64,000 nt of DNA from Rhodoferax sp. (lineage in GTDB: Bacteria; Pseudomonadota; Gammaproteobacteria; Burkholderiales; Burkholderiaceae_C). Position numbers and translations under genes: made by a program. The stretch lies in contig JARLJH010000056.1 in NCBI GenBank assembly GCA_031291305.1, forward strand, positions 1 through 64,000. The letters are read 5' to 3'. The notes below the pieces were generated by a model. That model did no database searches, had not been told where the DNA came from, and saw only the letters and a program-made list of their open reading frames with translations. This document shows positions 1 through 64,000 of the stretch, piece after piece (positions within the stretch are counted from its first letter, which is position 1; each line of letters starts with the position of its first letter).

Positions 1-95
1 GCCTGATAGAAAAAGAAGCCAAGAGAAACCAAGCCCAAAAACCGGGCACCGTAAACTTCCAGCTTTAACCCGGTCAAGCCACCAGTCAGAAGTTC

Positions 96-329
96 TCAAC
101 TTCCTCCGCCTTCAGGCTCATACCTGGATTGGAAAATACTTTCGGCGTCGTGCTGTTTCAGGCACTCGGCGGCTCGGCCACCACCCAGTTTGACACCCGA
201 GCAAAGCTTGCTGAAATCGGCACGGCAAGCCTGCATGGCCGCGTTACGTGCTGCCCAGACGGGTGACGAGAAAGCAAACGCCAGGGTCAAACCAATGGCA
301 GTGACGCGCGCAAGGGGATGTGGCTTCAT
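96..329 (-). CDS. Small exported cysteine-repeat protein
   Basis: This 77-residue protein has a signal peptide (about residues 1-26, ending in an A-x-A-type site) and a short mature part with three cysteines spaced as in the cysteine-rich repeat family (C-x3-D-x4-C, then ECLKQH). The ATG at 329 is chosen because AAGGAG lies just upstream. A GTG 15 bases further out lies within that ribosome-binding region. Bacterial members of this family are small periplasmic proteins of unknown function. The next gene on the same strand also encodes a small exported protein, so the two may be co-expressed. Confidence 0.6.
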   Translation of the reverse strand: MKPHPLARVTAIGLTLAFAFSSPVWAARNAAMQACRADFSKLCSGVKLGGGRAAECLKQHDAESIFQSRYEPEGGGS

Positions 330-355
330 GACGTACTCCTTCACTCACACTCGAT

Positions 356-742
356 TCAGGGATGCGTGACGGTGACCGAACCGGTTTGCCCGTTTGGACC
401 AGTGACCGTCGTCTGCGATCCGGTGTCAGTGCGCGTTGTGCTACGTGTAGCCGTGTTGCCGTTAAATCCGGTCATGGTGGACGTGGTGCCGGTGGCCGAA
501 CGAAGAACGACGCGACTGGCCGTTTTGCCGTTCGGGCCTGTGGTACTGGAGCTCACATTCCCCTCGCTGCGATTGACGCTGCGGCTGGCCGTCTGGCCAT
601 TGGCGCCTGTGATGATGGTGTTGCGCCCACGCGCCAGCGCATCACCGGTGACGCAAAGTAACGCCGTAGCACTGGCCAGCGACAGGATGAGGGTGCGACC
701 CGCCAATGATTTGGGCATGGTCGTCAAGTGGATCGTGTTCAT
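356..742 (-). CDS. Exported repeat protein with TGxNGxTA motifs
   Basis: A 128-residue protein with an N-terminal signal peptide (hydrophobic stretch about residues 14-35). The rest is low in complexity and contains four spaced copies of a TG-x-NG-x-T motif (TGANGQTASR, TGPNGKTASR, TGFNGNTATR, TGPNGQTGS), rich in Ser and Thr and without cysteine. The start is supported by AAAGGAC upstream. Repeats of this type suggest an extended or beta-roll-like envelope protein. I do not recognise a named family, and the function is unknown. Confidence 0.55.
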   Translation of the reverse strand: MNTIHLTTMPKSLAGRTLILSLASATALLCVTGDALARGRNTIITGANGQTASRSVNRSEGNVSSSTTGPNGKTASRVVLRSATGTTSTMTGFNGNTATRSTTRTDTGSQTTVTGPNGQTGSVTVTHP

Positions 743-1178
743 GAGAATGTCCTTTCAGAGGGTATGGCATGGATGTTCAAAGGAGCCGACGAACGCCTTT
801 GTCCGTCGCCTAGATTGGAAATGCCACTGCACGAATTGCCACCGACATTGCGTGACGAATTGCGACAAGATTGAAATAGACATGTCGCAGCCGAATGCCC
901 GTGGCAGACCCTACACCGAATATCATTTATACAAAATTGCTGTCTAGCCCTTGTACTGCCTGCACGAGTAGCTATACATTTTGTTTATTCACCACGCAAC
1001 TTCACCCGAGCCTCAATCGCCCGACGCGTCGACTTCATCACTCTGGTGTGGAAAGTACTTGGGCACGCATCGAGACGTTGCTTCACCCGGAATGCTTCGA
1101 GGTTGGGAAGTCAGGGATTCGTTACCGTTGTCAGCGGGCTATTCGCTGGGACTGATTGTGGAACTCAGTGCGCTGGCT
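743..1178. other. Intergenic region without a recognisable gene
   Basis: These 436 bases separate the start of the small exported protein from the end of the GGDEF/EAL gene. The open frames here have no convincing start or family resemblance. The part next to 742 must hold the promoter for the two small exported genes. I see no repeat, tRNA or clear terminator. Confidence 0.5.
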
Positions 1179-3875
1179 TCAATCCCCCGGAAACACTTTC
1201 CCATGCCCCATCAGCAGTTCCAGCGCATCAGCGGCCATGGGTCGGCCAAAGTGATAACCCTGCATCAGGCGGCAACCGTTCTGCAGCAAAAAGTCGCGCT
1301 GCTCGGGCTGTTCAACGCCCTCGGCAATCACCTCTTTTTTCAGACTATTGGCAATGCCCACAATGGCCCGGACGATGCCGGCATCGTCCTCGCTGTCGGG
1401 CAGCTCGCGCACAAAAGACTGGTCGATCTTGATGCGGTTGAAAGGCAACCGTTTCAGATAGCCCAGGCTGGAGTAGCCAGTTCCGAAGTCATCCACCGAC
1501 AGTTTGATGCCCATGACGTTAAGCCGCAGCAACATGTCGATGATGCGATCGGTATCGCGAATGAACGCACTCTCGGTGATTTCAAGCTCCAGCCATTGGG
1601 GATCAAGCCCCGCATCACTCAAGGCAGACGACACCTGATCGGGCAAATCACTCTGGCGCAACTGAACGGCGGACAGGTTGACCGCCATGACCACCGGCGG
1701 ATAACCCTGATCGATCCAGGCCCGGCTCTGTCGGCAAGCTTCACGCAGCACCCACTCGCCAATGGTGTTGATCAGGTTGCTCTCCTCGGCAACGGGAATG
1801 AAACGCACAGGCGGCACGTCCCCCAGCGTCGGATGCTGCCATCGGATCAGTGCCTCCAGCCCAATCAGTGCGCCAGTCGCGCCATCGACCTGAGGCTGGT
1901 AGTGCAACCGGAACTCGTGCCCCAGAATCGCCCGACGCAGGTTGTTTTCCAGGGCCACCCGCTCTGAAATACGAATGTTCATTTCCGGCGTGAAAAACCG
2001 GTAGGCATTGCCCCCGGCAGCTTTGGCCTGGTACATGGCGGTATCGGCATTCTTCAGCAGGGTGCTGATGTCTGGGCCGTCTTGTGGGTAAGCGCTGATG
2101 CCGATGCTGACACCGACCATGAGTTCATGACCATCGACCACAAACGGTGTCTTGATGACATCAATCATGCGCTGCGCGACGTTGGCCACCCGCGCGAGGT
2201 GTTTGAACCCTTGCATCAGCACCGCGAACTCATCACCCCCCTGGCGACTGATGGTGTCACGGTCATCCAGATGGGCACGCATGCGCTGCGACACCTGCTG
2301 CAGCAACTGGTCGCCCACTTCATGACCCAGCGTGTCATTGACAAACTTGAAGTGATCCAGATCAAGGAATAGCACAGCCAGAGGGGCCTGTGTGCCCATG
2401 GCGTCGGCCAGAGCCATGGCCATGCGGTCGCCCAGCAGGGCACGATTGGGCAGGTCAGTGAGGATGTCGTGCTCGGCCAGATAACGAATGCGCTCCTGAT
2501 CCACATGAAGCTGGGTGATATCGCGGGCCACACCGGCAACCCCGGCCAGTTGGCCCCGATCATCCAGCACAGGGGTCGAGATGTATTCAAAATAACGCAG
2601 GCCGCCACCCGTCACCTCCTGGGTGGCTTCGCGGCGCTGCTGCATCCTGGTTGAGAAAGCCCTGACATCCTGAACCCGCAGCGCTTGCGCCGTGGACTCT
2701 GGCCAAATGTCTGTCACGGTATGGCCAAGAATCTGCTGCAGGTCGCGTCCACTGAGCTGACGATAGGCTTCATTGACGGCAATCATGCGCTGGTCACGAT
2801 CAGTCAGCCAGGCGGGATCGGGCAGACTGTCAAGCAACGCACGGGTGCGACGCAAGTTGGTCTCGTAGGCCTCGGTCATGCCTTTGGCCAGGCGGCGCGC
2901 CTCGTCGTAGGTGCGTAGCCAGACGATGATCCAACCCGCCAACACCACCGCCAGAACCAGTGCGCTGACTCCCCCCCAGACAGCCTGCCGACGCCAATTG
3001 GAGAGGTAATCGCTGGTGGCATGCCCGACCAGCACATACAGTGGAAAGTCGCCCACTTTACGAACGGTGTAGATGCGCTCCACACCATCCACGCCAGATT
3101 TAGCGGTGTAGCTGCCCTGACTCTTGCCTTGCCCCAGCAGTGCACGCAGCGACGGGCTGTCAAATGGTTTTCCCAATTTATCCGGCACCACGGGGTACCG
3201 CGCGATCAACCGCATTTGGTCATCCATCAACGTCACCGTGCGCGATGGGCCAAGATCGAGCTTGGCGTAGAAATCCTGAAAATAGTCAGCCCGCACGGCA
3301 GCCTGGACCAAACCGGCAAAACGCCCTTGGCGGTCATCAATGCGCCGACTCAGGGTGATCACCCAATTCTTGGTAATGCGAGCAAACAGAGGCTCGGAGA
3401 TGACCAGCTTGCCGCTCGGGTCAGCCTGGTTGCGTTGAAAGTACGCCCGGTCACTGATGCTGGCACTGGAGACTTCCCCCGATGCATCAAAAATGAAATG
3501 TCCATTCTGGTCAGAGATACGCAAGCTCTGCGACTCACCGATCAGCCCCAGATAACGCGACAACGTGGCGTTGATGGCAGTGGCGTCCTGCGGTTCACCT
3601 GCCAAAACCCCATTCAGTCGCAATTGGCTGGCCAAGAGCACGGTATCGACTTTATCCACCGTACTACGGGCATGGCTCTCCAGGACATTGGCCAGATTCT
3701 CCTGGCTGCGTTGAATAAATTCGATTTCGCGGTCATAGGTGTGTTTCAGCCCAATCGCACCCAGAAAAACATAGGTCAAAAAGGCTGCGATACCCAGTGC
3801 GATCATCAGCATCCTGCGCCAAGGATCGGCGTCAACGGATTTCCGTATTTTCAAGGGAATCGATTGACTGTCCAT
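1179..3875 (-). CDS. Membrane sensor GGDEF/EAL cyclic-di-GMP protein
   Basis: An 898-residue inner-membrane c-di-GMP enzyme. Order: transmembrane helix (about 24-45), periplasmic dCache-type sensor (about 50-290), second helix (about 297-320), PAS (about 345-455), GGDEF (about 465-625) and EAL (about 640-890). The GGDEF signature is intact (RQGGDEF). The RxxD inhibitory site before it is absent (DDRD instead). The EAL domain keeps LEALIRW, ELEITES, DDFGTGYSS and AEGVE, so it probably hydrolyses c-di-GMP. Both activities look possible from sequence; which dominates cannot be read. The ligand of the sensor domain is unknown. Confidence 0.92.
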   Translation of the reverse strand: MDSQSIPLKIRKSVDADPWRRMLMIALGIAAFLTYVFLGAIGLKHTYDREIEFIQRSQENLANVLESHARSTVDKVDTVLLASQLRLNGVLAGEPQDATAINATLSRYLGLIGESQSLRISDQNGHFIFDASGEVSSASISDRAYFQRNQADPSGKLVISEPLFARITKNWVITLSRRIDDRQGRFAGLVQAAVRADYFQDFYAKLDLGPSRTVTLMDDQMRLIARYPVVPDKLGKPFDSPSLRALLGQGKSQGSYTAKSGVDGVERIYTVRKVGDFPLYVLVGHATSDYLSNWRRQAVWGGVSALVLAVVLAGWIIVWLRTYDEARRLAKGMTEAYETNLRRTRALLDSLPDPAWLTDRDQRMIAVNEAYRQLSGRDLQQILGHTVTDIWPESTAQALRVQDVRAFSTRMQQRREATQEVTGGGLRYFEYISTPVLDDRGQLAGVAGVARDITQLHVDQERIRYLAEHDILTDLPNRALLGDRMAMALADAMGTQAPLAVLFLDLDHFKFVNDTLGHEVGDQLLQQVSQRMRAHLDDRDTISRQGGDEFAVLMQGFKHLARVANVAQRMIDVIKTPFVVDGHELMVGVSIGISAYPQDGPDISTLLKNADTAMYQAKAAGGNAYRFFTPEMNIRISERVALENNLRRAILGHEFRLHYQPQVDGATGALIGLEALIRWQHPTLGDVPPVRFIPVAEESNLINTIGEWVLREACRQSRAWIDQGYPPVVMAVNLSAVQLRQSDLPDQVSSALSDAGLDPQWLELEITESAFIRDTDRIIDMLLRLNVMGIKLSVDDFGTGYSSLGYLKRLPFNRIKIDQSFVRELPDSEDDAGIVRAIVGIANSLKKEVIAEGVEQPEQRDFLLQNGCRLMQGYHFGRPMAADALELLMGHGKVFPGD

Positions 3876-3960
3876 ATGGGGGAATGTAGAAAACGCCCAT
3901 TGTGCGCGAGATTGCCAGTGACACCATTGAATTAAATATCAATTGCGTGAAATATTGACG

Positions 3961-4614
3961 TTAACGCCGTTCGAGTGCCTCAAACACCCGGATTGCCGCA
4001 TAAGCATCGTTGGCGGCATAGACCAATTGCGCCTCGGTCAGATGCAGATTGGCCCAGTTGCTGGTGGCAGCTTTTTTGGACTTGATGAAGCGCTGCTGGA
4101 ACAGCACCGCCACCGCGCCCTTCGCGCCCATATCTTTGCGATAGCCGCGCTCCCGGAACACGGTGTTGAGTTCCAGCACCCCGGCGGGCTCCACGCCCAG
4201 CTTGTGGATGATGCGTTTACGGTCATCGCCCAGGCCAAAACCGGCCTTGACAAAGCCTGTCATGGCCAGCAGCTCTGCAGCCACCGCACGGCAATCGGGC
4301 TCGTGCAACTGAAATACCCAGGCGCGCTGGGGCGTGGACAACTGCAAAATGTGCGGCCCGTCTGACTGCTCACCAACCCGAAAGGTCGGTTTGGATTCGG
4401 TGTCGAAGCCCCAGGCCGGTGCGTCGGCCAGCGCCGCAGCGGCCTCTCGCGCGCCAGCACCCGTGCTCACCATGGTGATGCGGTCCAGCCCCAGACGCTC
4501 AAACGCTGGCAGCAGGGCAATGGCATCCTTGTCGGGGGTCGGGTGCTGGTTGTGATGGGCAGGCTCGCGCGGCTTGGTCACGGGTGAGCGGGCGCCTGGC
4601 GGTGATGCACTCAC
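3961..4614 (-). CDS. 3'-5' exonuclease, DEDDy family
   Basis: A 217-residue protein with the three exonuclease motifs: FDTES (Exo I), GFGLGDD (Exo II) and YAANDAY (Exo III, Y-x3-D), as in ribonuclease D and the WRN exonuclease domain. It should remove nucleotides from 3' ends using two metal ions; the preferred substrate, RNA or DNA, is not visible. The GTG at 4614 overlaps the stop of the upstream CoA-binding gene as GTGA, which supports this start and co-translation. An alternative GTG lies at 4581. Low-complexity N-terminal residues precede the domain. Confidence 0.8.
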   Translation of the reverse strand: MSASPPGARSPVTKPREPAHHNQHPTPDKDAIALLPAFERLGLDRITMVSTGAGAREAAAALADAPAWGFDTESKPTFRVGEQSDGPHILQLSTPQRAWVFQLHEPDCRAVAAELLAMTGFVKAGFGLGDDRKRIIHKLGVEPAGVLELNTVFRERGYRKDMGAKGAVAVLFQQRFIKSKKAATSNWANLHLTEAQLVYAANDAYAAIRVFEALERR

Positions 4615-5060
4615 CGGGCGACCTGACGTGCGTGATCGACCTTCAGGCAGCGGTTTTGCACCGCCACCATGCCAGCTGCGCGTGCGCGCGCCAGGGCCGC
4701 GTCGTGGCTGATGCCCAGCTGCAGCCAAATCGCACCCAGCCCCAGGGCAATCGCTTCGTCCACCACCGGCGGCACGTCTTCGCTGTTGCGAAACACATCC
4801 ACCAGGTCAATCTTTTCATGCTGCGCGGCGTCCTTCAGGGTGGCATAGACGGTCTCGCCCAAAATCGCCTGCCCGTTCGCGGCGGCCACCGGGTTGACCG
4901 GCACGATGCGCCAACCGTGCGCCTGCAGGTATTGCGCCACGCCGTAGCTTTCGCGGTGCGCCTTGGGCGACAGGCCGACCACCGCCACGGTGCGGCAGTG
5001 CGTCAGGATGTGCGCCACAGCTTGCGGCTCGGTCAGCTCAGAAGGTGTCGGAAGCGTCAT
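4611..5060 (-). CDS. CoA-binding domain protein (YccU type)
   Basis: A 149-residue single-domain Rossmann protein of the CoA_binding_2 family. It has the typical AVVGLSPKAHRESYGVA nucleotide loop near residue 27, then VPVNPV and VDVFRN. Family members bind coenzyme A; no enzymatic role is established for them. It lies between tatD (upstream on the same strand) and the exonuclease gene, overlapping the latter by 4 bp, so the three genes are probably one operon. Confidence 0.85.
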   Translation of the reverse strand: MTLPTPSELTEPQAVAHILTHCRTVAVVGLSPKAHRESYGVAQYLQAHGWRIVPVNPVAAANGQAILGETVYATLKDAAQHEKIDLVDVFRNSEDVPPVVDEAIALGLGAIWLQLGISHDAALARARAAGMVAVQNRCLKVDHARQVAR

Positions 5061-5082
5061 GGTGTCTCGCTCAGATGTTTAG

Positions 5083-5946
5083 TTAGTCAGGCTGGGCTTC
5101 TGGCATGAGCAACGCGCGCAGGCGTGGAAACGCCTCAAAGGCATTACGGGTCGTGGCCTCGGCCAGCGCCTCGGGGCTGATGCCACGCAAGGCCGCAACC
5201 TCCATGCCGATGCGCGGCAACTCGGCCGGTGAGTTGATGCCCTGCGGCTCGCCCGCAGCACGTTGTTCGGCAGATTTGTACAGCCAGTGCGGCGGCATGT
5301 CGGGCGCATCGGTCTCCAGCACGATGGCCTCCAGCGGCAGGTCAACGGCCAGGCTGCGCAACTGTCTGGCCCGATCAAAGGTCACGGCACCGCCAAAACC
5401 CAGCTTCAACCCCAGGTCGATGAACGCCCGCGCCTGCTGAAAACTACCGTTAAAAGCGTGCACCACGCCGTGCCAATGGCCACCCGGTCCGGCCACCTCG
5501 CGCAAGGCTTTCAAAATCTGATCGGCCGAGCGGCGTGCATGCACCACCACCGGCAAGTCGTGCGCACGCGCCAGCTTGAGCTGACTGCGAAAAAAGTCCT
5601 GCTGCCGTTCCCGCCAAGGGCTTTTGTTCAGGTCCGGGATGAAAAAGTCCAGCCCGATTTCGCCAATCGCGACCAGTCGTGGGTCGTCATGCTGGGCCTG
5701 CACGGCGGCGGTCAATCGGCTCAGGGCATCGTTGGCGGCGTAGGGCACATTCATCGGGGTGATGCCCAGGCAGTAGCTGTCGCCCGTTTGGTACGCCAGC
5801 GTGCGCACCGCCTCAAAGTTATTGGCGCTGATTGCCGGCAGCACACAGTGCACTACACCATTTGTAGCTGCTAACGCCCGCTGCTCCTGGGCTTGGAGCC
5901 CAAACTCTCTTGCATCCAGATGGCAATGGGTGTCGATCCAGCGCAT
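5083..5946 (-). CDS. tatD: TatD family metal-dependent hydrolase
   Basis: A 287-residue TIM-barrel amidohydrolase of the TatD DNase family. The metal-binding DTHCHLD near the N-terminus, EIGLDFF, VHARRS, HAFNGS and ETDAPDMPP are all present, so the two-metal site looks complete. Relatives act as 3'-5' exonucleases on DNA or RNA, or as D-aminoacyl-tRNA deacylases. A copy of the window's dispersed repeat (5861-5901) lies inside the gene near the N-terminus and is read in frame (around NGVVHCVLP). Confidence 0.9.
   Translation of the reverse strand: MRWIDTHCHLDAREFGLQAQEQRALAATNGVVHCVLPAISANNFEAVRTLAYQTGDSYCLGITPMNVPYAANDALSRLTAAVQAQHDDPRLVAIGEIGLDFFIPDLNKSPWRERQQDFFRSQLKLARAHDLPVVVHARRSADQILKALREVAGPGGHWHGVVHAFNGSFQQARAFIDLGLKLGFGGAVTFDRARQLRSLAVDLPLEAIVLETDAPDMPPHWLYKSAEQRAAGEPQGINSPAELPRIGMEVAALRGISPEALAEATTRNAFEAFPRLRALLMPEAQPD
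5861..5901 (-). repeat. Dispersed semi-palindromic element, in tatD
   Basis: On the minus strand it reads GGCTCCAAGCCCAGG, a short spacer, then GGCGTTAGCAGCTACAAA. This matches the general form GCCTnnAGCCC ... AGCTAC ... AAA shared by about 16 copies in this window. It is translated as part of tatD. Confidence 0.55.
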
Positions 5947-5964
5947 GGTGGGGCAGGATGCCGG

Positions 5965-6348
5965 TCAGGCCCAGACAGCCAGATACTGGGCCAGTTCGGC
6001 GTCCTGGTTGACCACATGCCGGTGCGCCCAGTCGGTCATCACGGCGACGATGGCTTTCTTGTTCATGTGGCCCTTGCCAACATCCATGCTGCGGTCCTGC
6101 AGGCGTGTCAACAGACTCTGGTGGTCTTCGGCATGCGCCTGTGCGCCGGTATAAGCCAACTTGGTCATCAACGCGTCTTCCAGCTCAAACAGGCGTTGCA
6201 TCTGCTTGTACAAGGTGACGATCATCGGACGCACGGCCATCCAGTCGTCGGACGCGGCAATCTGGTTTGCCAGTTCAAACAGCGCTATTTGCGCTGCGTC
6301 AATCTCAGCGTTGCCGATTTTGTAACTCTCCAGCCATTCGATAGTCAT
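5965..6348 (-). CDS. Hemerythrin-fold protein with missing iron ligands
   Basis: A 127-residue protein with the length and helical pattern of bacteriohemerythrins (start WLESYKIGNAEID, end HRHVVNQDAEL). Canonical members bind two irons with five His, one Glu and one Asp. Here the first histidine position (I-D-x-Q-H) reads IDAAQ and the second (H-F-x2-E-E) reads LFELED, so two histidines are lost. HAEDH and H-x4-D remain. It may hold one metal, or be a structural or signalling derivative. The ATG at 6348 was chosen because the fold begins there. Confidence 0.7.
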   Translation of the reverse strand: MTIEWLESYKIGNAEIDAAQIALFELANQIAASDDWMAVRPMIVTLYKQMQRLFELEDALMTKLAYTGAQAHAEDHQSLLTRLQDRSMDVGKGHMNKKAIVAVMTDWAHRHVVNQDAELAQYLAVWA

Positions 6349-6391
6349 TTGTACCACTCCAACTGTCCAAAAACTTTGGCTCATTCTGAGC

Positions 6392-7093
6392 TTACAACAC
6401 GACACCCTCGGCCAGACGGCCTTGCACCAGGGTGAGCTGGCGGGCACAACGCGCCGCCAGCGAGGCATCGTGCGTCACCACCACAAACGCAGTACCGTTC
6501 GTGCGGGCCAGCTCCAGCATCAAGTCAAACACGCCATGCGCGGTGCTACGGTCCAGGTTGCCGGTGGGCTCGTCAGCCAGCACGCACGCGGGCTGCGTTA
6601 CCAACGCACGGGCAATCGCCACCCGCTGGCGCTCGCCACCAGACAGCTCACTGGGCCGGTGCTGCAGACGCTCGGCTAAGCCCACGTCAGACAGCATTTT
6701 TGAAGCCACTTGCGCTGCCTGCACCCGGTCTGAGCGCCTGATCCACAGCGGCATCGCCACATTGTCCTGAGCGCTGAACTCAGCCAGCAAATGATGAAAC
6801 TGGTATACAAAACCCAGATGCTGATTACGCAAGCGCCCCTGCTGGGCCGCGCTCTGGTGCGCCAGGTCCTGCCCCAGCAGCATGACCTTTCCGCTGGTCG
6901 GTGCGTCCAGCCCACCCAGCAGATGCAGCAAGGTACTTTTGCCCGAACCCGATGCGCCGACGATGGCCAGCGTTTCACCGGCATACACGTCCAGATCAAC
7001 GCCCTGCAACACCGTCACGTCCAGACGTCCCTCGGTAAAGCGTTTGGTCAGACCACGCGCGCTCAAGACCAATTGTGATGAAACGTCACTCAT
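6392..7093 (-). CDS. lolD: Lipoprotein-releasing ABC transporter ATPase LolD
   Basis: A 233-residue ABC ATPase with Walker [11 protein letters not shown]-loop, signature [15 protein letters not shown] and Walker [12 protein letters not shown]. With LolC/E it extracts outer-membrane lipoproteins from the inner membrane and hands them to LolA. The start overlaps the end of the upstream lolC gene by 8 bp, as is usual for this pair, which supports ATG 7093 over a more upstream frame opening. MacB-type exporters are similar, but the LolC partner makes LolD the better call. Confidence 0.92.
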
Positions 7094-8342
7094 AGCGCAG
7101 CGCCTCGGCAGGGTTGACGCGGCTGGCGCGCCAGCTCGGGTACAGCGTGGCGGCAAAGGCCAGCACCAGAGAGATCACCGCAATCGGCACGATGTCACCC
7201 TGCTGCGGGTCGCTCGGCATGCGGCTGATCAGGTACACGTCGCGTGGCAAAAAGGTGGTGTGCAGCAGGTGTTCAATGGCGGGCACGATCACGTCAATAT
7301 TGAACGCCACCAGCAGGCCCAGCCCCAGTCCGGCCAGCGTGCCAATCACCCCCACCATCGCGCCCTGCACCACGAAGATGCCCATGATGCTGGCCGGGCT
7401 GGCACCCAGCGTGCGCAAAATGGCAATGTCAGCGCGCTTATCAGTGACCGTCATCACCAGCGTGCTGACCAGGTTGAACGCGGCCACCGCCACGATCAGG
7501 GTCAGGATGATGAACATCATGCGTTTTTCGACCTGCACGGCGGCAAACCAGGTGCGGTTTTGCCGCGTCCAGTCGCGAATCAACAGGTTGTCGGTCAGCG
7601 TGCGCGCCAGCTCGGCGGCCACCTCGGGTGCCTGGTGCAGGTCTTTCAGGCGCAGCCTCACACCGGTGGGACCTTCCAGACGGAAGATACGCTCGGCGTC
7701 AAGCATGTGCATCAGCACCAGGGTCGAGTCATACTCATAGTGGCCCGAATCAAAGGTGCCGACCACCGTCATCTGCTTCAGACGTGGCACCACACCCGCC
7801 GGAGTGACCTGCCCGCTGGGAGCCACCAGTGTCACTTTGTCGCCCTGCTGAACGCCCAGCGAGCGTGCCAGTTCGCCACCCAGCACCACGCCAAATTCGC
7901 CGGGCACCAGGCGGGCCAGCGCCGTATCCTTCATGCCAACGACCAGATCGGTCACTTCCGCTTCATGGGCCGGATCAATACCCCGGACCATAGCGCCTTT
8001 CATGTCCTCACCCCTTGCCAGCAAAGCCTGAGCAGCTATGAAAGGTGCAGCACCAATGACCTGTGGATTGGTCCGGGCTTCGCGCATCGTGCGCGCCACA
8101 TCGGGCAGCGCCGCGCCATCAGGGGCAAAAATCTCGATGTGCGACACCACGCCCAGCATGCGGTCGCGCACTTCTTTTTGAAAGCCGTTCATGACGCTGA
8201 GCACAATGATCAGCGCCGCCACACCCAGCGCAATGCCCAGCATGGACACACCGGAGATGAAGGAGATGAACCCATTGCGGCGGGTGGCGCGGCCTGCGCG
8301 GGTGTAGCGCCAGCCAAGGGTGAGTTCGAAAGGAATAGGCAT
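7086..8342 (-). CDS. lolC: Lipoprotein-releasing permease LolC/LolE
   Basis: A 418-residue inner-membrane permease. It has an N-terminal transmembrane helix preceded by GWRYTRAG, a large periplasmic domain, and three C-terminal helices with the FtsX-type fold (start of this part near [15 protein letters not shown]). It forms the membrane part of the Lol lipoprotein-sorting transporter with the adjacent LolD. Only one permease gene is present here, so it may act as a homodimer (LolF-like). The ATG at 8342 ([10 protein letters not shown]) matches the family start. Confidence 0.9.
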
Positions 8343-8399
8343 CAGATCAGGTTTTCGCGGCAAGCTACCGCCATGTCAGGGCGTTGATTATCCGGGACA

Positions 8400-9347
8400 A
8401 TGCTCGCCATGCACCTGATCATTCCTTACGCCGCCATCAATTCTGAGGGCTTTGCCGATGCCATGCGCCACCTGCAGCTGCCCAATCTGCAAAAGCTGCT
8501 AACCCGCCTGAGCCCGCTGCCCCTGGATGTGGGTGACGAATCCAGTCTCACACCACCCCATGAGCGCACCCTGGCCCGTGCCTTGAACCTGAACGCTGGC
8601 GACGGCCAGTTTCCCTGGGCGGCCAGGCAGGCACAGCGGTTGGGGCTGGACAGCGCAGGCAGTGCCTGGGCCTTCATTACCCTGTGCCACTGGCAGATCA
8701 ACACCGGCCACGTGACCATGAGCCCGCTACCGCAACTGCCGCAAGCCGAATCCGACGAGCTGCGGGCTGCCATGCAACCCTATTTCGCCGAGGACGGCAT
8801 CACCCTGCATGCCTATGAGGCGGGCTGCTGGCTGGCGCAGGCTGACATTTTTGCCAATCTGGCCAGCGCCTCGCCAGACCGCGTGATCGGCCGCAACCTG
8901 CAAGCCTGGATGCCCGAATCCAAGCAGGCTGCCCCCTTGCGCCGTCTGCAAAACGAGATGCAGATGCTGCTCTACACCCACCCAGTGAACGATGCGCGCG
9001 ATGCACACGGCCTGGCACCCATCAACTCGGTCTGGTTCAGTGGCACGGGCGCCCTGCCCGCCAACTATCAAGCCCCGGATGCCCAGACACAGCCCCTGGT
9101 ACTCGACACCCTGCGCGACGCAGCCCTGGCCAACGACACGGCCACCTGGCTTAAGGCTTGGCAAAAGCTCGATGCCAGCGAGATCGCCGTCCTGCTGCAA
9201 AGCGCCACCAGCGGCCAACGCATCCAACTTACCCTGTGCGGCGAACGCAGCAGCCAGTGCTGGCACACCCAGCCGCAGCCGGTTTGGCAAAAGTTCAAGC
9301 ATATTTTTAGCTCTCAGCCCTTACATTCATTGCTTGAGAAGCTATGA
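8400..9347 (+). CDS. RpfE-type conserved protein upstream of recJ
   Basis: A 315-residue cytoplasmic protein of the RpfE type, a family regularly found directly before recJ in beta- and gammaproteobacteria and sometimes described as phosphoglycerate-mutase-like. Features include MHLIIPYAA at the N-terminus, a conserved HAYEAGCWLAQ region and NSVWFSGTG. I see no clear catalytic motif. The start may be the ATG at 8409. Its last codons and the recJ start lie in a dispersed repeat, and the two genes overlap as ATGA. Confidence 0.65.
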   Translation: MLAMHLIIPYAAINSEGFADAMRHLQLPNLQKLLTRLSPLPLDVGDESSLTPPHERTLARALNLNAGDGQFPWAARQAQRLGLDSAGSAWAFITLCHWQINTGHVTMSPLPQLPQAESDELRAAMQPYFAEDGITLHAYEAGCWLAQADIFANLASASPDRVIGRNLQAWMPESKQAAPLRRLQNEMQMLLYTHPVNDARDAHGLAPINSVWFSGTGALPANYQAPDAQTQPLVLDTLRDAALANDTATWLKAWQKLDASEIAVLLQSATSGQRIQLTLCGERSSQCWHTQPQPVWQKFKHIFSSQPLHSLLEKL

Positions 9348-9351
9348 AAAT
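9301..9351 (+). repeat. Dispersed element at the rpfE-type/recJ junction
   Basis: Reads TTTTTAGCTCTCAGCCCTT, a spacer, then GCTTGAGAAGCTATGAAAA. The AGCTATGA part contains both the stop of the upstream gene and the recJ start codon, so both genes end or begin inside the repeat. Confidence 0.55.
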
Positions 9352-11071
9352 AATAATTAGAGATGCCCCGCCACGCACCGTCTGGGCGCTGGAAAAGGCA
9401 GGCATTCACCCGCTGTTGGCGCAGCTGTACGCAGCGCGTGGCGTGCAGGACCCGTCCGAGCTGGACGCCGCACTGGCCAACCTGCTCCCGCCCACCGCCA
9501 TGAAAGGCACGGCCCAGGCCGCACAACTGCTGGCCGATGTCATTGCCACGGACAAAAAACTCTGCATCGTGGCCGACTACGACTGCGATGGCGCCACCGC
9601 CTGCGCCGTGGCCGTGCGCGGCCTGCGCCTGCTAGGCGCCAGACATGTGGACTACATCGTGCCCGACCGCGTGCAGGACGGCTACGGCCTCACCGCCCCC
9701 ATCTCGGCGCGGGTCAAGGCCAGCGGCGCGGATGTGCTGATTACCGTGGACAACGGCATTGCCAGTTTTGACGGTGTGGCCGCCGCCCGCGCGCTGGGCC
9801 TGCAGGTGCTGGTCACCGACCACCACCTGTGCGCCAGCATTAACGGCCAGATGGCCCTGCCCGATGCCGACGTGATCGTCAACCCGAACCAGCCGGGCTG
9901 CAGCTTCGAAAGTAAATCCATCGCCGGGGTCGGCGTGATGTTTTATGTGCTGCTGGCGCTGCGCGCCGAACTGCGCCAGCGCGGCGTGTTCGCAGCCCAA
10001 CAGCAGCCCAAGCTCGATGCCCTGCTACCGCTGGTGGCACTGGGCACCGTGGCCGACGTGGTGCGCCTGGATGCCAACAACCGCCGCCTCGTGGCTCAAG
10101 GGCTAAAACGGGTTCGAGCCCAGGTATTGCCTGCAGGTCTAGCTGCACTATTTGCAGCATCATCGCGTGACATCAAGGTCGCGACAACCTTTGACTTCGG
10201 CTTCGTTTTAGGCCCGCGCATCAACGCTGCAGGCCGCCTGTCTGACATGACGTTGGGCATTGAGTGCCTGTTGACCGACGATGCAAACCGAGCGTTGGAA
10301 CTCGCCAAAACCCTGGACAACATCAACCGCGAGCGTCGCGAGATTGAGGGCAACATGCGCGAACAGGCGCTGCTGGTGGCCGAGTCGCTGTTTGAAGACG
10401 CCGCCGAGGCACCGCCTGCCATCTGCGTGTTTGATGCGGATTTTCATGAAGGGGTGGTCGGCATCGTCGCCTCGCGCATCAAGGACAAGCTGCACCGCCC
10501 GGCATTCGTCTTTGCCCCCAGTGGCGCCACCGGCCACGGCCACGAACTCAAGGGTTCGGGGCGCTCCATCCCCGGTTTTCACCTGCGCGACGCGCTTGAC
10601 CTGGTCGCCAAACGCCACCCCGGCGTGCTGCTGCGTTTTGGTGGCCATGCCATGGCGGCTGGCTGCACCATTGCCGAGGAGCACTTTGAAACCTTTGAGC
10701 AAGGACTGGCGGAAGTGGCCAAGGAATGGCTGTCCGCCGCCACCCTGATGCGCCGCCTTGACACCGATGGCCCGCTCAAACCCGAGTACCGCCGGGTTGA
10801 CTTGGTCGATGCCCTGCACCACGAAGTCTGGGGCCAGGGTTTTGCCGCGCCTACGTTCAGCGAAGAATTGGAGGTGGTGTCGCAGCGCCTGGTGGGTGAA
10901 AAACACCTTGCTCTCAAACTCAAACACCGCGGTGAGCCGGTCGATGGCATCTGGTTTGGGCGTACCGAGCCGCTGCCTGCGCGGGTCAAACTGGCGTTCC
11001 GGCTCGATGCTGACAGCTGGCGTGGCGAGCGCAAGGTGCGCTTTCTGGTGGAGGCGGCGGAAACGCCCTGA
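9344..11071 (+). CDS. recJ: Single-stranded-DNA-specific exonuclease RecJ
   Basis: A 575-residue 5'-3' exonuclease acting on single-stranded DNA in recombination and mismatch repair. DHH-family motifs are clear: VADYDCDGATA (motif I), VTVDNG, VTDHH (DHH), and later GRLSDM and the DHHA1 motif GGHAMAAG, followed by a C-terminal OB-type domain. Length is normal for the family. The start overlaps the upstream gene by 4 bp (ATGA) and its first codons come from a dispersed repeat. A second partial repeat lies inside the gene near 10117. Confidence 0.95.
   Translation: MKIIIRDAPPRTVWALEKAGIHPLLAQLYAARGVQDPSELDAALANLLPPTAMKGTAQAAQLLADVIATDKKLCIVADYDCDGATACAVAVRGLRLLGARHVDYIVPDRVQDGYGLTAPISARVKASGADVLITVDNGIASFDGVAAARALGLQVLVTDHHLCASINGQMALPDADVIVNPNQPGCSFESKSIAGVGVMFYVLLALRAELRQRGVFAAQQQPKLDALLPLVALGTVADVVRLDANNRRLVAQGLKRVRAQVLPAGLAALFAASSRDIKVATTFDFGFVLGPRINAAGRLSDMTLGIECLLTDDANRALELAKTLDNINRERREIEGNMREQALLVAESLFEDAAEAPPAICVFDADFHEGVVGIVASRIKDKLHRPAFVFAPSGATGHGHELKGSGRSIPGFHLRDALDLVAKRHPGVLLRFGGHAMAAGCTIAEEHFETFEQGLAEVAKEWLSAATLMRRLDTDGPLKPEYRRVDLVDALHHEVWGQGFAAPTFSEELEVVSQRLVGEKHLALKLKHRGEPVDGIWFGRTEPLPARVKLAFRLDADSWRGERKVRFLVEAAETP
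10117..10159 (+). repeat. Dispersed element (degenerate) in recJ
   Basis: Reads AGCCCAGGTATTGCCTG followed by GGTCTAGCTGCACTATTTGC. This resembles the copy at 49118 (AGCCCAGGTAATACCT ... AGCTAT). It is in frame inside recJ. Confidence 0.4.
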
Positions 11072-11110
11072 CAGCCTGCGGGTGAAGGGCTCCCGGCCTA
11101 GAATGGTTCG

Positions 11111-11992
11111 ATGAATGTCACGACCAACGCCGATCTGCACTGCCACTCGGTGATCTCCGACGGCACCCTCACCCCCGAAGAGCTCGCCCAACGCGCAAAA
11201 AGCCAAGGCGTGGATCTATGGGCGCTGACCGACCACGACGAGCTTGGTGGACAGGCCCGCGCCGCCGCTGCGGCTGCCACACTTGGGCTGGATTACCTCA
11301 CCGGCGTTGAAATTTCGGTAAGTTTTCTGGACCAGACGGTGCACATCGTTGGGCTGGGCTTTGAGGCTGACAACGCCGCACTGCGTCAGGGTTTGATCCA
11401 GACCCGCGGCGGGCGGGCCCAACGTGCACACGACATGGCCGAAGACCTGGCGCGCGTTGGCATCAAGGGAACGTTTGAAGGAGCCTTGAAGTACGCCGGT
11501 AACCATGACCTGATTTCTCGTACCCACTTCGCCCGCTTCCTGGTTGAAACCGGTGTCTGCAAAGACACTTACGAGGTGTTTCGCAAATACCTGACCGAGG
11601 GCAAGCCAGGCTACGTGGCGCACCGCTGGGCCACCTTGAGGCAGGCTGTGACCTGGATTCGGGACGCTGGTGGCATGGCGGTTGTGGCACACCCGGCGCG
11701 CTACAAATTCAGCGCCAACGAGGAATTTGCCCTGTTCACCGAGTTCAAGGGCCTGGGTGGCCAGGGTGTGGAGGTGGTCACTGGCAGCCACTCCGCCGCT
11801 GAGAGTGTGACCTATGCCGACGTGGCGCTGGAGTTTGGACTGGCCGCCTCACGCGGCAGCGACTTCCATAGCCCCGAGGAAAGCCGCACCAATCTCGGTG
11901 AGTTGCCTGCCCTGCCCGCCCAGCTCACCCCCATCTGGTCACTGCTGCAAGACCGCATTCAGAGGGCCCCACAGGCTTTAGCCCATTCATGA
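11111..11992 (+). CDS. PHP-domain phosphoesterase (RNase AM/YciV type)
   Basis: A 293-residue PHP-fold enzyme with metal ligands in DLHCHSVISDG, ALTDHDE and GVEIS near the N-terminus, VVAHPARY in the middle, and SDFHSPEES near the end. Relatives hydrolyse 3',5'-nucleotide bisphosphates (pAp) and trim 5' ends of RNA. It begins 39 bp after recJ and overlaps the following EamA transporter gene as ATGA, so it belongs to the recJ operon. Confidence 0.88.
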   Translation: MNVTTNADLHCHSVISDGTLTPEELAQRAKSQGVDLWALTDHDELGGQARAAAAAATLGLDYLTGVEISVSFLDQTVHIVGLGFEADNAALRQGLIQTRGGRAQRAHDMAEDLARVGIKGTFEGALKYAGNHDLISRTHFARFLVETGVCKDTYEVFRKYLTEGKPGYVAHRWATLRQAVTWIRDAGGMAVVAHPARYKFSANEEFALFTEFKGLGGQGVEVVTGSHSAAESVTYADVALEFGLAASRGSDFHSPEESRTNLGELPALPAQLTPIWSLLQDRIQRAPQALAHS

Positions 11993-12876
11993 GTTTCTGG
12001 CGTAGCCGCCAGGGTGGCGGGATTTTGCTGATCATGGTAGCCACGCTGTCGTTTGCGCTGGGTGATTCAGCCACGCGCCACGTCACCCAGTTCGCCCCGG
12101 TGCTGATGTTGCTGTGGTTTCGCTATGTGTTTCAAACCGTCACAACGCTGGTTCTGCGCTTCCCGGTGCAAACAACCACTCTGTTCAAAACACCCAACCC
12201 GAAGTTTCAGACATTGCGCGGCGTGTTGTTATTGGTGGTCAGTTTTTGCTCATTTTCTGGCCTGCAGCACCTGCCGGTGGCCGAGTTCACCGCCATGGTG
12301 ATGCTCTCGCCCATGGTCGCCACGGCCATGGCAGCCATTGTGCTGAAAAACCATGTGGCCCATGTGCGCTGGGTGCTGATGGCGGTGGGGTTGGCTGGCG
12401 TCCTGCTGGTGGTGCGCCCCGGTGGCCAGGTGTTCGGTTGGGCGCTGTTGTTTCCTCTGGGGATGATAGGTGCCTACGCTTGGTTTCAGGTGCTGACCAG
12501 CCGCTTGAGCGGTGACGAAAACCCCTATACCACCCAGTTCTACACCGGGCTGGTGGGCGCACTGGTGATGACTCCGCTGCTGCTATGGAGCTGGGACTCC
12601 CAGGCGTTGCTGGGCTACTGGCCCTGGTTCGTGGTCGTGGGGTTTGCGGCCACCTTTGGGCATCTGATGCTGATTCGCGCGTTCAACCGGGCCAGTGCGG
12701 TGGTGCTGTCGCCCTACCTCTATACCCAGATCGCCTTTGCCACGATCGCTGGCTGGCTGTTTTTCAGCCACATACCCGACACGCTGGCCTGGATCGGTAT
12801 CGCAGTGATCGCGATCAGCGGCGTAGGCAATGCCATGGTGTCGGGTCGTGAGGCAACCCGATTGCGACAGCGGTGA
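11989..12876 (+). CDS. DMT-superfamily EamA transporter
   Basis: A 295-residue inner-membrane protein with about ten hydrophobic helices in two repeated five-helix halves, the EamA layout. Distinctive stretches are FALGDSATRHV in the first helix region and LPVAEFTAMVMLSPM. Such carriers export metabolites; the substrate cannot be read here. It overlaps the phosphoesterase gene by 4 bp. Confidence 0.85.
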   Translation: MSFWRSRQGGGILLIMVATLSFALGDSATRHVTQFAPVLMLLWFRYVFQTVTTLVLRFPVQTTTLFKTPNPKFQTLRGVLLLVVSFCSFSGLQHLPVAEFTAMVMLSPMVATAMAAIVLKNHVAHVRWVLMAVGLAGVLLVVRPGGQVFGWALLFPLGMIGAYAWFQVLTSRLSGDENPYTTQFYTGLVGALVMTPLLLWSWDSQALLGYWPWFVVVGFAATFGHLMLIRAFNRASAVVLSPYLYTQIAFATIAGWLFFSHIPDTLAWIGIAVIAISGVGNAMVSGREATRLRQR

Positions 12877-12886
12877 CAATATCCCC

Positions 12887-13510
12887 ATGCCACTGCTTTT
12901 TGAAATCCACCCCGACAACCCGCAACCCCGGCTGCTCAAGCAGGCCACGGCTTTGCTGGACAAAGGCGAGGTGCTTGCCGTCCCCACCGATTCCAGCTAC
13001 GCGCTGGTCTGCCATCTGGACGACAAGGCCGCTGCCGACAAGCTGCGCCGCATCCGTGGCGTGGACGACAAACATCACCTGACCCTGCTGTGCCGCGACC
13101 TGTCGGAGTTGTCTGTCTACGCTCAGGTGGACAACGCCCAATACCGTCGCCTCAAAGCCGCCACCCCAGGGGCCTACACCTTCATCCTGCAAGCTACCAA
13201 AGAAGTACCGCGTCGCCTGAGCCATCCGGCGCGCAAGACCATTGGCCTGCGCGTGCCTGATCATAAAGTGCTACAGGAGCTTCTAGCCCTTCACAGCACA
13301 CCGCTTCTAGCTACAACATTAATAGCTCCTGGCGAAACTGAACCGCTCAACGATGCCGACGAAATCCGCGAGCGCTACCACGGTCGCATTGCTGCCATCA
13401 TTGACTCGGGCGCCTGCCCGCGCGAACCCACCACCGTGGTCGACCTGACCGACACCGAGCCCGTGATCATCCGCGAAGGCCGCGGATCACTGGCGCTGCT
13501 GGGCTTATAG
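12887..13510 (+). CDS. YciO/YrdC/Sua5 family protein
   Basis: A 207-residue protein of the YciO branch of the threonylcarbamoyl-AMP synthase fold. PTDSSYALVC (phosphate loop) and KHHLTLLC, the KRxxP-like region, are visible, and it ends in IREGRGS. YrdC members make the t6A37 tRNA intermediate; YciO proteins have a less settled role. The start ATG at 12887 is preferred over a 19-codon upstream extension. A strong dispersed repeat (13269-13328) is translated in the middle of the protein, just after the LRVPDH segment. Confidence 0.82.
   Translation: MPLLFEIHPDNPQPRLLKQATALLDKGEVLAVPTDSSYALVCHLDDKAAADKLRRIRGVDDKHHLTLLCRDLSELSVYAQVDNAQYRRLKAATPGAYTFILQATKEVPRRLSHPARKTIGLRVPDHKVLQELLALHSTPLLATTLIAPGETEPLNDADEIRERYHGRIAAIIDSGACPREPTTVVDLTDTEPVIIREGRGSLALLGL
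13269..13328 (+). repeat. Dispersed element inside the YciO-type gene
   Basis: Reads GAGCTTCTAGCCCTT, spacer, CGCTTCTAGCTACAAC, then ATTAATAGC. This is one of the clearest copies, AT-richer than the surrounding gene, and it is read through in frame. Confidence 0.65.
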
Positions 13511-13530
13511 GCCAACAACAACTTCACATC

Positions 13531-14199
13531 ATGGACATTGGTCATCTGATTCAAACCATCGCGCTGTACGCCATTCCGGTACTGCTGTCGATCACCCTGC
13601 ACGAAGCCGCCCACGGTTATGCGGCAAGGCATTTTGGCGACAACACGGCCTATGTGGCCGGGCGTATCACGTTGAACCCGTTCAAGCACATCGACCCGAT
13701 CGGCACCATTGTGATGCCGCTGATGCTGTACCTGGTCACATCAGGCGCCTTCCTGTTCGGTTATGCCAAGCCGGTGCCGGTGCGATTTGGCAATTTGCGC
13801 AACCCCAAGAAGGACATGGTCTGGGTGGCGCTGGCTGGGCCGGCCTCGAATTTTGTCCAGGCACTGCTTTGGGGTGTGGTGTTTTACCTGTTGCAGGGTG
13901 CGGGTGTGACCGAGCCTTTTTTCGTCGAAATGGCGCAAGGCGGCATTCTGGTCAACGTGGTGATGTTTGTCTTCAATCTGTTTCCGCTACCGCCGCTGGA
14001 CGGTGGTCGCATTCTGGTTGGCCTGCTGCCCTATCGGCAGGCGATGATGGTGTCGCGGGTCGAACCGTGGGGGTTTTTCATCGTCATGGCGCTGGTACTG
14101 GCCGGTGTCGTCAGTAACCTGTGGATGCGCCCGCTGATGGGGCTCACCTTCAAGCTGATCAACCTGCTGCTAACGCCTCTGGCCATGCTGCTGAGCTGA
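13531..14199 (+). CDS. Site-2 protease family (M50) metalloprotease
   Basis: A 222-residue membrane protein of the compact M50 family. The zinc motif HEAAH lies in the first helix (LHEAAHGYAARHFGD), and the third ligand is in NLFPLPPLDGGR. About five or six helices are predicted. There are no PDZ or CBS domains, unlike RseP. It should cleave substrates within the membrane; the target is unknown. It lies 20 bp after the YciO-type gene and 39 bp before trpS. Confidence 0.88.
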   Translation: MDIGHLIQTIALYAIPVLLSITLHEAAHGYAARHFGDNTAYVAGRITLNPFKHIDPIGTIVMPLMLYLVTSGAFLFGYAKPVPVRFGNLRNPKKDMVWVALAGPASNFVQALLWGVVFYLLQGAGVTEPFFVEMAQGGILVNVVMFVFNLFPLPPLDGGRILVGLLPYRQAMMVSRVEPWGFFIVMALVLAGVVSNLWMRPLMGLTFKLINLLLTPLAMLLS

Positions 14200-14238
14200 T
14201 CGTCGCTATCTTTTTTCTATTGTTACTGTTGTTTTCTC

Positions 14239-15549
14239 ATGAGCATTGAGCGTTTTCTGACCGGCATCACCCCCTCTGGCACCCCTCACCTGGGCAATTA
14301 CGTGGGCTCCATCCGGCCCTCGGTAGCGGCCAGCTTGCGCAGCGGTGTGCAAAGCTTTTACTTTCTGGCCGATTACCACGCGCTGATCAAAATCGATGAT
14401 CCAGCACGTATCCAGCGCTCCACGCTGGAAATCGCTGCCAGCTGGCTGGCTTGCGGTCTGGACCCGGAACGCGTGGTGTTTTACCGGCAGTCGGACATTC
14501 CTGAAATTCCAGAACTCACTTGGTTCTTGAGCTGCGTGCTGGGCAAAGGGGTGCTCAACCGCGCCCACGCCTACAAAGCCGCCGTTGACAAAAACACCGC
14601 AGCGGGCCTGGACACCGATGCCGACGTGAACGTCGGCCTGTTCATGTACCCGGTGCTGATGGGCGCCGACATTCTGATGTTCAACGCGCACCATGTGCCG
14701 GTGGGACGCGACCAGGTGCAACACATCGAGATGGCGCGCGACATGGCCAACAGCTTCAACCACCGCTATGGCCAGCACTTCACCATGCCAGAGGCGGCCA
14801 TTGAGGACAACGTGGCCACCCTGCCCGGTCTGGACGGGCGCAAGATGAGCAAGAGCTACGACAACACCATCCCGCTGTTTGCGCCGCGCGCACAGTTGCA
14901 AAAGCTCATCGGTGGCATCGTCACCGACAGCAAGGCCCCGGGCGAAGCCAAAAGTGTGGAAGGCTCGGCGCTGTTCCAGATTTATCAGGCCTTTGCCAGC
15001 GCGCAGGAAACCGACGCGTTGCGCCAGGCCTATGCCAATGGCATCGCTTGGAAGGACGCCAAACAACTGGTGTTTGACCGCATCGACCAGGAACTGGCGC
15101 CAATGCGTGCCGCCTATGAAGCGCTTATCAACAACCCCGGCAAGATCGAAGCCATCTTCCAGGCCGGAGCCATCAAGGCACGCGCCATTGCCACCCCCTT
15201 CATGGCCGAGCTACGCCACGCTGTGGGCCTCCGCGACCTGCGCAGCAAAGACACCGTCTCCATCAAAATGGCCAAGTCGGCGCTGCCGGTGTTCAAACAA
15301 TACCGCGAAAGCGATGGCCAGTTTTACTTCAAATTGCAGAGCGCCGAAGGCCGTCTACTTCTGCAAAGCGGCGGCTTCGCATCCCCAAAGGTTGCTGGGC
15401 AAGCCATTGCTGCGCTGCAGACGCAAGGCGCTGACGCGCTGGCAGATTTGGTCGACAGCGTCAAGCTCGCCGAAGGGGCGCAAACCGCCGAACTGCATGC
15501 GGCGATGCAGGCGTTGCGCGAGGCCAAAGTAGCCTCGAAAGCCAGCTAG
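14239..15549 (+). CDS. trpS: Tryptophanyl-tRNA synthetase
   Basis: A 436-residue class I synthetase that charges tRNA-Trp. The HIGH-equivalent TPHLGNYVG and the KMSKS motif ([10 protein letters not shown]) are intact. It is about 100 residues longer than the common 330-residue form. The extra part (from about residue 350) begins [18 protein letters not shown] and looks like a small added C-terminal domain of unknown role, which I recall in other Burkholderiales. No attenuator or T-box is visible upstream. Confidence 0.95.
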
Positions 15550-15556
15550 CCACTGA

Positions 15557-15562
15557 TACAAT
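15557..15562 (+). promoter_or_regulatory. Likely -10 box of the tRNA-Ser promoter
   Basis: TACAAT lies 16 bases upstream of the tRNA 5' end, with a weak TCGAAA -35-like hexamer 16 bases before it, overlapping the end of trpS. Spacing fits a sigma-70 promoter for the tRNA. Confidence 0.4.
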
Positions 15563-15578
15563 CGCGGCCTTGATTCGC

Positions 15579-15666
15579 GGAGAGATGGCAGAGTGGCCGA
15601 ATGTACCTGACTCGAAATCAGGCGTACCGCAAGGTACCGTGGGTTCGAATCCCACTCTCTCCGCCA
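15579..15666 (+). tRNA. tRNA-Ser (anticodon CGA)
   Basis: An 88-nt class II tRNA. The acceptor stem GGAGAGA pairs with TCTCTCC, followed by discriminator G and an encoded CCA. The anticodon arm is CCTGA-CTCGAAA-TCAGG with anticodon CGA, reading UCG serine codons. A long variable arm (CGTACCGCAAGGTACCG) and a TTCGAAT T-loop closed by GTGGG/CCCAC complete the cloverleaf. Confidence 0.97.
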
Positions 15667-15675
15667 CAGATATAG

Positions 15676-15708
15676 AAAGTCTGCTATTCATAGGATAGCA
15701 GACTTTTT
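15676..15708 (+). terminator. Rho-independent terminator after tRNA-Ser
   Basis: A perfect 12-bp stem (AAAGTCTGCTAT / ATAGCAGACTTT) with a 7-base loop is followed by a run of T, directly after the tRNA. The A-run on the other side means it could also stop the convergent histidine kinase transcript. Confidence 0.9.
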
Positions 15709-15742
15709 ATTTCAACTGCACGAGTGATGATCAGTGCTGCAT

Positions 15743-17104
15743 CTATGCACGTGGCAACACAATGTCCACCTGAGCCCCCCCCGAAGCCGCATTGGAAATC
15801 TTCAACGCACCGAGGTAACTTGATACCAGATCGTTGACCACAGACAAGCCAATACCGTGCCCGGAGACCGATTCATCGAGTCGCACACCTCTTGCCAGCT
15901 TGGCTTGCGGCGCAGCAAAGCCAGGACCATCGTCCGTCACGCGGATATTGAGGCCTTGCTCGTTAAGCCAGATTTGGACGCCGACCTCATGTTTGGCCCA
16001 CTTGGCGGCGTTGTCCAGCACGTTGCCCAGCATCTCAAAAGCATCTCCCTCGTCCAGACGCCAGGCCAACTCTGACGGGCACGCCAGCGTAAATGACAAG
16101 TTCTTGTCCAGATAGACCTTGCCCAGCGTGTCACGAATCCTGTGCAAAAGAGGCGCCAGTACCAAATAGGGCGCAAACCGATTGGCACCGCTGGCACCGG
16201 CCCGGCCTAGCTGGTGACGCACGATGTCGTCCATGCGGCTGACTTGTTGCGCCACAGCGGCGGGCAACTCAGCGGGCTCTGCCAAGGCCGCACGCATGGC
16301 TGCCAACGGCGTTTTCAGGCTATGGGCGAGGTCGTCCAACGCCTCTTTGTAGCGCGTTTGGCGGTTCCGCTGCTGGTCGATGAGCAGATTCAGGTTGTGG
16401 CCCAACCCGGCAAGCTCGCGGGGGTAGTTGCCCTCCACTCTGGCTTGAGTTCCGGTCTCGATGCGCTGGATTTCACTGGCCATCTGACCCAAAGGTGTTA
16501 GACCCCAGCGCAGCAGCAAGGTCTGGGTGAGCAGCAATAGCACGCCCGTGGCACCCAACCAGCTCCAGAGGGTACGCTCGAAGGTGAACAACTCCCGATC
16601 AAACCCAGCCTTGTCTTCCAACACCGAAAAAACCAGCTGGGCCTGCTGATCGTTCACAGCCCACTTGACCGCATAGGTAGCAGCCAGAAACGCGTGCCCC
16701 GAAGTGACATGGTCCGCACTTTGGGCCTGCGGCGCAGTAACCGTGTCAAACTTCCACTGGCCCGTCGCCTGACTGGTCTGAAACGGCAGACTGACTCCAA
16801 CTGTCGATGACGAGCGCCATGTCTGACTTTGGTCCAGCTTGCTGATGCTGGCATACAGCCCCGAGCCCGGCAAGGACAAACGTGGCTCCGCCAGCGATGG
16901 CGGCATGACCAAGGCACCTGCGCCATCCAGTTCGGCACCCGCCATCAACAAGTAAATCGTGGTTTGCAAGCGGGCAAAGCGCTGTGCCCGAATACTGTCA
17001 GCGTAAGCCTGCTGGACGGCCCAGCCCGCAATGGCCAGAAAGGCCAGCAGCACCAGAAAAGCGCCCCAGGCCAGGCGTGTGCGAATGGACGGCGGCGCCT
17101 TCAC
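15743..17104 (-). CDS. Sensor histidine kinase (PhoQ/QseC-like)
   Basis: A 453-residue inner-membrane kinase. It has an N-terminal helix (about 12-32), a periplasmic sensor of about 150 residues, a second helix (about 183-203), HAMP, HisKA (H-box LAHSLKTPLAAM) and HATPase with NVLDNAAKW, VTDDGPGF and GHGIGLSVV. It should phosphorylate the response regulator encoded just upstream. The start is GTG, overlapping that gene's stop as GTGA. With a PepSY protein first in the operon, the unit resembles PhoPQ-type envelope or cation sensing systems; the signal is inferred, not seen. Confidence 0.92.
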   Translation of the reverse strand: MKAPPSIRTRLAWGAFLVLLAFLAIAGWAVQQAYADSIRAQRFARLQTTIYLLMAGAELDGAGALVMPPSLAEPRLSLPGSGLYASISKLDQSQTWRSSSTVGVSLPFQTSQATGQWKFDTVTAPQAQSADHVTSGHAFLAATYAVKWAVNDQQAQLVFSVLEDKAGFDRELFTFERTLWSWLGATGVLLLLTQTLLLRWGLTPLGQMASEIQRIETGTQARVEGNYPRELAGLGHNLNLLIDQQRNRQTRYKEALDDLAHSLKTPLAAMRAALAEPAELPAAVAQQVSRMDDIVRHQLGRAGASGANRFAPYLVLAPLLHRIRDTLGKVYLDKNLSFTLACPSELAWRLDEGDAFEMLGNVLDNAAKWAKHEVGVQIWLNEQGLNIRVTDDGPGFAAPQAKLARGVRLDESVSGHGIGLSVVNDLVSSYLGALKISNAASGGAQVDIVLPRA

Positions 17105-17772
17105 TGCAGCACGAAGCGGTAACCGCGACCGCGCAGCGTTTCAATCGGCGCAAGCTGCCCCTCGGGGTCCAGTTTGCGCCGCAGCCGACCGACCAACACC
17201 TCCAGCACGTTGCTGTCACGATCTTCATCGTGCGGGTACAGGTAGTCAGACAACTCCTGCTTACTCACCACTCGGGCGCGTTCACGCACCAGGTATTCCA
17301 GCACGCGGTATTCAAAGGTGGTCAGATCAAGAGCGTCCCCATGGAGTCGGGCGGCTTGTGCCGAGAAATCGACCTCAAGCTCACCCAGCTTGAGCACATC
17401 CGATGTGGCCTTGAGGGCGCGTCGCAGCAGCGCCTTGACGCGAGCGGCCAGCTCCGGATAGTCGAACGGCTTGACCAGGTAGTCATCGGCACCGGTTTCC
17501 AGGCCTTTGACCTTGTCTTGCCAACTACCGCGTGCCGTCAGGATCAAGATCGGCAGGCTCCGGCCTTCGGCACGCAGGGTCTGCACCACGGTCAGTCCGT
17601 TCACCTTGGGTAACCCCAGGTCCACGATGGCAAGGTCCACCGGGTACTCACGGGCCTGAAACAGGCCGTCTTCACCGTCAGCCGCCGTGTCGACACGATA
17701 ACCATCGGCTTCCAACTGGCGTTTGACACCAAGCCGCAATACGGCATCGTCTTCAATCAACAACAGGCGCAT
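17101..17772 (-). CDS. OmpR/PhoP-family response regulator
   Basis: A 223-residue regulator. The receiver domain has the acidic pair IEDD, the phospho-acceptor region AIVDLGLP and the switch residues ILTARG, with VKPFDYPEL further on. The C-terminal winged-helix DNA-binding domain is intact (FEYRVLEYLV, GRLRRKLDP, RGRGYRF). The ATG at 17772 matches the usual MRLLLIEDD start. It sits 22 bp after the PepSY gene and overlaps the kinase gene. Confidence 0.93.
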   Translation of the reverse strand: MRLLLIEDDAVLRLGVKRQLEADGYRVDTAADGEDGLFQAREYPVDLAIVDLGLPKVNGLTVVQTLRAEGRSLPILILTARGSWQDKVKGLETGADDYLVKPFDYPELAARVKALLRRALKATSDVLKLGELEVDFSAQAARLHGDALDLTTFEYRVLEYLVRERARVVSKQELSDYLYPHDEDRDSNVLEVLVGRLRRKLDPEGQLAPIETLRGRGYRFVLQ

Positions 17773-17794
17773 GGGCAGAGCGGCTTCAGGTGGG

Positions 17795-18031
17795 TCACAT
17801 TGTGCGGCCACTAGCCGCATCGACCAGGATCACTTTGACCTCACCCTGCTGCGTGAGTACTTTCACGCGCCAAACCACGCGACCACCTTGGTCGATCCTG
17901 TCCACAGCCAGCACGCGCCCGCCACTCGACTTCTGAACGGCTGCTGCAGCAGCATCGCGGCTGACATCTGCCCAGGCGGGCAGGGTCAGGGTTATTAGCA
18001 GCGCAGCGGTCAGGGCGTTCAAGAATTTCAT
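17795..18031 (-). CDS. Periplasmic PepSY-domain protein
   Basis: A 78-residue exported protein with a signal peptide (about 1-22, LPAWA). The mature part is a single PepSY domain: conserved RDAAAAAVQ, then VLAVD and the VYEVKV-like VVWRVKVL. It is first in an operon with the response regulator and kinase. Small PepSY proteins often accompany such two-component genes and may modulate the sensor in the periplasm; that role is an inference here. Confidence 0.85.
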   Translation of the reverse strand: MKFLNALTAALLITLTLPAWADVSRDAAAAAVQKSSGGRVLAVDRIDQGGRVVWRVKVLTQQGEVKVILVDAASGRTM

Positions 18032-18092
18032 GATAGAGCGAGGGTTTGGATCACATCTTCAAGCAATGGTACTCTGGCCGATGTGGTCGCGG

Positions 18093-18638
18093 TTACTGCA
18101 CGATCGGGTCAACCGATACGCGCACGGGCAGGAAGTTGCCTGGGTTGCTGTGCATGAAGGTGGTGTAGTTTTGCCCGCGGTATTCATAAGCAACGCGATA
18201 GCCGGTGATGCGTGTTTGCGTGTCATACACCGTGCGGCAGGTCTGAACCTCCCGCTGAGTGACTTCCTGAGGGCGGTTGTCGTAATGGTCACGACGACCA
18301 TCGTTGGCCATGTGGTCACCGGTCATCGCACCCAGGACCACACCCAGGGCAGTTGCCGCGTCTTTGCCCGAACCGCCACCGATTTGATGGCCGATCACGC
18401 CACCGGCCAAGCCGCCGAGGATCGCACCACCATATTGGCGATCCTGTCCACTCTGACTCTCATAGGCGCTACGACCACCGCGCTCCTCGACCCAACGGCT
18501 GCTGCACTCGTTGCGCGGCACATTGACGTTTTCGTATTGCGGCTCGGCGCTACGAACGCGGGCGTTGTCGGTATAGGTTTCGGCTTGGGCCCCCACCAGG
18601 GCGCTGGCAAACAAACTGGCAATAATGAGACGTTTCAT
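18093..18638 (-). CDS. Glycine-zipper 2TM envelope protein
   Basis: A 181-residue exported protein. The signal peptide spans about 1-19, then a variable region, then a glycine-zipper segment (GGAILGGLAGGVIGHQIGGG, repeated in ALGVVLGAMTG), and a C-terminal domain with a conserved TCRTVYD and YRVAYEYRG. The start at 18638 has AAGGAG 6 bases upstream. Related proteins (SlyB/YmgG-like, Rickettsia 17-kDa-like) sit in or near the outer membrane. No lipobox cysteine is seen, so it is probably not a lipoprotein. Confidence 0.85.
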   Translation of the reverse strand: MKRLIIASLFASALVGAQAETYTDNARVRSAEPQYENVNVPRNECSSRWVEERGGRSAYESQSGQDRQYGGAILGGLAGGVIGHQIGGGSGKDAATALGVVLGAMTGDHMANDGRRDHYDNRPQEVTQREVQTCRTVYDTQTRITGYRVAYEYRGQNYTTFMHSNPGNFLPVRVSVDPIVQ

Positions 18639-18789
18639 GAAAAGCTCCTTGGGTTGGTATGGGAGGCAGTTTGCGCGTCCATGCATGAACCCAAGCTGAA
18701 CAGAAACGATATTGTTTGTGGATTCCATCAACAGCGCTCTTGCCGTTGGTCACACTCACTGGCCCGCCATCACGTTTTCGCCAGCAACC

Positions 18790-19035
18790 TCATTCCCAGC
18801 GGGTGTAGGCCCAGCCACACATGGCAGCGCCCAGAAGCCACAATAGCCAGGTTTGGGATACGAGGTAGGGGTAAAGCATCAGCGCCACACCGGTCCAAGT
18901 CAGCTCTGGTGTGGACGTTTTTCTGCCCCTTCTGAAGACAACATAGCCAATGATGCCAAACAGGATCGACCCAGACAGGTACGCCGGACTGGGTAACTCA
19001 AGTCCGAGCGCGCCAAGGCTACTTAAATCATTCAC
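18790..19035 (-). CDS. Small two-helix membrane protein, unknown
   Basis: An 81-residue protein with two hydrophobic helices (about 18-36 with FRRGRK after it, and about 49-77). No family was recognised with confidence. It resembles short amino-acid-transport-like membrane proteins sometimes seen in Burkholderiales. It stands alone between the glycine-zipper gene and the S11 peptidase. Confidence 0.6.
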   Translation of the reverse strand: MNDLSSLGALGLELPSPAYLSGSILFGIIGYVVFRRGRKTSTPELTWTGVALMLYPYLVSQTWLLWLLGAAMCGWAYTRWE

Positions 19036-19129
19036 TTGAGAACCCCCAGTCGAATGTCGACGAGACTGCCCAGTATCCCGGCAAACTGCTTTGACGACTG
19101 GTCAACCCTGGGCTGACTACGGAAAAGTC

Positions 19130-19969
19130 TTAGCGAACCACGGTTTGGCGCGACATCGCGACAAGCGTCTTTTGCCTGGACAAAAATTGCCTGATCTGAA
19201 GCGCATCAAAAACGCGTGTGGAATTGGCCTTGGCGTTCAACAACACGAGTGTGGCATGCTTGCCCGCCTGCTCTATGCGCATGATGAGGCAATGCCCCGC
19301 CTCGTTGGTAAAGCCTGTCTTGGAGAGCAGCACGTCCCATCCGGATGCGCCAACGAGATGATTGGTGTTGTGCACCGTAAACGGGCGACCATTCGCCATG
19401 CGAATCGTATTGGACTTGTCACTTGTGATGTTGGTGATCAAGGGATATTTGCCAGCAGCCTGCGCCATTTTGGCCAAGTCAGAAGCGGTGGACGTATTTT
19501 CCGGAGACAAGCCAGTGGGCTCTTTGATCGTGGTGTTGGTCAAGCCCAGTGCCTTGATCTTGGCTTGAACCGCACGCAAAAAAGCGGCATTGCCTCCTGG
19601 ATAAGTGCGGGCCAACGCCGCCGCAGCGCGATTGTCAGACGACATCAGCGCCAGTTCAAAAATTTCTTTGCGCGTCCAGGTCGTGCCAACCGGCACATGT
19701 GACTTGCTGTGCTTGAGCATGTCAACATCCGCCTCCTGAATGGAAATTTTCTCTTCCATATTGGGTTTGCTGTCCAGCACAACCATGGCCGTCATGAGCT
19801 TCGTCAGCGAAGCAATCGGAACGACCACGTCCGGACTTTTGGACATCAACACATCGCCAGTGTCATCACTGATCACGATGACGTGTTCCGAACGCAGCGC
19901 GGCTGCTTGGCACGTGCCCATCACAAAGAGGCCGGCCAGACACAAGGCTTTTAGACTTTTCAAAATCAT
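19130..19969 (-). CDS. pbpG: D-alanyl-D-alanine endopeptidase (PBP7, S11)
   Basis: A 279-residue periplasmic serine peptidase with signal peptide (about 1-22). All three active-site motifs are present: S-x-x-K (ASLTKLM), S-x-N (SSDNRAA) and K-T-G (LSKTGFTNEAG). It lacks the C-terminal beta domain of PBP5-type carboxypeptidases, which points to the PBP7/8 endopeptidase group that cuts DD-crosslinks in peptidoglycan. Confidence 0.9.
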   Translation of the reverse strand: MILKSLKALCLAGLFVMGTCQAAALRSEHVIVISDDTGDVLMSKSPDVVVPIASLTKLMTAMVVLDSKPNMEEKISIQEADVDMLKHSKSHVPVGTTWTRKEIFELALMSSDNRAAAALARTYPGGNAAFLRAVQAKIKALGLTNTTIKEPTGLSPENTSTASDLAKMAQAAGKYPLITNITSDKSNTIRMANGRPFTVHNTNHLVGASGWDVLLSKTGFTNEAGHCLIMRIEQAGKHATLVLLNAKANSTRVFDALQIRQFLSRQKTLVAMSRQTVVR

Positions 19970-20180
19970 TTGATGGTTAGAAAAATAGAGAGAACGGGTG
20001 ATTCGGGCGCTTGAACGGCAAAACGTTCAGACTCAGCCAGCAGCGGGGTCAAGATGTTAGCCCGCGAGACTTAGCCGAGTCTTATGAAATGCAGGCGACA
20101 TTGTGCATTCAATACACCGTCAGGTGTGAAAAAAATAGCATCAACCTCTTGTGCAGCGCCTTGTTGGCACAGATACACCT

Positions 20181-20825
20181 TCAACCTGCATCAACCAGAT
20201 GCCCATGAACCAGACGCACCGACCTGTCTGCCATGTCGCGCGCCTCGGTTTCATCGTGGGTGACCAACAGGGTGGCCATGCCTGCGGCTTGGATGCGGGC
20301 GCGAAACTCTTGCCGCAGTGCCACCCGCAGGTCAGCGTCCAGCGCCGAGAACGGCTCGTCAAGCAACAGCGCCAGCGGCCGGGTGATCAGCGCACGCGCC
20401 AAGGCCACGCGCTGTTGCTCACCGCCCGACAGGTTCCAGACGCGCCGCCGCGCCAGATCGGTCAACCCAAAAACACCCAGCATCTGCAGCGCCTGTGCGC
20501 GGGCATCGCGCTTGGGCACACGCTGCTCCATCAGACCAAAGGCCACGTTGTCCTGCACATTCAGATGCGGAAACAGCGCGAAGTCCTGAAACATCAGCGC
20601 AAAACGGCGCCGCTCCGGCGGCACGCGGGTGATGTCTTGCCCATCAAACCAGACATTGCCTGCGTCGGGCACCTGCAATCCAGCCACGATATTGAGCAAG
20701 GTGCTCTTGCCGCTGCCCGATGGCCCGAGCAGCGCGACGATCTCGCCCGCCGCTACCCGCAGATTCACATCCTGCAGTAAGGGCTGGTCGGCATAACGCT
20801 GGTGGAGTTGGCGAAGTTCAAGCAT
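20181..20825 (-). CDS. thiQ: Thiamine ABC transporter ATPase ThiQ
   Basis: A 214-residue ABC ATPase with Walker A GPSGSGKST, signature LSGGEQQRVALARAL and Walker B LLLDEPFSALD. It drives uptake of thiamine or its phosphates with ThiP and ThiB. The ATG at 20825 overlaps the end of thiP by 8 bp. The compact size fits ThiQ rather than ferric-iron ATPases, and the TPP riboswitch at the operon head settles the substrate. Confidence 0.92.
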   Translation of the reverse strand: MLELRQLHQRYADQPLLQDVNLRVAAGEIVALLGPSGSGKSTLLNIVAGLQVPDAGNVWFDGQDITRVPPERRRFALMFQDFALFPHLNVQDNVAFGLMEQRVPKRDARAQALQMLGVFGLTDLARRRVWNLSGGEQQRVALARALITRPLALLLDEPFSALDADLRVALRQEFRARIQAAGMATLLVTHDETEARDMADRSVRLVHGHLVDAG

Positions 20826-22485
20826 GCTCAAAAGACGGGTGGCTGGTTGTTGCGTCGGACCCGATCCGGGACGCTTGGCTGCGGACATGAACATCCTTGT
20901 GCTGGCTGGTCGGCCACTCGATCAACAGGAACGCCGCCAGCGCCAGCGCCATCAACACACAAGCCAGCACCATGGCCGCATCCAGATTGGCCTGCCCTGG
21001 GCGACCCAGGCGCTGGTAAATCAGCGTCGTGAGGGTAGCCCACTCGGGGCGCGACAGAAACAAGGTCACCGCGAATTCTCCCAGGGCGGTGGCAGCTGCA
21101 AACGCCATGCCGCGGCGTAATGCCGGTGCCAGCAGCGGCAAGGTGACGCGCCAGAAGCATCGCCACGGACTGGCCCCCAGCGTGCGCGCTGCTTGCCCCA
21201 AATGCGCTGGCAAACCATCCAGCCCTGCGGACAGTGACTTGGCGACAAACGGGTAAGCCAGCACAGCGTAGGCGGCCATCAGCAACACCAGGCTGGCGGT
21301 GAGCGACGGGTAGAGCAACAACAACCCGAAGGCCACCGTCACCGGCGACACCACAAACGGCAAAAATGCCGCCGCACGCCAAATCACGGACGCTTGCGCT
21401 GCAAACGCATGCAACACACCCAGCAGCGTGGCCAGCATCAGCGCCACGAAGGAAAAGCGCAGCGTGTTCCACAAGGCGGCCCATGTTTCTGCATCAAATA
21501 TGCCTGTAGCCCCCGTCCATAAAGCGCTAGCCGCTTTTACAAATATAGCAAGAATAGGCAGGGCACAAACCACAAACAGCACGGCCAAGGCCAAGCCCAG
21601 CGCCAGCCACTGCCACGTGGTTTGCGGACGCTGGCGCGCAATAGGCACCCTGCGCATCGGTGCCATCAGGCGCTTTTCCAGTGCGGCATACGCCAAGGCC
21701 ACGGTGCCGGTCAACAGCAACATCCACAGCGCCAGCACACTGGCCTGACCAAGCTGCAGCTCGTACGCCACCAGCGTGTAGATCTCGACCTCAACCGTCG
21801 CGTAGCGCTGGCCACCCAACACCAGCGCCAAGCCAAACCCGGCAAAACAGTACAAGAACACCAGACACAAACTCGATACCAGCCACGGCGCTATCGCAGG
21901 CCACTCCACCCGCCAAAAAGCGCGCCAAGGTGTAGCTCCTAACGAGCGCGCAGCAGCTACCTGGCGTGCATTGACCTGTCCCAGCGCGTCTGCCCCAGCA
22001 CGCACCACCAGGCACAGGTTAAAAAACAGATTGCCATACAGCAGCAGCCAGGGCGTGTCTTGCAGGTTCAGGCCCAAGGGGGCGCTGAGCACCCCGTGCG
22101 GCCCCCACAGCGCCAGCACGCCCAGGGCCGCCACCAGCGTGGGAACCACAAACGGCAGCATCAACAGGCGCAACACCAGAGTCCGCCCTAGGAACTCAAA
22201 GCGCGCCAGCACCCAGGCCAGCGGCAACCCCAAACCCAGCGCCAGCACACAGGTGATGCCGGCCTGCGCCAGCGACCACAGCACCCGCCAGCGCAGGTAA
22301 TCGTCCTGCCAGGGCCTCCAGAGGGACAGCGCGGCACCAGAACCCAGGTCGCCAGTAAAACCTTCCAGCGCCAGTCGCGCCAGGGGTGCCAGCAGCATCA
22401 ACACCAAGGCCGCCGCTGGCAGCAGCGCCAGCCACAGCCCACGCCGAGCCACCCCACGCTGCGTAGGTAATCCCACCCGTGTCAT
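20818..22485 (-). CDS. thiP: Thiamine ABC transporter permease ThiP
   Basis: A 555-residue permease built of two fused halves of about six helices each. Each half carries a cytoplasmic coupling loop (AAARSLGATPWRAFW and AARTLGASPWRCFW). It forms the membrane channel for thiamine with ThiQ and ThiB. Two dispersed repeats lie inside the gene (21495-21550 and 21930-21960), both read in frame; the second follows the first EAA loop. Confidence 0.9.
   Translation of the reverse strand: MTRVGLPTQRGVARRGLWLALLPAAALVLMLLAPLARLALEGFTGDLGSGAALSLWRPWQDDYLRWRVLWSLAQAGITCVLALGLGLPLAWVLARFEFLGRTLVLRLLMLPFVVPTLVAALGVLALWGPHGVLSAPLGLNLQDTPWLLLYGNLFFNLCLVVRAGADALGQVNARQVAAARSLGATPWRAFWRVEWPAIAPWLVSSLCLVFLYCFAGFGLALVLGGQRYATVEVEIYTLVAYELQLGQASVLALWMLLLTGTVALAYAALEKRLMAPMRRVPIARQRPQTTWQWLALGLALAVLFVVCALPILAIFVKAASALWTGATGIFDAETWAALWNTLRFSFVALMLATLLGVLHAFAAQASVIWRAAAFLPFVVSPVTVAFGLLLLYPSLTASLVLLMAAYAVLAYPFVAKSLSAGLDGLPAHLGQAARTLGASPWRCFWRVTLPLLAPALRRGMAFAAATALGEFAVTLFLSRPEWATLTTLIYQRLGRPGQANLDAAMVLACVLMALALAAFLLIEWPTSQHKDVHVRSQASRIGSDATTSHPSFEHA
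21495..21550 (+). repeat. Dispersed element inside thiP
   Basis: Reads ATGCCTGTAGCCCCC, spacer, AAAGCGCTAGCCGCT, then ACAAATATAGC. It is visibly AT-richer than flanking thiP sequence and lies in the periplasmic loop region between permease halves. Confidence 0.65.
21930..21960 (-). repeat. Dispersed element (short copy) inside thiP
   Basis: On the minus strand it reads GTAGCTGCTGCGCG, then CTCGTTAGGAGCTACAC. It is a short, imperfect copy with the paired AGCT ends. Confidence 0.45.
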
Positions 22486-22516
22486 GCTGCGCCTCGCTGC
22501 CAGGTGTCCGGTGCAA

Positions 22517-23539
22517 CTACTTCAACACCACCTGCGTCCAGCGCGCCACCCACTGCGCGCCCTTGTCGGCAATCACTTGCGGGGGCAGGCTCTCAAAAGC
22601 CGTGGGCTCGGTGGCATGGGTCATCACTGGTGCCAACGGCGTTTTGGGCACAGCGGGGTACATCCACATTTCGGTTTGCAGGGCTTGCTGCACCGGCGCA
22701 GAACGCATGAAATCGACAAACTTCAGCGCCATGGATTGGTGCGTGGAGCCCTTGATCAGCCCCACACCTTCCACCTGGCGAAAAACGCCACCGGCCAAAT
22801 TCAAACTGGCGGTGGGCGACTCAAGGAGTTTTGTCTTCGCATAAAACACCTCGGCCGCCGGGCTGGTGGCGTAACTCACCACCAACGGATAAGCGCCCTT
22901 GTTGAGGCTGAACTCGGTGTAATACGCCTCGCTCCAGCCCTTGACCACTTTCAGGCCATTGGCGCGCATCTGTGCCCACCAGGCAAAGGCCTTCTCCTCC
23001 CCCATATTGGCAATGGTGGCCAGCAGGAAGGCGTAGCCGGGGCTGGACGTGGCCGGATTGGGCACCACCAGCCAGCCTTTGTAGGCGGGCAGCGTCAGGT
23101 CTTGCAGAGTTTTTGGCAGCGGCGTGCCGCCTTTGGCCACGAAGGCGCGGTCGTAGTTGAGGTTGACAAAGCCATAGTCCACAGCGGCCAGCGCGGCGCC
23201 CAGTGGCGCGTCTGCTGTGCCTGTGGCCTGCGCCAGTGTCGGCTCCAGAACGCCCGCTGCCAGAGCCTTGGCTTGCAGGGTGTTGTCAATGCCGTAGACC
23301 ACGTCCGCAATCGGCTGGGCGCGGGTGAGGATCAGCTTGTTGAGCATTTCACCGGCATCCCCGCCTTTGATGATCGCCAGCTTCACGCCGTTTTGCGTTT
23401 CAAACTGCGTCAACAAAGGCTTGGGCAGAGAAAACGAGCTGTGCACCATCACGCGCAATTCGTCTGCGGCGTGGGTCAGCATGGAAAAACTTGACATGGC
23501 CAGAGCAGTAGCGGCCAGAGTAAACAGACGACGGTTCAT
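22517..23539 (-). CDS. thiB: Thiamine ABC transporter binding protein ThiB
   Basis: A 340-residue periplasmic binding protein with signal peptide (about 1-24). The sequence has typical ThiB blocks: VMVHSSFSLPK, VYGIDNTLQAKA, PLAAVDYGFVNLNYD and VVSYATSPAAEV. It delivers thiamine, TMP or TPP to ThiP/ThiQ. It is first in the operon, 183 bp after the TPP riboswitch end nearest to it is counted from the riboswitch 5' side, with the switch directly upstream. Confidence 0.92.
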   Translation of the reverse strand: MNRRLFTLAATALAMSSFSMLTHAADELRVMVHSSFSLPKPLLTQFETQNGVKLAIIKGGDAGEMLNKLILTRAQPIADVVYGIDNTLQAKALAAGVLEPTLAQATGTADAPLGAALAAVDYGFVNLNYDRAFVAKGGTPLPKTLQDLTLPAYKGWLVVPNPATSSPGYAFLLATIANMGEEKAFAWWAQMRANGLKVVKGWSEAYYTEFSLNKGAYPLVVSYATSPAAEVFYAKTKLLESPTASLNLAGGVFRQVEGVGLIKGSTHQSMALKFVDFMRSAPVQQALQTEMWMYPAVPKTPLAPVMTHATEPTAFESLPPQVIADKGAQWVARWTQVVLK

Positions 23540-23621
23540 GACTTTCCCTTAAAAGCGCCAGCACTGCAGGAGTGCGGGTTCAAAGGGGTCAACCGGCAAG
23601 CGGCTTTGTCCAACCCATCAC

Positions 23622-23697
23622 GCTCCCTACGCTGGCATGATCCAGATCAGGTATGGGGACTCTCTCAGCCTGGCAAAACGCCAGACACCCCCGGTGA
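23622..23697 (-). promoter_or_regulatory. TPP riboswitch (thi box) controlling thiBPQ
   Basis: On the minus strand the core elements appear in order: GGGGGTGTC, a hairpin GGCGTTTTGCC, CTGAGAGAG, then CCTGATCTGGATCATGCCAGCG and GGGAG. This is the standard TPP-binding aptamer. It lies about 80 bases before the thiB start, so thiamine pyrophosphate should shut the operon down. I did not identify the exact expression platform. Confidence 0.95.
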
Positions 23698-23734
23698 AGC
23701 GCTGAATTGTACGAGCCAGCCTGCTTGCGCGAGA

Positions 23735-25801
23735 TCAAGCGGGACTGTTCGACTGCTGCACCATGGCCTCAGCCTGAATCGCCGTGAGCGCGATGGTGAA
23801 CACGATGTCATCCACCAGCGCACCGCGCGACAAGTCGTTCACCGGCTTGCGCAACCCCTGCAGCATCGGCCCCACCGACACCACGTTGGCCGAGCGCTGC
23901 ACCGCCTTGTAGGTGGTGTTACCGGTGTTCAAATCCGGGAAGATGAACACCGTGGCCTGACCCGCCACCAGGCTGCCCGGGGCTTTTTGCGCGGCAACAT
24001 CCTTCACAGTGGCGGCGTCGTACTGCATCGGACCGTCAATCACCAGATCGGGCCAGCGGGACTTGGCCAACTCTGTGGCGGCACGCACTTTTTCCACATC
24101 GTCGCCCGCGCCCGAAACCCCAGTGCTGTAGCTGATCATGGCGACTTTGGGGTCGATGCCGAAGGCTTTGGCGCTGTCGGCGCTTTGCCGGGCGATCTCG
24201 GCCAGTTCCTCGGCCTTCGGGTCCGGGTTGATGGCGCAGTCGGCATACACCAACACCTGCTCGGGCATCAGCATGAAAAAGCACGATGACACGATGCTTG
24301 ACCCCGGTGCCGTCTTGATCAGTTGCAGCGCCGGACGCACCGTGTTGGCGGTGGTGTGAACCGCGCCGCTGACCAGACCATCCACTTCACTGACGGCTAG
24401 CATCATGGTGCCCAGCACCACGGTGTCTTCCAGTGCGACCAGCGCCTGTCCCGGTGTCAGCCCCTTGCTCTTGCGCAGTTCCACCATGGGCGCGACAAAA
24501 CGTTCGGCAATCTCGGCGGGGTCCAGAATCTCCAACCCCTCGGGCAGTTCGACGCCCATCGCATCGGCCACCGACTGGATGTGCTTACGCTTGCCCAGCA
24601 GCACGCAGCGCGCCAGACCCTTCTCGGTACAAATGACGGCGGCGCGAATGGTGCGCGGCTCGTCGCCTTCGGGCAACACGATGCGCTTGTTGGCAGCGCG
24701 CGCCTTTTGCATGAGCTGGTAGCGAAACGCCGGGGGCGACATGCGCGTGGAAGTGGCGTGCTCCAGCCCGGCGCAGATGGCATCGGCATCGAGTTGCTCC
24801 ACCACGCTATCGATCACCTGATTCATGCGCGTGTGATCGTCCTGCGGCACGGCCAGCGGCAAACGACTGATCTGCGAGGCCGTCTGGTAACTGTCACCCT
24901 CGGTACGCAGCACCGGCAAACCGCTTTGGAAAGCTTTTGCACCAAATTTCTGGATACGTGGGCTGATAAAGCTGTGGTGCGTGAGCACCAGACCGGCCAG
25001 CTCAATACCGTTGCTGGCCGCCAGCGCGGTAGCCAGCATGACATCATCGCGGTCGCCCGCGCTGATCACCAGCGCGCCGGGCTTCAGGCGCGGGATCACC
25101 TCGGCCACCGAACGGCCACACAACACGGTTTCACGCACACGGCGGGTAGCCACTTCGCCTTCGATCATCACCTCGGCACCCAGATGCCGGGCCACATCCA
25201 GCGTGCGTGGCGCAGCGAGCAGCGGGTTCTCGCGCACCACGCCAAAAATCGGCACCCCGTCGAGTTGGCTGGCCACGGCGGCTTCATCAAAATCCACCCC
25301 CACTCGGTTGAAGATGACGCCTTCCACATGGCGACCCGAGTTGCGCACCCTGGCGATCAGGTAGCGTGTCTGGGCAACCCCTTCGGCATCGGCGCCACTG
25401 GCGACAAGAATCACATCGGCTTGCAGGCTGCGGGAAATATCAGCCGAGAGCTGTGGCAAAAAAGCGCGCGTGGGGTCTGCGTGGATACTTTCCACAACCA
25501 GCACATCCGCCCCTTTGGCACCCGACATGGCCAGGCTGACGATGTCTTCCAGCACCTCGTCGGTCTTGCCACTGGTCACCCGCTGAGTCACCAGACTCAT
25601 GGGTAGTGGCTCGGGGGTGGACTCGGCCTGGCAAATGCTGCGCGCAAACAGCACAGAGGGTTCGGCATCTGGCGCATGTTTGGTCAAGGGCTTGACAAAC
25701 GCGACCTTCAGTCCACGGCGCTGCAAAGCGCGAAACAGACCCAAGGACACCGATGTCAAGCCGACATTGGGCTCCGTGGCGGTCAAGAAGTAAGTACGCA
25801 T
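23735..25801 (-). CDS. pta: Phosphate acetyltransferase
   Basis: A 688-residue long-form Pta converting acetyl-CoA and phosphate to acetyl-phosphate and CoA. It has an N-terminal P-loop, BioD-like domain (TATEPNVGLTSVSLGLF), a central DRTGG domain (about 215-330) and the C-terminal catalytic PTA_PTB domain (VLPEGDEPRTIRAA, SGAVHTTANTVRPALQ, SYSTGVSG, DGPMQYDAA). The ATG at 25801 gives the family N-terminus MRTYFLT. No ackA is visible in the window. Confidence 0.95.
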   Translation of the reverse strand: MRTYFLTATEPNVGLTSVSLGLFRALQRRGLKVAFVKPLTKHAPDAEPSVLFARSICQAESTPEPLPMSLVTQRVTSGKTDEVLEDIVSLAMSGAKGADVLVVESIHADPTRAFLPQLSADISRSLQADVILVASGADAEGVAQTRYLIARVRNSGRHVEGVIFNRVGVDFDEAAVASQLDGVPIFGVVRENPLLAAPRTLDVARHLGAEVMIEGEVATRRVRETVLCGRSVAEVIPRLKPGALVISAGDRDDVMLATALAASNGIELAGLVLTHHSFISPRIQKFGAKAFQSGLPVLRTEGDSYQTASQISRLPLAVPQDDHTRMNQVIDSVVEQLDADAICAGLEHATSTRMSPPAFRYQLMQKARAANKRIVLPEGDEPRTIRAAVICTEKGLARCVLLGKRKHIQSVADAMGVELPEGLEILDPAEIAERFVAPMVELRKSKGLTPGQALVALEDTVVLGTMMLAVSEVDGLVSGAVHTTANTVRPALQLIKTAPGSSIVSSCFFMLMPEQVLVYADCAINPDPKAEELAEIARQSADSAKAFGIDPKVAMISYSTGVSGAGDDVEKVRAATELAKSRWPDLVIDGPMQYDAATVKDVAAQKAPGSLVAGQATVFIFPDLNTGNTTYKAVQRSANVVSVGPMLQGLRKPVNDLSRGALVDDIVFTIALTAIQAEAMVQQSNSPA

Positions 25802-25940
25802 GGGAACAACTCCGAATGATGCAATGCAGCACCCATTATCCAAGGGTTAACCCAGGGATTGAAAAAAACTCACCGTTCGGGTGCGATTCAAAGTGATGTG
25901 GTGTGTTGGCGTGGAACAAGCAGCATCGACACACGGCGCG

Positions 25941-26060
25941 GCGACTGGGTCAGGCGCATGCGGTTTTGGGGTGAAAGCACGCGCGGGGTTACCTGGCGGT
26001 ATGCGAGAAGCACAAGACGCGCGCATTTCACCCCAAAGCCCGGTCACCTGACCCAGTCAC
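25941..26060 (+). repeat. 120-bp palindromic element, copy 1
   Basis: Arms of about 45 bases: left GACTGGGTCAGGCGCATGCG then GGTTTTGGGGTGAAA and CACGCGCGG; right is nearly the reverse complement (CGCGCATTTCACCCC, AAAGCCCGGTCACCTGAC, CCAGTC). The loop is about 30 bases. The size and shape resemble a MITE or large REP-type unit. No transposase is nearby. Confidence 0.75.
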
Positions 26061-26143
26061 CACACCTTATGGGTTTTTGAAGCCGAACGGGATCAGAAGA
26101 AACCCAGGAAAACCAGGAAACACGGGCACCCGAGGCAGAATAT

Positions 26144-26192
26144 GCATCTATTTTGATAGCTGCCAGTGTTTTCCACATAAGGGCTTGATGCT
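26144..26192 (-). repeat. Dispersed element between the palindromes
   Basis: On the minus strand it reads GCATCAAGCCCTTATG, spacer, then CTGGCAGCTATCAAAATA. It fits the AGCCCTT ... AGCTAT pattern. Confidence 0.55.
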
Positions 26193-26235
26193 GTTTACCT
26201 ATCACATCAGTCAAAACCAATACGGTTGAGACAGG

Positions 26236-26355
26236 GTGATTGGGTCAGACGACCGGGCTTTGGGGCCAAAGGCGCGTGTCTCAGGGGTTGGCATGCTGAT
26301 CGACACCACCCGCGCGTGATTTGGCTCCAAAACCGCATGCGTCTGGCCCGGTCGC
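26236..26355 (-). repeat. 120-bp palindromic element, copy 2 (inverted)
   Basis: Its reverse complement aligns with copy 1 over the full 120 bases without length change. Arms differ from copy 1 in coordinated fashion: GGGTGAAA becomes GAGCCAAA on one side while TTTCACCC becomes TTTGGCCC on the other. It ends 4 bases before the stop codon of the NadR-like gene. Confidence 0.75.
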
Positions 26356-26359
26356 CCCC

Positions 26360-26905
26360 TCAAAGTCCAGACACCCGCGCCAACACGGCCGAACGCGCCG
26401 CCTGCAAACGCGCAGGGCCGCAGCCGACAATGCGCACCACGTTCGATTGCAGAGCCAACTGCTGCGCCAGCATGGCGTGCACCGCCGCTTGCGCGGCTTG
26501 CCCATCGCGCTGTAGGCCATCGGCCACCCAGGGCAGGTCGGGCTGCAACCACAGGGTCAGGGCATAGCGGCGGTGGTGCGCCTGCGCCGGGGCCAGCAGA
26601 CTGCTGTCGGCAAAGTAATGCATGCTGTACAGCGCCGTCAGCAGTGGCGCGGTATCACATAAAACAATAGCTGAATATCCAGGTTTTACCTGGGCTATAG
26701 CCTGATTTTCCTTGTGAATCTGCGCCTGCATCAGCGCGGCCTGCTCGTGCACCCGTGGCGTGCGTCCGTGAGCGCTGCACCAGTCCCGCAAAACCTCTGG
26801 CACCGCGCTGGCACCCAACTCCGCCGCGAGCTCATGCACCAAAGACGTCTTGCCGGTGCATTCGGCACCGATCACGCAGATCAGCCGTGGCGTGTCTTGG
26901 GCCAT
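26360..26905 (-). CDS. NadR-like P-loop kinase
   Basis: A 181-residue P-loop protein (Walker A GAECTGKTSL near residue 14) resembling the ribosylnicotinamide kinase domain of NadR. The conserved VLCDTAPLLTALY is the Walker B-like region. NadR-type domains phosphorylate nicotinamide riboside; without the adenylyltransferase or DNA-binding domain the exact substrate here is uncertain. A dispersed repeat (26660-26710) lies within the gene just before that Walker B region. It lies 23 bp after serS on the same strand. Confidence 0.75.
   Translation of the reverse strand: MAQDTPRLICVIGAECTGKTSLVHELAAELGASAVPEVLRDWCSAHGRTPRVHEQAALMQAQIHKENQAIAQVKPGYSAIVLCDTAPLLTALYSMHYFADSSLLAPAQAHHRRYALTLWLQPDLPWVADGLQRDGQAAQAAVHAMLAQQLALQSNVVRIVGCGPARLQAARSAVLARVSGL
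26660..26710 (-). repeat. Dispersed element inside the NadR-like gene
   Basis: On the minus strand it reads CAGGCTATAGCCCAGGTAAA, ACCTGGATATTCAGCTATTG. This is close to the copy at 49118 and contains the inner palindrome CCAGGTAAAACCTGG. Confidence 0.65.
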
Positions 26906-26928
26906 ACCACGCGCCCTGCCCGCCTTGA

Positions 26929-28315
<1,387 letters not shown>

Positions 28316-28328
28316 GATTCACATAGCA

Positions 28329-29315
28329 TCAGGATCGCGCAGTGGTCGCGATGGACTCAACATCGCCGTTCAGTCGCAAACCTTTGGGCAGCGGAAACTT
28401 CACCGTTTCGGGTTGGCCCGGCATGGTTTGCACGGACACCGCACCCAGCGCCTTGATGCGGTCAATGACCTGACGTACCAAAATCTCGGGCGCCGAGGCA
28501 CCGGCTGTCAGACCGACACGTGTGCAGCCCGCAAACCACTGCGGCTGCAAGTCGGCAGCGTTGTCGACCATGTAACCTGGCGTGCCGAGCTTGCGTGCCA
28601 GTTCGGCCAGCCGGTTGCTGTTGGAACTGGTGGGGCTGCCCACGACGATGACCACATCCACCTGCGCGCTCATCAGCTTGACGGCGTCCTGGCGGTTTTG
28701 TGTGGCGTAGCAAATGTCTTGCTGCTTGGGCTCGCGCACGCTTGGAAAGCGCGCCTTGATGGCTGCCGCAATGTCAGCGGCGTCGTCCACGCTGAGGGTG
28801 GTTTGCGTCACCACGGCCAGCTTGTCGGTCTGGCCGGGCTGGATGCGGTCCACATCTTCCACGCTGTCCACCAGATGGATGCCGCCATCAAGCTGGCCCA
28901 TGGTGCCTTCGACCTCGGGGTGACCTTTGTGGCCGATCATGATGAACTCAAAACCCTCTTTGGCCAGTTTGGCCACTTCCACATGCACCTTGGTCACCAG
29001 CGGGCAGGTGGCGTCAAAGATGCGAAAACCCCGCTCGGCGGCTTCCTGCTGCACCGCACGGCTCACGCCATGGGCAGAAAAAACCAGCGTAGCCCCCGCT
29101 GGCACGTCATCCAGCTCTTCAATAAAGATAGCACCCTTGGCTTTCAGATCGTTCACCACATAGGTGTTGTGCACGATCTCGTGGCGCACGTAGATGGGCG
29201 CGCCGAACTTGACCAGGGCCTTTTCGACAATCTCAATGGCGCGGTCCACACCGGCGCAAAAGCCGCGCGGCTCAGCCAACAGGATACTGACCCCCACGCC
29301 AAGCGCATCGCTCAT
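28329..29315 (-). CDS. ispH: HMB-PP reductase IspH (LytB)
   Basis: A 328-residue [4Fe-4S] enzyme making IPP and DMAPP in the last step of the MEP isoprenoid pathway. The three cluster cysteines appear in [12 protein letters not shown] (Cys20), [11 protein letters not shown] and [10 protein letters not shown]. Substrate-binding HGVSRAV and SNSNRLAE are intact. It overlaps the slpA stop by 4 bp (ATGA), an arrangement common in proteobacteria. Confidence 0.96.
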
Positions 29316-29776
29316 AAAACCCCAATCAATTGCACTTCAAAACTCACCGGCTGGCCTGCCAGCGGGTGGTTGAAGTCGAGCTTGACCGCGTCACCCTTGG
29401 CACTGGTGCGAAATTCCAGAATCACCCCGCCAAACTGGCCGTCACCGTCGGGCGTGGGAAAGTGCAGCACATCGCCCACGGCGTACTGTTCGTCTTCCAC
29501 ACCCATGTCGATGAGTTCCTGGCGCGCCAGCCATTGCTGCATGTCGGCACTGCGCTCGCCAAAGGCTGCTCCGGCAGGCAGATCAAGGGTGGTGTGAGTG
29601 CCCTCGGCCAAGCCCAACAAAGCGGCTTCCAGTGCCGGTGACAGCTGGCCAGTGCCCAGCGTCAACGTGGCGGGCGAGCCCTCAAAGGTGCTGACCACCA
29701 CGCCTGCCGGACCGCTCAGGCGGTAATGCAGGGTCAAAAAAGAGCCGGGTTGAACGCTGGCAGCGGTGCTTGTCAT
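29312..29776 (-). CDS. slpA: FKBP-type prolyl isomerase SlpA
   Basis: A 154-residue cytoplasmic FKBP-type peptidyl-prolyl isomerase of the SlyD/SlpA type with an inserted IF domain. TLHYRLSG starts the fold and [15 protein letters not shown] is the conserved C-terminal strand. It lacks the histidine-rich metal tail of SlyD. The ATG at 29776 replaces a longer upstream extension with no homology. It is translationally coupled to ispH. Confidence 0.88.
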
Positions 29777-29941
29777 GCTGATCCTGTACAGATAAAAAAA
29801 CAAAAGAGAGCCAAACACAAGTTCGGCGTGGCGTACCGGACAAGGCTTTGTGGCCGGTTTCAAACGCCCTGCGCTTGAGCGCATAAACTGGGTGCATTGT
29901 AAAAGCCCGCTTGCCCTGCGCCACATCCATCTGCTTTGCCC

Positions 29942-30643
29942 ATGCCGCTCAAAGACCTGCCCCCCGATGCCCGCCCGCGTGAAAAGTTGCTGGCCCGTGG
30001 CCCGGGCGCTTTAAGCGACGTAGAACTGCTGGCCATTCTGTTGCGCACCGGCATCCAGGGCAAGGGCGTGCTGCAAATGGCCCATGAGCTGCTGCAAATC
30101 AAGCCCAAAGACGGTGCCGACGCTGGTTTTGACGGGATTGCCGGGCTGCTGAGTGCCACCGCAGACGACCTCAAGCGCGTCAAGGGTCTGGGGCCTGCCA
30201 AACGGGCCGAACTGGTGGCCGTGCTGGAACTGGCGCGCCGGGCCATGGCGCAGCGCCTGCAGGAACGCACCGTGTTTGACACCCCGGACGCCGTCAAGAA
30301 CTACCTGCAATTACACCTTTCAGCACGCAAGCAGGAGGTTTTTGCGGTGCTGTTTCTGGACGTGCAAAACCGCCTGCTGGCGATGGAAGAATTGTTTCAG
30401 GGCACCTTGTCGCAAACCAGCGTCTACCCGCGCGAGGTGGTGCTGCGGGCCCTGCATCACCAAGCCAGTGCCGTGGTGCTGTCGCACAACCACCCCAGCG
30501 GGACGGTGCAACCCAGCCGCGCCGATGAGATGCTGACGCAAACCCTGAAAACCACGCTGGCACTCATCGACGTGCGGGTGCTCGACCACGTGATCGTCGC
30601 GCCCGGCGAGGCGCTGTCCATGGCCGAACGGGGATTGATGTGA
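29942..30643 (+). CDS. radC: RadC family JAB-domain protein
   Basis: A 233-residue protein with an N-terminal helix-hairpin-helix region ([11 protein letters not shown]) and a JAB1/MPN metalloprotease-like domain with the zinc motif HNHPSG followed by S-x2-D. Despite the name, a role in DNA repair is unproven. The ATG at 29942 is preferred over a TTG two codons earlier. It is divergent from slpA and overlaps the following Smr gene as GTGA. Confidence 0.93.
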
Positions 30644-31290
30644 AGCCCGTCAAGGTCAAGACGCTGACTGATCTGAAAATCGTCAAGCGCGCGATTGCCG
30701 AGCAGGCCCAGCAGCGCGTCGCGCAGGCCAACGCAAAGGTGAAAGCCATCAAACAGGCGGCCTCGGACCGCGATCTATTCATTAGAGCTGCTGGAGCCGT
30801 CCAGCCCCTGCCAGACAAGCGCCATGTGCTCCACAAAAGAGAGCATGCCCTGCCGCTGGCGATGCAGTATCAAAAGGATGAAAAGGCGGTGCTCAAGGAA
30901 GCCATCAGCGACGAATTTGATGTCTCGACCCTGCTGGAAACCGACGAACACTTGAGCTTTCGCCGCCCCGGCATTGGCCCAGACGTGACGCGCAAGCTGC
31001 GCCGGGGCGACTGGAGCATCCAGCGCCAGCTGGATCTGCACGGCCTGCGCCGCGACGACGCGCGTGAGTCTTTGAGCATGTTCATCCGCGAGGCGCACCG
31101 CCAGGGCATCCGTTGCGTGCGCGTGGTGCACGGCAAAGGTCTGGGCTCGCCGGGCAAAGCCCCGATTCTGAAAAGCCGCGTGCACAGCTGGCTGGTGCAA
31201 AAAGACGAGGTGCTGGCCTTTGTGCAAGCCAAACCGGCTGACGGAGGCGCGGGGGCACTGGTGGTGTTGCTGATGGCCTCCAGGGGTTAA
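30640..31290 (+). CDS. Smr-domain protein
   Basis: A 216-residue protein starting with GTG overlapping the radC stop. The C-terminal Smr domain (about 125-215) has the conserved [15 protein letters not shown] and VVHGKGLGS. Stand-alone Smr proteins are nicking endonucleases or RNA-cleaving factors. The N-terminal half is charged and variable. Confidence 0.88.
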
Positions 31291-31341
31291 GCAGAAAGAA
31301 GACCAGTTGACGGATGAAATCTTGACCATTCCCAATTGAAA

Positions 31342-31357
31342 ATAGGAATATTCCTAT
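31342..31357. promoter_or_regulatory. 16-bp perfect palindrome upstream of the cytochrome operon
   Basis: ATAGGAATATTCCTAT is a perfect dyad in the AT-rich promoter region 94 bases before the cytochrome-porin start. It looks like a dimeric-regulator operator; the regulator is not known. Confidence 0.45.
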
Positions 31358-31450
31358 AGCCAATTTCATCCTTGGTCTGATAGTCAGCAAGCGGAACCCT
31401 CTTCAAAATCGGGGCAAGTATTCAGTACGCACCCCCAGAAAGGCAACGCC

Positions 31451-32818
31451 ATGACAGCACAGGTCAACAAGACAGACATCAACTTCGCACGATGGATCGC
31501 GCTGGCCTTCGCAGTGCTGCTACTTGGCATCGGCCTGCTCCCCAGATATGCCCAGGCTGTGCCGGCATTTGCGCGCCAAACCGGGCAAAACTGTGTTGCC
31601 TGTCACGCCGGAGGCCAGTTCCCGGAACTCACACCCTATGGCCGCATGTTCAAGATGACCGGCTACACCATTGGTGAGCGCACCATTCCCGTGTCGGTGA
31701 TGGGTGTGGTCAGCTCCTCGCGCATTGCCAACCCGCCGACGCCCGACCCCACGGCTCCAACGCCACCCAGCAAGAGCGTCACACCCATCTTCGCCACGGG
31801 CAGCCTGTTTCTGGCGGGCAAGATCACCGACAACATCGGTGGCTTTCTGCAAGTCACCTATGACCCATACGCCTTCGACAACGGCGATGGCACTTATTCG
31901 GGCCACTCCAATGCAGACAACATGGACCTGCGCTTTGCCAACCGGATTGCTGACACCCAACGGGATTGGGTCTATGGCCTGAGTTTGAACAACAACCCTT
32001 CCGTGTCCGACCCGTGGAATACATCGGCTGCGTGGATGCAGTATGTGCCCGTGCCTTCTCCATCCAGCTCTGCCTACATCGATGGCACCACGCCTTTCCC
32101 TGGTTTTGGTTCCGGTGGCAACATCGCCGGCCTGAGCGCCTACGTGTTCTGGAACCAGACGGTGTATGCCGAACTGGGAACTTACCGCACCGCGTCACAG
32201 GCGGTGTCGTTCATGAGCGCTGGCATTGACGATGCAAGCAAGACCAAGCTCAACGGCAGCAATAACCCGTACTGGCGGCTGGCCGTGTCGCATGAATGGG
32301 GACCGAACAACATCATGCTGGGCGCCACAGGTATGACGGCCCATGTCTTTGATCCCGGCAGCGATACAGGCGACGCAGCCAATCTGGGCAGCTACCACAA
32401 CACCGGCATCGACATGCAGTACCAGTATCTGCTGGACCCGCACTCGGTCACGATTCAGGTCGCCCACATGCATCAGGAACAAACCTATTCTGACAACGTA
32501 TTGGCCGGCGCCGGACTGAGCTCGGGGCTCAGCGACACCATCAATGTGTCGCGTGCCAAGGTCTCCTACGTTTACAAAGCCAAGTACGGCGGCAGTCTGG
32601 CAGCTTTCAATATGAGCGGCACCACCAACAACCAGGGTGATCCTGGCACTACCGGCATCACTTACGAAGCGTTTTACATCCCGGTGCAAAACCTGCGCAT
32701 TGGGCTGCAATACACCACCTACGGCAAGTACCAGGGCGCGACCACCAACTATGACGGCAATGGTCGCAATGCCAGCGACAACAACTCGCTGTTCCTGTAC
32801 GCCTGGTTTGCGTACTGA
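31451..32818 (+). CDS. Outer-membrane monoheme cytochrome-porin (Cyc2-like)
   Basis: A 455-residue protein with signal peptide (about 1-36, ending AQA). Right after the cleavage site is a heme motif C48-V-A-C-H52 in the context FARQTGQNCVACH and FPELTPYGRMFKMTGY, which is the Cyc2 signature. The rest is rich in alternating aromatic/polar strands and ends in an aromatic residue (YAWFAY), as beta-barrel outer-membrane proteins do. Cyc2 fuses one heme to a porin and oxidises Fe(II) at the cell surface. Fold and location are well supported; iron as substrate is inference, and related cytochromes without proven function exist in Burkholderiales. AAAGG ribosome site 9 bases before ATG. Confidence 0.75.
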   Translation: MTAQVNKTDINFARWIALAFAVLLLGIGLLPRYAQAVPAFARQTGQNCVACHAGGQFPELTPYGRMFKMTGYTIGERTIPVSVMGVVSSSRIANPPTPDPTAPTPPSKSVTPIFATGSLFLAGKITDNIGGFLQVTYDPYAFDNGDGTYSGHSNADNMDLRFANRIADTQRDWVYGLSLNNNPSVSDPWNTSAAWMQYVPVPSPSSSAYIDGTTPFPGFGSGGNIAGLSAYVFWNQTVYAELGTYRTASQAVSFMSAGIDDASKTKLNGSNNPYWRLAVSHEWGPNNIMLGATGMTAHVFDPGSDTGDAANLGSYHNTGIDMQYQYLLDPHSVTIQVAHMHQEQTYSDNVLAGAGLSSGLSDTINVSRAKVSYVYKAKYGGSLAAFNMSGTTNNQGDPGTTGITYEAFYIPVQNLRIGLQYTTYGKYQGATTNYDGNGRNASDNNSLFLYAWFAY

Positions 32819-32847
32819 GCCTGTCACCCCTATCTCGGAGATTCAAC

Positions 32848-33495
32848 ATGAAATTCAGTCGCATGTTTCTGGTCATGGCGGCAGCACTGGCCGCTACCGC
32901 CTGCTCAAGCATCAACAACTCACGCAATCTGGCCGATCCCAGCGTCTCTGGCGTGACTTTGGCGCAGCAGGTGTGTTCGCTCTGCCATGGTGTCGCAGGT
33001 CAGTCGATCAATCCCAACTTTCCCAACCTGGCAGCGCAGCAGCCAACCTATTTCATGGCGCAGATGAAGGAGTTCAGGGGGCATGGTCGTCTGGACCCTG
33101 CCGGTTTTGAGTACATGTGGGGCATCAGCCGCAGTTTGACGGACGCGCAGATCCAGGGTTTGTCTGACTATTTTTCGTCCCAGGCGCCCGCGTCGATCTC
33201 GGGACCCACGCCACAAGCTACCGTCATGAATGACGGCAAGGCGATCTTTGAAAACGGCGTTCCCGACAAAGGTGTTCCGGCCTGTAGTTCCTGCCACGGG
33301 CCCCAAGCCCAGGGCAACGAGCAGTTCCCGAGATTGGCTCACCAGCACTCAGACTACCTGATCAAGCAGTTGATGGTCTTCCAAAGAACGGACGAACGTC
33401 CCGAAGGCAGCATCATGAAAGTGGTGGCCCACGCGCTCACGCCCAAGAATATGCAGGACGTGGCCACTTACCTGCAAGATTTTCCAAAGCAATAA
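32848..33495 (+). CDS. Diheme c-type cytochrome, lipoprotein-like
   Basis: A 215-residue exported cytochrome with two class I heme domains: CSLCH (43-47) and CSSCH (146-150). The conserved stretch PNLAAQQPTYFMAQM and its second-half counterpart RLAHQHSDYLIKQL are typical of cytochrome c4. A lipobox (LAATAC, Cys19) suggests it is anchored to a membrane on the periplasmic side. It is 29 bp after the cytochrome-porin gene and is the natural electron acceptor for it, passing electrons towards the inner-membrane chain. Confidence 0.85.
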   Translation: MKFSRMFLVMAAALAATACSSINNSRNLADPSVSGVTLAQQVCSLCHGVAGQSINPNFPNLAAQQPTYFMAQMKEFRGHGRLDPAGFEYMWGISRSLTDAQIQGLSDYFSSQAPASISGPTPQATVMNDGKAIFENGVPDKGVPACSSCHGPQAQGNEQFPRLAHQHSDYLIKQLMVFQRTDERPEGSIMKVVAHALTPKNMQDVATYLQDFPKQ

Positions 33496-33567
33496 CTGCA
33501 ATGCCGCCGATCACATCTGGTGATGTTGCACTGTCTTATTCCGTGCGCTCGGCCGTGCCAGCCACGG

Positions 33568-35253
33568 TCAAACCATCAATGACTTGACCGCACTCGCCTG
33601 TGCCGCGTGGCGCAACACGCTTCGCAGCTTGGCCGGACGCACCGGTTTCTGCAGCCAGGTCAGCCCTGCGGCTTGCGCCTGCTGATGCGCGCTGGCATCC
33701 ATGTCGCCACTGATCACACAGGCTGGCAATGGTCGGCCCAGCAGGTCACGCAACTGACCAATGGCGAGGATGCCATTGGCGGGGCCCGGCAAACGGTAGT
33801 CGCTCACCACGACATCCACGTCCGGTGACTGCCGGGCCAGCGCGCAGGCACTGGCCGCATCCACCGCGACCACCACCCGACAACCCCAACTCTGCAGCAA
33901 ACCCGCCATGGCCACGCCGCCCAGCACGTCGTCCTCAATCAACAGCACCTGCAGACCCGACAAATCCGCGTTCGTCCGCGGCCCGCGTCGCCGTTGCATC
34001 GCGGGCAATGCGGCGGCCATGGGCACCAGCACACCAAAACGTGTACCGCAACCCACCGCCGAACGCAGTGTTACCGGATGGTTCAGCAAGCGGCAGGCCC
34101 GCTCCACCAGACTCAGACCCAAGCCCATGCCCTTGGCACGATCACGCTGCGGGTTGTCGACCTGAAAAAATTCCTGGAACACGCTGGCGTGGTGCTCGGG
34201 CGCGATGCCGACGCCGCTGTCCCACACCTCCAGCCGCGCCTGGGTGTGTCCGCAAGCCGGGCGGCAGGTCACCAGCACCGTCCCCTGATGGGTATGCTGC
34301 ACCGCGTTGCTGACCAGATTGAGCAGCACCCGATGCAGCAGCACCGGGTCGCTGCGCAGCCAGATGCTGGAGGGCCGAATGCGCAGGCGCAGCCCCTTGC
34401 CTTCGGCCATAGCCTCAAAACTGGTGCGCAACTGATCCAACAACTGATTCACCGGAAAGTCCGCCAGACTAACCTGCATCGACGGTGCATCCAGTCGGGA
34501 ATAGTCGAAAAACGCATCCAGCATCTCCTGCAGTGCGCGCACTGAGGCGTTCACCCCGACCACCAGTTCCCGCGTGACAGCATCGTGAGACAACTGACCG
34601 AGCCGGGCGACAAACATGCCCATCGCGTGGGCAGGCTGGCGCAGATCGTGGCTGGCTGCCGCCAGAAACCGCGACTTGGCCAGCGATGCCGCCTCGGCCT
34701 CGTCTTTGCCCTGCGCCAGTTGTGCTTCGTAGCGACTGCGCACATGGTTGAAAGCAGCCGCCACCAGGGTGTAAAACAGCAGCGACAGGACAAAGTGCGA
34801 GCCAGTCACCGGCGTGTAGTGATAGGCCCAGGCCAGCGTGGGACCACCGAGTAGGAAATAGGCCGCAGCCACCAGCAGAAACGCCACACTGAACATCCAC
34901 CCCTGGCGCTCTCCCTTCAGAAAGAACGCCAAAAATGGCACCACATAGACCCAATAGAGCCCGGTGCCCTCAATACCGCCAAAAACAATCAGTGCACCAA
35001 AAATCACCCCCGCCGACAAGAGCAACAGCGACTCTGCCAGCCCGACATAGCGCGGACTACGGCTCAGGATCAGCGCTGGAACCACCAGCAGCAGCTCAGC
35101 CAAACCTTCGGCCAGACCCAGCGCCATCAAGCCAGGCGTGAGCATGTTGAATGCCGCAAACAGCAGGCCAAAAACCAGTCCGATGCTGCTGGCCGCGCGC
35201 ACATGGCGCGAGCGCACCTCCCAGCCGATCACCGAATCCACCGCCTCTTTCAT
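33568..35253 (-). CDS. Hybrid histidine kinase with C-terminal receiver
   Basis: A 561-residue protein. It has about six N-terminal transmembrane helices (to about residue 170), HisKA with AASHDLRQPAHAMGMF, HATPase (NLVSNAVQHT, DSGVGI, GMGLGLSLVE) and a receiver domain (LLIEDD, VVSDYRLPG). No DNA-binding output is present, so a separate regulator is needed; none is next to it. The ATG at 35253 is used; a dispersed repeat lies immediately upstream. It is convergent with the cytochrome pair, 72 bp apart. Confidence 0.88.
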   Translation of the reverse strand: MKEAVDSVIGWEVRSRHVRAASSIGLVFGLLFAAFNMLTPGLMALGLAEGLAELLLVVPALILSRSPRYVGLAESLLLLSAGVIFGALIVFGGIEGTGLYWVYVVPFLAFFLKGERQGWMFSVAFLLVAAAYFLLGGPTLAWAYHYTPVTGSHFVLSLLFYTLVAAAFNHVRSRYEAQLAQGKDEAEAASLAKSRFLAAASHDLRQPAHAMGMFVARLGQLSHDAVTRELVVGVNASVRALQEMLDAFFDYSRLDAPSMQVSLADFPVNQLLDQLRTSFEAMAEGKGLRLRIRPSSIWLRSDPVLLHRVLLNLVSNAVQHTHQGTVLVTCRPACGHTQARLEVWDSGVGIAPEHHASVFQEFFQVDNPQRDRAKGMGLGLSLVERACRLLNHPVTLRSAVGCGTRFGVLVPMAAALPAMQRRRGPRTNADLSGLQVLLIEDDVLGGVAMAGLLQSWGCRVVVAVDAASACALARQSPDVDVVVSDYRLPGPANGILAIGQLRDLLGRPLPACVISGDMDASAHQQAQAAGLTWLQKPVRPAKLRSVLRHAAQASAVKSLMV

Positions 35254-35259
35254 AAGAAA

Positions 35260-35312
35260 CAAGCCTTTAGCCCTTATAAAACAAGGATGTGAAGTTATAC
35301 TATTTATAGCAA
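35260..35312 (+). repeat. Dispersed element at the hybrid-kinase start
   Basis: Reads AAGCCTTTAGCCCTTATAA, AACAAGG, GTTATACTATTTATAGC. It lies directly before the kinase ATG on the opposite strand, so it forms the kinase leader. Confidence 0.55.
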
Positions 35313-35318
35313 AAATGT

Positions 35319-35450
35319 TTAAGCGAACTGACGAGCGTTCAGGGTGCCGCGCCAGTGCCTTTTGGTCGCATCCACCGCCCGTGGCCGGTCGGGCACGGTC
35401 AGGTGGTGGTTGTAAACGTATTCTTTGCCCTTGAAGACGATTTCTGGCAT
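35319..35450 (-). pseudogene. Remnant of a type III DNA methyltransferase (mod) 5' end
   Basis: A 43-codon frame begins MPEIVFKGKEYVYNHHLTVP, which is the N-terminus I know from type III restriction Mod subunits (KGKEF/YVYNHHLTVP). After about 22 residues the resemblance ends and the frame runs into a stop; no methyltransferase catalytic motifs follow. It is flanked by two dispersed elements. Either a decayed restriction-modification locus or a scar of its excision. Confidence 0.55.
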
Positions 35451-35540
35451 GACGTGGTGGCTACGCAGGTGGATTGTGCCAAATTGGCGAACAAGTTTAG
35501 CAGGCGTGCGGCCTGCAAAAGCCTGCCCATCTTATATGCT

Positions 35541-35592
35541 TTTTTGGCCTCTAGCCCTTTATTATCAAGGACTAGTAGCTACTGACTTTATA
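35541..35592 (+). repeat. Dispersed element, near-complete copy
   Basis: Reads TTTTGGCCTCTAGCCCTTTA, TTATCAAGGACTAGTAGCTA, CTGACTTTATAG. It is one of the best copies and shows the palindromic core CTAGCCCTT / AAGGACTAG. Confidence 0.7.
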
Positions 35593-35651
35593 GTATTCCA
35601 AATCCAGCTCACTGCGTAACCGGCCGCCGACGGTTACACCAAAGAGGCAGT

Positions 35652-36065
35652 TTATGCCTCAGCTTGATTGCGCATCCAATCGGCCGTCTGAAAAAACGAC
35701 TGCTTGAGCTTGGCTTGCAAAGCCTCTGGCACGCCAGTTTCGAGCATGGCTTGGCTCATGCAAGCCAGCCACTGGTCGCGCCCCTGCAGGTTGACCTTGA
35801 ACGGCATGTGCCGTTGTTTCAGGCGCGGGTGGCCAAAGCGCTCGGTGTAATGCTGCGGGCCACCGAGCCAGCCAGACAAGAACCAGAACAGCTTCTGCCG
35901 CGCATCGTCCAGAGTTGCGCCGTGCACAGAGCGTAGTTCGGCGTAGGCGGGGTCTAACTCCATCAGGTCATAAAACCGGGTTACCAGCTCTTGGACCTTG
36001 GTCTCGCCACCGATCCACTCGAACGGCGTGTCAAAGGCAGGTTTTTCTTCAATGTTCAAAATCAA
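35652..36065 (-). CDS. Group II truncated hemoglobin
   Basis: A 137-residue 2/2 globin of group II (trHbO/YjbI type). Visible landmarks: FYDLMELDPAY, FLSGWLGGP with HYTERFGHPRLKQRH, proximal-histidine region KQRHMPF and the group II tryptophan in RDQWLACM. Such globins bind oxygen, NO or peroxides and help against nitrosative or oxidative stress. It lies near the cytochrome/kinase cluster but transcribed alone. Confidence 0.9.
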   Translation of the reverse strand: MILNIEEKPAFDTPFEWIGGETKVQELVTRFYDLMELDPAYAELRSVHGATLDDARQKLFWFLSGWLGGPQHYTERFGHPRLKQRHMPFKVNLQGRDQWLACMSQAMLETGVPEALQAKLKQSFFQTADWMRNQAEA

Positions 36066-36112
36066 TCAGGCTTGGCGGCCTGCCCCATCAAGTTCATAAA
36101 GCGATCACAAAA

Positions 36113-38635
36113 TCATTGTGCCGCACTGCGCAGCGTCTGCACCACCGGGCGGCGCAACACGTCGCGCAGCCCCCACCAGCCCGCCAGCAGCGCCAGCACG
36201 GCACCGGCCAGCGCGCCGAACACCGGCACCCACAGCGACACCGACCAGCTGAAGCCAAACACGTATTTAGCCAGCGCCCAGCCCACCGCGCTGGCGACCA
36301 CCGAGGCTAGAAATCCCGCCAACGCGCCGACACCTGCCAGTTCGATGCGCTGCACCTGACGCAGCAGCTTCTGGCCTGCACCCACGGCGCGCATGATGGC
36401 GAACTCGCGGGCACGCTCCTCGCGCGTGGCGCTGACCGCGGCAAACAGCACCACCAGCCCAGCAGCCAGGGTGAAAGCAAACAGGAACTCCACCGCGCCA
36501 ATCACCTGATCCAACACGCCCTGTATCTGGGCGATGGTGGTGCTCAGGTTGATGCTGGTGATATTTGGGAACTGGCGTACCAGCGCGTTGTCAAAACCAC
36601 GCTGTTTTGGCGCTTTGAAGGCGCTCAGATAGGTAGTGGCCACACCATCGAGTTTGGCCACAGGGTACATGGCGAAGAAATTGGCACGCATCGAGCCCCA
36701 ATCCACCTTGCGCAGCGAGGTGATTTTGGAAGTCAGCTTGGTGCCGCCAATCTCGAAGGTGAGGCGGTCGCCCAGCGCCAGATTGAGCGTCTTGGCAATG
36801 CCTTCTTCGATGCTGATGGCGCCAACCTCATCGGGCTGCCAGCGCCCGCCCACGATCTGATTCTGCTCGGGTAAAGCGGCACTGGTTGAGAGGTTGAATT
36901 CGCGGTCCACCAGGCGGCGCGCGCGCTCGTCGCTGTAATCGTTCGGGCTGACATCCTGGTCATTGATGGCCACCAAACGACCCCGAATCATTGGAAACCA
37001 GTCAAACTGCGTGACGCCCGCGCTTTTAAGCGCCTGCGTAAAGGCTGGGCCCTGGTCTGGCGTGATGTTGATGACAAAACGGTTCGGCGCGTTCTGCGGC
37101 GAGGCTTGTCGCCAGCTGGAAATCAAATCTGTACGCAGCAACACGAGCAGCACCAGCGCCAGCAAGCCCACCGCCAGAGAGCTGACTTGCACCACCGCAA
37201 ACGCTGGCCGCGCAGATATCTGCCGCGTTGCCAGCACCAGGGCGGTGGGTGCTGTGGCGTCGTTGACGCTGTAGCGCAACAGTTTCACAGCCAGCCAACT
37301 CAAAGAGGCAAACACCACCGTCGCCCCGGCAAAGCCACCCACGGCGATCAGGCCCAGCTTGGCATCGCTGCTGGCCGCCATCAGCAGCGCCGCAAACCCA
37401 GCCAAACCCACGCCCAGCACCGTGAGGGACGCCGGTTTGAGCCCGCCCATGTCGCGGCGGATGACGCGCAGCGGCGGCACCTGGGCCAGTTGCAGCACCG
37501 GCGGCAAGCCAAACGCCAGCAACAGCGTCAACCCCATACCCATGCCAAACAACACCGGCCAGAGGCTGGGCGGCGGTAGGCTGGTGGTGACCAGGCCAGA
37601 CAACAAGGCGACAAAACCGTAGTGCACCGCAAAACCCAGCAACACGCCCACAGCGCTGGACAGCAGGCCAACCAGCAAAAACTCCAGGCTATAGGCTGCG
37701 GCAATCGTGCGCTGGGGCAGGCCCAGCACGCGCAGCATGGCACAGTCGTCCAGATGGTTGGCGGAAAAGCCGCGCGCTGCCAGCGCCACCGCCACCGCGC
37801 TCAGCAGCGCGGCCAGCAATGCCACCAGATTGAGAAATTTTTCGGCTCGGTCGAGTGTGCTGCTGATCTCAGGGCGACCACCCTGCAGCGCATCCACCCG
37901 CACGCCGCGCACGCTATGCGACAGAATTTGCGCCTGCGTCCAGTCCACAAAGGCCTGCACCATCTGGTCTGAGCCGGCGACCGCCAGCCGGTAGTTCACC
38001 CGGCTCGCCGGCTGCACCAGACCGGTGGCGGGTACATCGGCCAGATTGATCATGACACGCGGCGAAAAGCTCATGAAACCGGCACCGCGGTCGGGTTCAT
38101 TGACGATCACGCGGGCAATGTGCAGCGCGCTGTCACCCAGCATCATGTTCTGTCCCGGTTGCAGGCCCAGGCTGTCAAGCACGGCCGCATCCACCCAGAC
38201 CTCACCCGGCGCGGGCACATCGCGGGTCAGCGTATCGGCCGCGCCCGAAGCCAGACTGGTGCGCAAGCTGCCGCGCAGCGGATAACCAACCTGCACGGCT
38301 TTCAAGGACACCAGCTTGGTTTGCGGCGCACCCTGCCCGTCCGGCGTGCGCGCCATGGTGGGAAAGCTCAGCGTCTGGGCGCGCTGCAAGCCCAGCGACT
38401 GCACCTGCGCCAAAAAGGCAGCAGGCAAAGGGTTGTCGCTGACCACCACGGCATCGCCGCCCAGCAGTTGGCGCGCATCACGCTGCAGTCCACTCTTGAG
38501 CCGGTCGGCAAAAAAACCCACGGCGGTGAGTGCGGCAACGGCCAGCGCCACCGCCACAATCAGCAGACGCAACTCGCCCGCGCGCAAATCACGCGCCAGC
38601 GAGCGCCACCCCAGAGTCAGAAAAGAAATGCTCAT
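36113..38635 (-). CDS. FtsX-type ABC permease (YbbP-like)
   Basis: An 840-residue membrane protein with about ten helices: an N-terminal one, a large periplasmic domain, then FtsX blocks around 250-420 and at the C-terminus (EFLFAFTLAAGLVVLFAAV). The pattern and length match YbbP/YknZ-type permeases (two FtsX domains). These normally pair with a YbbA ATPase, but no ATPase gene flanks it here. The ATG at 38635 (MSISFLTLGWRSLARD) matches the family start. Role probably in export or envelope mechanotransmission; substrate unknown. Confidence 0.85.
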   Translation of the reverse strand: MSISFLTLGWRSLARDLRAGELRLLIVAVALAVAALTAVGFFADRLKSGLQRDARQLLGGDAVVVSDNPLPAAFLAQVQSLGLQRAQTLSFPTMARTPDGQGAPQTKLVSLKAVQVGYPLRGSLRTSLASGAADTLTRDVPAPGEVWVDAAVLDSLGLQPGQNMMLGDSALHIARVIVNEPDRGAGFMSFSPRVMINLADVPATGLVQPASRVNYRLAVAGSDQMVQAFVDWTQAQILSHSVRGVRVDALQGGRPEISSTLDRAEKFLNLVALLAALLSAVAVALAARGFSANHLDDCAMLRVLGLPQRTIAAAYSLEFLLVGLLSSAVGVLLGFAVHYGFVALLSGLVTTSLPPPSLWPVLFGMGMGLTLLLAFGLPPVLQLAQVPPLRVIRRDMGGLKPASLTVLGVGLAGFAALLMAASSDAKLGLIAVGGFAGATVVFASLSWLAVKLLRYSVNDATAPTALVLATRQISARPAFAVVQVSSLAVGLLALVLLVLLRTDLISSWRQASPQNAPNRFVINITPDQGPAFTQALKSAGVTQFDWFPMIRGRLVAINDQDVSPNDYSDERARRLVDREFNLSTSAALPEQNQIVGGRWQPDEVGAISIEEGIAKTLNLALGDRLTFEIGGTKLTSKITSLRKVDWGSMRANFFAMYPVAKLDGVATTYLSAFKAPKQRGFDNALVRQFPNITSINLSTTIAQIQGVLDQVIGAVEFLFAFTLAAGLVVLFAAVSATREERAREFAIMRAVGAGQKLLRQVQRIELAGVGALAGFLASVVASAVGWALAKYVFGFSWSVSLWVPVFGALAGAVLALLAGWWGLRDVLRRPVVQTLRSAAQ

Positions 38636-38721
38636 GGCTGGAAGATACCGCAGTCCGTTGCGGCGAGACAGGCGGTGCGCCACTTCACCCCAAAGTGCCA
38701 GGTGCCAAGGCGCAAAACTCC

Positions 38722-40623
38722 TCAGGACTCCAGCACCGGGACTTCCTGACCAGTCGAGTTGTGTGTGAGCGACAGGTGATACTGGTTTTTGCCCGCCAGT
38801 TTGGCCTTGTACATCGCCATGTCAGCCTCGTTCAGGAGTTCCTCTGCTGAGCGGTTGCCAGAGAAGGGGAAAAAACTTACGCCGATGCTGGCGGTGACTT
38901 GCAGTGACTTGCCGTGCCAATCCAGCGGACGAGAGGCGGCTTCCAGCAGGCGCTCCAGAGTTGGCACCGCATCTTCTGGCGCAGCCAGCTCTGCCAACAA
39001 AGCGACAAACTCATCCCCACCATGGCGCGCCAGCGTATCACTCTCACGCAACACCTGGCGCATGCGCTTGGCCAGTTCGACAAGCACCAGATCACCGGCT
39101 TCATGTCCCCAGTTGTCGTTGATAGCCTTGAAGCCATCAAGGTCGATAAACACCACCCCCAACCATTGCTGATGGCGCTGGGCCTGAGTCATGGCCTGGC
39201 GCATGCGGTCAGCCAGCAACACGCGATTGGGCAAGTCGGTCAGCGGGTCGTAGCGCGCCGTGCGCTCCAGCTCGTTTTGGTAAACCTTCATGGCGGTGAT
39301 GTTGTTGAAAATCGCCACGTATTGCTGAACCTTTCCCAGCGAGTCATGCACAGCGCTGATGGTCAGCATTTCGGCAAGTATTTCGCCGTCTTTGCGCCGG
39401 TTCCATATCTCGCCACGCCAGTAGCCAGCGGCCAGAAGCTCAGACCACATGGCCTGATAAAACGCCTTATCCTGTCGCCCCGATTTTAGAAAACGCGGAT
39501 TTTTCCCATGCACTTCTGCCCTGCTGTAGCCGGTGATACGCACAAAGGCATCGTTCACGTCGATGATGCTGCCATCCGCCTCGGTGATGAGGATGGCTTC
39601 ACGGATATTGGTGAAAACGAAGGCTGCATTCACGCGTTGCAGCCGCTCGGATTCGGCACGCTGCAGCTGCAACGACCATTGCCGCCGGTGCAAGCGGACA
39701 GCCAGAAAGCTCAGCACGACCAATACCGGGAACAAGACGCCGAGCACGGCCTTGACTTCAGTAAGCCAGCGCTCCAAGGCGACGTCGCGATAGAGGTGTG
39801 TAACCACCACAAACGGGTATTGGGACGACACCCGATACGCCGTCAATGACGGCTTGCCCAGACCGGCTCCATCTTCTAGCTGGCCAAATTCATGTTCCTG
39901 AAAACGTAGCGCCTGCTCCATGCCATAGGGAGTTTTGCCCACTTGCAGCTCTGGATTGGTGGTCATCAGGCGGGTGCCATCCAGCCGCAGCACCTCAGCC
40001 ATGCCGACTTGCGTCGCCAATTGCTGAGACATCTGGTTGACAAAATAGTCGGGGTTCAATGCCACCAACAGCCTCAGGGCACCGCCGTCGTCCTGCACTG
40101 GCGCTGTCACAGGGATCAGGGTTGAAACACCGTCGACTCCGGCGACAGCGCCCACGGCAGTCTGCCCGGCAGCAAAATCGCGGCCAAGCCAGGGTGGCCC
40201 CATGCGCAACACGGTTTGTGGACCTGAAATCAAAGGCAGATAGCCAGTGGTGATGACCTGCTGCCCCACATTGGCGGGATTCGAGCTGGCCACAATGCGG
40301 TCCCGACTGTCTATGAGCGACAAGGAACGAAGATATGGCGCACCGCGCAGAGTATGGGCAAAGTCAGCCTCAACATCACGCAAACTTGCTTTACCTTGCG
40401 TATCCGAGATGGCGTTGGCTGTCGCCTGGCTGGTCGCATAAAGGCTCTGCGTGAGCGTATTTTCAAAACTGCGAGCCATCAGAGCCGACACCTGAAAGCT
40501 ACCCGTCAACGCTTCATCGCGTAGCAGCCACAGGGAATAACTGGTGATACTCAGCACAGCGACGATAAACGCTGTGAGCATCAGGAAAAACCTGCGCTGA
40601 TGATGCGATTCGCTCTCCATCAA
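38722..40623 (-). CDS. Membrane sensor diguanylate cyclase
   Basis: A 633-residue protein: transmembrane helix (about 12-33), dCache-type periplasmic sensor (about 40-275), second helix (about 285-308), PAS (about 325-445) and GGDEF (about 460-620). The catalytic loop RHGGDEF is intact and an RxxD inhibitory site (RESD) precedes it, so it should make c-di-GMP with product feedback. No EAL domain. A second ATG one codon on is possible. It follows the ApbC gene by 44 bp. Confidence 0.92.
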   Translation of the reverse strand: MMESESHHQRRFFLMLTAFIVAVLSITSYSLWLLRDEALTGSFQVSALMARSFENTLTQSLYATSQATANAISDTQGKASLRDVEADFAHTLRGAPYLRSLSLIDSRDRIVASSNPANVGQQVITTGYLPLISGPQTVLRMGPPWLGRDFAAGQTAVGAVAGVDGVSTLIPVTAPVQDDGGALRLLVALNPDYFVNQMSQQLATQVGMAEVLRLDGTRLMTTNPELQVGKTPYGMEQALRFQEHEFGQLEDGAGLGKPSLTAYRVSSQYPFVVVTHLYRDVALERWLTEVKAVLGVLFPVLVVLSFLAVRLHRRQWSLQLQRAESERLQRVNAAFVFTNIREAILITEADGSIIDVNDAFVRITGYSRAEVHGKNPRFLKSGRQDKAFYQAMWSELLAAGYWRGEIWNRRKDGEILAEMLTISAVHDSLGKVQQYVAIFNNITAMKVYQNELERTARYDPLTDLPNRVLLADRMRQAMTQAQRHQQWLGVVFIDLDGFKAINDNWGHEAGDLVLVELAKRMRQVLRESDTLARHGGDEFVALLAELAAPEDAVPTLERLLEAASRPLDWHGKSLQVTASIGVSFFPFSGNRSAEELLNEADMAMYKAKLAGKNQYHLSLTHNSTGQEVPVLES

Positions 40624-40667
40624 CCTACCACGATGAGCTCAAGCCTGTAACTTTGGTTTGACGCTTG

Positions 40668-41759
40668 TCAGGTGCCTTTGGAAATCTTGATCGCCGGGAA
40701 CTTGCTGGAAAAGTCCTTGTTCTTGGCGGCAATGGCCAGCGCCACCTTGCGTGCCACCGCCTTGTACAGGCCGGAGACCTCGCTGTCGGGGTCGGACACC
40801 ACTGGCGGCATGCCGCTGTCGGACTGCAGACGGATGTGCATCGCCAGCGGCAGCGCACCCAGATAGTCCATGTGGTACTCGGCCGCCATTTTCTTGCCAC
40901 CATCGGCACCGAATATTGGCTCCACATGGCCGCAGTTGCTGCACACATGGGCTGCCATGTTTTCAACGATACCCAGAATCGGCACACCCACTTTTTCGAA
41001 CATCCTGATGCCTTTGCGAGCGTCCAGCAGGGCAATGTCCTGCGGCGTGGTGACGATCACAGCACCCGTCAAAGGCACTTTTTGCGACAGCGTGAGCTGG
41101 ATGTCACCGGTGCCAGGCGGCATATCGATGATCAGGTAGTCCAGGTCTTTCCAGTTGGTCTGGCGCAGCAACTGCTCCAGCGCCTGTGTGGCCATGGGGC
41201 CGCGCCAGATCATGGCCTCGTCCTGCGCCACCAGCAGGCCGATCGACATCACCTGCACGCCATAGTTTTCCAGCGGCTCCATGGATTGGCCGTCGACGCT
41301 GTCTGGCTTGCCGTCAATGCCCATCATCATCGGGATGCTGGGGCCGTAAATGTCAGCATCCAACAGACCGACACGCGCACCCTCTGCCGCCAGCGCCAAC
41401 GCCAGATTGACGGCGGTGGTGCTCTTGCCCACACCGCCCTTACCGGAGGCCACGGCGACAATGTTTTTCACGCTAGGCAGCAGCTGCACACCGCGCTGCA
41501 CAGCATGTGCCGTGATCTTTGTCGTCATGTTGACAGACACGTTGCTCACACCGGCCACAGACTTGGCGGCGGCGATCAGCTCCTTGCGAAAACCAGCTAT
41601 CTGGCTTTGGGCAGGGTAACCCAACTCTACGTCAAAGGCGACATCGCCATCACTCACCGTCAGATTCTTGACAGCTTTACTGGTGACGAAATCACGTCCG
41701 GTGTTCGGGTCAATCACGCTTTTCAGCGCGTCAAGTACGGCTTGCTCGTTCAAGGTCAT
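40668..41759 (-). CDS. apbC: Fe-S cluster carrier ATPase Mrp/ApbC
   Basis: A 363-residue P-loop protein that carries and delivers [4Fe-4S] clusters. An N-terminal MIP18-type domain (about 1-85: LKSVIDPNTGRDFV) precedes the Mrp ATPase with the deviant Walker A ASGKGGVGKST. The cluster-binding CSNC motif lies in AHVCSNCGHVEPIFG. Start ATG 41759 is favoured over an ATG six codons upstream. Confidence 0.93.
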   Translation of the reverse strand: MTLNEQAVLDALKSVIDPNTGRDFVTSKAVKNLTVSDGDVAFDVELGYPAQSQIAGFRKELIAAAKSVAGVSNVSVNMTTKITAHAVQRGVQLLPSVKNIVAVASGKGGVGKSTTAVNLALALAAEGARVGLLDADIYGPSIPMMMGIDGKPDSVDGQSMEPLENYGVQVMSIGLLVAQDEAMIWRGPMATQALEQLLRQTNWKDLDYLIIDMPPGTGDIQLTLSQKVPLTGAVIVTTPQDIALLDARKGIRMFEKVGVPILGIVENMAAHVCSNCGHVEPIFGADGGKKMAAEYHMDYLGALPLAMHIRLQSDSGMPPVVSDPDSEVSGLYKAVARKVALAIAAKNKDFSSKFPAIKISKGT

Positions 41760-41849
41760 GTTTTTCTCCGAAAACACCGAGTCTAGCCAAGACCGAACAG
41801 CCCCTGCCCAGACAAGCCATTCTGGATGTGCCCAAGCAGGAACGGCGCG

Positions 41850-42833
41850 TCACTGCAAGCGAACCATCACCATGGTCTGGTTCAGCAGTTGGTAGGCGAT
41901 TTCGCCAAAAGTAATGGGACCTTCAACGCCGCCAATGGCCTTGCCTTCAAGCTCACCGAAGAGGAAATTCAAAATGCAGTTGCAAGACATGGCAACACCG
42001 TTGCTGTCGACACCCGACAGGCGCTGGCGAAATGCTGCCGCATAGTCGCCCACCGGCTTGGCAAACTTGTAGTCGACACCCGGAAACACGGGTGCATACA
42101 AGGCGACTTTGCCGCCAGCGGGACCGACGTTTTGCAACGAGACATTAATGTGCGCACCACCAAAGTCACCCACCAGTGGCAAGGTGCCGTTCTCAAGGCC
42201 GTGTTTGCGGATGTACTCGGCAAAATTGGTTTTGACACCGTTGACTTCGCACACATCCACTTCAAAGCTGGTCTGGCTGAAGTGCAAGACATCGCCGTCG
42301 CCCGGCTCAAACAGGTTGACGATTTCCAATGATGCCAGCTTGTCCTCTGGCAGCTTCACGTAGGCAACCACAGCCCGGTCTTCGTACTTGGTAGCGGTGC
42401 GCCCGTCATAGACCTTAGGTTTAACCGTGCCCAAATCAGACAGATGCACCCCAGAGATCCAACCCACGGTGGGTTTCAGGAATGCGTCTTCGTAGTTGGC
42501 TGCATCATGGGCAAAACGCGTGTGAGAGAGACTGCCCGCCGGGATGATCGCAACGCTGAAGCCATTGTCAGGGGCGTTGGCGGCAATGCCAGCCAGATCA
42601 TCGGGGCCATAACTGGCCACATTGACGGCGCCCAGGTTGGACAAGTTGGTCGCAAAGACCTTGCCGTCGTTCACAACCACACCGCCGCTGGAAATCATGA
42701 AGTAGGGAATGGTGCCGCCAATCCAGTTGCCTGCAGGCAGTTGGTCCAGGGCAGATTCTGGGCCAGCCAAGCTGAGGGCCGCCCCGCTTTTGACCAGCTC
42801 GATGGCGGTCTGTACAGTGATGAGTTCGTTCAT
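41850..42833 (-). CDS. Conserved protein of unknown function
   Basis: A 327-residue soluble protein without signal peptide. The C-terminus (SCNCILNFLFGELEGK, then GPITFGEIAYQLLNQT) faintly recalls the end of FIST sensor domains, but I would not assign that family. It has no obvious catalytic motif. It follows a 71-residue gene by 10 bp, and the pair sits behind a perfect FNR-type box, suggesting low-oxygen induction. The start ATG 42833 has no clear alternative. Confidence 0.7.
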   Translation of the reverse strand: MNELITVQTAIELVKSGAALSLAGPESALDQLPAGNWIGGTIPYFMISSGGVVVNDGKVFATNLSNLGAVNVASYGPDDLAGIAANAPDNGFSVAIIPAGSLSHTRFAHDAANYEDAFLKPTVGWISGVHLSDLGTVKPKVYDGRTATKYEDRAVVAYVKLPEDKLASLEIVNLFEPGDGDVLHFSQTSFEVDVCEVNGVKTNFAEYIRKHGLENGTLPLVGDFGGAHINVSLQNVGPAGGKVALYAPVFPGVDYKFAKPVGDYAAAFRQRLSGVDSNGVAMSCNCILNFLFGELEGKAIGGVEGPITFGEIAYQLLNQTMVMVRLQ

Positions 42834-42843
42834 GATTGGGTTC

Positions 42844-43059
42844 TCAGAGTTTCTGTATTTGCTGGATTTCGCTGCCGAGTGTGCGTTCCCACTTGACAAA
42901 GAACGAATGCACTTCAGCAGCCTTGGTGGCAACGGAGTCGGTACTGCGCTCAAGGCGCTTGCTCATCAACTGGAGAACCAGTTGTTGAGTATTTAACCGG
43001 GCAAGTCCACCGTTGGCAAGTTTTTGCCAGCAGGGGTGGTCGGGGGGAGGCAAGGCCAT
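42844..43059 (-). CDS. Small protein co-transcribed with the unknown gene
   Basis: A 71-residue protein (MALPPPDHPCWQKLANG ... LGSEIQQIQKL) that looks mostly helical after residue 15. The ribosome-binding site AAAGGA lies 8 bases before ATG 43059. I recognise no family. It is the first gene of the two-gene unit with the FNR box 153 bases upstream. Confidence 0.6.
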   Translation of the reverse strand: MALPPPDHPCWQKLANGGLARLNTQQLVLQLMSKRLERSTDSVATKAAEVHSFFVKWERTLGSEIQQIQKL

Positions 43060-43376
43060 GAAAATTTCCTTTGAAGTTGAACATAAGACACAAAATGACA
43101 CCCCCCCGACTGTTCCAATTTTTTCTGCATAACACGCGGGCAATTTGAATACAAATGACCTCAAAAAGATATCGTCCCGCCGGTTGATCGTCCTGCCTTT
43201 TTGATAGACGTTTGATATGTATCAAGCAAACGTGATGCCGAAATGAAAACGGTCAAATGCAGATATGCGCAGACAACCAACTTATCGTCAACCCATCATG
43301 TTGGGCGTCCCAGCGACGGTGCCATTTAGGCCTCGTTCACCACCCCAAACGCGTGCAGCTTGCGCATAATCAAGCC
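43060..43376. other. Divergent intergenic region with FNR box
   Basis: This 317-bp region separates the small-gene operon (minus) from the patatin gene (plus). It contains the FNR-type site at 43212-43225 and is AT-rich near the minus-strand gene. No other gene is visible. Confidence 0.55.
43212..43225. promoter_or_regulatory. FNR/ANR-type binding site
   Basis: TTGATATGTATCAA matches the FNR consensus TTGAT-N4-ATCAA exactly. It lies 153 bases from the start of the small gene on one side and 152 from the patatin gene on the other, so either could be its target. Oxygen-dependent control is inferred. Confidence 0.75.
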
Positions 43377-44690
43377 ATGCCTCTCTACCCAGCCTCCTCC
43401 AGCCCCGCACCGCCAGCGGCTGAAACATTTGCCGCCCTGATGCTATCGGGCGGCGGCGCGCGCGCTGCCTACCAGGTGGGTGTGCTGGAAGCCATCTCCG
43501 AGCTGCGCCAGATCTGCGGCGAGCAAAACGGACCCAATCCGTTTCCGATCATCAGCGGCACGTCGGCTGGCGCCATCAACGCCGCCTCGCTGGCCTGCGG
43601 CGCCGACCAGTTTGACCAAGCGGTGCGGCGCATTGCCAACGTGTGGCGCAACTTTCACGCCGAGCAGGTCTATCGGGCGGACTCGGTGAGCATGCTGCGC
43701 TCGGGGGCCAAGTGGATGACGCTGCTGTCCATGGGCTGGCTGATTGCCAAATGGCGGCGCGTCAAACCCAAGTCTCTGCTTGACAACAGCCCACTGGACG
43801 AATTGCTCAGACGGTTGGTACCGCTGGAGCGCATTCCCATGCTGATACGCGACGGACATCTGCAGGCGCTGGCCGTCACGGCATCGAGCTATACATCAGG
43901 CGAGCATTTCACTTTTTATGAGGGCGACAAGCGCCTGGTGCCGTGGACGCGCTCGCAGCGACGCGGTCTGCGCGACAAGATCACCCATGAGCACCTGCTG
44001 GCGTCCAGCGCCATTCCGTTTGTTTTCCCGGCGATACCACTGCACCTGAACGGCGAGACGGCTTATTACGGCGATGGCTCCATGCGCCAGTCGGCACCAG
44101 TGGCGCCAGCCATTCATCTGGGTGCGCAACGCATTTGCGTGATTGGTGCCGGACGCGTCATGACCTCCAAAAAATCGGGCAGCCCGGGCGATGCTGGCGA
44201 TTACCCCAGTCTGGCGCAAATTGCCGGGCACGCTCTGGCGAACATCTTTCTGGACGCACTGGATGTGGACATCGAGCGCATTCGCCGCATCAACCAGACT
44301 CTGAGCCTGGTACCACCCGAGATGCGTGCCGCCAGCAACCTGCGCCCAGTAGAACTGCTGCTGATTTCGCCCTCTGAACAGTTGGACGTGATCGCCGCCA
44401 AGCACGTGCACGAACTGCCTGCGGCAGTGCGCAGCGTGCTCGGCAGCCTGGGCGTGTCGTCGCAGTCTTCCGACGAGCGCGGCGCGCCTTTGGCCAGCTA
44501 TTTGCTGTTCGAATCCGGCTACACAGCAGAATTAATGGCGCTGGGTCACAAGGACGCCATGCAGCAACGCGCCGAGATTTGCAAGTTTTTTGACTGGACC
44601 GACCCCGAAGCCGAACCAACAGCGAGCCAGAGTACCGCCCTGCCGCCGCACCTGCCCGAGCGACGGCGCGACCCACTGCGCCTGCGTTGA
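43377..44690 (+). CDS. Patatin-like phospholipase
   Basis: A 437-residue alpha/beta hydrolase with the patatin motifs: oxyanion loop [12 protein letters not shown], nucleophile elbow G-T-S-A-G and the dyad Asp in [12 protein letters not shown]. It should hydrolyse acyl esters of phospholipids. No signal peptide is evident, so a cytoplasmic or membrane-peripheral enzyme. The start ATG 43377 removes a 40-residue upstream extension. Confidence 0.88.
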
Positions 44691-44749
44691 TCCCGCCGGG
44701 CAGACTTGCCCGACTAAAATCGTGGGCTGTTTCAGAAAGACCAAGCCCC

Positions 44750-46927
44750 ATGCCACGCCAACTCTTCGTCACCACCGCCCTGCCCTACGCCAACGGCAAC
44801 TTCCACATTGGCCACATCATGGAATACATCCAGGCCGACATCTGGGTTCGTTTCCAGCGCATGATGGGTAACACGGTCGATTTTTGCGGGGCTGACGACA
44901 CCCACGGTGCGCCGATCATGATTGCGGCTGAAAAAGCCGGCATCACCCCCCAGCAGTTCGTGGCCAACATTGCTGCCGGGCGCAAGCAGTACCTGGACGG
45001 CTTTCACATCAGCTTTGACAACTGGCACAGCACCGACGCGCCAGAGAACCACGAGCTGGCCCAGGCCATCTACCGTGGCCTGCGCGACAACCCCGAAGGT
45101 TCTCTGATCGAGACCCGCACCATCGAGCAGTTTTTCGACCCCGAGAAAAACATGTTCCTGCCAGACCGCTTCATCAAAGGCGAATGCCCCAAATGCCACG
45201 CCAAAGACCAGTACGGCGACAACTGCGAAGTGTGCGGCGCGGTGTATGCCCCGACCGACCTGATCAACCCTTACTCCGCCTTGTCTGGCGCCAAGCCGGA
45301 ACTCAAAAGTTCCGAGCACTTTTTCTTCAAGCTGTCCGACCCGCGCTGCGTCGCCTTCCTGGAAAACTGGACGCAAGACGGCAAACTGCAACCTGAAGTG
45401 GCGAACAAGATCAAAGAGTGGTTCACCATCCGCACCAACCCGGACGGCACCACCAGCGAAGGCCTGGGCGACTGGGACATCAGCCGTGATGCACCCTACT
45501 TCGGCATTGAAATCCCCGACGCGCCGGGCAAATACTTTTATGTCTGGCTGGACGCACCGATTGGCTATCTAGCCTCGCTGAAAAACCTGTGCACCCAACG
45601 TGGTGTGGACTACGAGGCCTACATGGCCAACCCGACGCTGGAGCAATACCACTTCATCGGCAAAGACATCGTCACTTTCCACACCTTGTTCTGGCCCGCC
45701 ACGCTGCACTTCAGCGGCCGCAAAACGCCCGACAACGTCTTTGTGCACGGCTTTTTGACGGTGAACAACGGCGAGAAGATGAGCAAGAGCCGTGGCACCG
45801 GCCTGGACCCGCTCAAATACCTGAATCTGGGCATGAACCCCGAGTGGCTGCGCTACTACCTGGCCGCCAAACTGAGTGCCCGCAACGAAGACATCGACTT
45901 CAACGCCGACGACTTCATGGCCCGTGTCAACAGCGATTTGATTGGCAAGTTTGTCAACATTGCCAGCCGCGCAGCTGGTTTCCTGAGCAAGCGGTTTGAG
46001 GGCAAGCTGGGCGAGGTGTCCGAAGACGGCGCGGCCCTGCTGCACCAGTTGCGCATTGAGCGCACGCCTATCGAACAGCTGTATGAAACCCGCGAATACG
46101 CCAAGGCGCTCAAAGAAACCATGCTGCTGGCCGACCGCGTGAACGCCTATGTGGATGCCAACAAACCCTGGGATCTGGCCAAAAAACCCGACCAGGAAGC
46201 GCGCCTGCAAGACGTTTGCACCGTCTGCATCAAAGCCTTCCGCGTCCTGACCTGCTACCTCAAACCCGTTCTGCCCGCACTGGCGGCCGAGGTGGAAAAA
46301 TTCCTCAACGTCGAGCCACTGAGCTTTACCAACATCGGCGAACCATTGCCCACCGGACACGTCATCGGCAACTACCAGCACCTGATGCAGCGCGTGGATG
46401 TCAAGCAGCTTGATGCGTTGTTTGAGCCTCCAGCCCAGGCAGAATCTGGGCAACAAGCTACAGAAACAGAAGCACCCTCCAAAACCACCAACAGCAAGAA
46501 CGTCGCCAAGGCCGCTGCACCGACTACCCCGATTGATCCCGCGGCACCAGGCGGCGAAGCCATTGCGCCTACCATCACCATTGACGACTTTGCCAAGATC
46601 GACCTGCGCATCGCCAAAATCCTCAACTGCACGGCGGTGGCGGGTTCAACCAAGTTGCTGCAGCTGACGCTGGACGTGGGTGAAATCGACAATGCCGGTC
46701 AGCCCAAGACCCGCAACGTCTTTTCAGGCATTGCCAGCATGTACCAGCCCGAACAACTGGTGGGCAAACTCACCGTGCTGGTAGCCAACCTGGCCCCACG
46801 CAAGATGAAGTTTGGCCTGTCTGAGGGCATGGTGCTGGCCGCCAGCCACGCCGATGAAAAAGCAGAGCCTGGCATCTACGTGCTGGAGCCGTTTGCCGGA
46901 GCCAAGCCGGGGATGCGGATTCACTGA
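44750..46927 (+). CDS. metG: Methionyl-tRNA synthetase
   Basis: A 725-residue class I synthetase. The HIGH motif is NFHIGHI, the KMSKS motif is GEKMSKSRG, and a zinc knuckle ([17 protein letters not shown]) lies in the connective domain. The C-terminal tRNA-binding OB domain (from about residue 625) promotes dimerisation. Between the anticodon-binding domain and that OB domain is a linker of about 60 residues, poor in structure (Ala/Thr/Pro), part of which is encoded by a dispersed repeat (46422-46467). Confidence 0.95.
46422..46467 (+). repeat. Dispersed element in the metG linker
   Basis: Reads GAGCCTCCAGCCCAGG, spacer, CTGGGCAACAAGCTACAGAA. It is in frame and translated inside the flexible linker between two MetRS domains. 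Confidence 0.6.
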
Positions 46928-47076
46928 GGGTTGGCTGGCATCTGCACCTGAGGGCTATGCCACCCAGCTGGACGAGTGGGCCTGCAAGAGCACCCAGGCC
47001 GCTGATCGACCCCTGCCAGCATTGGGCACAGCGCGTTGGCATGACTTAACTTGATGCACTATTTCCGCAACTCGCC

Positions 47077-48282
47077 ATGCTGAAGAAATCCATCAAAAAT
47101 TACCAGGCGGTTCCGCCTCTGGTGTGGAAGGTCTTGGTCACGCAGTTTTTGATGAACTCGTCTCACTTCATGACCGTGTCGCTGCTGGCGGTGTACATGG
47201 TCAACACGCTCAAGTTTGGGGCTTGGGAAGTGGCCACCGTGATGACCACCAACCTGATTGCCGCCCAAGTGTTGCCGTTTTTATTTGGCTTGATGGCTGA
47301 TAGGTACGGGTTTCGGCATTTCATGGCTGGGGGGCTTTTGCTGCGCGCCTTGGGGTTAATTGGCTTTGCGTTTGGCCATGGCTGGGCACCGCTGTCGGCC
47401 ATGGCCTTGGTGATGGGCGTGGGTGTGGCGATGTACGAATCGTCGGTGTACCCGTTCTTTTCCAAACAGCCCTTGCCCATCGCCACCCGCGCTTTTGTCC
47501 TGAACAACCAGATGCTGAACATGGGCGTGGTGGTGGGGCCGCTTTTATCTGGCGTGCTGTTGATGTATGACATCCGGCTGGCTTTTGTTGTGAGCAGCTT
47601 GATGTTCGGCTGCCTGGGCCTGTGGGTCTTTGCGCAGAAAGACATTGACTCGGCCTTTACCAAAGGCACGGTCTTGTTTGTCAGCCTGCAGCGCGTGTTG
47701 ACCGACCGCCGGTTTTTCTTCTTTCTGCTGGCCGTGGTGCCGTGGTACTTCTTGTTCGCCCAACTGTATGTTTCCTTCCCGATTTTCCTGAGCCAGATCG
47801 CCGGTGACGCTGCCGTGCCAAAGATGTTTTTGGTGAATGGCGTGGTCGGCCTGGTCTTCATGGTGGGTGCCATGACCGTGATGGACAGCGCGGCACCCCG
47901 CACCGTGTTGCCGCGGGTCTATGTGATGGGGGCGGTCTTTTTCTTCGCTGCGCCACTGCTCGCGACGGCTTGGTGGTTTCTGGTCTTTGTGGCCTGCTAC
48001 ACGATGGTGGAGACCCTGATCCTCCCGGCGATTGAAACCTTGGTGACCGAGTTGGCGCCAGACGGCAGTCAAAGCACCTTTTTTGGCGCGCTTAGCGTGG
48101 CTTCCGCGATTGGTGGTTCTTTGGGCTATTACGCAGGCAGCTGGATGACGCTCAACATGGATAGCCGCAGCATGTGGTCGATATTTTCTGGCGTGGGTGC
48201 GCTGGGGTTTGCCTTGTCATTCTGGTTTGTCAGAACTCAGCGTGAACTCATACCCGACCAAAAACAAGATATGGCCAGTTGA
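47077..48282 (+). CDS. MFS transporter
   Basis: A 401-residue inner-membrane protein with about 12 helices and the MFS loop motif GLMADRYGFR between helices 2 and 3. This branch resembles drug-efflux and sugar-efflux permeases (MdtH/YdeE-like); the substrate is not visible. It is preceded by 149 bases without a gene and followed by the Mn riboswitch of the next gene. Confidence 0.82.
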   Translation: MLKKSIKNYQAVPPLVWKVLVTQFLMNSSHFMTVSLLAVYMVNTLKFGAWEVATVMTTNLIAAQVLPFLFGLMADRYGFRHFMAGGLLLRALGLIGFAFGHGWAPLSAMALVMGVGVAMYESSVYPFFSKQPLPIATRAFVLNNQMLNMGVVVGPLLSGVLLMYDIRLAFVVSSLMFGCLGLWVFAQKDIDSAFTKGTVLFVSLQRVLTDRRFFFFLLAVVPWYFLFAQLYVSFPIFLSQIAGDAAVPKMFLVNGVVGLVFMVGAMTVMDSAAPRTVLPRVYVMGAVFFFAAPLLATAWWFLVFVACYTMVETLILPAIETLVTELAPDGSQSTFFGALSVASAIGGSLGYYAGSWMTLNMDSRSMWSIFSGVGALGFALSFWFVRTQRELIPDQKQDMAS

Positions 48283-48339
48283 GCCATCAAGGCGGCATGA
48301 GACCATAGGACTGCCAGCGCAGCGCAATTTTCCGTCTGA

Positions 48340-48345
48340 TATGAT
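48340..48345 (+). promoter_or_regulatory. Extended -10 promoter for the riboswitch transcript
   Basis: TATGAT preceded by TGA gives an extended -10 element about 12-16 bases before the first conserved riboswitch bases. No good -35 is seen, which fits an extended -10 promoter. Confidence 0.5.
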
Positions 48346-48355
48346 GCGCCGCGTC

Positions 48356-48470
48356 ACTGGGGAGTAGTCTCCCTTCGAGCCATTCGGAGGGGCTTGCGTC
48401 AACATACTTGGTCATCGTTTGACCATGGTGCAAGCGGTTTCAAACTTGACAAGACCTTTGACCACGTTGC
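48356..48470 (+). promoter_or_regulatory. yybP-ykoY manganese riboswitch
   Basis: Contains the conserved blocks GGGGAGTAG, GTCAACATAC and CAAGACCTTT in order with hairpins between (CTCCCTTCGAG... and TGGTCA/TGACCA). This is the Mn-sensing aptamer. Downstream, GACCAC/GTGGTC pairing with a T run (48449-48507) and an alternative GGGGGTT/AACCCCC pairing next to the ATG could switch expression. The following gene is a putative Mn exporter, which fits. Confidence 0.85.
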
Positions 48471-48528
48471 CCCGGTTTGGCCAGGGGGTTTTGTGGTCAT
48501 CGTTTTTGTCTGGCCCTGGAACCCCCTC

Positions 48529-49107
48529 ATGGAAGCTCTCTTCATCTCTACAGGCGTCGTCGCTCTCGCTGAAATCGGCGACAAAACGCAGCTCCTCGCC
48601 TTCATCCTGGCAGCACGCTTCAAGAAACCCATCCCTATCATTGCCGGCATCCTGGCAGCTACGCTGGTGAACCATGGTTTGGCCGGTGCGCTGGGTGCCT
48701 GGATAACGTCGGTGGTCAGCCCAGACATCATGCGCTGGGTACTTGGTGGCTCATTCATCGGCATGGCCATCTGGACCCTGATACCCGACAAGATTGAGGA
48801 AGAAGAAACGCAGGTTGCCAAGCAGTTCGGCGTCTTTGGCGCGACATTGATCACCTTCTTTTTGGCCGAGATGGGTGACAAAACCCAGATAGCCACGGTC
48901 GCGCTGGCGGCCCACTATGGAACGCCCCTGTTGGTTGTCGCGGGAACCACATTGGGAATGTTGATTGCGGATGTTCCCGCTGTGTTCGTCGGTAACAAGT
49001 TCGCGGCCAAGATCCCGATGAAGTTGGTGCACGCCGTCGCCGCAGGCATCTTTGCCGTCATGGGCCTGCTCACCCTCTTTCAGGTGGACAAGTTGTTTCA
49101 CGCATAG
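48529..49107 (+). CDS. GDT1/UPF0016 cation exporter (MneA type)
   Basis: A 192-residue membrane protein with six helices in two repeats, each carrying the family motif E-x-G-D-K-T (AEIGDKTQ near residue 14 and AEMGDKTQ near residue 116). Members (MneA, TMEM165) transport Mn2+ and Ca2+. The yybP-ykoY riboswitch in its leader makes manganese export the likely job. The ATG at 48529 starts the first helix; the open frame extends upstream only through the riboswitch. Confidence 0.92.
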   Translation: MEALFISTGVVALAEIGDKTQLLAFILAARFKKPIPIIAGILAATLVNHGLAGALGAWITSVVSPDIMRWVLGGSFIGMAIWTLIPDKIEEEETQVAKQFGVFGATLITFFLAEMGDKTQIATVALAAHYGTPLLVVAGTTLGMLIADVPAVFVGNKFAAKIPMKLVHAVAAGIFAVMGLLTLFQVDKLFHA

Positions 49108-49117
49108 CCACTAGACA

Positions 49118-49164
49118 ATTCAGCCTGTAGCCCAGGTAATACCTTAGAAAGTAGCTATAAAATA
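49118..49164 (+). repeat. Dispersed element downstream of the Mn exporter
   Basis: Reads AGCCTGTAGCCCAGGTAATA then CCTTAGAAAGTAGCTATAAA. It lies just after the stop codon. Confidence 0.65.
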
Positions 49165-49242
49165 CGCAGCAATTAGTAAAGCCATCGGACTGACCGCCAA
49201 CCACACCAGTTTGCTAGGATGACTTATTTGACCGGAGCCATG

Positions 49243-49605
49243 ATGCCTGCCGCCACCCCCTTGGAAGTGATCCAGGCCCAGCTTGCCGCTTACAACGCCA
49301 AAGACATCGATGCATTGCTGGCGACCTACGCCGCAGATGCCGAGCAATTCACGCTGCACGGTGAACAACTGGCCAAGGGGCATGAGGACATGCGGGTGCG
49401 ATTTTTGACCCGGTTTGCGGAGCCAGACCTGCATGCACGCCTCTTGTCGCGCACAGTCATGGGCAATGTCGTGGTGGACTTGGAACTGATTACCCGAAAC
49501 TTCCCCGAAGGGATGGGCACGCTGGAGATGCTGTGCGTTTATGAAGTGGCCGACGGGCTCATTCAAAAGGTGTCGTTTGCGATGGGGGAGAAACGGCTGG
49601 GCTGA
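49243..49605 (+). CDS. NTF2/SnoaL-like protein
   Basis: A 120-residue cone-shaped alpha+beta fold of the NTF2-like superfamily: helix VIQAQLAAYNAKDIDALLATY, then strands ending in YEVADGLIQKV. Relatives are ketosteroid isomerases or polyketide cyclases, but no catalytic set is evident, so function is unknown. The ATG at 49243 is favoured by GGAG 5 bases upstream; an ATG at 49219 would add eight residues. Confidence 0.75.
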   Translation: MPAATPLEVIQAQLAAYNAKDIDALLATYAADAEQFTLHGEQLAKGHEDMRVRFLTRFAEPDLHARLLSRTVMGNVVVDLELITRNFPEGMGTLEMLCVYEVADGLIQKVSFAMGEKRLG

Positions 49606-49728
49606 ATGGCGGCAATTGTTCGTTCCAGCTGCAAAGCAGTCGCGTCCCAAACAGGCAAACTATCGGTCAGCCTGATGTTCCTGTGGGCGAGCCCATATTG
49701 GAAGGTTTAGCCCACAGCGATGTCGCGG

Positions 49729-50271
49729 CTAGCGTTGGGTTGCGGGATGCGCTTCGGCTGCCGACGCGGACTCTCGCATGCCTTCGAGCTTTTGAACCGA
49801 CGGAATCACTTGCTCGTTCCATGCTTGCAGGCCCGCCAATCTAAGGACAACCCGGTTATGCATGACGATCTCGAACAGCGGCGTCGGCGGACTCAGCTGA
49901 TACCGGTCTCGTCGCTCTTGGTAAAGAAAGTGCAATTCTGGCGGGTAGAGCGACTCGTCTTCGCTGCCTCTGAGGCTGGCCCTGTCGATCAGAACAAAGT
50001 GCACGTGCGGCCAAGTTTGCGACAGCTTCATCCCAAGCGGCAGACCGGAACTGGATTTGCGCCAGACCTTGCAGATCGGGCAATCGACCGCAGAATGCGC
50101 GACCACGTAAACGGGATCATCGCGTCCGAGCACCACTTTCCCTCTTTGGGCCTTGGTTTCACTTACTGCGCTGCTTTGCGCAGTATTCTGCTGCGCCACC
50201 GCTGCCGGTTCGGCAGCCAGCGCGGATACACAAACAAGATGGCATAACAGGACGGCGATTTGGCGAAACAT
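49729..50271 (-). CDS. Exported thioredoxin-fold protein with CPIC
   Basis: A 180-residue protein with a signal peptide (about 1-20, ALAA). Then a variable region, and a thioredoxin-like core with a C-x-x-C motif (DCPICKVW, at about residue 64) and a cis-Pro-like TPLFEIV. It may reduce or oxidise periplasmic disulphides. I do not recognise a named family. It follows the AbiV gene by 11 bp and could be transcribed with it. Confidence 0.6.
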   Translation of the reverse strand: MFRQIAVLLCHLVCVSALAAEPAAVAQQNTAQSSAVSETKAQRGKVVLGRDDPVYVVAHSAVDCPICKVWRKSSSGLPLGMKLSQTWPHVHFVLIDRASLRGSEDESLYPPELHFLYQERRDRYQLSPPTPLFEIVMHNRVVLRLAGLQAWNEQVIPSVQKLEGMRESASAAEAHPATQR

Positions 50272-50282
50272 GGGTTCGACTC

Positions 50283-51101
50283 CTACTTTGGGCTAATGTT
50301 TGAGATGCGAGGCATGACCAGGCTTGCCGGGGCATGTTCTCTCGATTGAGAGACCTCCGGCATCGGCACGCCTTCATAGATGAACCGCTCCATTTCGTTG
50401 ACACCGCTCTGGTATAGCCCTGCTTCCTGCATTGCGGCGTACCAAGCAACGAGTGCTTGTTTCATACCCGCTAGGTCGCCTTTCGACGCCGACCCAACAT
50501 GCGTAACCCAAAGTTCAATCTCCGTAACTGTAATTTCTCGCTCGCTCACAAAAAGGTTTGCTATTTGAACAAGGCTTTTGGCTAGTTGGGCATCGACTAC
50601 TTCGATGGGAGTCGACCAATGGCAATTACCAAGGCAGTCTGTGTAGAACCCGAGCTGTTTGACGTGATCAAGAACAACAGGGTGCTCTGCTCCCTCTTCA
50701 AAGAGGGAACGGAAGTCTTCCAGTTTTCTAGCGCCTTTGACGGCGAGCTCGGGTAGCAGCCACTGAACATTCTTGCGGGTGTGCGACCGATAGCTCTTCC
50801 AAGCCACTGCCACCTCTTCTGGAGTTGTCGCTGTTGCCAGCTGACGGAGTATGGAGACCTTGCCAGACTCCTCTATTGACAGAGCAGCCAATGATGCAGC
50901 TGTTGGAGCGCGGCCAGCGTCTAGCAATGCCTGAGCATCTTCTTGAAGCCGCTTAGCGTTTGAGGTGGCTGCGTTCATTCCGGCTGCGACTTGCGAAGCA
51001 GTTAGTCGGCCTCGGTACGCATTGAGCTTCTTCGACGACATAAAGGTCAACGTATTGTCTAGCACCTGCAAATATGCTCTATAAGTTGGAAGCTGCTCCA
51101 T
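50283..51101 (-). CDS. AbiV-type HEPN abortive infection protein
   Basis: A 272-residue protein with the AbiV signature: ALSIEESGKVSIL followed by a short spacer and YRSHTRKN, forming the HEPN-like core in residues 60-130. The lactococcal AbiV aborts phage infection by stopping late phage protein synthesis. The C-terminal half is variable. Base composition is less GC-rich than neighbours (AT-rich codons), which suggests horizontal acquisition. Confidence 0.78.
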   Translation of the reverse strand: MEQLPTYRAYLQVLDNTLTFMSSKKLNAYRGRLTASQVAAGMNAATSNAKRLQEDAQALLDAGRAPTAASLAALSIEESGKVSILRQLATATTPEEVAVAWKSYRSHTRKNVQWLLPELAVKGARKLEDFRSLFEEGAEHPVVLDHVKQLGFYTDCLGNCHWSTPIEVVDAQLAKSLVQIANLFVSEREITVTEIELWVTHVGSASKGDLAGMKQALVAWYAAMQEAGLYQSGVNEMERFIYEGVPMPEVSQSREHAPASLVMPRISNISPK

Positions 51102-52004
51102 AAGTTGGCCATCAAATCCTCCGGGAAGTGGATTGCTGCCACACTTTTACTGATATTCGACGTTATTCACCGGATAACGACATTCTGGCAGACACAGCGT
51201 GGCACCCGGTGCCTCTTCATGACGACAGCACAAATGAAATACAAATTGGACAGACGCACCCCATTTCTGCTTACACCCCGCTACTGTGATCCACAAGCTG
51301 CAAGCGAAAGACTTCATCGTCATCTGGTCGAAGCTTGCCGGACACCTCCAAAAACTGAAAATCGCGTGTTGGTCTTCTGAACTCCACCGCATCAAGCCCT
51401 GTTGAAGGCAGGTGGTGGGGTTTGCGGGCGCAGGCCCCATTCGCGTGGCGTGACAGCAAGCAACCAAAGACGTGCGCAAAGCCAAGCCACCAACCCACCC
51501 AACGCCATCGCCCGCGAGGTGGGCCGGAGAACGCGAACCACGCCACCCGCCTGGAGCCACCTATTCCAACATCAGACTCAAATTAGAAGTTGTTGATGTT
51601 TTATGCCTCCAGCCCTGATAACACCTGGGCAACCAGCTACGCATTAAATAGCACCCAAGAAAACCCAACATCCATCAAGCAGCAGCGCCAACCGCCTCCC
51701 CCGGCCACCCCATGCCAGGCCAGCCACTCGCAGTTTTCACCGGCAGCCTAACTCGGGAAAACCACACCCGCCCCACCGCACCTGCCAGCGTAGAATCCGC
51801 CGCTTCATGAAACGCTTGGCGCGCACCCCCACTCACGGACAGACTCTGATGCTTTCCAAGCGTCGGCAGTTTGACATGCGCTTGCATCACAGTGGGCCAC
51901 CCCACCACAACCTTGACATTGGCTCGTTCATTGTTGTTGTGGTGTCCCATGAACTCACTTTTACCTCTCTCCCTTTGTCCGTTTAACCCCCGCAGGTTAG
52001 CCGC
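51102..52004. other. Gene-poor 0.9-kb region before the Ehr operon
   Basis: No convincing gene was found in these 903 bases. The AbiV promoter lies at the left side, with an inverted repeat CGTTAT-N7-ATAACG near 51161-51179. One dispersed element lies at 51600-51652. A minus-strand frame near 51271-51546 (MAWFAFSG ...) looks like repeat-derived coding-like DNA rather than a gene. The operon promoter should lie in 51850-52000 but no consensus stands out. Confidence 0.5.
51600..51652 (+). repeat. Dispersed element upstream of the Ehr operon
   Basis: Reads TTATGCCTCCAGCCCTG, then CACCTGGGCAACCAGCTACG, then TTAAATAGC. It fits the shared pattern well. Confidence 0.65.
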
Positions 52005-54011
52005 ATGAACCAGTTGCTGGCTGCGGCCTTGGTGCTGCTGGTGGGCGCTGCGCTGGCCATGCTGCCGGTCAAAAACAGCTGGCGCGCGGGATTTGGCATC
52101 GTGTCGCAAAGCGTAGCCACGCTGCTCACCTGGGTCGCCGTGCTGCCGGTGCTGGCGGGCGGCCCCGCGCCGTATGTGGAGCTGCCCTGGGGTTACCCGA
52201 TTGGCGCGGTGCACTTCAAGCTCGATGCGCTGGGGGCCTTCTTCTTGAGCTGGTCGCTGCCGATGACGCTGCTGGGCGCGGTCTACGCCGTGGGCTACCT
52301 GCGCAAGTTCTTTGACGGCCCACGTCATGTGGGTGTGCACTTTGCACTGCTGAACATGATCTCGCTCTCGTTCCTGATGGTCTACACCGGTGAACACGCG
52401 GTCACCTTTTTGATGGGCTGGGAGATTGCAGCGCTGTCGGCCTGGCTGCTGGTGATTTGGGACTACACCAACCAGAAGGTGCGCTTTGCCGGCTTCAATT
52501 ACCTGGTGTCCACCCACATTGGCCTGATTTTTCTGGTGGCGGCGTTCATGATTTTGTACACCCAGACGCAAAGCTGGTACCTGGACGACTTTGGCGACTG
52601 GATGAGCACGCACCCCGGCACCATTCGCAACACGGTGTTTTTGCTGCTGCTGACCAGCTTTGGGCTCAAGTCGGCGTTCTTCCCGTTTCACTCGTGGTTG
52701 CCTCGCGCCCACGCCGCTGCACCGGCCAATGTGAGCGCGCTGATGTCGGGCGTGATCCACAAGGCGGGCCTGTTTGCGCTGCTGCATTTTTTGCTGATTC
52801 AGGGCAAGCCTGCCGCCTGGATGGGTTGGGCGCTGATTGCGTTTTCAGTCACCTCGGCGGTGATTGGTGGCCTCTACACCGTGGGCCAGCGCGACCTGAA
52901 GCGCCTGCTGGGCTACTCGTCCACCGAGAACGTGGGCATTGCCGGCATTGGTTTTGGCATTGGCACGCTGGGCCTGGCCTGGGGTGTGCCGGGACTGGTG
53001 GCGCTGGGTTTTGCTGGCGGCATGTTGCATGTGCTGAACCACGCGTTTTTCAAATGCCAGCTGTTCTATGCCGCAGGCTGCGTCTACCAGGCCAAACACG
53101 GCGTGGACATGGAGCGTCTGGGCGGCCTGGCCAAGCTAATGCCGCTCACCGCTTTGAGTTTTTTGGTGGGCGGCATTGCCATTTCGGCCCTGCCGCCTTT
53201 CAACGGTTTTGCCAGTGAATTTTTGATCTACAGCGGACTATTCACCGGCGAAGCGCTCAACGTCTGGGCCAAGCTGCTGCTGGCCGGGGTGGCCACGTTG
53301 CTAGCCTTTGTGGGGGCGGTGTCGGCTCTGTCCATCACCCGCGCTTACGGCGTGATCTTCATGGGCAACGCGCGTGACGACAGCTTGCCCGCAGGCCATG
53401 AGCCCAGCGGCTGGATGCTGGCCCCGCTGTTGATCCACACCGTGGGCACGGTGCTGCTGGGCCTGATGCCGGTGCTGGGCTTGGCGCTGGTGGCGGCGCC
53501 CACGCGGCTGTTTTTGCACGCTGCACCCAGCGCCGCCACGCAGCAAGCCATGCAACAGGTGCAAGACGTGCTGGGCCGGGTGAGCCTGATCAGCGTCTAC
53601 GTGGCCGCGCTGATTGGGTTGGCCTGGGGTTTGCGCCAGTTGTTCAGAAGACAAAGCGCCGCCAGCGGCCCCACTTGGGGCTGCGGCTACACCGCTGGCA
53701 ACGCGCGCATGCAGTACAGCGGCAGCAGTTTTGCCAAAGACTTCACCAAAAACTACCGCGGCGTGATGCTGCTGCTCAGGCGCAAAAAAGCGCCCACCGG
53801 CTACTTTCCCGACGATGCCTACGTGATCACCGACTGTGTGGACGCGGTGGAGCACCGCCTGTACAACGTGATCGGCCACGGCGATGACTCGGCCTCGCTG
53901 ATCTCCAAACTGATGCACGAAGACGACCCCCGCATTGCCTTTGCCCTGGGTCTGGCCGCGCTGGTGGCGATTGCCGCCATGGTGGTACTGGCCGAAGGAG
54001 CGCTGCAATGA
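52005..54011 (+). CDS. hyfB: HyfB-type proton-pumping membrane subunit
   Basis: A 668-residue polytopic protein of the Mrp antiporter/NuoL-M-N family, as in HyfB/HycC of hydrogenase-4. Typical features: the helix-6 region SFGLKSAFFPFHSWLPRAHAAAPANVSALMSG and the lysine-bearing helices, with about 15-16 helices in total. It should translocate ions across the membrane, driven by the redox module encoded downstream. It is the first gene of a tightly overlapping six-gene operon, starting after a 0.9-kb gap. Confidence 0.9.
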   Translation: MNQLLAAALVLLVGAALAMLPVKNSWRAGFGIVSQSVATLLTWVAVLPVLAGGPAPYVELPWGYPIGAVHFKLDALGAFFLSWSLPMTLLGAVYAVGYLRKFFDGPRHVGVHFALLNMISLSFLMVYTGEHAVTFLMGWEIAALSAWLLVIWDYTNQKVRFAGFNYLVSTHIGLIFLVAAFMILYTQTQSWYLDDFGDWMSTHPGTIRNTVFLLLLTSFGLKSAFFPFHSWLPRAHAAAPANVSALMSGVIHKAGLFALLHFLLIQGKPAAWMGWALIAFSVTSAVIGGLYTVGQRDLKRLLGYSSTENVGIAGIGFGIGTLGLAWGVPGLVALGFAGGMLHVLNHAFFKCQLFYAAGCVYQAKHGVDMERLGGLAKLMPLTALSFLVGGIAISALPPFNGFASEFLIYSGLFTGEALNVWAKLLLAGVATLLAFVGAVSALSITRAYGVIFMGNARDDSLPAGHEPSGWMLAPLLIHTVGTVLLGLMPVLGLALVAAPTRLFLHAAPSAATQQAMQQVQDVLGRVSLISVYVAALIGLAWGLRQLFRRQSAASGPTWGCGYTAGNARMQYSGSSFAKDFTKNYRGVMLLLRRKKAPTGYFPDDAYVITDCVDAVEHRLYNVIGHGDDSASLISKLMHEDDPRIAFALGLAALVAIAAMVVLAEGALQ

Positions 54012-54940
54012 GCACCGTGACGTTTTTAACCGTGGCCCACATCGCCGTGGCGCTGGTCATGCCGTTTTTGCTGGTGGGGGTGATCAACCGCACCAAATCC
54101 TGGTGGGGCGGGCGCAAGGGGCCGGGGCTGTTTCAGTCTTACCACGACCTGCGCCGCCTGCTGCGCAAACGCCCGGTGGTGAGTGACACCGCCACGCCGC
54201 TGTTTCGCCTGGGGGCGTATGTGGTGCTGGTCTGCGCCTTGGCGGCGATGGCCTTTGTGCCGCTGCTGGGCCAGTTTGCGCCGCTGGCGTTTGCGCATGA
54301 CTTTGTCGCCGTGGCCTACACACTGGGGCTGGCGCGTATTGTGCTCATGCTCTCGGCCATGGATGTGGGCAGCCCGTTTGAAGGCATGGGTGCGGCGCGT
54401 GAGGCCAAGTTTGGTGCGTTTGCCGAACCCGCGCTGTTTTTGCTGCTGGGCACGGTGGGTGTGGCCACCGGCTTCAGCAGCTTTGCCGACATGCTGGGCC
54501 AGCTGCACCACACGCCCACTTACGCGCTCATCGTGCTGCCACTGACGGCGGCGCTGCTGATCCTGCTGCAAACCGAGGCCGCCCGTGTGCCGGTGGACGA
54601 CCCGCTGACGCACCTGGAGCTGACCATGATCCACGAGGTGATGATCCTCGACCACAGCGGCCCCGAGCTGGCCGCCATGCAGTACGCCGCTGGCCTGAAG
54701 ATGACGCTGTATGCCGGGCTGATCGCCACCCTGCTCAACCCGTTTTCTCCGATGAGCGATCCGCTGGCGGCGCTGGCCGCATCGCTGGGCATCATGCTCG
54801 CGGTGGCCGTGGTGGTGGGCTGTTTTGAGTCGCTGATGGCACGCCTGCCGCTGCCCTGGGTACCGCATTACGTGTGGCTGGCGGGCTGGCTCACGCTGGC
54901 GGCGGCAGCGGTGGTGGGCATCGCCGGAGGTGGCCTGTGA
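54008..54940 (+). CDS. hyfC: HyfC-type (NuoH-like) membrane subunit
   Basis: A 310-residue protein with about eight helices. It resembles HyfC/HycD and complex I NuoH (NRTKSWWGGRKGPGLFQSYHDLRRLL near the N-terminus, and EREMTLHEVM-like HLELTMIHEVMILD). This subunit links the ion pump to the peripheral redox arm. It overlaps hyfB as ATGA. Confidence 0.9.
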   Translation: MSTVTFLTVAHIAVALVMPFLLVGVINRTKSWWGGRKGPGLFQSYHDLRRLLRKRPVVSDTATPLFRLGAYVVLVCALAAMAFVPLLGQFAPLAFAHDFVAVAYTLGLARIVLMLSAMDVGSPFEGMGAAREAKFGAFAEPALFLLLGTVGVATGFSSFADMLGQLHHTPTYALIVLPLTAALLILLQTEAARVPVDDPLTHLELTMIHEVMILDHSGPELAAMQYAAGLKMTLYAGLIATLLNPFSPMSDPLAALAASLGIMLAVAVVVGCFESLMARLPLPWVPHYVWLAGWLTLAAAAVVGIAGGGL

Positions 54941-55566
54941 ACATCACCCACAACACCACCCTGGCGCTGATCGCCTGCCTGATGGCCACCGTGATCCCGG
55001 TGTTTTTTGGCAAGCTCGCCATCACCCCCAACTGGCTGAGCCTGCAGGCGCTGGCCCTTGGGTGGATCACGCTCAACAAACACCACGAGCTGGACTTGCA
55101 CGCGCTGGCGGCCGGGCTGGAGGTACTGATCATCCGCGCCTGGCTGGTGCCCCACCTGCTGCGCCGCACGCTCTCTGGCCACAAGGCCGCCGAGCACGAC
55201 GTGATGCCGTCGAACCTGTTCACCTGGGGCGTGGCGGTGACGCTGATCATTGTGGCCTTCCAGTTCGGCGATGGGGCCCGCGCCGACGTGCGCGCCCTGA
55301 CTCTGGGCGTGATTGCCGCCACCGTCACCATCGCCTTCCTGCTGCTGGCCACCAACCGCGAACCGGTGGCGCAGCTGGTGGCCCTGCTGTTCATGGAAAA
55401 CGCCCTGGCACTGTTCGAGTCCCTGATGCCCGAACCCTGGCCGCTGCCCGTGCACCTGGCCATCAGCACGGTGTATGTGGGCACGGTGGCGGTGGGGAGC
55501 TGGTTGATACGCAGCTCCGACGTTTCCAAGCTTTTAGCCGCCAAGCCCGGAGATCACGTGCAATGA
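54937..55566 (+). CDS. hyfE: HyfE-type membrane subunit
   Basis: A 209-residue hydrophobic protein with about six helices, resembling hydrogenase-4 component E (NuoK-like core in the C-terminal half: LLLATNREPVAQLVALLFMENALALF). The GTG start at 54937 overlaps the hyfC stop as GTGA. Confidence 0.85.
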   Translation: MNITHNTTLALIACLMATVIPVFFGKLAITPNWLSLQALALGWITLNKHHELDLHALAAGLEVLIIRAWLVPHLLRRTLSGHKAAEHDVMPSNLFTWGVAVTLIIVAFQFGDGARADVRALTLGVIAATVTIAFLLLATNREPVAQLVALLFMENALALFESLMPEPWPLPVHLAISTVYVGTVAVGSWLIRSSDVSKLLAAKPGDHVQ

Positions 55567-57041
55567 CCGCTTCAACTTCAATAGCAACTTCACCCTCCAC
55601 CGAAGACGTGGCGGCAAACCACCACCCTTTTGCCAGCCACATGGCCGAAGAGCTGGTGCACGGCACCCACTGGATATCGCCCGCACTGGTGGGCGTGGCG
55701 CTGCTGATGTGGCTAGCAGCGATGGGCGTGTTCCTGACCCACCCGTTGAGCGAACTGCCGCTGTACTTTGCCAACCGTTATCTGGTGCTCGACGCCACCT
55801 CGCTGCTGTTCATTGTGGTGATCAACACCGTGTTTCTGGGCATTTGCGTCTACCTGTACTCGCGCGAGCGCAACACCCCGGCGCTGACGCTGGACATCCG
55901 CTCGCGCGCGGCGCTGATGCTATTGTTCATGGCGGTCATCAACATCGGGCTGATGGCCAACCACCTGGTGCTGCTGTGGACGTTGATCGAGATCAGCACC
56001 CTGTGCGCTGCGCCGCTGGTGGCGCGCGGCGAGCTGACCAACCCCAAAGCGGTGGCCTGGCGCTACATGCTGTACTCGGCCATGACGCTGGCCATCACCT
56101 TTCTGGGTTTCATGGCGCTAACCCAGTCGGCCGATTTGCGTGGGGTGGAGGTGAGCTTCATGGTGGACCGGCTGGGCGAATCGCTCACTCGCGATGCCAA
56201 TGGCTGGCAGCGGCTGGGCTTGTCACTCATGTTGTTTGGCCTGGGCGGCAAGCTCGGGCTGGCGCCCTTGTATGGCTGGATGCCCGAAACCTATGAGGCC
56301 GCACCGACCACCACCAGCGCGCTACTGGCCTCCATCCAGTTCAACATCAGCGTGGTGGCGGTGTTTCGCATTCTGCAAATCTTTCACGGCTTTGAGTCCG
56401 GCTATGTTTCCCAAGAGCTGCTGGTGATGGGCTACTTCTCGCTGGTGGTGGCGGCCATCCAGATCATGGCCAGCAGCAATTACAAGCGCCTGATTGCCTA
56501 CGCCTGCGTCAGCTCTTCGGGGGTGATAGCGCTGGGTCTGTCGGTGGGCAAGGCCGCTGCCTACGGCGTGGTGCTGTACATCGTGAGCAATGCGTTTGTG
56601 AAGTCGCTGCTGTTTTTGACCTCTGGGCGCATGCGCGCCGTCTACGGTACCAACGAGGTCGGCCCCTTAAGCGGCGTGATCCGCACCTTGCCACTGGCCG
56701 GGCTGCTGTTCACGCTGGGCATTTTTGCGCTGCTGGGCTTTCCGCCCTTTGCCAGCTTTCTGGCCGAGATGCTGATCCTCTCGGGCATCGTCCAGGCCGG
56801 CAATCTGCTGGCCTTCACGCTGATGTGCGTGATGCTAACGGTGATTTTTGTCGCCACCGGGCGCACCGTGTTCCCCATGCTGTGGGGCGCGCCCAAGGTA
56901 CAGGTCAGGGCACCGCGTGACCCCCGAATCACGCTGCTACCCAAGCTGGGCTTTGTCGCCATACTGGTGATGCTGGGCACCTACACCCCCACCCCGATCA
57001 CCGACTTGCTGCGCGCCGTGGCGGTGTCGATTGGGGGCTGA
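55563..57041 (+). CDS. hyfF: HyfF-type second antiporter-like subunit
   Basis: A 492-residue Mrp/NuoN-like membrane protein, the second ion-translocating subunit. Key helices include LWTLIEISTLCAAPLVARGEL and GLGGKLGLAPLYGWMPETYEAAPTTTSALLA. It overlaps hyfE as ATGA. The N-terminal 40 residues (MTASTSIATSPSTED) are not conserved. Confidence 0.88.
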   Translation: MTASTSIATSPSTEDVAANHHPFASHMAEELVHGTHWISPALVGVALLMWLAAMGVFLTHPLSELPLYFANRYLVLDATSLLFIVVINTVFLGICVYLYSRERNTPALTLDIRSRAALMLLFMAVINIGLMANHLVLLWTLIEISTLCAAPLVARGELTNPKAVAWRYMLYSAMTLAITFLGFMALTQSADLRGVEVSFMVDRLGESLTRDANGWQRLGLSLMLFGLGGKLGLAPLYGWMPETYEAAPTTTSALLASIQFNISVVAVFRILQIFHGFESGYVSQELLVMGYFSLVVAAIQIMASSNYKRLIAYACVSSSGVIALGLSVGKAAAYGVVLYIVSNAFVKSLLFLTSGRMRAVYGTNEVGPLSGVIRTLPLAGLLFTLGIFALLGFPPFASFLAEMLILSGIVQAGNLLAFTLMCVMLTVIFVATGRTVFPMLWGAPKVQVRAPRDPRITLLPKLGFVAILVMLGTYTPTPITDLLRAVAVSIGG

Positions 57042-57042
57042 C

Positions 57043-58767
57043 ATGACCCACACCACGCCAAACGCCATGCCGCCCACCGCTTCAAATGCCAGCCCAATGG
57101 TGCCGCAGGGCTTACCCCCTCTCCCTCTGGGAGAGGGCGGGGGTGAGGGCTGCCCGCAGCAAAGTAGCCAAAACATCCACCCTCACCCTAACCCTCTCCC
57201 AGAGGGAGAGGGAATAAGTCCAGTGGCACACCTGCCAGCAACACATAAGTTACTATCAATATCAGAGCTACTTGCACAGGTAACACAAGGGCTAGAAGCC
57301 AAAAACACATTTATTTCCTTGTTTGGACGGCACGCCATTGCAGGCGAAGAAGCGGGGGTGATCGTCACCGCCGTGCTGCTCACGCCCACGGGTTTCCAGG
57401 TGCTGCGCGCCCATGTACCCAAGGGTCAAAGCTACCCCAGCCTGACCGCCCGCTTTCCCGCAGCGCAAATCTTTGAACGCGAGTTGTGGGAGCAAACCGG
57501 CCTGCTGCCCGAAGGCCACCCGTGGCTCAAACCGGTGCGTTTTGAAGGCGCGCGCCAGCAGCACATGGACGACTACCCCTTCTTCAAAGTGCGCGGGGCC
57601 GAGGTGCACGAGGTGGGCGTCGGCCCGATCCACGCCGGGGTGATTGAGCCGGGGCACTTTCGCTTCATGTGCCATGGTGAGCAGGTGCACCACCTGGAAA
57701 TCCAGCTCGGCTACCAGCACCGGGCTGTGGAAGCGCTGCTGCTGCACAAGCCGCCACAGCGCCTGAGCCCGCTGGTGGAATCCATCGTCGGCGACTCGGT
57801 CGTGGCCTACAGCTGGGCTTTCAACGCTGCGCTGGAATCTTTGGCAAATCGGCCTGTAGCCCAGGCAACACAAGGGCTACGTGCTATTGGTTTGGAACTA
57901 GAGCGGGTTGCCATGCACCTGGCCACGCTGACCGGCCTGGCCACCGACATTGCCTACCTGCAGCCTGCGGGCACGCTGCAGCGCCTGCGCACCGCCATCA
58001 TCAACGCCAGCCAGCGCGTTTGCGGCAACCGCTTTGGCAAAGGCTGGATTCGCCCCGGCGCGGCGGCGCCCATTGGCGAGGCTTTGCGGGCCGATTTGCT
58101 CAAGACCCTGCGCGCCTTCCAGACCGATTTTCTGCAAGTCAACGCGCTGCTGAGCAGCAGCCGCAGCACGCAAGCGCGTTTCAAAGGCGTGGGCACGGTG
58201 TCCACCCTGGCCGCGCAAGACATGGGTTTGACCGGCGTGGTGGCGCGTGCCAGTGGTGTGGCGCTGGATGTGCGCCGCGCCCTGCCCGATGGCCTGTATG
58301 CTGCTCACCCGCCCGAGCTGATCACGCAAGCCACGGGCGACTGCTGGGCGCGCGCGCGCCAGCGCATGCTGGAGGCTGAGGCCAGCACCCAGTGGCTGAT
58401 CGACCGGCTGGCGGATCCGGCGTTGAATCTGACCGACACGCCTGCGCCGTTTGCCAAAGCCGTACCCTCCAACACCGGCGCTACCAACGTGCGCCGTGAA
58501 GGTGTGGCTCCTACAGTGGCAACCGGGTCTGCAGCGTGGGCTTTGCAAGCGAGTAGCTTGTGTGTCTCGCTGATCGAAGGCGTGCGCGGCCCGGTGATGG
58601 TGGCGCTGGAGACCGATGCCAGCGGCCAGCTCCTCCACGCCAAGGTGCAAGACCCGAGTCTGGCCAACTGGTTCGGCCTGGCCTTGGCGCTGCGCGACCA
58701 GCAAATCTCGGACTTTCCGATTTGCAACAAGAGTTTTGACCTCTCGTACTGCGGCAACGATTTATAA
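57043..58767 (+). CDS. HyfG/HycE-like large subunit without NiFe ligands
   Basis: A 574-residue NuoC-NuoD-type fusion like HyfG/HycE. After a repeat-derived N-terminus (residues 23-92), a NuoC-like domain and a NuoD-like domain (from about residue 205: HHLEIQLGYQHRAVE) follow. NiFe large subunits carry C-x2-C at the L1 and L2 positions. Here L1 reads ESIVGDSVVAY (about 246-256) and L2 is FPICNKSFDLSYCGNDL, so no nickel site and no protease-processed tail. This matches Ehr-type complexes, not a hydrogenase. ATG 57043 is 1 base after hyfF ends. Confidence 0.85.
   Translation: MTHTTPNAMPPTASNASPMVPQGLPPLPLGEGGGEGCPQQSSQNIHPHPNPLPEGEGISPVAHLPATHKLLSISELLAQVTQGLEAKNTFISLFGRHAIAGEEAGVIVTAVLLTPTGFQVLRAHVPKGQSYPSLTARFPAAQIFERELWEQTGLLPEGHPWLKPVRFEGARQQHMDDYPFFKVRGAEVHEVGVGPIHAGVIEPGHFRFMCHGEQVHHLEIQLGYQHRAVEALLLHKPPQRLSPLVESIVGDSVVAYSWAFNAALESLANRPVAQATQGLRAIGLELERVAMHLATLTGLATDIAYLQPAGTLQRLRTAIINASQRVCGNRFGKGWIRPGAAAPIGEALRADLLKTLRAFQTDFLQVNALLSSSRSTQARFKGVGTVSTLAAQDMGLTGVVARASGVALDVRRALPDGLYAAHPPELITQATGDCWARARQRMLEAEASTQWLIDRLADPALNLTDTPAPFAKAVPSNTGATNVRREGVAPTVATGSAAWALQASSLCVSLIEGVRGPVMVALETDASGQLLHAKVQDPSLANWFGLALALRDQQISDFPICNKSFDLSYCGNDL
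57113..57212. repeat. GAGAGGG-type inverted repeat inside the large-subunit gene
   Basis: Two inverted halves (CCCTCTCCCTCTGGGAGAGG, GGCGGGGGTGAGGG and CCCTCACCCTAACC, CTCTCCCAGAGGGAGAGGG) separated by 26 bases. This is the widespread intergenic element whose translation reads PLPLGEG and PNPLPEGEG. It normally lies between genes; here it is inside the gene, in frame. Confidence 0.8.
57247..57312 (-). repeat. Dispersed element in the large-subunit N-terminus
   Basis: On the minus strand it reads GGCTTCTAGCCCTTGTG, TTACCTGTGCAAGTAGCTCT, then GATATTGATAG. It follows the GAGAGGG element directly and is in frame. Confidence 0.6.
57850..57890 (+). repeat. Second dispersed element in the large-subunit gene
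   Basis: Reads CGGCCTGTAGCCCAGG, spacer, AAGGGCTACGTGCTATTG. It encodes RPVAQATQGLRAI, just before the conserved LELERVAMH segment. Confidence 0.6.
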
Positions 58768-58774
58768 GCTCACC

Positions 58775-59539
58775 ATGTTTCAATCCCTCGCCGTCCGCAA
58801 AGCCCAAGGCAGCCAATTCATCCCCGACCTGCGCGCCGCCCAGCCCGGTGGCTTTCGCGGCAAACCTGTCATTGCCGATCTGGCTTGTGCCCCCAACTGC
58901 CACGTGTGCCAGGAGGTGTGCCCGACAAGCGCTATCGACTTGAAAGCAAGTTCCGCCGATCCCGTCGCCATTGATCTGGGACGCTGCGTGATGTGCGGCG
59001 ACTGCGCGCCGGTGTGCCCGAGCCAGAAATTGAGCTTCAACAACGACGTGAAGCTGTCGGCCACCACGCGCAGCGGACTGGTGGTGACCGCCGCCCGGCC
59101 CAACATCGACCCGATCAAGATATCTGCCGAATTGCACAAACGCTTTGGCAGCTCGCTCAAACTGCGCTCGGTGTCGGCGGGCGGCTGCAACGGCTGCGAG
59201 ATGGAGGTCAATGCCCTAAGCAACGTCAACTTCGACCTGGGCCGCTATGGCATCGACATGGTCGCCAGCCCGCGCCACGCCGACGGCATCGTGCTCACCG
59301 GCCCGATCACCCGCAACATGGCGAAAGCGCTGCAAATCTGCTGGGACGCGATTCCTGAACCCAAGCTGCTCATCGCCGTGGGCGCCTGTGCGATTTCAGG
59401 CGGGGTGTTTGCCGACAGTGATGCCTTAGGCCGCGAGTTTCTGGACAAATACCCGCCCAGCCTCTATGTGCCCGGCTGCCCGGTGCACCCGCTGACCTTC
59501 ATCAGCGGGGTGATGGATGTGCTGGGTATGACGACGTAG
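58775..59539 (+). CDS. HyfI/NuoB-type small subunit fused to ferredoxin
   Basis: A 254-residue iron-sulfur protein. The N-terminal part (about 30-95) is a two-cluster ferredoxin with cysteines 38/42/45/49 and 71/74/77/81. The C-terminal NuoB-like part binds the N2-type cluster through C138-N-G-C141, C205 (GACAISGG) and C235 (PGCPVHP). HyfH- and HyfI-type functions are thus in one chain. The first motif has C-x3-C-x2-C-x3-C spacing instead of the usual C-x2-C-x2-C-x3-C. It should carry electrons to the large subunit. ATG 58775 is 8 bases after the stop of the previous gene. Confidence 0.9.
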   Translation: MFQSLAVRKAQGSQFIPDLRAAQPGGFRGKPVIADLACAPNCHVCQEVCPTSAIDLKASSADPVAIDLGRCVMCGDCAPVCPSQKLSFNNDVKLSATTRSGLVVTAARPNIDPIKISAELHKRFGSSLKLRSVSAGGCNGCEMEVNALSNVNFDLGRYGIDMVASPRHADGIVLTGPITRNMAKALQICWDAIPEPKLLIAVGACAISGGVFADSDALGREFLDKYPPSLYVPGCPVHPLTFISGVMDVLGMTT

Positions 59540-59605
59540 GTTTAACGACGTCAAGGAAATCACGACTAGGGAAGTTTGGACCTTGGGCTACGCCAGATAG
59601 GCGAA

Positions 59606-60436
59606 TCAAGCGCCCAGCCATTCCAGCAGTTTGCGCAATCGCACTTCTTCAGTGACCACAAAGCCGTTGATGCCTATGCGCTGAAGAATCTGCTTTCCCG
59701 GACCCGTGCTGCCCAGATCGGTCAATGCGCCCCGCAATTTGTCAACCTGCTCGACGCTCAGATTGCGCGAAGCCACCAGCGGCATATACGGCTGTGGGCG
59801 AGATGTGTGCAGAACCCGATTGCCGCTCTTAAGCCACTGTTTGTAAGCGCCTGAGTAAGAGGCAATGCCTCCTACATCGGAAATTCTGGTCTCAACGGCA
59901 AAAGGAATCGCCCCCTGCTCCCGAACATAGAAGACTCTTTCGCCCTCAATCAGGATGCCTTTGTCGCGCAGTTCAGCCCGACAAAAATGCGTCATGTACG
60001 CCGACTCTTCCGGGAAGACGAAATTTTTTCCCTTCAGATCTTCAACCTTCTTGATGGGCGAGTCTTTATGCACGATCAGCACGCACTGCCCATCCGGGCT
60101 CGCCGACGCGACAAACCTGTATTGGTGGTCACGCATGCCGCGCGCCGGGTAATCCGAGGGACGGGCCAGAACGAGATCAAACTGGTTTTCCTTCATGCCA
60201 TTGGCCAGTCGATCAAACTCCCGCACAAAAACCACTTTGACCTCGGCATTGATCGCTGAACCCAAGACGTCGGCCAATGGTTGGTACTTGGCATAGGCAG
60301 CCTCAGCGTTGATGCCACCCGAGGTACCTTCACTGACAGCCAGGGTCAGCTGCTGTTTTTTCACGACTTCTGCCGCATTCACACCCAGTGCGAACAGGGC
60401 AACCAGCATCAACCCCAAGGTATATCTTTTGAACAT
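59606..60436 (-). CDS. PhnD-like periplasmic binding protein
   Basis: A 276-residue exported protein (signal peptide about 1-21, VNAA) of the PhnD/phosphate-phosphonate binding fold: TLAVSEGTSG, ARPSDYPARG, KGKNFVFPEESAYMTHF. No ABC ATPase or permease gene is nearby, so it may be an orphan sensor or binding protein. It is convergent with the Ehr operon, 66 bp apart. Ligand unknown. Confidence 0.82.
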   Translation of the reverse strand: MFKRYTLGLMLVALFALGVNAAEVVKKQQLTLAVSEGTSGGINAEAAYAKYQPLADVLGSAINAEVKVVFVREFDRLANGMKENQFDLVLARPSDYPARGMRDHQYRFVASASPDGQCVLIVHKDSPIKKVEDLKGKNFVFPEESAYMTHFCRAELRDKGILIEGERVFYVREQGAIPFAVETRISDVGGIASYSGAYKQWLKSGNRVLHTSRPQPYMPLVASRNLSVEQVDKLRGALTDLGSTGPGKQILQRIGINGFVVTEEVRLRKLLEWLGA

Positions 60437-60496
60437 TTAAAAATCTCCCGCAAAAAAATTTGGCGGAGTATCGCATTGGGTTTGACCGATCCGCAG

Positions 60497-60516
60497 TCAC
60501 CTCGGGAGCGAGGTGA
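60497..60516. other. Perfect 8-bp hairpin in the PhnD leader region
   Basis: TCACCTCG, GGAG loop, CGAGGTGA. It lies in the 252-bp gap between the PhnD-type gene start and the GST end. No T run follows, so it is not a standard terminator. It could help end the GST transcript or regulate the PhnD-type gene. Confidence 0.3.
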
Positions 60517-60688
60517 TGAACTTGCTGGGGATGACGAGGTAGCTTCGGCCGGCTATCTCAAAGGCATCCCTCTGGAGAACTCCCTGTCACGCCGCGCTGG
60601 CTCTGACAAATGCATCGACCAGCGGAGCCGCTTGACCTTTCAAAGCAGGCCGATACAGACTTTGCGTGGAAACGTCATCGCTGTCACC

Positions 60689-61303
60689 TCAAACAATGGG
60701 AGTTGATAGAAATACAGGTAGCTCTTCGGCCCATGCGGAAAACTGTCTCAGCTTTGGGAAATCCTCGCACCTGACGATCTCCGGTAACATCAGTTGGGTG
60801 AATCGCCAGGCCACGGCAACGCTGACCCCGGACAAGCCGATGCTGCTCTCATCACCATTCTCCGCAGTTGCCATTCCATCGTGTTCAAGCGCGGTGTAGG
60901 CATCCAGCAATTGGCCGCGAAAACGCGCCATCAAAGGTTCATGCTGCTTTTCAATCGGCCGCAGATTGCGTTCGTAGACGATTTGCACCGTCTTTTCACA
61001 GGCCGCCAGCGCCAAACCGATGTGCCGCAGCGCCGTGACCCGTTCAGGGGTGGTGTCGGGCAACAAAGACCGCTTGGCCCCCAGACAATGCTGGGCATAG
61101 TCGAGGATCAAGCTGGAATCCATCAAAACCTGCCCGTCATCCAGGATCAAGGTGGGGGCTTTCACCACCGGATTGAGAGCCCGAAATGCATCGAACGTGC
61201 TGAAGACGGACAAGGGCAGGTGCTCAAAAGGAATGCCCAGCAGCTTGAGCGCAATCGCCGTGCGTCGCACGTAGGGGGAGTCCAACATACCGATCAGTTT
61301 CAT
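60689..61303 (-). CDS. Glutathione S-transferase family protein
   Basis: A 204-residue GST with thioredoxin-like N-terminal domain (MLDSPYVRRTAIAL carries the catalytic Ser/Tyr region; ILDDGQVLMDSSLILDYA is the glutathione-binding part) and an all-helical C-terminal domain. It should conjugate or reduce electrophiles with glutathione. It is transcribed divergently from a LysR regulator, which probably controls it. Confidence 0.88.
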   Translation of the reverse strand: MKLIGMLDSPYVRRTAIALKLLGIPFEHLPLSVFSTFDAFRALNPVVKAPTLILDDGQVLMDSSLILDYAQHCLGAKRSLLPDTTPERVTALRHIGLALAACEKTVQIVYERNLRPIEKQHEPLMARFRGQLLDAYTALEHDGMATAENGDESSIGLSGVSVAVAWRFTQLMLPEIVRCEDFPKLRQFSAWAEELPVFLSTPIV

Positions 61304-61352
61304 CGCAGTTCCTGTTAAATAATCTAATTCATCGTGTGTCGATACAGAATGT

Positions 61353-61371
61353 GGGAAAGATCCGATTTCCC
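61353..61371. promoter_or_regulatory. Candidate LysR operator
   Basis: GGGAAA-N7-TTTCCC is a perfect dyad of 6-bp arms in the 155-bp region shared by the GST and LysR genes. LysR sites are dyads of this kind of spacing. The assignment is by position only. Confidence 0.4.
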
Positions 61372-61458
61372 ATCATTCGCTCTTGCATTTGAATTCTAGG
61401 TAACGCTTGCGTCATCGAAAAGCAATGATTCATAACGCTAAATGTTAGGAAAATTGAC

Positions 61459-62376
61459 ATGAGATCCATACCGCCGCTGACCGCGCTCAAGTGCTTCGAG
61501 GCCGCCGCGCGCTTGAGCAGCGTCACTTTGGCGGCCCAGGAGCTGCATGTCACGCACTCCGCCGTGAGCCAGCAGATTCGTTTGCTCGAAGAGACGCTCA
61601 ACGTGACGCTGTTTCAGCGTGAACCCCGAGGGCTGAAGCTGACCGAGGCGGGGCGCTTGTATGCACTGGATGTGCGCATGGCGCTGCTTGACATCGCCAA
61701 AGCCACCCAGTTGGCCCGGGCCAGACCCCAGGAAGGTGAACTCGTCGTCGGCACCCTGCCCTCTTTTGCGCTGCACTGGCTGGTGCCACGCTTGCCCGGT
61801 TTTCGCGCCACCCATCCGCAAGACCGGATCCGCCTGCACACCTCGCTGGAGGTGCAGGATCTGCGCAGCGGTCTGGTCGACGTGAGCATTCGCATGGGGC
61901 CAGGGCACTGGCCCGACCTGATGACAAAGAAACTGTTTGAAGATCGGCTGCTGGTCGTTGCCTCACCCCGTTTTCAGGGTGGCACATTGCCAACCACCGC
62001 AGCGGAAGTGGCCCAAGTGCCACTGGTTTGCGCCTCCACCGCCTCTTGGGACGACTGGTTCGAGGCCGCAGGCGTATCCCAGCGCCCGGATACCCTGCCA
62101 TTCTTGACGGCCAATGACTCCAACATCGTGCTTGGCGCTGTGGCGCTGGGCCAAGGCATTGCACTTGAACGGCACAGCTTGGTTGCAGGCGCGCTTGACC
62201 GTGGCGAGCTGGTGCAGATCACCAACATCACCATCCCCTATCCGTATCCCTACTGGGTGGTATGGCCCCCGCGCGATGAAGTTGCCAGCAAACAAGCCCG
62301 GTTTGTGGCGTGGCTTGAAGCTGAAGTGAGCCGGTATCTTTCAGGCCTGCAATCAGGGACGGCCCCGCATGATTGA
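61459..62376 (+). CDS. LysR-family regulator (GcvA-like)
   Basis: A 305-residue regulator with a winged helix-turn-helix (ALKCFEAAARLSSVTLAAQELHVTHSAVSQQIRLLEETLNV, given in parts) and a substrate-binding domain from about residue 90 (GELVVGTLPSFA). The N-terminal MRSIPPLTALKCFEAAAR is typical of GcvA-like members. It is divergent from the GST gene and likely binds between them. The 3' end runs directly into a fragment of the Ehr small-subunit gene. Confidence 0.9.
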   Translation: MRSIPPLTALKCFEAAARLSSVTLAAQELHVTHSAVSQQIRLLEETLNVTLFQREPRGLKLTEAGRLYALDVRMALLDIAKATQLARARPQEGELVVGTLPSFALHWLVPRLPGFRATHPQDRIRLHTSLEVQDLRSGLVDVSIRMGPGHWPDLMTKKLFEDRLLVVASPRFQGGTLPTTAAEVAQVPLVCASTASWDDWFEAAGVSQRPDTLPFLTANDSNIVLGAVALGQGIALERHSLVAGALDRGELVQITNITIPYPYPYWVVWPPRDEVASKQARFVAWLEAEVSRYLSGLQSGTAPHD

Positions 62377-62377
62377 T

Positions 62378-62505
62378 CTTTGCGTATTCCTCGCCATCTG
62401 AAAAGCCCACGGTACGCCCATCATCCCCGACCTGCACCCCGCCCATCCCGATGGTTTGGGCGGCAAACCGGTCATGGCCGATCTGATGCGGTCTAACCTG
62501 ACCTT
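62378..62505 (+). pseudogene. Decayed copy of the Ehr small-subunit 5' end
   Basis: About 110 bases align without gaps to the first 40 codons of the gene at 58775: both share AAAGCCCA, ATCATCCCCGACCTGC/ATTCATCCCCGACCTGC, GGCGGCAAACC/GCGGCAAACC and GTCATGGCCGATCTG/GTCATTGCCGATCTG. The frame reads KAHGTPIIPDLHPAHPDG against KAQGSQFIPDLRAAQPGG. It has an in-frame TGA before that, no start, and ends before any cysteine codon. Confidence 0.75.
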
Positions 62506-62574
62506 CCGGATTAAGTCTGCTCTAAGGGGTATACAAGAAAATTCCGCGCATTTGGAAATCTCTGGAGTGGCCCC

Positions 62575-63177
62575 TTGAACCTGATTGAATCCTACAACCG
62601 CAGTCTCTTCTTGATGATCAATGGAGACAACAGCGCCCCCAGATGGCTTGTCGACTTGGCGACTCTGGTGGGTGATGGTGTCATTTATCTGATTCCGCTC
62701 TTGCTGATCGGGCTGTGGCTGTGGGGGAACACTAGGCAGCGCAAGCTCGCCGTCAAAGCGTTTGCTGTGGCGATGCTGGGTGTCGGGCTGAATCAACTGA
62801 TCGGTGTCATGTGGCAGCACCCACGACCATTCATGCTAGGCCTTGGGCATACGTGGATCGTTCATGCTGCGGACTCATCGTTCCCAAGCGATCACGTGAC
62901 GGTACTTACAGCGATAGGGTTAAGCCTGCTTCTTGATGGCGCAACCGCCGTGGCGTGCCTGACGCTCACCATGGCGCTTGCGGTAGCCTGGGCCCGCGTG
63001 TTCCTGGGTGTGCATTTTCCGCTCGACATGCTGGGCGCAGTGGTCGTTGCTGGCGTCTCGCTGGGCAGCGTGGCCCCCATCTGGCAGCGTTTCGGGAGCC
63101 AAGCGACGGGCTTGGCAGAACAACTCTACCGAAGGCTGCTTGCTTGGCCGATTTCTGCCGGATGGGTTAAATCTTGA
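62575..63177 (+). CDS. PAP2-family phosphatase (undecaprenyl-PP phosphatase like)
   Basis: A 200-residue inner-membrane protein with about five helices and the three PAP2 motifs: WQHPRPF, SFPSDH, and RVFLGVHFPLDML. It probably removes phosphate from undecaprenyl pyrophosphate (BcrC-like) or another lipid phosphate at the periplasmic face. The start is TTG 62575, with a GGAG 12 bases upstream. Confidence 0.85.
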   Translation: MNLIESYNRSLFLMINGDNSAPRWLVDLATLVGDGVIYLIPLLLIGLWLWGNTRQRKLAVKAFAVAMLGVGLNQLIGVMWQHPRPFMLGLGHTWIVHAADSSFPSDHVTVLTAIGLSLLLDGATAVACLTLTMALAVAWARVFLGVHFPLDMLGAVVVAGVSLGSVAPIWQRFGSQATGLAEQLYRRLLAWPISAGWVKS

Positions 63178-63392
63178 TGTGCCGTGCCCTTGTGTGCCGG
63201 GTTTTCCACGTCCTGCGGACGCCCCTCAGCGCCCACCATCCAAAGAATCAGGCCTGCAAGAACGGTTTGTAATCAACTGTAAGTTGGGTAAAAACCAAGC
63301 GACTGCTCGCGAATGCGCGCCATCGCACACAAATGCGTCACAACGCGCCGCGATAATCGAAAGCTGTATTTTTCCAGCTTTATGGTACCTTT

Positions 63393-63962
63393 ATGAATCA
63401 ACAATCCACCCCTCGTTACGATGCCATCAGCCGGGCTTTCCACTGGCTCACCGCCATCGCTGTCGTCATCGCCTTCACCATCGGGCCAGAACACTTTGGC
63501 CGACTCATGCGCGACGGTGTCGACCCCGCCACCATGAGCGATGTTGTCTGGCACGAATCCTTGGGCGTCCTGGTTTTTGTGCTGACCCTGCTGCGCTTAC
63601 TCTGGGTGGCTGCGCGTCCTGCCGCACCGCAGATTCCCATGGCACCCAAAATGCAACTGATGGCAAAACTGGCTCACCTAGCGCTGTGGGCGCTGATGCT
63701 GGCTTTGCCAATCTCTGCACTGCTGGCTTTGGGCTCCGAGGGCCATCCACTGACGCTGCTGGGTGGTGTGCGCGTTGACCAGATGCCTCTGATTGCCAAC
63801 TCCGCGCTTGCCAAACTGGCCGACTGGGGTGACGTGCATGGATTTTTGGGCGATGCCATTCTGTGGCTGGCTGGTTTGCACGCTGCTGCGGCTATCTATC
63901 ACCATGTGATGCTCAAAGACGGCGTTTTGCTGACCATGCTGCCTCCCAGGAAGACTCGTTAA
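63393..63962 (+). CDS. Cytochrome b561
   Basis: A 189-residue di-heme membrane protein of the prokaryotic b561 family with four helices. Heme histidines are in ISRAFHWLTA, VVWHESLGV and the later DVHGFLGD and GLHAAAAIYHHV. It passes electrons from quinol to an acceptor, in this family often superoxide or a YceI-like partner. No partner gene is seen before the window ends. Confidence 0.9.
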   Translation: MNQQSTPRYDAISRAFHWLTAIAVVIAFTIGPEHFGRLMRDGVDPATMSDVVWHESLGVLVFVLTLLRLLWVAARPAAPQIPMAPKMQLMAKLAHLALWALMLALPISALLALGSEGHPLTLLGGVRVDQMPLIANSALAKLADWGDVHGFLGDAILWLAGLHAAAAIYHHVMLKDGVLLTMLPPRKTR

Positions 63963-64000
63963 GCGATGCTCAGGAATGACCCGTCGTCTCAGGGCCGCTG

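Follow-up and report, generated by a model that had tools for sequence, protein, structure and literature searches.

Gene content of the ehr locus

We analyzed a 64,000-nucleotide stretch of Rhodoferax sp. DNA (the window), which covers the start of contig C22. Six successive open reading frames on the + strand, at 52005-59539, encode complex I-like subunits in the order B-C-E-F-G-I. The first gene, ehrB (52005..54011, 668 aa), encodes a HyfB/NuoL-like antiporter-type subunit (PF00361, Proton_antipo_M, E 2e-50) and is followed by ehrC (54008..54940, 310 aa), which encodes a HyfC/NuoH-like subunit (PF00146, NADHdh, E 5e-25). The product of ehrE (54937..55566, 209 aa, GTG start) is a HyfE-like membrane subunit that matched PF00420 (Oxidored_q2) only below the cut-off; an E-type gene occupies this position in most related operons. 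Next come ehrF (55563..57041, 492 aa; PF00361, E 2e-35), for a HyfF/NuoM-like antiporter-type subunit, and ehrG (57043..58767, 574 aa), for a fused NuoC/NuoD, HyfG-like large subunit that carries the Complex1_30kDa and Complex1_49kDa domains and lacks NiFe ligands. The last gene, ehrI (58775..59539, 254 aa), encodes a NuoB/HyfI-like small subunit with an N-terminal 2[4Fe-4S] domain (Fer4) and an Oxidored_q6 domain (PF01058). The open reading frames and Pfam matches, with subunit E below the cut-off, agree with a first-pass annotation that had recognized two antiporter-like pumps and NuoH-, HyfE-, NuoCD- and NuoB-like subunits. It had also described six overlapping genes, which is correct for three of the five junctions (B/C, C/E and E/F, 4 bp each), whereas gaps of 1 bp and 7 bp separate F/G and G/I. 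All six genes are under purifying selection, with dN/dS of 0.12-0.23 in comparison with G010. A second complete, divergent cluster lies just past the window end (C22:65259-72464). We named the two types Ehr-1 (the window operon) and Ehr-2 (this second cluster), a split of our own. In Variovorax sp. PBL-E5, a cultivable carrier, a plasmid bears both copies.

The complex I proton-channel Glu and Lys residues of antiporter-type subunits are present in the ehr pump subunits. Residues E140, K222, K350 and E405 of ehrB were conserved in 71-74 of 74 homologues, and E143, K230 and E402 of ehrF in 101-110 of the 110 F-type homologues, which included both Ehr types. In ehrC, E140, D197 and E204 align with NuoH E157, D213 and E220 and were found in all 93 homologues. 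Equivalents of NuoL D178 and D400 and of NuoM K265 were not kept, as in HyfB/HyfF.

In the small subunit, the eight Cys of the ferredoxin domain were kept in 89-104 of 104 homologues, supporting the annotated presence of its own ferredoxin domain, and the four cluster Cys were kept in 98-102 of 104. The tandem Cys pair is a feature of the NuoB N2 motif. In ehrI the cluster site has a CxxC + C + C arrangement instead, which corrects the N2-type cluster of the annotation.

The NiFe ligands of the large subunit are replaced by conserved residues

We aligned ehrG to E. coli HyfG/HycE. RVCGIC was replaced by SIVGDS and DPCYSC by DLSYCG, which puts Val, Ser, Ser and Gly at the Ni-Fe ligand positions; the Cys pairs of a group 4a [NiFe] enzyme were not found, and the reported absence of both Cys-x2-Cys motifs is therefore correct. 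Gly250-Asp251 at the first site was present in all 107 Ehr-1 large subunits, and N562, K563, S564, S568, Y569 and G571 were each kept in 105-107 of them. Three Cys were also frequent: C210 (107/107), C561 (100/107) and C570 (95/107). Because Gly250-Asp251 and the C-terminal residues are near-invariant, the rebuilt site is maintained rather than decaying, and its conservation suggests that it is probably functional. Since the former nickel-binding residues were exchanged for other strongly conserved ones, the machine still looks functional. We had considered NKSF as the replacement of the NiFe motif and rejected it, because two relatives (L215 and L216) carry NKSF together with both Cys pairs.

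In an AlphaFold2 model built from 91 sequences, whose last residues were poor (an earlier model from 14 sequences was poor at the C-terminus), the closest predicted fold was HycE of formate hydrogenlyase. We also examined the columns of the complex I quinone ligands, Tyr87 and His38 of Thermus thermophilus Nqo4. These were occupied in the alignment by Gly250 and Ile201, so a quinone site of the complex I type is not kept.

Relationship to known complexes

Ehr complexes have been described in Geobacter (PMC7894505), Nitrospira (PMC10284858), Margulisbacteria (PMC6349859) and CPR (PMC7304191). In the parts of these papers available to us, they are kin of group 4 hydrogenases with antiporter-like membrane subunits and a large subunit that lacks the metal-binding Cys pairs; no function is demonstrated there, nor is a donor or acceptor proven experimentally. 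The window operon likewise combines a group 4 hydrogenase-like large subunit without either CxxC motif with antiporter-, NuoH- and NuoB-like subunits. Gene content and motif loss thus bear out its assignment as Ehr-type, a comparison made with descriptions of the published clades that implies no match to any particular one. The annotation had proposed an undescribed energy-conserving system. As to the kind of system this is wrong, since several papers already describe Ehr complexes. The Ehr-1 gene set was found across many bacterial phyla, mostly with the same gene order. Three findings narrow the question of what it does: the conserved rebuilt site, the NiFe-bearing basal relatives, and the link to DabA or SulP in some relatives. 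The annotation had missed the last two, along with the adjacent Ehr-2 copy.

An IQ-TREE analysis placed the large subunits relative to HyfG/HycE, Rhizobium HyqG and NuoD. Ehr-1 and the group containing Rhizobium HyqG formed one clade (UFBoot 100). Of the phylogeny that the annotation had called for, the comparison with these reference proteins was therefore made, and that with published Ehr was limited to their descriptions. The two basal relatives L215 and L216 have both Cys pairs for NiFe intact, so the NiFe site was lost within the family. Forms with and without the ligands in a single family make a stepwise study of this loss possible. The ferredoxin domain of the small subunit was dropped as a marker of Ehr-1, because the NiFe-type L216 also has such a domain.

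The window operon differs from E. coli Hyf/Hyc in that it has no NiFe ligands, no C-terminal extension and no HyfA, HyfD, HyfH or HyfJ genes, and in that a ferredoxin domain is fused to its small subunit. With respiratory complex I it shares homologues of NuoH, L, M, B and C/D along with the pump residues, but it lacks the NADH module and has not kept the quinone ligands of the large subunit.

Proposed mechanism and electron acceptor

We consider, with moderate confidence, that the operon makes a compact complex I-like Ehr ion pump driven by low-potential electrons. This reading is based on the subunit assignments, the cluster ligands, the pump residues, the conserved rebuilt site, the dN/dS values, the gene set shared across phyla and the HycE-like fold. 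Electrons, most likely from soluble ferredoxin, would be taken up at the 2[4Fe-4S] domain of subunit I and handed on by its proximal [4Fe-4S] cluster to an acceptor in the pocket that replaces the NiFe site, where subunits G, I and C meet. The energy released would drive H+ or Na+, presumably outward, by way of subunits C, F and B. Within this pump, we tentatively regard quinone as the likeliest acceptor; the Gly250 and Ile201 found at the quinone-ligand columns count against it.

Among the neighbour families listed for 80 loci and 32 Planctomycetota regions (named by eye), no dehydrogenase or hydrogenase recurred, which fits a diffusible donor. The genome-context comparison that had been suggested thus gave a mostly constant gene order and no dedicated redox partner among these families. 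All Ehr subunits of Geobacter sulfurreducens were reported at higher levels on formate than on hydrogen (PMC7894505); we nevertheless rejected formate as the donor, because no dehydrogenase recurred among the neighbour families listed.

It is unlikely that Ehr-1 instead reduces another small acceptor, such as polysulfide or NAD(P), at a putative Cys-lined pocket. Pyrococcus MBS/Mbx reduces polysulfide, with sulfane-sulfur reduction at the large subunit. The conservation of C210, C561 and C570 is in keeping with such a pocket, and Mbx, termed a ferredoxin:NADP oxidoreductase, is cited as a hydrogenase-related complex (PMC6349859), but no sulfur or NAD(P) genes recurred among the neighbour families listed.

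Genes for inorganic carbon near Ehr-1 in some relatives

What lies next to Ehr-1 in part of its relatives hints at a role in inorganic-carbon supply. Of the 63 Ehr-1 genomes searched, seven have DabA (PF10070), and in five of these it is no more than 15 kb away from the operon, against 0.06 expected by chance (P 5e-9); when one of a sister pair was dropped, there were four against 0.045. SulP lay within 15 kb of Ehr-1 in 6 of 80 genomes against 0.67 expected (P 7e-5). Linkage was seen in few genomes, mostly MAGs, and the choice of families and distances was made once the first examples were known. In L220 and L221, DabA lies upstream of ehrB at a distance of 0.4 kb, and no DabB-like gene was found in its vicinity; in L152 it follows ehrI after 32 bp; and in a Rhodocyclaceae genome it is again upstream of ehrB, about 5 kb away, and antiporter-like open reading frames occupy the interval. 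The L221 frame is short (658 aa vs. 906) and may be broken.

These linkages would agree with Ehr-1 powering, or physically carrying, inorganic-carbon uptake, with electron flow driving either CO2 hydration of the DabA type or a bicarbonate carrier of the SulP family. Cyanobacterial NDH-1 CO2 pumps offer a parallel for uptake driven by electron flow. In Acidithiobacillus caldus, hyfBCEFG adjoins a beta-carbonic anhydrase gene (PMC3826726), the nearest case among the literature matches listed, none of which, in the parts available, linked DabA with hydrogenase-4 or Ehr. In the DAB complex, DabB is NuoL-like, but that complex is described as having no redox subunits (PMC13144422). The window's genome has no DabA match at E 1e-20, and none was found in the 15 Ehr-1 genomes of its genus; conversely, ehrG had no match in three DabA-bearing members of the genus, two of which are only 70-79% complete. 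Nor did the DabA link extend to Planctomycetota in general: of 31 further genomes of this phylum with Ehr matches, only one has DabA, and there it is unlinked. SulP proteins also carry sulfate. We therefore think a role in carbon uptake improbable. Slightly less probable still is its fullest form, in which Ehr-1, a hydrogenase-derived complex that lost its NiFe site, was recruited as an electron-driven pump for inorganic carbon, with DabA and a SulP carrier as interchangeable partners in hydrating CO2 or importing bicarbonate. If it were true, ehrB would take the place of DabB in relatives with a lone DabA, and the window's genus would use an unlinked carrier or a carbonic anhydrase.

Ehr-2, Hyq and hydrogen evolution

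Ehr-2 is closest to the Hyq of Rhizobium and Azorhizobium (Azorhizobium HyqG by description, Rhizobium HyqG by sequence). R. johnstonii HyqG was 48% identical to the Ehr-2 large subunit of this genome over 83% of the latter. The window operon has the same six genes as hyqBCEFGI in the same order, lacks the NiFe motifs and has C561 in common with Hyq. However, Rhizobium HyqG has a Cys (SFNCSY) where Ehr-1 has Leu567, and the Ehr-2/Hyq small subunits of Rhizobium, Methylovirgula and Variovorax, at about 169-177 aa, are too short to hold a ferredoxin domain. By its sequence, Ehr-1 is a sister of Hyq and not a member.

Azorhizobium HyqG is reported to lack both nickel motifs, yet in whole cells deletion of hyq raised hydrogen evolution about 15-fold at 20 uM O2 and lowered it to 0.4-fold microaerobically (PMC3357923). 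The authors read such changes in hyq deletion strains as hydrogen turnover (PMC3357923, PMC2650096), which counts against our pump reading and makes the earlier statement that the complex cannot be a hydrogenase too strong. Of the maturation genes that the annotation had not seen nearby, HypD, the sole one searched, was absent from C22; it was found on contigs C23 and C53. The shared clade and gene set, together with the Cys pairs in L215 and L216, would allow Ehr-1 to turn over hydrogen, like Hyq, at a non-NiFe site formed by the residues conserved about the former NiFe pocket. An enzyme active on hydrogen without a NiFe centre would represent novel chemistry, and the published Hyq data leave room for one. 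We know of no hydrogenase chemistry that fits the Ehr-1 site residues. The Hyq data come from whole cells, with no cell-free assay in the parts of the papers available, and may reflect an indirect effect via redox balance; of the three Cys reported as conserved in HyqG, two are missing from the Ehr-2 of this genome and one of these also from Ehr-1; and Ehr papers call such complexes unlikely hydrogenases, so hydrogen turnover by Ehr-1 is quite doubtful.

Upstream region and a palindrome in ehrG

A search with strict patterns for sigma-54, NifA and FNR-like sites gave none upstream of the eight operons examined, of which seven were Ehr-1 and the other Ehr-2; the absence of a NifA or sigma-54 box upstream of the window operon is a further difference from Hyq. 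No sigma-70-like promoter was found in 51100-60500, where 1.9 were expected. The 5' coding part of ehrG contains a long, in-frame, repeat-like palindrome (57115..57213), with a folding energy of -83.6 kcal/mol for 125 nt of the region. It is absent from L060, the sole aligned orthologue that spans this place, the other 12 stretches beginning after it. Peptides similar to the one it encodes were found elsewhere in G023 and G033.

The ehr operon and its second copy

The window spans positions 1-64000 of contig C22 in a 4.98-Mb genome. Its six-gene ehr operon (Ehr-1; 52005-59539, + strand) had been described in the first-pass annotation as overlapping genes, which is true of the junctions with 4-bp overlaps but not of those with 1- and 7-bp gaps. 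Family assignment recovered every subunit type named there: ehrB and ehrF are antiporter-like, ehrC is NuoH-like, ehrE is HyfE-like (a weak match), ehrG is a NuoC/NuoD-like fusion, and ehrI is a NuoB-like domain fused to a ferredoxin domain. The dN/dS values between the window and genome G010 were 0.12-0.23 for each of the six genes, indicating purifying selection on the operon. Ehr-1 is a well-kept member of a known but unexplained family; the earlier phrase "undescribed energy-conserving system" thus fails as to kind. Near the ehrG start, a long in-frame palindrome (57115-57213) adds about 40 residues that the orthologue in L060 lacks, and peptides resembling it are encoded at other sites in genomes of the genus. 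An AbiV-type HEPN gene (50283-51101) is divergent to the operon.

A complete paralogous cluster, Ehr-2, closest to Hyq, lies 5.7 kb beyond the operon on the opposite strand (C22:65259-72464, equal to L009:5260-12465). The two large subunits share 32% identity, and the Ehr-2 small subunit of the source genome (172 aa) has no ferredoxin domain. Ehr-1 at 60% identity or more was found in 15 of 60 same-genus genomes, including the source genome. Both copies lie in proximity in G000 (the source genome), G002, G022, G033 and G039, in loci L082, L084 and L149 and on one Variovorax plasmid. Locus L057 (G044:C119) carries broken Ehr-1 remnants, with unrelated genes in between, beside an Ehr-2 cluster.

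Genome contigs were scanned for relatives, and the best 80 of at least 497 confirmed include Betaproteobacteria, Planctomycetota, Myxococcales, Verrucomicrobia, Lentisphaerae, Spirochaetes, Bacteroidetes, Ignavibacteria, Elusimicrobia and Gastranaerophilales. Most of these 80 show the order B-C-E-F-G-I where the contig permits; I precedes B in L101 and L102, and several have an additional B-type gene.

Proposed electron path, pump residues and acceptor site

The small subunit had been said to keep its cluster and a ferredoxin domain of its own, and this was borne out: of the 104 sequences (out of 105) with an N-terminal part, 89-104 retain the eight ferredoxin-domain Cys, depending on the position, and 98-102 the four Cys of the proximal cluster. 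The complex I Glu/Lys residues were kept in ehrB (E140, K222, K350, E405; 71-74 of 74 homologues) and ehrF (E143, K230, E402; 101-110 of 110, Ehr-1 and Ehr-2 both counted), and E140, D197 and E204 of ehrC in 93 of 93. In the residue comparison, equivalents of NuoL D178 and D400 and NuoM K265 were absent from the Ehr antiporter-type subunits, as they are from HyfB/HyfF. The large-subunit Tyr and His that are the quinone ligands of complex I align with Gly and Ile in the window. On balance, we regard Ehr-1 as an ion pump driven by low-potential electrons, with a rebuilt acceptor site. Reduction of another small acceptor seems unlikely.

Neighbouring genes and inorganic carbon

A helix-turn-helix and PTS EIIA-2 protein was the commonest neighbour (both domains checked on one protein). 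It is encoded 5' of the operon at 31 of the 80 relatives' loci (L075-L154; example, L100:4199-4909), which suggests operon control via PTS phosphorylation. It was present in 17 of the 32 Planctomycetota regions, 5 of them carrying Ehr-2 or basal forms. Among the neighbour families listed for the 80 loci and the 32 regions, no redox enzyme recurred.

Of the 80 named Ehr-1 genomes, 63 were searched for DabA, a subunit of the DAB CO2-uptake complex; 7 carry it, and in 5 of these it is no more than 15 kb from the operon. On the sister-genome stretches L220 and L221 it shares the strand of ehrB and lies 0.4 kb 5' of that gene. Neither stretch yielded a DabB-like gene, and the DabA frame of L221 is short, perhaps broken. 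In L152, DabA starts 32 bp past ehrI, where the contig ends. A Rhodocyclaceae genome has DabA, ending 4.8 kb away, and two weakly antiporter-subunit-like ORFs 5' of ehrB, and in G587 DabA is 14 kb from the operon with a SulP (bicarbonate/sulfate carrier) gene between. DabA is unlinked in G790 and in G103, the latter having SulP immediately 5' of ehrB instead. Linkage was observed in 5 cases vs 0.06 by chance, or 4 vs 0.045 with one sister genome removed (P 1.7e-7; about 1e-3 corrected for 5000 families), and SulP, present in 41 of 80 genomes (79 copies, split hits merged by hand), lay within 15 kb in 6 vs 0.67 expected (P 7e-5). Families and distances were picked with the first cases already in view. 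In the large-subunit tree, which did not sample L152, the other DabA-linked genomes fall in the window's own Ehr-1 subclade (UFBoot 100). The nearest remark in the excerpted literature is that A. caldus hyfBCEFG adjoins a beta-carbonic anhydrase gene (PMC3826726).

Despite this excess in relatives, a service in inorganic-carbon uptake is improbable for Ehr-1: DabA was found in none of the 15 Ehr-1 genomes of the genus (the source genome and 14 others), the three genus members carrying DabA gave no ehrG match, and among another 31 Planctomycetota genomes that match Ehr, a single one had DabA, unlinked. In L149 (13183-16265), a beta-carbonic anhydrase gene and two formate/nitrite-type channel genes lie 3' of the Ehr-2/Ehr-1 pair.

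Loss of the NiFe ligands and hydrogen

A large-subunit phylogeny, which had been proposed as a check, was built from 51 sequences. All 45 Ehr sequences were monophyletic (UFBoot 99), beside HyfG/HycE. L215 and L216 are basal in this clade and have both the CGVC and CYSC pairs together with the Ehr C-terminus, apparently as intermediates between [NiFe] hydrogenase and Ehr. The remaining 43 form a clade (100) in which none has a complete Cys pair, confirming the claimed absence of both Cys-x2-Cys motifs from the window's large subunit. Rhizobium HyqG and the source genome's Ehr-2 fall in one group (100), which is the sister of Ehr-1 (94; joint clade 100). The NiFe ligands were thus lost within the Ehr family; a D. 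ruminis EhrL with four Cys, as described in an excerpt of PMC3569383, agrees with this. The L216 small subunit is fused to ferredoxin.

Azorhizobium hyqBCEFGI is the same gene set as the Ehr operon. According to excerpts of two reports (PMC2650096, PMC3357923), HyqG of eight genera lacks both Cys pairs, and hyq deletion slowed diazotrophic growth and changed whole-cell hydrogen evolution, 15-fold upward at 20 uM O2 and down to 0.4-fold at <1 uM O2. Of the three Cys conserved in HyqG according to the Azorhizobium authors' excerpted text (the sequence we compared being that of R. johnstonii), the source genome's Ehr-2 lacks both C-terminal-side ones and Ehr-1 keeps one of the two near the C-terminus. 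The deletion data, as excerpted, are no proof of hydrogen chemistry, yet they forbid its exclusion by motifs alone, so that the statement that the complex "cannot be a hydrogenase" went too far. Hydrogen turnover by Ehr-1 is nevertheless quite doubtful.

The large subunit of L087 (G101), on a contig labelled Candidatus Kuenenia, falls among those of other Planctomycetota and of Myxococcales. Judged by eye, the neighbour genes look unlike Kuenenia; the bin label may be wrong. L017:1624-9830 (contig C62) is a complex-I-like cluster with a 1041-aa protein of two antiporter stretches, NuoH-like and NuoB-like subunits, a large subunit with CRVC but missing the second pair, and then a pyridine-nucleotide oxidoreductase with Fer4 domains. 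The hydrogenase cluster at L018:767-8233 (contig C14) is group-4-like: both Cys pairs (CSLC, CISC) are intact, an antiporter-like ORF has 1279 aa, and the large subunit lacks a C-terminal extension.
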